IMG/VR virus record: IMGVR_UViG_3300042114_000044
Coordinates: 1 to 21,442 of that record
DNA: 21,442 nt
Source: a virus
Reading direction: 5' to 3' (one strand)
Below the pieces are notes generated by a model. It saw only the letters and a list, made by a program, of their open reading frames with translations. It had not been told where the DNA came from and did not search any database. This document shows positions 1 to 21,442 of this stretch, piece after piece (position 1 is the stretch's first letter; each line of letters begins with the position of its first letter). The position numbers and the translations under genes were made by a program.

Positions 1-941
1 TCCTCATCAGTTATATAGTCTATACATCTAGCATGAACAAACTCTGACTTTAGGGATATATTGCTTATACCCTCATCGCCTATAATAAAATAATGTTGTC
101 CTATTCTATTGGTTGTAAGAAAAGATAGCATATCCTCATCTGAGGAAATAGTAGCTATTTCCTTTACATCTTTATGCACTGTTACATTACCTAAAGTGTA
201 TTTTCTACCTTGATAAAGGGCTAATATATCCTCAGGCTCCCCATACATTACAATCTGTACAGCTCTTTTATACTTGTACCCAGGTATTCTATGCGGTACT
301 ACAATTGCCCCGTACCTGCCCTGCCCCATCTTACTTATGATGGCATCCTTAACACTCTTTTGGTTTATATTAGATACCACCCTGGTTCCATAGTTTATAT
401 AATATTTAAGCCTGGAGATAGTAAAATTTTTAGCACCTCTATACACCTTAAATGGGTAAGAGATGTCACAGTGCTCTCTATTTACATTTTGTAACTGAAA
501 GTGGTCTCCTACAATCTCAGGCATTATTACAAGAGATACTATCTTTTCCTCTGTATAAACATCAGGTAGGTACTCATAGAGTAGCCTATAGTTACTTATA
601 GAGGCTAAAATATTCTTTGAAAAGGTAAGGAAGATAATAACTTGCCAATTATATGGTAACGTACTATAGTAGTACTTAAATTTATTAGCTTCCTTCTTGT
701 ATGTATAAAAAATTAGTGTACCTAATATAGCTTCCCAAGAGTCGGTATTAGTGGTTACTACCGCCCTAAGTGGGGCTGGTGGTGCAAACCCCTCAATACG
801 CAAAAGCAAGCTAAAAAGTAATGTTGCCTCATTAGGGTACATAGCGATAAACTTCCTAGCTTTAGCTCTGGATACCCCTAAGTTTGAGGAGGCTATAATG
901 CTTTTCATTGCACTTGTAATACCCACTACGTCTGAGAACAT
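1..941 (-). CDS. Hypothetical phage protein, C-terminus cut by left window edge
   Basis: An uninterrupted minus-strand frame runs from an ATG at 941-939 to the left edge, giving at least 313 residues with no stop. The start sits 8 nt after AAAAAGG and overlaps the end of the sigma-like gene by 16 nt, so it is probably the next gene of the SbcD-SbcC-sigma operon. The visible part begins MFSDVVGITSAMKS and contains a fairly hydrophobic, Tyr-rich middle. I see no signal peptide, clear transmembrane segment, P-loop or metal-binding motif. I do not recognise the family. The reading frame and coupling are seen directly; the role is unknown. Confidence 0.75.
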   Translation of the reverse strand, partial: MFSDVVGITSAMKSIIASSNLGVSRAKARKFIAMYPNEATLLFSLLLRIEGFAPPAPLRAVVTTNTDSWEAILGTLIFYTYKKEANKFKYYYSTLPYNWQVIIFLTFSKNILASISNYRLLYEYLPDVYTEEKIVSLVIMPEIVGDHFQLQNVNREHCDISYPFKVYRGAKNFTISRLKYYINYGTRVVSNINQKSVKDAIISKMGQGRYGAIVVPHRIPGYKYKRAVQIVMYGEPEDILALYQGRKYTLGNVTVHKDVKEIATISSDEDMLSFLTTNRIGQHYFIIGDEGISNISLKSEFVHARCIDYITDE

Positions 942-1441
942 GCTTTAACCTTTTTAAGTACTTTATTTATTACACGGTAGTACCTGTCCTTAGATATTTT
1001 TAATTTTTTAATAGTTTCTTTGTAGTCCACCCCACTAAGGTAAGCCACGATAATATCGATATGCTCTTTTGGGGAGTCTCTAATAGCACCTAATGCTATC
1101 TCTATTCTTTCTTCATTTTCTAGGATGTCAATAGCGTCTACATCAGAGTATTCTATAACGTCTTCAGTATCCTCATCATCAAATAAAGCCATTTTGTGTA
1201 AATAAAACTCTTTTCCATATACTGAGTTTAATAAGTCTGATACATCATTAAAAATAACCCCGTATGCTAAAGTAGTAAACTTTGTGTTATAGGAGGTATC
1301 AAAAATATTTCTAGCTTTTAATAGTGCCTCATTACCAATAGAAACTGCATCATCAAACAGGCAATGGTCCCTAGTAATCCCAAACACCTTAACAACCACC
1401 CGTTTGACCAATAATAGGTCAGCGTTTGTAATCACGTACAT
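926..1441 (-). CDS. Phage-encoded sigma-70-like RNA polymerase factor
   Basis: A 171-residue protein with the layout of a small sigma factor. Residues about 29-71 look like sigma region 2 (FDDAVSIGNEALLKA, then KFTTLAYGVIFNDV, compare the D-L-x-Q-E-G and F-x-T-Y-A signatures). An acidic linker spans about 87-110. Residues about 112-165 resemble region 4, with a helix-turn-helix at 140-163 (DYKETIKKLKISKDRYYRVI). Known sigma factors bind core RNA polymerase through region 2 and contact promoter DNA with regions 2 and 4; here that role is inferred. The ATG shares a base with the TAA of the SbcC-like gene (TAATG), so translation is probably coupled. The family is divergent and I would not name the gene. 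It could instead be a sigma-like regulator of another kind. Confidence 0.68.
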   Translation of the reverse strand: MYVITNADLLLVKRVVVKVFGITRDHCLFDDAVSIGNEALLKARNIFDTSYNTKFTTLAYGVIFNDVSDLLNSVYGKEFYLHKMALFDDEDTEDVIEYSDVDAIDILENEERIEIALGAIRDSPKEHIDIIVAYLSGVDYKETIKKLKISKDRYYRVINKVLKKVKACSQT

Positions 1442-3078
1442 TAAACAATCCTCTCAATCTTTGTTAAATCTCTGACCTTCTTTAGTACCACAGTAGTGTC
1501 AAAATAATCCTGTTCAATCTCATTGTGGTGTAGTACTACAAAAGTATTCTTGTTACTTCTGTACTTATTCAAAATATCTTTAAGCACCTTAACCCCCTCT
1601 GTATCTAGTACAGATAGTAGCTCGTCAAATATAATAAGGTTAATACTTACATTTGTAAGTGCTTCTAGGGTTTCTACAATAGCCAAAAGGACTATAAGTG
1701 ATACTCTTGTCCTCTCCCCACTAGATAAATTCCCAAAGGCTATCTCAGCACCACTAGGGTTATTTATAGTATAAATAATCTTACCGTTTACCTCTTTTAC
1801 CTCAACTATTAACTTAATATCTAAGTACTCTAGTAGTCCTATAATTTTATTATTAAACGTATAGATAAAAGAAGCTACGTACTGTTTAGTTATACTACCT
1901 GAAGTAATTACTTGTAGTGCAGAGGTGATAAATACGTCCTTGTCTACATAGGTTACTATTCCATCTTCTATAGTTTTCTTTTTAAGCGCTAATAGCTCTA
2001 AGTCTTTCTTTATCTTAGAGAAGTTTTTATTTTTCTCTTCTAATAAAGAGACTTTATTAACTATAAGTTCTATTTCTCTTTCTAAAGCTTGGACTTTAGT
2101 TGTAAAAGAATACTCTATAGTGTGTAGGGTATTTTTAAGATTTTCAATATTCTCTGACATTACCTCTAGTTCTTTTTTTATTACACTACTTTGGTTATGT
2201 ATACCCTCAAGCGTATCTGAGGTTTCTTTTAGTATTGTACTAACCTCTGAGCCACATAGTGGACATTTACCTTTCTCTAGTTGTATCATTTGCTCTTTAA
2301 GAACACTGTAGCGTTCTTTTAGTTTGATAAGAGGTACTTTAGCACTTGTATATTCTAAAGTACTACTATCAATCTTACTTTTTAATACAACTATTTTATC
2401 TCGCTCTGTACCACTAAGTAACAAATTTAGTGCATCTAGTTTTGAGTATTTTTCAGCTACAAAAGGTGCTACATCAACAATTTCATATTGTGTTAAGGAA
2501 CTTATAGTTTTCTCTAAGTCAGAAGCTTGTTGTTGTAGAAACATTAAGTGTTTTGTGTTATCTTTCCTCTCACTTTTTAACTCTCTAAATAAGAAATTTA
2601 AAATGTCCACATCAAAGAACTTATGTAGTATGTTGTTTGTATCTGCTAAATCGAATACAGAGTTCATTGAGGATTGGGATAAGTATGTTAAAGATATAAA
2701 TGTACTGTAATCTAACCCTATAATAGATTGAATAAGTGCTAGTTGGTTTTTAATACCTTTTGGGGTTATGTCTATTCCGTTACGGGATAAATAAATATTA
2801 TTTCTCCCTCTATCATTCTCTATTTTGTAATTTACACTATTTACTTCTAGTAGCAGTGTAATTTTATATGGTTGATTGGTAACCTTATTGTAGGTATCCT
2901 CTATAACCCCATCAGCTTTTATACTTTTATTGTATAAACATTGAGCAATAGCAGAACACAAGCTTGTCTTCCCTTGCCCATTAGCACCTGATAATTTATG
3001 TAGCCCATTAACTAAATCATAGGTAATATAACCTATAGAGTAGTAATTCTCGATTATTAACGTTTTAAATAAAACCAT
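1441..3078 (-). CDS. SbcC/Rad50/gp46-like exonuclease ATPase subunit
   Basis: About 545 residues, close to phage T4 gp46 and much shorter than bacterial SbcC. Walker A GANGQGKTS lies at about residues 31-39. A central coiled coil carries a zinc-hook CPLC near residue 275. The ABC signature LSSGERTRVSL and Walker B LIIFDELLSVLD are near the C-terminus. The family forms an ATP-driven complex with SbcD/Mre11 that trims or opens DNA ends during recombination-dependent replication. The ATG at 3078 overlaps the SbcD stop as TGATG; I prefer it to the TTG one codon upstream because of that coupling. The stop overlaps the sigma-like start. Identification is firm; the choice between an SbcC-type and a gp46-type name is open. 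Confidence 0.93.
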   Translation of the reverse strand: MVLFKTLIIENYYSIGYITYDLVNGLHKLSGANGQGKTSLCSAIAQCLYNKSIKADGVIEDTYNKVTNQPYKITLLLEVNSVNYKIENDRGRNNIYLSRNGIDITPKGIKNQLALIQSIIGLDYSTFISLTYLSQSSMNSVFDLADTNNILHKFFDVDILNFLFRELKSERKDNTKHLMFLQQQASDLEKTISSLTQYEIVDVAPFVAEKYSKLDALNLLLSGTERDKIVVLKSKIDSSTLEYTSAKVPLIKLKERYSVLKEQMIQLEKGKCPLCGSEVSTILKETSDTLEGIHNQSSVIKKELEVMSENIENLKNTLHTIEYSFTTKVQALEREIELIVNKVSLLEEKNKNFSKIKKDLELLALKKKTIEDGIVTYVDKDVFITSALQVITSGSITKQYVASFIYTFNNKIIGLLEYLDIKLIVEVKEVNGKIIYTINNPSGAEIAFGNLSSGERTRVSLIVLLAIVETLEALTNVSINLIIFDELLSVLDTEGVKVLKDILNKYRSNKNTFVVLHHNEIEQDYFDTTVVLKKVRDLTKIERIV

Positions 3079-4040
3079 CAAGTACCCTTATACCTAGACA
3101 TAACATCCACTAACACACCATCACCGATGTCCATTATCTTTTCAGACAGCCCAAACATTTCCTTTGTGTGTTCTTTAAGTGTATCAAGTACACTAATCTT
3201 CCCATCTACTATAGTAACTTGTTCTGTTGTTTCTTGACTTATAATATTCTTTTCGTATACTACATTAAATCTAGGTAACTCAAGTGCTTGAAGCTCTTCA
3301 ATACTGCCTACCACCTTTATCTTAAATTTATCAGTGTTATTAAGCTTAAGCTTATGTAATTCAGAGGCTTTACACTCTAGTTTGAGCCTATTAGGTAGGT
3401 TAAGTTCTCGGTATTCAACCCCTAAAGTATCTGTACATACTATAAAGTACCCGTGAGATACATTTGTGGTGTACTTAAGCCCATAAGGCGTACCAGAGTA
3501 CCTAAAGTTATCATGAGGTGCATATGGATAGTGAATATCCCCGGATATAACTAAATCAAACTTTTCTGATAATATTTTAGTGGGGAACTCTTCTTTTATG
3601 TAGGGAGGAACTGTGCAACGAATATGTGTAAATAGTATAGTTTTTTTGTCTTTTAAGTTATGTATAACTTCAAATAAACTTTTTAGATTCTTATGCCCAC
3701 ATAATACAACGTGTGTCTTTCCTACTTCTATAATTTCTTTGTCACAATAAGTGTACCCAACCTCTGGAATGTAGTCATAGGTATACAAACGCTTATCTAT
3801 CGCTTCATGGTTACCTGAAATGATTTTCACAGGTACAGTAAATTTAGCAATGCTCTCGTAGAAGAGTTTAAGCTCTGGTAATGTTGGTTTAGGGTTATCA
3901 AAAATATCCCCACCTAGTACAACTAGGTCCACTTGTTGTTGTGCTAAAATATCAAACAACATAGAGAACCTATCTGCCTCCCACACCTCGTCTTTTGAAA
4001 GGTTTAGGTGTATGTCTGCTACAAATAAAATTTTAATTAT
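3078..4040 (-). CDS. SbcD/Mre11/gp47-like nuclease subunit, non-canonical start
   Basis: A calcineurin-like nuclease partner of the neighbouring SbcC-like ATPase. Metal-ligand motifs appear in order: VADIHL (D-x-H), LGGDIFDNP (G-D), SGNHEAID (G-N-H), FTHIR and SGDIHYPY (G-D-I-H). The first conventional start, GTG at 3986, would remove the essential D-x-H motif, which is encoded upstream in the same frame at about 4007-4018. The frame is open back to a TAA at 4068-4070 and holds no ATG, GTG or TTG before 3986. An AAGGGGGG Shine-Dalgarno-like run at 4049-4042 precedes ATA (4040) and ATT (4037); starting at ATA gives a normal-looking N-terminus, (M)IKILFVADIHL, and 320 residues. CTG at 4055 is another option. 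The stop overlaps the next gene. Confidence 0.88.
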   Translation of the reverse strand: MIKILFVADIHLNLSKDEVWEADRFSMLFDILAQQQVDLVVLGGDIFDNPKPTLPELKLFYESIAKFTVPVKIISGNHEAIDKRLYTYDYIPEVGYTYCDKEIIEVGKTHVVLCGHKNLKSLFEVIHNLKDKKTILFTHIRCTVPPYIKEEFPTKILSEKFDLVISGDIHYPYAPHDNFRYSGTPYGLKYTTNVSHGYFIVCTDTLGVEYRELNLPNRLKLECKASELHKLKLNNTDKFKIKVVGSIEELQALELPRFNVVYEKNIISQETTEQVTIVDGKISVLDTLKEHTKEMFGLSEKIMDIGDGVLVDVMSRYKGT

Positions 4041-4092
4041 GCCCCCCTTGTACAGATAATATGAATTTTACCAATTAACTATGTGAATATAG

Positions 4093-4227
4093 CTTAAAGT
4101 TTCTTTAAGGCACACCATTACTGCCCAAATGGTTTTAGGCACTGACGCATCACGACCCTCGTCTTAGGTTGTTAAAGTTACCTATAACTTCTTATAGTCC
4201 ACTTGTGTGCCTTAAAGAAACTTTAAG
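4093..4227. repeat. Long-range perfect 23-bp inverted repeat in non-coding region
   Basis: Positions 4093-4115 and 4205-4227 are exact reverse complements over 23 bp, separated by 89 nt. Each arm contains CTTAAAGTTTCTTTAAGG, itself able to form a small hairpin. The region between the 55-residue gene stop (4247) and the SbcD start (4040) carries no credible gene. The arm at 4205-4227, read leftward, is a version of the box seen upstream of other operons here and is followed by GTGGACTATAAG. The element could be a pair of regulator sites, a promoter region with a structured leader, or a replication-related site. The repeat is seen directly; its function is inferred. Confidence 0.8.
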
Positions 4228-4246
4228 GGAACGTAATCCCTTAAAG
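4221..4246 (-). terminator. Perfect 10-bp hairpin, possible terminator after the SSB operon
   Basis: CTTTAAGGGA and TCCCTTAAAG form a perfect 10-bp stem with a 6-nt loop, immediately after the TGA of the 55-residue gene. Leftward transcription would meet this hairpin and then TTTCTTT, a weak T tract. It overlaps the box-bearing arm of the 23-bp inverted repeat, so it may end the upstream transcript just before a new promoter. The hairpin is certain; the terminator role is a guess because the stem is A+T-rich and the T run is interrupted. Confidence 0.45.
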
Positions 4247-4414
4247 TCACCCAATGACTACACTACGTAATACTGGGATTTCTTGTATTGTTGCAACTAT
4301 ATTATTTTGTTTCATATACTCCATAGCGTCTTCTATAAAGTAGAAGATATATGTAATACCCTCTACGCCCTCTAAACAATACATTGTAGTAGCTACGCTA
4401 AATTCTCTAACCAT
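4247..4414 (-). CDS. Small hypothetical protein coupled to SSB gene
   Basis: A 55-residue frame starting MVREFSVATTMYCLEG and ending TGA at 4249-4247. Its ATG shares an A with the TAA stop of the SSB-like gene (TAATG), the same coupling seen at other gene joints in this window. It is mildly acidic with alternating hydrophobic residues and no cysteine cluster, membrane span or known motif that I can name. It is the last gene before the non-coding control region, and a 10-bp hairpin follows its stop directly. Function unknown. Confidence 0.6.
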   Translation of the reverse strand: MVREFSVATTMYCLEGVEGITYIFYFIEDAMEYMKQNNIVATIQEIPVLRSVVIG

Positions 4415-5235
4415 TAGTCAAACTTTATATCATCATCATCATCTGTTACGTAGTCTTTAGGCGCACTAGAACCAGCTTTTGGTGTACCCCCAGAGTTTAC
4501 AGATGCTACCCAATCATTATATGCTTTTATGTATTGTGGTGTAGTTGTTGTACTGTCACTAAGTTCTTTCATAGAACGTAAAGTACCTACAAACGTATCA
4601 GGGTTTACTGTAAAGTAAACAGTAGACCCATTTTTCTGTCTGTCTAGTGTTAGGCTCATAGTGTATAGAATACTACCGTTTTTAGGTAGTGTTTTTCTTT
4701 TCTGGTTAAAGGTGTACATAAACGCACCCTTGGAGTACAAGATATAAGGTTTAGGTGTTGGAGATAATTCACTCCATGCGAGAACCAACATAATCTCTTG
4801 TAGTTTGATTTTATCATCTACATCATCTTTTTTAAGCTCTGCAACAGATACACCACTTGATAAATCAAATGCGGAGCTTCTATGTGTTAGGGGAAAAATA
4901 TTAGAACTTACTACAGATTTTTGAGTAGTGCTATCATACTTAGAGTACTGAAAATCACTTGCTAATACAATAAGATTAATAGTACCCCCGAGTACTGTAA
5001 CCCCTGTTACGTTACCTTTATCGTCTTTCTGAATATCAGAAATCCACTCACCAAAATTAGCTAATTCCATGTCTCTATCATAGTTAATTTTAAGTGCTGG
5101 AAATGGTAAGCTTGAGCCACCACCACCTTTATTCGCCCCAACTAGTGTTTGTGCATCTGCTTGTGAGAAACCAATAGCCATAAGTCCTTCGACTGATAAC
5201 TCTACTGCTACATCTGTACTTTTATCTTTTGCCAT
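4414..5235 (-). CDS. Probable phage single-stranded DNA-binding protein
   Basis: A 273-residue soluble protein with a beta-rich middle, a Gly-rich patch near residues 37-41 (GGGGSS), a Ser/Thr/Gly-rich linker and a strongly acidic tail ending DDDDDIKFD. Acidic C-terminal tails are typical of bacterial and phage SSBs, where they recruit replication partners. I recognise no classical OB-fold signature by eye, so the call rests on the tail, overall composition and placement among flap nuclease, primase, helicase and SbcCD genes. It has its own leader and promoter-like box (about 5338-5371), consistent with a need for high expression. The ATG follows AAAAGGATTTAAAA. It could be another abundant DNA-binding early protein. 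Confidence 0.6.
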   Translation of the reverse strand: MAKDKSTDVAVELSVEGLMAIGFSQADAQTLVGANKGGGGSSLPFPALKINYDRDMELANFGEWISDIQKDDKGNVTGVTVLGGTINLIVLASDFQYSKYDSTTQKSVVSSNIFPLTHRSSAFDLSSGVSVAELKKDDVDDKIKLQEIMLVLAWSELSPTPKPYILYSKGAFMYTFNQKRKTLPKNGSILYTMSLTLDRQKNGSTVYFTVNPDTFVGTLRSMKELSDSTTTTPQYIKAYNDWVASVNSGGTPKAGSSAPKDYVTDDDDDIKFD

Positions 5236-5366
5236 TTTTAAATCCTTTTAAATAATTTTTATGTTTTTGTAAATGCGTTTTAAGTAGTTTTTAAAAATCT
5301 TTATGTCACCTAAACCTCCTAAAGTTTTTATAATAGTATTATACCACAAGTTACCTTAAAATCTTC
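5236..5366 (-). promoter_or_regulatory. 131-nt SSB leader with extended -10 promoter and conserved box
   Basis: Reading leftward, TTTAAG (about 5371-5366) and TTTAAGG (about 5358-5352) precede CTTGTGGTATAAT. The -10 TATAAT lies at 5343-5338 with TGG directly before it, an extended -10. The upstream box overlaps the end of the preceding gene. A 24-nt stretch ending at the -10 matches the one before the small gene at 10081 at 20 of 24 positions. The A+T-rich leader also holds an orphan GGAGGTTTAG (about 5319-5310) followed only by GTG ACA TAA, perhaps a spurious Shine-Dalgarno or minimal upstream frame. The motif is seen; promoter activity is inferred. Confidence 0.6.
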
Positions 5367-5624
5367 TTAAATTTCGTAAGATTCCTGTAAAACTCTCAAC
5401 TCTTTTATAATTTCTTCTTTGGTGTTACTAATTTCTTTAAGTATTCTTTTAGAATCATCTGAAGTTATCCCCAGGTCTGCTGCTCGTAGCAATGCAGCCT
5501 CCCAAGTACCATAATACCTATGCTCAGAAAACACCTCCTCGCCTGTATCTTTATGTATATCTACTTTACTAAGCACTATATTTCGCTCATCCCCTCTACG
5601 TATATCATACTTTTTAACTCTCAT
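5367..5624 (-). CDS. Small hypothetical phage protein
   Basis: An 85-residue charged protein. The N-terminal half is probably beta (MRVKKYDIRR, then VLSKVDIHKD), followed by YYGTWEAALLRAADLGI and a Lys/Glu-rich C-terminal helix. The pattern of an aromatic W/Y-Y motif, an 'EAAL' helix and a long charged helix resembles small phage proteins of unknown function that I have seen in early regions, but I cannot assign a family with confidence. It starts 4 nt inside the end of the upstream 85-residue gene, behind a strong GGAGG. The SSB promoter box overlaps its stop. Function unknown. Confidence 0.65.
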   Translation of the reverse strand: MRVKKYDIRRGDERNIVLSKVDIHKDTGEEVFSEHRYYGTWEAALLRAADLGITSDDSKRILKEISNTKEEIIKELRVLQESYEI

Positions 5625-5878
5625 AAAACCTCCGTAATTGTTGGGTAATGTGATACATCATTACCTAGTATAATAGCCCCTAAAGGCACCTTACTACAAA
5701 AGTAAACTTGTACCCCCATCAAGGAGACTATATCATCCTTTTTAAACTTAGTATTAAAATAAGTTTCTGCACATTTCTCAAATTCCTTTTTAGCACCTTT
5801 ATATAAAATACAGTACTCAGGGAATACGGAGTTTTTAACTTTGTAGTCTGTAAAATGTGCCATAAGGTTATTTAACAT
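5621..5878 (-). CDS. Small hypothetical phage protein
   Basis: An 85-residue protein beginning MLNNLMAHFTDYKV, with a central FKKDDIVSLMGVQVYFCSKV segment. It has three cysteines in no recognisable metal-binding pattern, and no signal peptide. The ATG lies inside the end of the flap-nuclease gene (11-nt overlap) behind AAAGGATTTTATA, and its stop overlaps the next gene by 4 nt, so it belongs to the helicase-primase-nuclease transcript. I do not recognise it. Coding status rests on the spacing, ribosome-binding site and tight overlaps. Confidence 0.6.
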   Translation of the reverse strand: MLNNLMAHFTDYKVKNSVFPEYCILYKGAKKEFEKCAETYFNTKFKKDDIVSLMGVQVYFCSKVPLGAIILGNDVSHYPTITEVL

Positions 5879-6791
5879 TATAAAATCCTTTAGTGCTTTC
5901 AGATACTATAATACCCTTTGAAAATACTTCAAAACATATAGCATTAAACTCCTCTTCATCAAATAGTACTCTTTTAGCGTTTACTTGTTCTTTAAGTAAC
6001 TCTTGGTCTTCCAAAGTTAAGTCAGTAAACACAAAAGGTTTATTGAGCTTGTAGTTAAATTCATACAGTTCTTGTACATTCGTACAGGGATAGTCCTCAG
6101 GTAGCTTAAACTTACCTTTGTCTACTAAGTCTTGTAGTACTTCTACAACTGTCCTAACGTAGTCCCCATGTTCTTGGAAAATCTTCTTAATCTTTATGCC
6201 AGTCTTGGTGTCCTTAATCTCCCCTAGCCCTTGTAGTCCTTTTATGTTATCTTTAGTGTCACCAGAGATACATTTAGATAAAAATAATTGGTGGGGGGTT
6301 GCACCCTTCTTTCTAAAAACCATACCAGCATCAAGTACCTGATACTTTGTAGTGATTTGAAATAAATTTGGGGTTTCTAAAAGTGCTGAAAAGTCACCAT
6401 CGTTACTTGCAATATACACAGTATACCCAAGAGTTATAAACTTATCAGCTAGTACCTCAATCATAGTATCTGCTTCTGTATTTTGGATGCTTATATTAGT
6501 TCCAAAAAACTTAGTGATTTCTTTAAGTGCGTTGTACTCTTCAGAGAACTTTTTGTACTTAGCTTTCTCTGCATCTGTTTGTTTAGCCCTAAGTGTTGTT
6601 CGGTTTTCTTTATACTCTGGGTATATTGCCTTGTGGTACTTGCTAGTATATGTATCATAGCACCAATAAATACGACTAAAGTTACCTATAGGTATTTGTG
6701 CAATATCATCAAGTATATTAAGTATTGGTTGTCCTCTATGGTAGCACATGTAACACCATAGCCGTATATCTACTAAAAGTACGGATTTCAT
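5868..6791 (-). CDS. 5'-3' exonuclease / flap endonuclease (T5 D15-like)
   Basis: A 307-residue protein with the FEN/5'-nuclease signatures: VDIR near residue 8, YPEYKENR at 57-64 (the helical arch base), EADTMIE at 106-112, SNDGDF at 129-134 and GDTKDNIKGLQGLG at 177-190 (acidic ligands plus helix-hairpin-helix). Such phage enzymes remove RNA primers and 5' flaps during lagging-strand processing and fit beside polymerase and ligase. The length is near that of T5 D15 and the Pol I 5'-nuclease domain. The ATG overlaps the primase stop by 4 nt. The family A polymerase here lacks a 5'-nuclease domain, so this gene supplies that activity in trans. Confidence 0.93.
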   Translation of the reverse strand: MKSVLLVDIRLWCYMCYHRGQPILNILDDIAQIPIGNFSRIYWCYDTYTSKYHKAIYPEYKENRTTLRAKQTDAEKAKYKKFSEEYNALKEITKFFGTNISIQNTEADTMIEVLADKFITLGYTVYIASNDGDFSALLETPNLFQITTKYQVLDAGMVFRKKGATPHQLFLSKCISGDTKDNIKGLQGLGEIKDTKTGIKIKKIFQEHGDYVRTVVEVLQDLVDKGKFKLPEDYPCTNVQELYEFNYKLNKPFVFTDLTLEDQELLKEQVNAKRVLFDEEEFNAICFEVFSKGIIVSESTKGFYNVK

Positions 6792-7666
6792 AGTAATTCC
6801 TTTGTATAATACTCGTTAATATCTTTAGCCTCAGACCCATAGAAGCCCCCCAAAGGGGCATAAGACCTACCTAAAGTAACTTTTAAATCTTCAATACCTT
6901 TTAATGCTTTAAACAGCGCTAACTCTGCAACTTGACCTGGAGTATCTTTATCCATACAAAGTACCACCTCTTCTACTCCACAAGATAAAAGTTTAGCTAT
7001 TTTTGTAGAAGTAAAATGGTTTGCTACCCCAAAATTACATACACTAGGGATACCCATTTGCCATAACGTAATACAGTCTATAATACCTTCTACAAGTACT
7101 ACAGTATTACTTTTAGTAGCTTTAAGTACATCAAGTGGGTATAGAGTCTCTCTGTTATTAAACCCTTTTGAGTGTAAGTATTTTGTACTACACTCAAAGT
7201 TAGCTCTAGTTGTAAAACCCACAACTACATTATTTTCATAGAAGGGGAATACAACCCTGTCTGTATATTTCCCGGTATTACATGTAAACATACCAAAAGT
7301 ACTTAAAGTTTCTTCTGATAGCCCTCTATAACCAGGAACTACACCCCCGTCATTAACAGGCAATCCAGACTCTTGTAAGCCAATTTCTTGTTTCTTTAAA
7401 GAGTCTTTTAATAGCTTATATTTAGAGGCTCTATTTATCTGCTCTAAAGCTTCCTCATCAAGTACCCCATCTACCCAGTATTCTTTATGTAACGTAAACC
7501 CACAGGTAAAACACTTTGAGTACCCTGTATCAGTATTAACAGACATTGATGGTGTGGAGTCGTTATGAGAAGGGTTTAGGCATTGACAAAGTAAGTAATG
7601 AGTGCCTGTTCTCTTCCAAGCTACATTAAGTAGCTCAAGTTTATTTAAAATATGTTGAGTAAACAT
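6788..7666 (-). CDS. DNA primase, zinc-finger plus Toprim type
   Basis: A 292-residue DnaG-type primase. The N-terminal zinc site is formed by C29, H34, C52 and C55 (CLNPSH, then CFTC), followed by the Toprim core: LVEGIIDC at 191-198 (catalytic E193, D197) and CMDKDTPGQ at 237-245 (D239, D241). The spacing C-x4-H in the zinc site is longer than the usual C-x2-H. It is shorter than bacterial DnaG and lacks an obvious helicase-binding C-terminal domain, as in many phage primases. Its start overlaps the helicase stop as TAATG, so helicase and primase are translated from one message and probably form the primosome together. Confidence 0.92.
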   Translation of the reverse strand: MFTQHILNKLELLNVAWKRTGTHYLLCQCLNPSHNDSTPSMSVNTDTGYSKCFTCGFTLHKEYWVDGVLDEEALEQINRASKYKLLKDSLKKQEIGLQESGLPVNDGGVVPGYRGLSEETLSTFGMFTCNTGKYTDRVVFPFYENNVVVGFTTRANFECSTKYLHSKGFNNRETLYPLDVLKATKSNTVVLVEGIIDCITLWQMGIPSVCNFGVANHFTSTKIAKLLSCGVEEVVLCMDKDTPGQVAELALFKALKGIEDLKVTLGRSYAPLGGFYGSEAKDINEYYTKELL

Positions 7667-9828
7667 TACATAACCAAGCCCGTTGCATGAAACTTCATAT
7701 GCTCAAAGTCTGTTTGAAGGACATACGTCTTCTTTTGCGAGTGCCTTGACTTTATGGTAAACATCCTAGCTAAGTTATTCTTAGCCTCATCTTCATTTTG
7801 GTGTAAGTGAAACCATAAAGACGCAGTAAAATTCAACTCTTGGGCACCTCTTGCAGTTACATTGACATTACCGTTCTTCTCAGTAACCTCATTAATTTGA
7901 ATAGGCGTAAGAATACAAATACCTAACTCAAGGGTTAATCTGTGTAAGTCTTTTACAAACTTACTAAGGAACTTCCACTGCTCATCGTAGTTCTCATTTT
8001 CAACAATCTGTAAGTAATCTATAACTACTAGTTGTAGCCCAGAGGTATGTTCATCTCTAATTAAATCCATAATTCTTTGAGCATCTACACCACAATTTAC
8101 CATCTTAAACTTATTAGGTCTTGAAAATATTTCAGATTTCTTAGTGTTATAGTAAGTTACCTCACGTTCATTTAGGTCTGTATAAATGTCTTGGAATGGT
8201 ACATGTAATTCACATGATAGCATTCTAGCCATTGCCTCATTTTGAGATAACTCTAGGTTGAGGTAAAGCACATCATTACCTTGCTTGTAACTGTGTAACG
8301 CTTGGTTCATAGCCATCACAGACTTACCACAGTTACCTGTTATAAATATACTATTGTTTCTACGAGCTACAAAGAAACTTGATGGTACCTCAAAACAGTA
8401 CATAAAACCATCTATAGGTATGAACTCGCTTACTGTTAGGTTTGAGGTAGTTCTCCCCATGAATGAGGTACCAAGTACCTCGTAACTTATAGACTTCCTA
8501 ATATACTCTTTTCCACCAGTCATGTACCTCTGCCCAACCCTATCATCTACGCAAATAGTAGCTATACGGTTACGTGTAGTAGTAAAAGCGTATTGTATAA
8601 AGTCCGTATTCCTTTTATCCGTAGAGTAAAACGACACACTGTCATTACCCCTATGGTCAAAACTACCGCCCCAATAAGGAACTTCATCTACAATAACTGC
8701 TAATTGCTCAGGTGTAGCACACCAAAAACTATCGAAACTTTTGGTTATGATAGGTACTGTAAAATTATAGGTATGGTACCCCTCTGTTGCACCCACAACC
8801 TTTCTATACTGTATCCCTGCCACTTGCAGTAATCTCTCTAATCTTTCTTTTTTTGCATTTTTCTTAAGATTTACCCCACCCCACCCAGTTTTCATTGATG
8901 TTATTGGTATATGTCCATCAGCTATAAACGCCACCATTACACGTATCTGTGCGTCTGTAAGTGGTATCCCCTCTGTATTACTAGGTACACTAAACATTGT
9001 AGGTAGGTTAACATGGAAGGGTCTAGTCCTTACAGCGTCTGCAAATTCTTTACCTGTTTTAATTAATAGGTTTTCTCTAGCAACATAAGGAACTCTATGT
9101 TCCTCAGATACTACCATATCTACCCACTTACTCTTAAAGTGGTACATCTTATCATAAGGTAACTTAATGTATCTCGTAGGCTCTACAAATTCTGTAGCAC
9201 CACCTTCTGACCACTGTAACACTTCATCCCCTACTGTGTAGTCTGAGAATTTCTTCCACCCACTACGAGTTAAATACTCAGTATCTTTATCCACACACCC
9301 AGACTTAGCCGAGATTAAAGTAACCCCCTGTAACTTATTTGTTACATCAGAGATACAAGAGTCTAACATCATAATGTTATCTATAGAAAACTCAGCCTCA
9401 TTAGCGTTCACAACCCTATGCTCAACATCACTTGTAGAAACTAAAAGTTCCTTAAGTAGTCCTCTAGTTTTTACTAAATCTCTGTCCGCTACAAGCCCTA
9501 CAAGCTCCTCTATCTTACTATCTAGTAGTTTGATACCTCTATCTTCTTTAAGACCATCTAGAACTGCGTCAGGAGACTCAGTGACACCTTCAGGTAACCC
9601 CCCAACATAACCACAGTATATTTTAGCTTTCTCAGGTTCAATTTGTGTGTTTATAGTTGCTTGGATAACCTCAATAGACGGTAATGAACTATACCTTTCT
9701 TGGTATGCTTTTATGAGCTTATATATAAATCTGGGGTTTCTTGAAGTAAACATCTCCACGGTTAGGTCTGTAATTTTTAATTTACCTTCAATTACAGAAG
9801 CTATTGCAAGTTTCTCAAAGTTTATCAC
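7666..9828 (-). CDS. Replicative DnaB-like helicase with intein in the P-loop
   Basis: A 720-residue precursor; removal of a 322-residue intein leaves 398 residues, typical of phage hexameric helicases. The N-extein holds a DnaB-like N-terminal domain (residues 1-177) ending SAKSG. The C-extein starts CGKSVMAMNQAL, so splicing rebuilds Walker A AKSGCGKS. Later motifs are VLYLNLELS (H1a), LVVIDYLQIV (Walker B, H2), ILTPIQIN (H3 sensor Gln), RGAQELNFTASLW (H4) and KSRHSQK (arginine-finger region). It unwinds DNA ahead of the fork with the adjacent primase. The start is GTG behind GAGGGGG, overlapping the preceding small gene by 14 nt. Without splicing the ATPase site would be broken. Confidence 0.93.
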   Translation of the reverse strand: MINFEKLAIASVIEGKLKITDLTVEMFTSRNPRFIYKLIKAYQERYSSLPSIEVIQATINTQIEPEKAKIYCGYVGGLPEGVTESPDAVLDGLKEDRGIKLLDSKIEELVGLVADRDLVKTRGLLKELLVSTSDVEHRVVNANEAEFSIDNIMMLDSCISDVTNKLQGVTLISAKSGCVDKDTEYLTRSGWKKFSDYTVGDEVLQWSEGGATEFVEPTRYIKLPYDKMYHFKSKWVDMVVSEEHRVPYVARENLLIKTGKEFADAVRTRPFHVNLPTMFSVPSNTEGIPLTDAQIRVMVAFIADGHIPITSMKTGWGGVNLKKNAKKERLERLLQVAGIQYRKVVGATEGYHTYNFTVPIITKSFDSFWCATPEQLAVIVDEVPYWGGSFDHRGNDSVSFYSTDKRNTDFIQYAFTTTRNRIATICVDDRVGQRYMTGGKEYIRKSISYEVLGTSFMGRTTSNLTVSEFIPIDGFMYCFEVPSSFFVARRNNSIFITGNCGKSVMAMNQALHSYKQGNDVLYLNLELSQNEAMARMLSCELHVPFQDIYTDLNEREVTYYNTKKSEIFSRPNKFKMVNCGVDAQRIMDLIRDEHTSGLQLVVIDYLQIVENENYDEQWKFLSKFVKDLHRLTLELGICILTPIQINEVTEKNGNVNVTARGAQELNFTASLWFHLHQNEDEAKNNLARMFTIKSRHSQKKTYVLQTDFEHMKFHATGLVM
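8332..9297 (-). mobile_element. Intein with LAGLIDADG endonuclease in helicase
   Basis: A 322-residue in-frame insert at precursor residues 178-499. Splicing features: Cys1 with block A CVDKDTEYLTRSGWKKF, block B VVSEEHRVPY (SxxH in place of TxxH), block F FMYCFEVPSSFFVARRN and the terminal ITGN followed by +1 Cys. The penultimate residue is Gly instead of the usual His. In the middle, VMVAFIADGHI matches the first LAGLIDADG helix, and VPYWGGSFDHRG may be a degenerate second one. Inteins self-excise post-translationally; the nested endonuclease would home into intein-free alleles. The insertion site is the Walker A loop, a classic highly conserved target. Boundaries follow from the extein reading and are firm. 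Confidence 0.93.
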
Positions 9829-10081
9829 GAAACCCCCTCATATAGTTTTCTAATCTTGCTATATGTATATTTAAAATATAGCTTGCACGCTCTTGTGAGA
9901 TAAGTTGCTCAGGCTGTACCTGAATAGAAGAGCCTGTAGGTATATCGTTCTTGAAACAACTCTCTACAACTACTATATCCTTGTTTTCAGTCTCTCTAAC
10001 TAAGATAGGCATAAAATTTTCTACTGTTTCTTTGATGAACCATAAAGGGGTATCAGATACTTCAACTACGTCTTGTTCCAT
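9815..10081 (-). CDS. Small acidic hypothetical protein upstream of helicase
   Basis: An 88-residue protein beginning MEQDVVEVSDTPLWF. The longer frame can begin at TTG 10114, but that codon lies within the promoter-like TTGTGGTATACT; the ATG at 10081 has GAAAGG at good spacing, so I choose it. The protein has an acidic N-terminus, a beta-rich middle (PILVRETENKDIVVVESCF) and a C-terminal helix (QERASYILNIHIARLENY). No known motif. It is the first gene after the 10103-10137 promoter-like element and overlaps the helicase start by 14 nt. It could be a helicase loader or regulator by position only; no sequence evidence supports that. Confidence 0.65.
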   Translation of the reverse strand: MEQDVVEVSDTPLWFIKETVENFMPILVRETENKDIVVVESCFKNDIPTGSSIQVQPEQLISQERASYILNIHIARLENYMRGFRDKL

Positions 10082-10102
10082 TAAAATCCTTTCAATTTCG
10101 AT

Positions 10103-10137
10103 AGTATACCACAAGCCACCTTAAAGTTCTCTTAAAC
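10103..10137 (-). promoter_or_regulatory. Extended -10 promoter with TTTAAG/CTTTAAGG box
   Basis: Leftward, TTTAAGAGAACTTTAAGG (10136-10119) is followed by TGGCTTGTGG and TATACT at 10108-10103. TGG directly before the hexamer makes it an extended -10. The box overlaps the 3' end of the metallophosphoesterase gene. The 24 nt ending at the -10 match the SSB promoter element at 20 positions. No good TTGACA-like -35 is present at 17 bp, so the conserved box may serve another recognition factor. It would drive the small gene, helicase, primase, flap nuclease and two small genes. Confidence 0.6.
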
Positions 10138-10986
10138 TGTAAAAGATTTTACTTTACAACCTAAAGCTTCTAATGGGTACCCGTGAGGATTTAAAAGTAG
10201 CTGAGTGTCTCCATAAGTATATTCAGCTGTATTATGTTGATGCCCGTATACCCAAAATTTGGGCTTTGTACTTAGTATTTCTTTTCTAAAATCCATTTGG
10301 TAAAAGGTATTGACTCTATCCCCTGCATGAGTACTCTTAACATACTCATCACCAATTACAGGGCAAATATGTGTCATAACAACATCAGGAGACTGTTCTA
10401 GTACTCTCCTAACTTTATCGTGTTCTAGTTTTGTGAGCCATGTATAGTTGTGCCTAGTAGGGAGTATATACCTATAATCATTCATACACATAGACCAAAA
10501 CTCGTGTAATTTTTTAGTTAAACCACTTTCAGGGCTTATAAATGGTTGGATACACTCAGTGTCATATACTGTGTCGTACCAACCCATAGTACCCCCAAGT
10601 TTTACCCCCTCTACCTCTACTACATCCCCATCTAATAAAATAACATCTTGTTCTTTATCGTTCCCCATTAACCAGTTTTTGACATAATTTATTTTATTCA
10701 TAGAGTCTAGGTTAAAAGTTTGTTGTAATTTTTTAGAGGGTAGCCATAAATCATGGTTCCCAAAAACCCAAAATATCTTCTTGTATTTATAAACTTTTAT
10801 AATCATTTTAAGAAACTCAAAGGCTCTATCAGGATACTCTGAAATATCCCCAGCTACCAAAAGGTAGTCTGAGGATTTTGTAGCAAATACTTTATTAAAG
10901 TTATGTGCTATTGCTCTTTCAGATAGTGTAGTCTCTGCTGAGAATAAAAAGTTAATATGTAAATCACTTATATAATCAAATGTCAT
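10132..10986 (-). CDS. Calcineurin-like metallophosphoesterase
   Basis: A 284-residue protein with a full set of two-metal phosphoesterase motifs: SDLHIN (D8, H10), VAGDIS (G46-D47), FGNHDLW (76-81), MTHICP and VYGHQHNT near the C-terminus. It is distinct from the SbcD-like nuclease: no nuclease partner is adjacent and the capping region differs. Phage members of this family are variously phosphatases, phosphodiesterases or nucleases, so the substrate cannot be told. It overlaps the Cys-rich gene upstream by 11 nt, placing it in the ligase-polymerase transcript. The catalytic fold is sure; the biological role is unknown. Confidence 0.85.
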   Translation of the reverse strand: MTFDYISDLHINFLFSAETTLSERAIAHNFNKVFATKSSDYLLVAGDISEYPDRAFEFLKMIIKVYKYKKIFWVFGNHDLWLPSKKLQQTFNLDSMNKINYVKNWLMGNDKEQDVILLDGDVVEVEGVKLGGTMGWYDTVYDTECIQPFISPESGLTKKLHEFWSMCMNDYRYILPTRHNYTWLTKLEHDKVRRVLEQSPDVVMTHICPVIGDEYVKSTHAGDRVNTFYQMDFRKEILSTKPKFWVYGHQHNTAEYTYGDTQLLLNPHGYPLEALGCKVKSFTV

Positions 10987-11410
10987 CGTTAGTTTCCTTC
11001 ATAATCTCTAACCAGTTTGGTTTGTAGAACTTCTGTACAAATTTCTTTTTATGGGGTACAACACAGTTAGAACAATCTAAATGCCACTCACCATTACTCT
11101 TAAAAACCATAGAATCCTTTGAGTATGTACTACACATAGATTTTATTAAGTCTATAGTAATACTTATACCCACCCCAGTATCTGAACACCTAAAGTATGG
11201 ACAACCACACATATAACAATTTAAATCGTCCATATCATGGCACTTTAAATTATCTTTGTATAAAAGACAAAAGTCTGGTTCTGCATAAACCATATTAGTA
11301 TAGTCAAAATAGTCAATAATATCTGCTTGTGTGTACCTGTTAGCTACAAGCTTATTTATTATTGCTTTGTGTTTAGCTCCGTGGTCTTCAAGCCACTCTA
11401 AGTAAGTCAT
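10976..11410 (-). CDS. Cys-rich metal-binding hypothetical protein
   Basis: A 144-residue protein with two dense cysteine clusters: CHDMDDLNCYMCGCPYFRC around residues 57-75 and HLDCSNCVVPH near 109-119. The spacing suggests zinc or Fe-S binding. From memory, a similar pattern (CHDM.. NCYLCACP, then DCS.C..PH) occurs in a small conserved protein of Campylobacterota; I could not check this. The start lies 23 nt inside the polymerase gene behind a strong GGAGGTTTTAA, and the stop overlaps the metallophosphoesterase start. The function is unknown. It may have been acquired from a host genome. Confidence 0.75.
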   Translation of the reverse strand: MTYLEWLEDHGAKHKAIINKLVANRYTQADIIDYFDYTNMVYAEPDFCLLYKDNLKCHDMDDLNCYMCGCPYFRCSDTGVGISITIDLIKSMCSTYSKDSMVFKSNGEWHLDCSNCVVPHKKKFVQKFYKPNWLEIMKETNDDI

Positions 11411-13919
11411 TTAAAACCTCCATATAATCTAAAGTATTATTATGGTTGGGGATACTTTGTAAGTCCTTCCAACTTTTTCCAATCTCTAAAGATGCCTCGT
11501 TGGGCACAATTACACCAGTATACGGCAAACACATAAATTTGATAAGATGTGTATTTACAAACTCTAAAACAGCAGGTGTTGGTCTAACCATAAGGTATAT
11601 ACTATCGTGAATAGTAGCATTAATCTTAACATCTTTTATAAGACCGCTACTCTCAATAAGTTCTTGAAGATATCTCACAGCTTGTACAGTAAGCATTGCA
11701 GAACTTTGAATTCTCATATTTCCTAAAGTTCTACCCATTTTGGATGCAGCTTCTCTATCTTCTGCACGAATATTAGGACATCTTAGCTTTAATCCAAAGA
11801 AACCTTGGACATACCCTTGTGTCTCTGCGAGATGCAAAGTCTCCTCAGCAAACTCTGACAACTCTGGGTATAGTGCTTTATACGCCTCAACAATACCTTC
11901 TGCTTTACTCTTAGAGCATTTTAAAGCATGCATAACTGGCTTATAAGTGCCCCCATAAGCCATTGCAAACGTAGGAGCCTTTGACTCTTGCCTTAGGTCT
12001 GGGGCTAAATCTTTCACAGAGTTAACAGATGTTGGGTCATCCATATTAATCACAATACCCCTATCCTCTAAGATACTTTTGAAGTATGCTGCAGCTCTAA
12101 AACTATGACCATCTATTTTAGCTTCGTACTCATAAATCTTTGATTTACAGTTAGAAATACTAGCCATCACTCTATCCTCCAAACTTGCTAAGTCTGCAGT
12201 CGCAACTATAAACCCCGCATCAGGTACAATACAGCTTTTTATAAGTTTTGCATACTTTGAGCCTGTTGAGGGGAGGTTCATTAAGTTTGGGGAGTCACTT
12301 GAAATTCTTCCAGAAACTAAACCAAATAACTTATAGTTCCCAAATAACTTAAAGTTGCCCAACCCGTCATCAATACCTAATTCCTTAAAGGCGTTTAAGA
12401 AGGTATTGCGGATAATTGAAGCTTGCCCTACATCTGAAAGCATTTGTAAAATTTCATTTGTTGTACCACTAGTAGAGGTTAAAAGTTCGTTCAGTACCTC
12501 TTTATCTGTAGAAGGCTCCCCAGTTTTTGTAAGTTTGTCAATGTACAGCCCTAATACGTCTACTAATAAGATACGCTTATGCTGTGTACTACTTGGGTTA
12601 AACCCCTCATTGAATTCTTCAAGAGTTTTCTGTTTTTTATGTGTAGAATTATATGTATTTTGGGCTTTCTTATTTAACTCTAAGATTACTTCTTTTACTT
12701 GGGGAAACTCTTGTAACGCTTTAATATCAGATGCAATTAACGCATCCAACTCATCATAAGCATCATAAACTTTCTTCTTATCTAAGGTAAGCCCCTGCAT
12801 CTTAAGTTTTAACATAGCTACCATAGATGGTCGGTAGTAGCTATTATATAACTCTAACTGTCCTTCCTCTTCTAAGAGCTTAAGATATTTATTATATAGA
12901 TACATAGTAGCACAAGTATCCACACCATTGTATTCACATACTTTATTAATATCCATGTACTCAAGTTTACTTTGGTCTACATCAGCATCCCAATCACCAA
13001 ATTTAGAGTAGGCTAGTTCTTTTAATCCTAGGGATGGGCGGTCTGTACTATTCAGACACAGATACGCCATAATAATAGTATCATCGATATCCATGCTATT
13101 AATACCCTCAACCATACCCACAGTATCCCCAAGGTTACTCATAAATAGTTTATAAACTAAAAAAGGTATATCAAATACAGCGTTGTGAAAAATACACTTG
13201 CCTTTGTAAGCTTTAAAGAAGTTTTTAAGTAGTGCAAAACACTTTAAGTCATCTTTAAGTATCGGTAAAGCTATTACTGTAGCTTCTTCCTCAGATGGAC
13301 TAAAAGAGCACGTTAATAGCTTTCCTCTTTCCCAACGTAATGAATTAGTCTCAATGTCTATTGTAAGTTTATCTAAGTCTTTATATTTCATAAGAGCTTC
13401 TTTAGCCTCTTTAAAATCTTTAGGGATTATGTAGCTGATACTATCTGTAGCCCCTGAAAGATTATCAATGTACTCCCCGCTCAATACGTCACTTACACAA
13501 CTTAAAGACCTTTGAAGTAACTTATTTTTATTTGGGGCAAATTTAAGTACTGCGTAGTTTATAGTAGGAATATAAGTGTACCCATCTTTAACCTCAGCGT
13601 ACCCAATACGCTTTTCTAACTCATAAGCTTTTTGTAACCCTAAGAAATTTCTAAGTAACTCAGGAATAGAAGTGACGATTACTAAAATCCCATTTAACTC
13701 ACAGTAGTTCTTAATTTCATCATCAATAGTTTTAAAAACATCATGTGACATTCTTCCCTTTTCGGGAACTTTTATAGTCACCATATGTATATCAGTACCA
13801 TAAGAGCCTAAAGGTTGTAGGTATTTTAGAAATACAGTTCTAATGTCGTGTTGCATCTCTGGCAACACTAAAAGTACCTTTGGGTGTTTGTTATTTAGGT
13901 TGATGGTTACTAGGTTCAA
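11388..13919 (-). CDS. Family A DNA polymerase with 3'-5' exonuclease
   Basis: About 843 residues. The proofreading domain shows Exo I TIDIETNSL (near residue 188), Exo II FHNAVFDIPF (near 246) and Exo III YNGVDTCATMYLYN (near 331). The polymerase domain shows motif A TADLASLEDRV, motif B RQESKAPTFAMAYGG and motif C ATIHDSIYL. Motif C has HDS where the family normally has HDE. No 5'-nuclease domain is present. An N-terminal extension of about 170 residues precedes the exonuclease. I choose TTG at 13919: it overlaps the ligase TGA as TTGA and lies 5 nt after AAAGGAG, whereas GTG at 13925 would abut the Shine-Dalgarno. It replicates the phage genome. Confidence 0.94.
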   Translation of the reverse strand: MNLVTINLNNKHPKVLLVLPEMQHDIRTVFLKYLQPLGSYGTDIHMVTIKVPEKGRMSHDVFKTIDDEIKNYCELNGILVIVTSIPELLRNFLGLQKAYELEKRIGYAEVKDGYTYIPTINYAVLKFAPNKNKLLQRSLSCVSDVLSGEYIDNLSGATDSISYIIPKDFKEAKEALMKYKDLDKLTIDIETNSLRWERGKLLTCSFSPSEEEATVIALPILKDDLKCFALLKNFFKAYKGKCIFHNAVFDIPFLVYKLFMSNLGDTVGMVEGINSMDIDDTIIMAYLCLNSTDRPSLGLKELAYSKFGDWDADVDQSKLEYMDINKVCEYNGVDTCATMYLYNKYLKLLEEEGQLELYNSYYRPSMVAMLKLKMQGLTLDKKKVYDAYDELDALIASDIKALQEFPQVKEVILELNKKAQNTYNSTHKKQKTLEEFNEGFNPSSTQHKRILLVDVLGLYIDKLTKTGEPSTDKEVLNELLTSTSGTTNEILQMLSDVGQASIIRNTFLNAFKELGIDDGLGNFKLFGNYKLFGLVSGRISSDSPNLMNLPSTGSKYAKLIKSCIVPDAGFIVATADLASLEDRVMASISNCKSKIYEYEAKIDGHSFRAAAYFKSILEDRGIVINMDDPTSVNSVKDLAPDLRQESKAPTFAMAYGGTYKPVMHALKCSKSKAEGIVEAYKALYPELSEFAEETLHLAETQGYVQGFFGLKLRCPNIRAEDREAASKMGRTLGNMRIQSSAMLTVQAVRYLQELIESSGLIKDVKINATIHDSIYLMVRPTPAVLEFVNTHLIKFMCLPYTGVIVPNEASLEIGKSWKDLQSIPNHNNTLDYMEVLNDLLRVA

Positions 13920-15193
13920 TTGCACTCCTTTAAAATTGTTTCAAGTGTGTCAGGCTTCTCTTTATCTATTCTTATTTCTTTAAACCTAGGTAGGAATAGA
14001 AAGTTTTGTCCGTATTTATCTTTTTGTACTTCGTTGTATAATACCTCAATGCACTTACCATTCATAGAAGCTTTCCAAAATATCTCCCTATCCTCATCAG
14101 TAAAACCACCACCTACATTAACGGTAAGCTCTTCACATAAACTCTGACAAACTAAACCACCTAAGGAGTTTCCGTTTTTATGCTCGTACTTATCTATAAC
14201 ACTAAGCGTGCAAGAATTAATAGCTTTTAACTTAAGCCAATTCTGAGACCTTTTAGGCTCATAAAGAGACATTGGGTCTTTTATAATAATACCCTCTTCC
14301 CCGTGAGCCCTATAGGCTTTATAAATCTTAAGTACTTCATCAGTAGTAGATGTTTCAATAGTATCTGCTACCTGTATACGTTTTAATTTATTACTAAGTA
14401 CCATAGCCCCCAAATTTAGTAATCTCTCTTTACAAGGTACAGTAAACTTTCCCATTTTATACTCTATAAGAGGTAGTAAATCAAAAGCCTTAAATACTAA
14501 AAGCGCATCAGTAATCTCTTTATTGCCTTTTATAAGAGAGTTACATATACCAGAGGTAGAAGTCCTTGTAGTTGATATAAGCTCCCCATCTAGTACAAAA
14601 TCACTTTGTATCTTTGATAACTCTTTAGTTATATTTAGTAGTGGTATAGGGTTACCGTTCCTTGAGAAACAGTTAATACTTAGCCCATCTTTTATAATAA
14701 GACAACGGTAACCATCATACTTTTTCTGTACTAAAAGAGGCTTATCTAAATCTTGAGTTTCATAGGGGTCGCAAGTCATAACTGCAAATTGTGGGATAAA
14801 GTCCTCTTCAAAAGCTTTGTTAATATTCTTTGCTTGCATCCCAATTCTTAAGTCTTTTCTGAGAATATCGTAGTATATAGACTGTTGGGGTTGGTTGCAA
14901 CTCTCTAAAAAACTTACAACTTCTTCACGTATCTTGTTGTTTACAGAAGTTAACATAAGCATCTTTAAGATATTGCAAAATTCATAATGTTTCTTATAAA
15001 AATACCCAGTAACCTCAGATTTCTTGAAGTCTAGTGACTTAATACCATAAACATTAAAAGTGTTAAAAGCACAATAAAGTAACGTCCTAACACCTTGAGA
15101 ATCATTCTCTCTTAATATCTGAATTTTATCATTTGTTTTAGTTACTTTTGAAATCTCTATAATAGTTGCAATTTCATTTAAACACGAACTCAT
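13916..15193 (-). CDS. ATP-dependent DNA ligase
   Basis: A 425-residue ligase. Motif I KKYDGYRC (nucleophile K158), motif III FVLDGELIS (199-207), IIIa KAFDLLP (235-241), motif IV EEGIIIKDP (299-307) and motif V NWLKLKAI (318-325) are all in order, followed by an OB-fold-like C-terminal domain. The 130-residue N-terminal alpha domain resembles the larger T4/archaeal-type DNA-binding domain more than the minimal T7 form. It seals nicks after flap removal. The ATG follows AAGGAGGATAA, an excellent ribosome-binding site, and the gene is the first of the ligase-polymerase operon after a 211-nt intergenic region. Confidence 0.95.
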   Translation of the reverse strand: MSSCLNEIATIIEISKVTKTNDKIQILRENDSQGVRTLLYCAFNTFNVYGIKSLDFKKSEVTGYFYKKHYEFCNILKMLMLTSVNNKIREEVVSFLESCNQPQQSIYYDILRKDLRIGMQAKNINKAFEEDFIPQFAVMTCDPYETQDLDKPLLVQKKYDGYRCLIIKDGLSINCFSRNGNPIPLLNITKELSKIQSDFVLDGELISTTRTSTSGICNSLIKGNKEITDALLVFKAFDLLPLIEYKMGKFTVPCKERLLNLGAMVLSNKLKRIQVADTIETSTTDEVLKIYKAYRAHGEEGIIIKDPMSLYEPKRSQNWLKLKAINSCTLSVIDKYEHKNGNSLGGLVCQSLCEELTVNVGGGFTDEDREIFWKASMNGKCIEVLYNEVQKDKYGQNFLFLPRFKEIRIDKEKPDTLETILKECN

Positions 15194-15243
15194 TTATCCT
15201 CCTTTATGTCTACATAAATATACTTAAACTTTCTTCTTTTTGG

Positions 15244-15277
15244 ATAAGGTAACACTGGCACCTTAAGAACTTTAAGA
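15244..15277 (-). promoter_or_regulatory. Promoter-like box upstream of ligase operon
   Basis: Leftward, TTCTTAAAGTTCTTAAGGTG (about 15274-15255) resembles the conserved box found before the SSB and helicase operons, followed by CCAGTGTTACCTTATCC. The -10-like part (TTACCTTAT) is poor compared with the other two sites. It sits between the RNR stop and the ligase start, where a promoter is expected. The 15194-15404 intergenic stretch holds this box, the hairpin at 15294-15316 and no convincing gene. Confidence 0.42.
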
Positions 15278-15293
15278 ACCCTAATGTTTAATA

Positions 15294-15316
15294 GAAGGGA
15301 CTTTGAGTCCCCTCCG
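15294..15316 (-). terminator. Hairpin downstream of RNR, possible terminator
   Basis: Leftward, GAGGGGACT, loop CAA and AGTCCCTTC form a 9-bp stem including one G-U pair, about 90 nt past the RNR stop. It is followed by TATT, not a strong T tract. Position and stem stability fit a terminator of the RNR transcript or an mRNA 3'-end stabiliser. The hairpin is seen; function is inferred. Confidence 0.5.
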
Positions 15317-15404
15317 TTAAGCACTAAACACTTTATACTTTCCAAGTATATCGAATAGTTGGTAATTCCTCAAATACTCAAGGAAACTGCAAGAATCATT
15401 CATA

Positions 15405-17695
15405 CTAAAACACAGGACATGCGCCACCGGCACACTCTTGAGTCTCCATTTCATTATCTTTAGAGTCTTTAATTCCACTAAAGTTTACTGGTTGTATATT
15501 CTTAGTATACTCCTCGTATGCCTCCTTAGTACAAACCTCTTGTGGTAGGTACAGGTACCCCAAATCCATTGCTGTCTTCGTAGCATCCATACGGTATAAG
15601 AAACTTACCCCTACATAATGTTCCCAATTAGCAAGAAGCCAATCAATAATACCAGGAACCTCATCAGGACTATAAGAAATTGTATTAGACACATTTTGTT
15701 GACACCAATGCACCTGATATTTCTTATACCTCTCCAACTGTGTTATAGCAGATTCTAGGTTAACCTCGATAACATCACCATTTGGTTTTACAACTTTATC
15801 AAACTCTACATGCTCCCACTTAATAGGAAACTTCACTATAGTGCCTTCTGTGGGTTGGTTGGGGTTATCTCTTACTTCATACCCAGCATCTTTAAGCCTC
15901 GGAAGTATTGGGTCATTCTTACCAAAATTTATGTAATTCATAATATACTTCGCAAGGGGCTTGTGTACCCCCTCTGTTGTCATCATGACTTTAGATAATG
16001 TACCGCTTGGTTTTATTGTAGTGACATTTTTGGGTCTCTGCATGTTTAACTCATCAGCCATAGTATACGCCGACATTGTTGCAACTCTTTGCATTACTTG
16101 GAGGTCATACTCGGATAAGTCATCCCTTTGGGCAATGCCTGTTAGTCCAACACCACATAAGCGCAAAAACTCGTTATTAAGATGCCATGCCTCCTGTAGT
16201 ACCTCATCTTTAAGGTTTACACATGTTTGTCTATAGTTAGCTCGTGCAGCTAGCTCAAGAGCCCTGTGCAACCCAACGGTATCCCCCCGGAACTTTGCAA
16301 CATCAACTTCTTGAAGATTACAAAAAGTTTTATTGCCTAAAAGTATCTCACAGCACGGATTACTCCCTTGAAACCAAGGGGCTCTTTTCTTTGCTGTTTC
16401 GCCATTAACGACATATTAGTCCAGTACTTTCGTACTGGTATGGACTATCTCTTCGTTAGTGTTACTAACGTCTACTGTTTCCACTGTCTTACCAATAAAC
16501 AGCGTACTTCCCTACAAAGGGAATAGTCTCTACACCTTCAAGTAACATGTATATACAATGTTACTCGCTTGGTTCGGGATTAGCATATCATTAACTATGC
16601 CTGGTTTTATTAATTATACCCGGTTATAGCTTAATTATGAATTAGCGTTCCCCGATGCTATTACGCTATGTTTTCTAGTGCGTAATAACATGCTTGGTTA
16701 GCATTAAATAGATAAGAGCCCGATGTTGACCCTGGTTCTGAACCGCCTGCTTCTTGCATTAACATAAATATATGTTCAAGTTCCTGCTTAGTAGGTCTCT
16801 TCTCAAAAATAAGACTATTGTTAGACTGACCTCTTTGTATGTTATCTACCCAAAAGTCCCTCTTGGCAACACTAAACTCTTTCCACTCTGGTTGCCCATA
16901 CTCAAATAACGCAATTTGGGCACTTCTGCGACTAGATAGGATTGTACCAAGCCAATTAACAACATCTAGGATATCTATACGTGTTAGAAGTTGCCCAGAA
17001 CGCCTACTCATAATCTTAGCAATAGCCTCATATGCTACTGAAATTGCTTGGTCTCCAGAACTAATCCACCCATACCCCTTAAGCCTAGCACCAGCAGGAC
17101 GTAACTCTGAAAAATTAAACACTAATTTTTTAGCGTCATACTTACCTGCAAGTAATTTTCCTATACTTTTAGCCCAAGCCTCTGCAGAGTCCCCAACACG
17201 TATTGTCCAAACACCATCTATAAAAGTTTCTAGGTTTTCTTCACAACCACCCTTCTCGGTCCTAGTAGTTCTAATAACTTCTATGTCCTTTATTGGTTTA
17301 AAGAACCCGTTAAGTGTCCCTACTATTGGTCGGAAACCAACACCACAACCCTGCATTAACAACCATAGCACATCTACAACATCATATACAGTTTCTACAT
17401 TTGTATAGCTACAGTTAAACTGTGAAGCCTCTCTTCTTTTAGCTACATCTGTATTTCCTAACCACAAAGTCCTACCACTAGCAGAAACCTTCCTATCAAG
17501 CATAGTTTGTTTATACTCTTCAAGTTCTGCTTTTTCTTTTTGTGAAAGTTTGTTGCCTTTTGCTCGCTCCCATAACCATTGTTGGTGCTGTTTTACTCTC
17601 TCGCATATTGCACCCCAATCTTCAAATTGTGTCTCATCTTCATCTAGTGGTCTTGCATACGTTCTACGTACTACCACATCTGCTCTTGTTACCAA
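15405..17695 (-). CDS. Adenosylcobalamin-dependent ribonucleotide reductase (class II), intron-split
   Basis: Two exons, 17695-16729 and 16411-15405, join to 657 residues. Cysteines match the monomeric RTPR-type class II enzyme: C95 in QFNCSYTN, C342 in SNPCCEI and C353 in TFCNLQEV (11 apart, as in the RTPR 408/419 pair), plus a C-terminal C649/C654 pair in ECAGGACPVF that regenerates the active site. The enzyme reduces ribonucleotides using coenzyme B12 without oxygen or a second subunit. The splice joins GGG T to TC GTT, giving SEPGFVNGE. Start: TTG behind AAAGGAGATTAAGG; the N-terminus VVVRRTYARPL is typical of the family. The apparent stop in exon 1 (16661) is inside the intron. It would need cobalamin from the host. 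Confidence 0.93.
16412..16728 (-). ncRNA. Group I self-splicing intron in RNR gene
   Basis: A 317-nt insert with the hallmarks of a group I intron. The 5' exon ends in U and pairs with the guide: AGGGU with GCUCU leaves a U-G wobble at the splice site (P1). P7 strands GACTAT (16528-16523) and ATAGTC (16448-16443) are exactly complementary, in typical AGAGACTA and GATAGTCC contexts. A P9-like hairpin CCAGTAC-GAAA-GTACTGG lies at 16421-16438, and the intron ends in G (16412). Other perfect stems include CGTTAGT/ACTAACG, GTAACAT/ATGTTAC and TTCCC/GGGAA. No endonuclease frame lies inside. Boundaries are fixed by restoring the RNR frame. Confidence 0.9.
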
Positions 17696-17697
17696 CC

Positions 17698-17808
17698 TTA
17701 ATCTCCTTTTAAAATTACTAAAAATGTCCCATCATCTCGTAATGTTGCCCCTAATATTTTGGATGACTCAAAAATATTCAAATCTTTTATACCATCTAGT
17801 ATAACCAT
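17698..17808 (-). CDS. 36-residue hypothetical peptide before RNR
   Basis: A short frame, MVILDGIKDLNIFESS to the TAA at 17700-17698. Its ATG shares the A of the preceding TGA (TGATG), and its final codons carry the AAAGGAGAT ribosome-binding site of the RNR TTG start. Mixed beta-like composition (TFLVILKGD at the end) and no motif. The coupling to both neighbours supports translation. It may also act chiefly as a leader that helps RNR initiation. Function unknown. Confidence 0.45.
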   Translation of the reverse strand: MVILDGIKDLNIFESSKILGATLRDDGTFLVILKGD

Positions 17809-17912
17809 CAGGAATCCTTCAGCTTAGTGTTATCTTTAATACTACTGTAGCCATCAGCATCTAAAGGTAGTGTAACTACCCCTACTGTTGCTCTAAGTAA
17901 ACTTTCAAACAT
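17808..17912 (-). CDS. 34-residue hypothetical phage peptide
   Basis: MFESLLRATVGVVTLPLDAD begins the frame, which ends TGA at 17810-17808. A strong GGAGG lies 6 nt before the ATG. The opening 'MFESL..A.VGVV.LP' resembles a small protein I recall from many phage genomes near nucleotide-metabolism genes, usually longer; this is memory and unchecked. The short length may mean a truncated version. It is coupled through TGATG to the 36-residue peptide. Function unknown. Confidence 0.55.
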   Translation of the reverse strand: MFESLLRATVGVVTLPLDADGYSSIKDNTKLKDS

Positions 17913-17947
17913 TTAAAACCTCCATAATTAAATCTTTAGGTAAGAAA

Positions 17948-18046
17948 TTACAGCTCATCATACCAATTCCTTTCAAGGTACCCCATACCTACCATTATAA
18001 GTATTAGGGAAATACTTATAATACAAGCTACATATGCTTCAATCAT
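17948..18046 (-). CDS. 32-residue single-span membrane peptide
   Basis: MIEAYVACIISISLILIMVG is a nearly uninterrupted hydrophobic span, followed by a charged/aromatic tail (YLERNWYDEL), so the product is predicted to be a small inner-membrane peptide with one helix. The ATG overlaps the ThyX TGA by 8 nt; there is no clear Shine-Dalgarno, so expression would depend on coupling to ThyX. The codons for the span include a perfect 12-bp palindrome. It may be a real membrane microprotein or a by-product of the palindrome. Phage small membrane peptides include lysis and superinfection proteins, but nothing here assigns a role. Confidence 0.4.
   Translation of the reverse strand: MIEAYVACIISISLILIMVGMGYLERNWYDEL
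17994..18022. repeat. Perfect 12-bp inverted repeat with 5-nt loop
   Basis: ATTATAAGTATT (17994-18005) and AATACTTATAAT (18011-18022) are exact reverse complements around AGGGA. The repeat sits between the ThyX and RNR genes and inside the 32-residue membrane-peptide frame. Both arms include TATAAT-like sequence on one strand or the other. It could be a protein-binding operator, an mRNA hairpin that sets relative expression of ThyX and RNR, or a weak promoter region. Structure seen; role inferred. Confidence 0.7.
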
Positions 18047-18497
18047 TTGGTTTTTGTATAAGTTCTTTTAAATTCGTGGGTAGCGTATTAAGCATACAAC
18101 TAGCTACTTCCTTTATGTGGTAGTGAGCAGATTTGGCAATGCGTAAGTTAAGAAAGTTTTGTAGACTTGTATAGGGGAACCTCACTACCCATTTGTACTG
18201 ATATGCTTGTGGTAGCATAAGAGACACTATATCATTGGATTTCTTATTATTAATTGCTTCTACAATTATTAATCTCCAATCCTCTAACTTTGTATCTACC
18301 TCCGCATCTCCAGTTTTTTCAAAAACAACTTCCCCTTTGTTTAGGGTGTACCTAGAGGATTTACATGCATAAGATGCCTCTCTGTGTCGTGTCATTTCAA
18401 GTAGTACTTTTGTAGAGGCAACTATCTCAAATATAAAATCAGTAGCTAACCAAGTACCACAGTATTGTATTGGAGTATTTATTAAACGAACTTCCAT
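18039..18497 (-). CDS. ThyX (flavin-dependent thymidylate synthase) catalytic C-terminal half
   Basis: A 152-residue protein with the ThyX signature RHRx7S (TRHREASYACKSSRYT, R37-H38-R39 to S47) and the C-terminal ThyX block LMLPQAY, then SLQNFLNLR. ThyX makes dTMP from dUMP using FAD and methylenetetrahydrofolate. It lacks the first 60-70 residues of ordinary ThyX, including the HxSxLEH helix region: after MEVRLINTP it jumps to FIFEI, just before the RHR motif. Normal ThyX is about 210-250 residues. KSSRYTL and SLQNFL recall Helicobacter/Campylobacter ThyX from memory. The ATG lies inside the HNH gene end (16-nt overlap) behind GTAGGGGGTTTAT. The missing half may be supplied by the two upstream ThyX-like proteins. 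Confidence 0.85.
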   Translation of the reverse strand: MEVRLINTPIQYCGTWLATDFIFEIVASTKVLLEMTRHREASYACKSSRYTLNKGEVVFEKTGDAEVDTKLEDWRLIIVEAINNKKSNDIVSLMLPQAYQYKWVVRFPYTSLQNFLNLRIAKSAHYHIKEVASCMLNTLPTNLKELIQKPND

Positions 18498-19411
18498 ATA
18501 AACCCCCTACAATGTTTATGTTTTCTGTTTAAGGTGTCAGACAGTTGCCCACAACTTATGTATAATCCTTTACTTTGAAAGGACTCAATACCTTCCTTCA
18601 AAGAGGAAAAAGTATGTAACAGCTCACCCTCCATAGAATAACACTGTATTGCTTTCATACCTAATGATTTACCTTTCTTCCATGCAACCTCCCCTAGTAC
18701 GCTATAACTGGGGTATTCATTCTCTGAATATGAACACCACTCTAGGTTATCTAATAAGTTATTAGTTGTAACCTCATCTTTATGGTTTACTACTTGGTTT
18801 GTAAATTCGGGTACAAAACTTTCCATCATAGCTCTATGTTGACTTTTATGCTTCTTACCTAGTATATACTCTGGGTACCCGTGTGGATTTATAAAAGGCT
18901 TTATAAGTTTAGGACACATAAGTTTATAAATATGATGATTTACACGAAATACCTGACTTTGTTGTGTAATTACATAATCAGAGTCTCCTATTTGTTTGTA
19001 TTGCACAAGATACAACATATTTTCGGGTAATAAAGACAATAATACCCTAGGAAGTGGTTTAAAACATAAAATCCTTGCATTTATAGATAGTAAAACCTTT
19101 TTATCAGTAACCCATGTAACTACAATATGGGTATCTATACTTGCTACCCCATTTATTAAGTTACGTAAATGTTTTTTACCACCCTCTATTAATGTAATTT
19201 CATAAATAAAGGTAGTAAACTCTAAAACGCTAGAGTGTTTTAGTGTCAAAGCGACTTTCTCTATTCTTCTAATTTTATCCTCTTGGGTGCAATATGGTCC
19301 TTTATCATAACACTCCCCAATAGCTATATCTGTATACATATCTGTAGGGGTATTAATAAGTGCGATATCTAACACATATTGTTTATTTGTAATAGTAGTT
19401 TTATTCTCCAA
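18482..19411 (-). CDS. ThyX-like N-terminal domain fused to HNH homing endonuclease
   Basis: A 309-residue chimera. Residues about 14-72 resemble a ThyX N-terminus (LINTP, then GECYDKG, then LKHSSVLEFTTFIYEI) without a following RHR motif. Residues 73-131 are of uncertain origin. From about 132 the sequence is an I-HmuI-type endonuclease: a NUMOD4-like start (YKQIGDSDYVITQQSQVFRV), the HNH core HRAMMESFVP to VNHKDEVTTNNLLDNLEWCS (H210, N222) and a C-terminal NUMOD1-like DNA-binding repeat ending GFIWKF. An internal ATG at 19018 could start the endonuclease alone. The TTG start at 19411 follows AAAGGATAAAA and overlaps the upstream gene by 11 nt. Whether the fused protein is one working enzyme or an insertion by-product is unclear. 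Confidence 0.8.
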   Translation of the reverse strand: MENKTTITNKQYVLDIALINTPTDMYTDIAIGECYDKGPYCTQEDKIRRIEKVALTLKHSSVLEFTTFIYEITLIEGGKKHLRNLINGVASIDTHIVVTWVTDKKVLLSINARILCFKPLPRVLLSLLPENMLYLVQYKQIGDSDYVITQQSQVFRVNHHIYKLMCPKLIKPFINPHGYPEYILGKKHKSQHRAMMESFVPEFTNQVVNHKDEVTTNNLLDNLEWCSYSENEYPSYSVLGEVAWKKGKSLGMKAIQCYSMEGELLHTFSSLKEGIESFQSKGLYISCGQLSDTLNRKHKHCRGFIWKFV

Positions 19412-19925
19412 TTTTATCCTTTACTGCGTAAATAACATCTAAGTAACGTCTAGGTGTGGTATGCATAAGGGAGGATACTAAGTTTTGTAGTTGAGTATCT
19501 CCACTTATAGTGGAAATGTTTAGTATATACATTAATGTTTGTAATGAGAAAGTACACACCCCCTCCTCACAATACTCACTACTGTCCTCTTTATTGAGGG
19601 GAGCACTTACATTACAAAAATAACCACTTTTTAGTAACATTATTACATTTCTTGGTATGTCCTTTATGTAGTAGGATAGTTGAATGTGCTCTAAGACTGA
19701 GTGGTGAAAGTGGACGTGGGCTAATTTATATAGGAGGTCAGACGAGAGAATATCCTCGTCTTTCGTAGTGTGTATGAAGTGCTCTGGGTTTTGCTTAAAA
19801 AACTTTATAACAGAGTTCTCGCTTGACTCAAAACTATCATAACAAACCCTCCCACCAATTTCAGCTACTGCGAGTGGTGTACAATAAAGCAAGGTGGCTT
19901 TAGGAGTCTTGTGTGCAACAATCAC
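19401..19925 (-). CDS. ThyX-family protein lacking the RHR motif
   Basis: A 174-residue protein whose first 100 residues follow the ThyX N-terminal half: YCTPLAVAEIGGRVCYDSFE (14-33) and HHSVLEHIQLSYYIKDIPRN (74-93, matching the HxSxLEH segment). Where ThyX continues with RHRx7S it has LLKSGYFCNVSA, and a shortened tail with TFSLQTLMYILNIS may correspond to the ThyX C-terminal helix. It therefore keeps the N-terminal flavin/folate-side motif but not the catalytic RHR arginines. It probably pairs with the RHR-bearing protein encoded two genes downstream, or is a regulatory paralogue. The GTG start overlaps the upstream small gene by 26 nt with only a weak AGGTGA site. Confidence 0.65.
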   Translation of the reverse strand: MIVAHKTPKATLLYCTPLAVAEIGGRVCYDSFESSENSVIKFFKQNPEHFIHTTKDEDILSSDLLYKLAHVHFHHSVLEHIQLSYYIKDIPRNVIMLLKSGYFCNVSAPLNKEDSSEYCEEGVCTFSLQTLMYILNISTISGDTQLQNLVSSLMHTTPRRYLDVIYAVKDKIGE

Positions 19926-20148
19926 TATCAGTCACCTGTACTTCCGTTTTATATATATTGTGTGAAACCTCTAAAGCATCCTCAATGTTTGCTAAAGCAG
20001 CAACAAGCCCAGCACGTATAGTAGCATCCCCAAATGTACAAGCACGTAAGAAACTTACAAAATTATCACAGTAGTCGTGTGCTGTACAATCCTCAGAGAA
20101 CTCAATACACAATTTTTGCCCATAGGCATCTTGAATAAAAATAACCAT
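19900..20148 (-). CDS. Small acidic hypothetical protein
   Basis: An 82-residue acidic protein, MVIFIQDAYGQKLCIEFSED onward, with a central FVSFLRACTFGDATIRAG segment and a Cys/Asp/Ser-rich tail. The design (short beta N-terminus, then a helix with FLR-x2-x-F) resembles small phage proteins of unknown function found near nucleotide-metabolism genes, judged from memory. The ATG has AAAGGAAACAA ahead of it. It follows the ClpP-like gene after a 50-nt gap that contains TATAAC-like sequence, possibly a weak promoter. Function unknown. Confidence 0.6.
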   Translation of the reverse strand: MVIFIQDAYGQKLCIEFSEDCTAHDYCDNFVSFLRACTFGDATIRAGLVAALANIEDALEVSHNIYKTEVQVTDSDCCTQDS

Positions 20149-20198
20149 TTGTTTCCTTTAAATTTTAGTAGTGTTATAAATGTTATACGAAATTTTTT

Positions 20199-20780
20199 CT
20201 AACTTTTCGCACGTTTTCTAATAGGAGTCCAATTTTTTAATCTATTTTGTATTTGCTCGTAATCAAAGTAGAAATCAGCACCACTATCCATAGATTCAAC
20301 CTCAGAATCTGTCAAGAACCCTTGGTATAATTGCTGGATAATATTCCTAAAATACCTATTATCAAACTCAGCTTTTGACATAATATCAGGCTTCTTCATA
20401 TAACCAGAACCCCCCTGAGAGTATGTGTGGTTCATCATATAGCCTAGTGGACACATACGAATTTCATCACAAGATAGCATCAGCATTGCACCTGCTGAAC
20501 TAGCAAAAGATACTTGAGCAACTGTGTGGGCTTTAGTTCGCATAAGTGCGTTAAACAACACGAGGAATCCTGTAAAATCCCCACCATCACTTGCAATATC
20601 TAAAGTTACTACATCATTTGCTGTAGCTGTATCTAACATATCAACGTGTTCTTTATACTCAGAGGGCATCTCAATGTAATCATACAGCTTAATAGTATAG
20701 TGATTACTTAGATACGCTACCCTGAAATTTGGATACGGGGGTTGCTGTTCCTCAACTTGCTCTATTTCCGATTCTCCCAT
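20199..20780 (-). CDS. ClpP-like serine protease
   Basis: A 193-residue protein of the ClpP/crotonase fold, near bacterial ClpP length. IASDGGDFTG (62-71) is the oxyanion-loop SxGG region, SFASSAGAMLML (91-102) holds the nucleophile (S95 by alignment to the ASMGA motif), and MMNHTYSQGG (115-124) holds the catalytic His118. The Asp is probably in the C-terminal DSGADFYF segment. Phage ClpP-like proteins are often capsid maturation proteases, but here the neighbours are PhoH and nucleotide genes, not structural genes, so proteolysis of host or phage regulatory proteins is possible. ATG follows AGGAGGT. Substrate and ATPase partner are unknown. Confidence 0.85.
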   Translation of the reverse strand: MGESEIEQVEEQQPPYPNFRVAYLSNHYTIKLYDYIEMPSEYKEHVDMLDTATANDVVTLDIASDGGDFTGFLVLFNALMRTKAHTVAQVSFASSAGAMLMLSCDEIRMCPLGYMMNHTYSQGGSGYMKKPDIMSKAEFDNRYFRNIIQQLYQGFLTDSEVESMDSGADFYFDYEQIQNRLKNWTPIRKRAKS

Positions 20781-20788
20781 AATACCTC

Positions 20789-21442
20789 CTATTTAAAAAT
20801 GTCGTTAACAAACGAGGTTAACTCTGAACGGTAAATATTTTGTAGATTTACATACGAGACTAGGGGATTATTCTTTAAGTGGGGTAAAAGTTTCTTGTAC
20901 CCCTCACGACCCCTCCAAGCACCATAAGCTTGGTTAACATCTAGTATAAGAACTAACTTACTGCCATTAGCTGTTCGTGTCATTACTTGTTTTAGGGTGT
21001 CTACATCTAAAAGCTGACAATTTCCACAAACTACTGCTTTACCCTTCCCCCTAACTAATATATTCCCATCTGGAACTGTAACACAATACACATCCCCCGT
21101 GTAGGGCACATTATTAATGTCGTAGTATTGGGTGGTATGTGTATCTTGAGTAAATTGTATAAACACTCTATATACAGTATTAGGAGACTTATTGCCTGGT
21201 AATATAGATACCCTACTAGGGTATCCTGCTATAATAGCCACCGCCTGTATAAAGTCTGCTTGGTCTTTACTACATGTTGTATACCCCCCACTAATGGGCT
21301 TTTGGGGGTGTATGAGCCCACCCCACTTCATTGCTTCTGCTATAATAGCCTTAGCTTTAGGTTGCGACAGGTTACTTAATGTAAAAGTATCCCATAAATT
21401 TCCTTTTTCTTTTGTGTTCTCCCCAAGAATTCCATCAGAACA
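20789..21442 (-). CDS. PhoH-like ATPase, intein-interrupted, N-terminus beyond right edge
   Basis: The frame is open to the right edge. The 76-residue C-extein starts CQLLDVDTLKQVMTRT and continues SKLVLILDVNQ and NIYRSELTSFV, matching PhoH-family segments after Walker B (D-E-x-Q, then T-R, G-D-x-x-Q and R-S). PhoH proteins are P-loop NTPases with suggested RNA helicase or RNase links and are common in phages. The N-extein with Walker A and the DE of Walker B lies outside the window. An ATG at 21331 is inside the intein and is not the gene start. The gene ends 8 nt before the ClpP-like gene. Confidence 0.85.
   Translation of the reverse strand, partial: CSDGILGENTKEKGNLWDTFTLSNLSQPKAKAIIAEAMKWGGLIHPQKPISGGYTTCSKDQADFIQAVAIIAGYPSRVSILPGNKSPNTVYRVFIQFTQDTHTTQYYDINNVPYTGDVYCVTVPDGNILVRGKGKAVVCGNCQLLDVDTLKQVMTRTANGSKLVLILDVNQAYGAWRGREGYKKLLPHLKNNPLVSYVNLQNIYRSELTSFVNDIFK
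21020..21442 (-). mobile_element. Intein C-terminal part within PhoH-like gene
   Basis: At least 141 residues of intein precede the C-extein. The splicing end is block F YTGDVYCVTVPDGNILVRG and the terminal VVCGN followed by +1 Cys at 21019-21017. The penultimate residue is Gly, as in the helicase intein. AMKWGGLIHP and YTTCSKDQADFIQAVAIIAG parallel the helicase intein's VPYWGGSFDHRG and FYSTDKRNTDFIQYAF, so a related endonuclease-like domain is present. The insertion point appears to be inside the Walker B DE-CQ motif. The N-terminal splicing block is outside the window, so completeness cannot be judged. Confidence 0.85.

Follow-up and report, generated by a model that had tools for sequence, protein, structure and literature searches.

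Two adjacent, overlapping genes of a viral contig probably encode one subunit each of a hetero-oligomeric flavin-dependent thymidylate synthase (ThyX), derived from thyX duplication and complementary loss. To judge from the sequence, the ThyX divided between their products, P2 and P3, seems to be a genuine enzyme of two subunits that recurs in other phages, and not a disrupted gene. The contig, IMGVR_UViG_3300042114_000044, is a fragment of 21,442 bases (35% GC), analysed over its full length and referred to below as the window. Three consecutive overlapping genes with ThyX sequence had been noticed in it from the DNA alone, and reading frames, strand and motifs are as described. The features of the region are listed below.

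19401–19925, minus strand: P1, 174 aa, predicted third ThyX-fold protein, of lobe type; HHSVLEH at 19706–19686; RHR and NxR lost.
18482–19411, minus strand: P2, 309 aa, TTG start; putative ThyX lobe subunit fused to an HNH endonuclease.
19001–19411, minus strand: ThyX part of P2, aa 1–137 (alignments, AlphaFold model, matches to ThyX structures).
18485–19000, minus strand: HNH homing-endonuclease-like part of P2, about aa 138–309 (HNH_3, phrog_59, L003–L005).
18039–18497, minus strand: P3, 152 aa, putative RHR subunit of ThyX; RHR at 18389–18381; PYT at 18176–18168.
18498–18512, minus strand: Shine-Dalgarno-like AGGGGG, read from the sequence, preceding the P3 ATG within the end of P2.

P1 and P2 overlap by 11 nt, P2 and P3 by 16 nt; the overlaps and the ribosome-binding-like sites are consistent with coupled translation. 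The three genes are neighboured by those for a B12-type ribonucleotide reductase, a Clp-like protease and PhoH. Beyond P1–P3 no Thy1 match, and no separate full-length thyX, was found in the 21,442-base contig. The ribonucleotide reductase gene is broken after GGSEPG and continues at NPCCEILL about 300 nt on (window 16420–16723, minus strand). Rfam identifies group I introns in or near this gene in the relatives L012, L063 and L066, and none in the window. Intein-like inserts, read by eye only and having ends such as VRGKGKAVVCGNC, occur in DnaB-like helicase and PhoH-like frames (window 7666–9828 and 20789–21442, minus strand).

P3 is matched by the Pfam Thy1 profile (PF02511) with 65.8 bits over profile positions 58–184. 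It features RHR at aa 37–39, within an RHRx7S motif that includes S47, and the dUMP arginine (R119); NAR is replaced by PYT (aa 108–110). Size and RHRx7S had been correctly predicted, but the N-terminal half is not missing altogether. In alignments to intact relatives the beta1 strand is kept, the internal HxSxxE lobe is deleted, and the remainder from beta2 onwards, RHR and the C-terminus included, is kept.

P2 is recognized in Pfam as HNH_3 only (26 bits, cut-off 24.8). Its C-terminal part matches phrog_59 (E 3.6e-17), and L003–L005 are 36% identical to P2 over aa 138–231; on these matches it is classified as an HNH domain of the homing endonuclease type. The HSSVLEF motif ahead of it had been assigned to ThyX, and the ThyX origin of the P2 N-terminus is borne out by phmmer against an intact phage ThyX, L091 (E 7e-21). 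The ThyX part features, in this order, beta1, the HSSVLEF lobe (S61, E64), beta2, a hairpin, SINARIL (N111, R113) and the C-terminal LPENMLYLV, which is followed by the HNH part. Relative to intact ThyX L083–L091, about 43 columns, comprising RHR and the dUMP loop, are deleted after beta2; the alignment resumes before SINARIL, and another 14 columns, which include the dUMP arginine, are then missing. By alignment, P2 covers almost all of ThyX as far as LPENMLYLV, the RHR region excepted. AlphaFold modelled aa 1–137 alone with pLDDT 84.7 and pTM 0.79. Good matches of the model are ThyX-family structures only (Z about 7–10.5, the next unrelated structure at about 4), a result not wholly independent, as ThyX rows were present in the input alignments. 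Since both proteins can be aligned to intact L083–L091, P2 and P3 are read as two whole ThyX copies with complementary internal deletions.

The search of related phages for intact thyX, suggested in the original prediction, was successful. P3 was aligned with ordinary ThyX sequences, and a scan with this alignment identified L083–L091, eight of which are whole single-chain ThyX of 184–190 aa with all motifs; L089 is cut by the contig end. Their RHR halves are 60–65% identical to P3, and their N-terminal halves match P2. In trees of the RHR part, P3 sits within the L083–L091 clade with support 99–100; in a short tree of the lobe, the rows nearest to P2 are L091, L085 and L084. None of P1, P2 and P3 reaches the equivalog cut-off of TIGR02170 (NCBIfam thyX; 87.9 bits): the scores are 22.6 for P1, none for P2 and 54.9 for P3, against 104.4 for intact L091. 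No single protein of the three combines RHRx7S, HxSxxE and NxR, as P3 has RHRx7S only, P2 HxSxxE and NxR only, and P1 HxSxxE only. When P1, P3 or the Clp-like neighbour was used as a single protein to scan viral contigs, there were no matches, and P2 brought up HNH relatives only; the exact 8-residue patterns used in these scans are too strict. A scan with the ribonucleotide reductase returned 59 phage loci, in which ThyX was found nearby only as a rearranged form (L066) and a two-domain chain (L059).

P1, with its 174 aa, HHSVLEH and no RHR, is as predicted. It scores 25.7 bits against Pfam Thy1 (profile positions 9–71), narrowly above the cut-off, so that in the proposed HMM check P1 and P3 are both matched by the family, and P2 is assigned to it by phmmer. 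SLQ stands in place of NAR. The order of elements, short hairpin included, is that of lobe subunits, and P1 scores 26.9 bits against a profile of four lobe subunits in a seven-sequence test. The AlphaFold model (pLDDT 74.5, pTM 0.68) is closest to Helicobacter pylori ThyX (Z 13.3); only ThyX-family structures match well, unrelated ones scoring about 4, and here too ThyX rows in the input alignment make the match not wholly independent. The phmmer neighbours of P1 are ThyX lineages other than the clade of P2. These data describe P1 as a third, diverged lobe-type paralogue devoid of RHR and NxR. As the FAD arginine is missing too, it is probably not the main partner. P1 may represent a lobe subunit of older date, take part in mixed assemblies, or pair with something beyond the contig, and could perhaps serve as an alternative or regulatory partner.

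The lobe/RHR division is not confined to the window. Separate lobe and RHR genes were found in four further phage contigs, and both modules are fused in one chain in another lineage.

L112: lobe and RHR genes at 3571–4011 and 4001–4579, nothing between.
L118: lobe and RHR genes at 2866–3222 and 3914–4420, an HNH endonuclease gene at 3277–3924 between (phrog_374, E 6.6e-43).
L154: lobe and RHR genes at 3331–3921 and 3923–4393, nothing between.
L213: lobe at 3601–about 3984, RHR frame at 3968–4573, nothing between.
L109/L110: both modules fused in one 319-aa chain, at 3515–4474.

The three-gene arrangement of the window was found once. Neither Pfam nor PHROG has a family that matches the lobe subunits of L112 and L118. 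In L154 the lobe glutamate is lost (HFSILAH), as is one arginine of RHR (RHE), and the pair may be a decaying example. In L109 a second short RHR-half ThyX fragment (4481–4600) lies right behind the fused chain. Homing-endonuclease insertion and duplication had been suggested as the source of the split. Duplicated copies are indeed present, but only two of the five two-gene cases have an HNH endonuclease where the parts are separated, and the endonuclease may have come in after the split instead of producing it.

The active-site residues are sorted in the same way across these cases. RHR, HxSxxE and the dUMP arginine are each present in 98/98 intact ThyX rows, NxR in 96/98. Lobe parts keep NxR in 6/6 cases (SINAR, STNLR, SSNAR, INAR, STNLR, TTNMR) and lack RHR in all six. 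RHR parts have lost NxR in five of six (PYT, GYS, SHD, NAE, TYS), the exception being L118, the RHR subunit of which retains NAR; for the loss of NxR in RHR parts versus intact ThyX, Fisher's test gives p 1.3e-6 with rows taken as independent. P2 (S61, E64, N111, R113) and P3 (R37–R39, S47, R119) jointly hold every conserved FAD/dUMP residue.

The pairs differ in their nearest intact lineage, so several independent origins of the splits are likely. In RHR-part trees L112 branches beside L124 (support 92), L154 near L116/L135 (87), and L118 near L092/L126 (88). In the short lobe tree, the L112 lobe is nearest to L124, and the L213 lobe to L074 (98). L118 has its best identity with L115 in both parts (69% in the RHR-part comparison, 75% in the lobe comparison). 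The different nearest lineages make one ancient origin for all splits less likely; forcing all splits into one clade costs 63 log units and is not rejected (AU p 0.13).

In ordinary ThyX, one FAD is contacted by three subunits: according to a review of crystal structures (PMC6514825), RHR comes from subunit A, Ser50 and Arg165 (H. pylori) from subunit B, and subunit C adds another contact. In the 3ah5 alignment numbering, Ser50 is the serine of HSSTLEH and Arg165 the arginine of NAR, and P2 has equivalents of both. The dUMP of subunit C stacks on the flavin. In the proposed scheme an ordinary single-chain thyX was duplicated, and each copy then lost complementary parts, so that P3 would supply the A/C-side parts of the FAD site and P2 the B-side parts. 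A P2:P3 assembly, 2:2 in its simplest form, would replace the homotetramer, with association, stoichiometry and activity all predicted. Half of the usual sites would be complete in such a heteromer and the other half wholly abolished, so that either copy would have been free to lose what its partner provides. Because placing P3 as A and P2 as B would rebuild one site type, the losses seem permitted by partnership and not by simple decay. The hetero-oligomeric ThyX proposed in the original prediction is thus supported by recurrence, complementary active-site residues and published inter-subunit geometry. The idea of separate subunits for the N-terminal and RHR halves holds as to a division in two parts; the parts seem to result from complementary internal deletions, not from a clean N/C split.

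P1–P3 might instead be decaying remnants of a thyX broken by the HNH gene, with dTMP provided by the host or by another gene. This is unlikely. The HNH part is fused to P2, two conserved residues are gone in L154, and the P3 branch (0.89) is longer than those of most intact relatives (about 0.15–0.50), as decay would have it. The ThyX tail of P2 is weakly constrained as well (pN/pS 0.69–0.99). In contrast, pN/pS against intact relatives is 0.36–0.46 for P3 and 0.28–0.60 for the P2 lobe, the reference for intact ThyX pairs being 0.27–0.30; synonymous sites are near saturation and the P2 and P3 values rough, and they suggest purifying constraint on both P3 and the P2 lobe. Moreover, all three frames are open despite the 35% GC of the genome. 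The losses are complementary, not random. They are seen again in L112, L213 and L118, of which two lack an HNH at the junction, and also in the fused chain.

Still less probable is that a working full-length thyX resides elsewhere in the phage genome, P1–P3 being regulatory or moonlighting paralogues. A contig of only 21,442 bases, and a P1 without RHR and NxR, would fit. The contig has no other Thy1 match, however, and P3 retains RHR, serine and dUMP arginine, which is unexpected for a mere regulator. The adjacent pair recurs in other phages, with records up to 137–155 kb and one lobe match in each.

One ThyX gene split by an intron or intein carrying the HNH frame is scarcely credible, even with an HNH frame in the middle and group I introns known from in or near the ribonucleotide reductase genes of relatives. 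Rfam gave no intron match at the gathering score in the window, nor any up to E 5 in 15000–21442, and P3 starts from an ATG of its own, preceded by a ribosome-binding-like site. Above all, this reading is largely refuted by the overlapping content of P2 and P3: beta1, beta2, the pre-NAR stretch and the C-terminus are in both proteins, which overlap rather than abut, and their codons differ. An assembly artefact joining pieces of different thyX genes, conceivable for a metagenomic contig seen in a single copy, is just as improbable, the same architecture being present in contigs of other samples that were assembled separately.

The two-subunit P2–P3 enzyme can be compared with known systems. 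Known ThyX (PF02511, TIGR02170; H. pylori 3n3y/3ah5, T. maritima TM0449) resembles P2 and P3 taken together in fold, RHRx7S, HxSxxE, NxR and dUMP arginine, but is a one-chain homotetramer; here the residues are divided over two chains, neither of which passes the NCBIfam ThyX cut-off. The ThyX of L083–L091 are direct relatives of the P2 N-terminal part and of P3, but single chains. Phage ThyX with a C-terminal HxSxxE-type lobe (MW202615, PQ867841, PQ867852; L077–L080) likewise have the lobe away from its beta1–beta2 place, and an N-terminus resembling that of P3. They are still one chain, and the rearrangement, read from motifs only, is an analogy to P3 only. P3 as the front part of a ThyX with its lobe moved to the C-terminus was a candidate reading, dropped because its closer relatives are ordinary-order ThyX. 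Genes annotated as thymidylate synthase, with the RHR half first and an SPxEH lobe last, occur in L006 (10030–10815), L007 (8954–9877), L008 (9699–10613) and L077–L080; by motif order these are apparently circularly permuted ThyX, and no paper stating so was found. Long chains with ThyX-like sequence reside in L075 (520 aa, two Thy1 matches) and L076 (440 aa, one); the tandem L075 product has two Thy1 modules, as here, but is not divided as lobe and RHR. ThyX genes in L080 (1105–2772, minus strand) and L159 (2690–4495) have in-frame intein-like inserts in or beside the RHR motif. The ThyX of L184 (3938–5298) is broken between profile columns 101 and 100 by about 620 nt, in which Rfam recognizes no intron.

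The closest solved ThyX is that of H. pylori, related ThyX are carried by isolated Campylobacter phages, and genome-contig matches are to Sulfurovum and Campylobacteraceae metagenome-assembled genomes only; a host in the Campylobacterota is our guess from these three observations. For the thyX of Campylobacter jejuni, complementation of an E. coli thyA deletion is reported to require microaerophilic conditions (PMC3498832). In the phylum of the Campylobacteraceae genome, 181 of 249 genomes matched the lobe profile; among the matches listed all frames measure at least 204 aa, and none is a short-frame lobe match.

Obligate heteromers can arise through complementary loss in paralogues, with half of the symmetric shared sites kept. 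The same half would be kept here, and for ThyX no such case was found in the literature searched. No described split ThyX had been named in the original prediction, and the search, many subscription journals being outside its reach, likewise returned no description of a split, permuted, heteromeric or endonuclease-interrupted ThyX. A wider reading is tenable, if tentative: phages may have repeatedly and independently made ThyX an obligate two-subunit enzyme by complementary deletion, and re-fused the parts in at least one lineage, P1 joining the complex here as a third ThyX-fold subunit.

ThyX is essential in many bacteria, and the sources consulted describe it as a homotetramer. If P2 and P3 are its two subunits, the pair would offer a clean way to ask what each side of the shared ThyX site does, and would represent the repeated evolution of a homomer into an obligate heteromer. 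It would also mean that enzyme parts are hidden among phage proteins of unknown function, such as the lobe subunits of L112 and L118.
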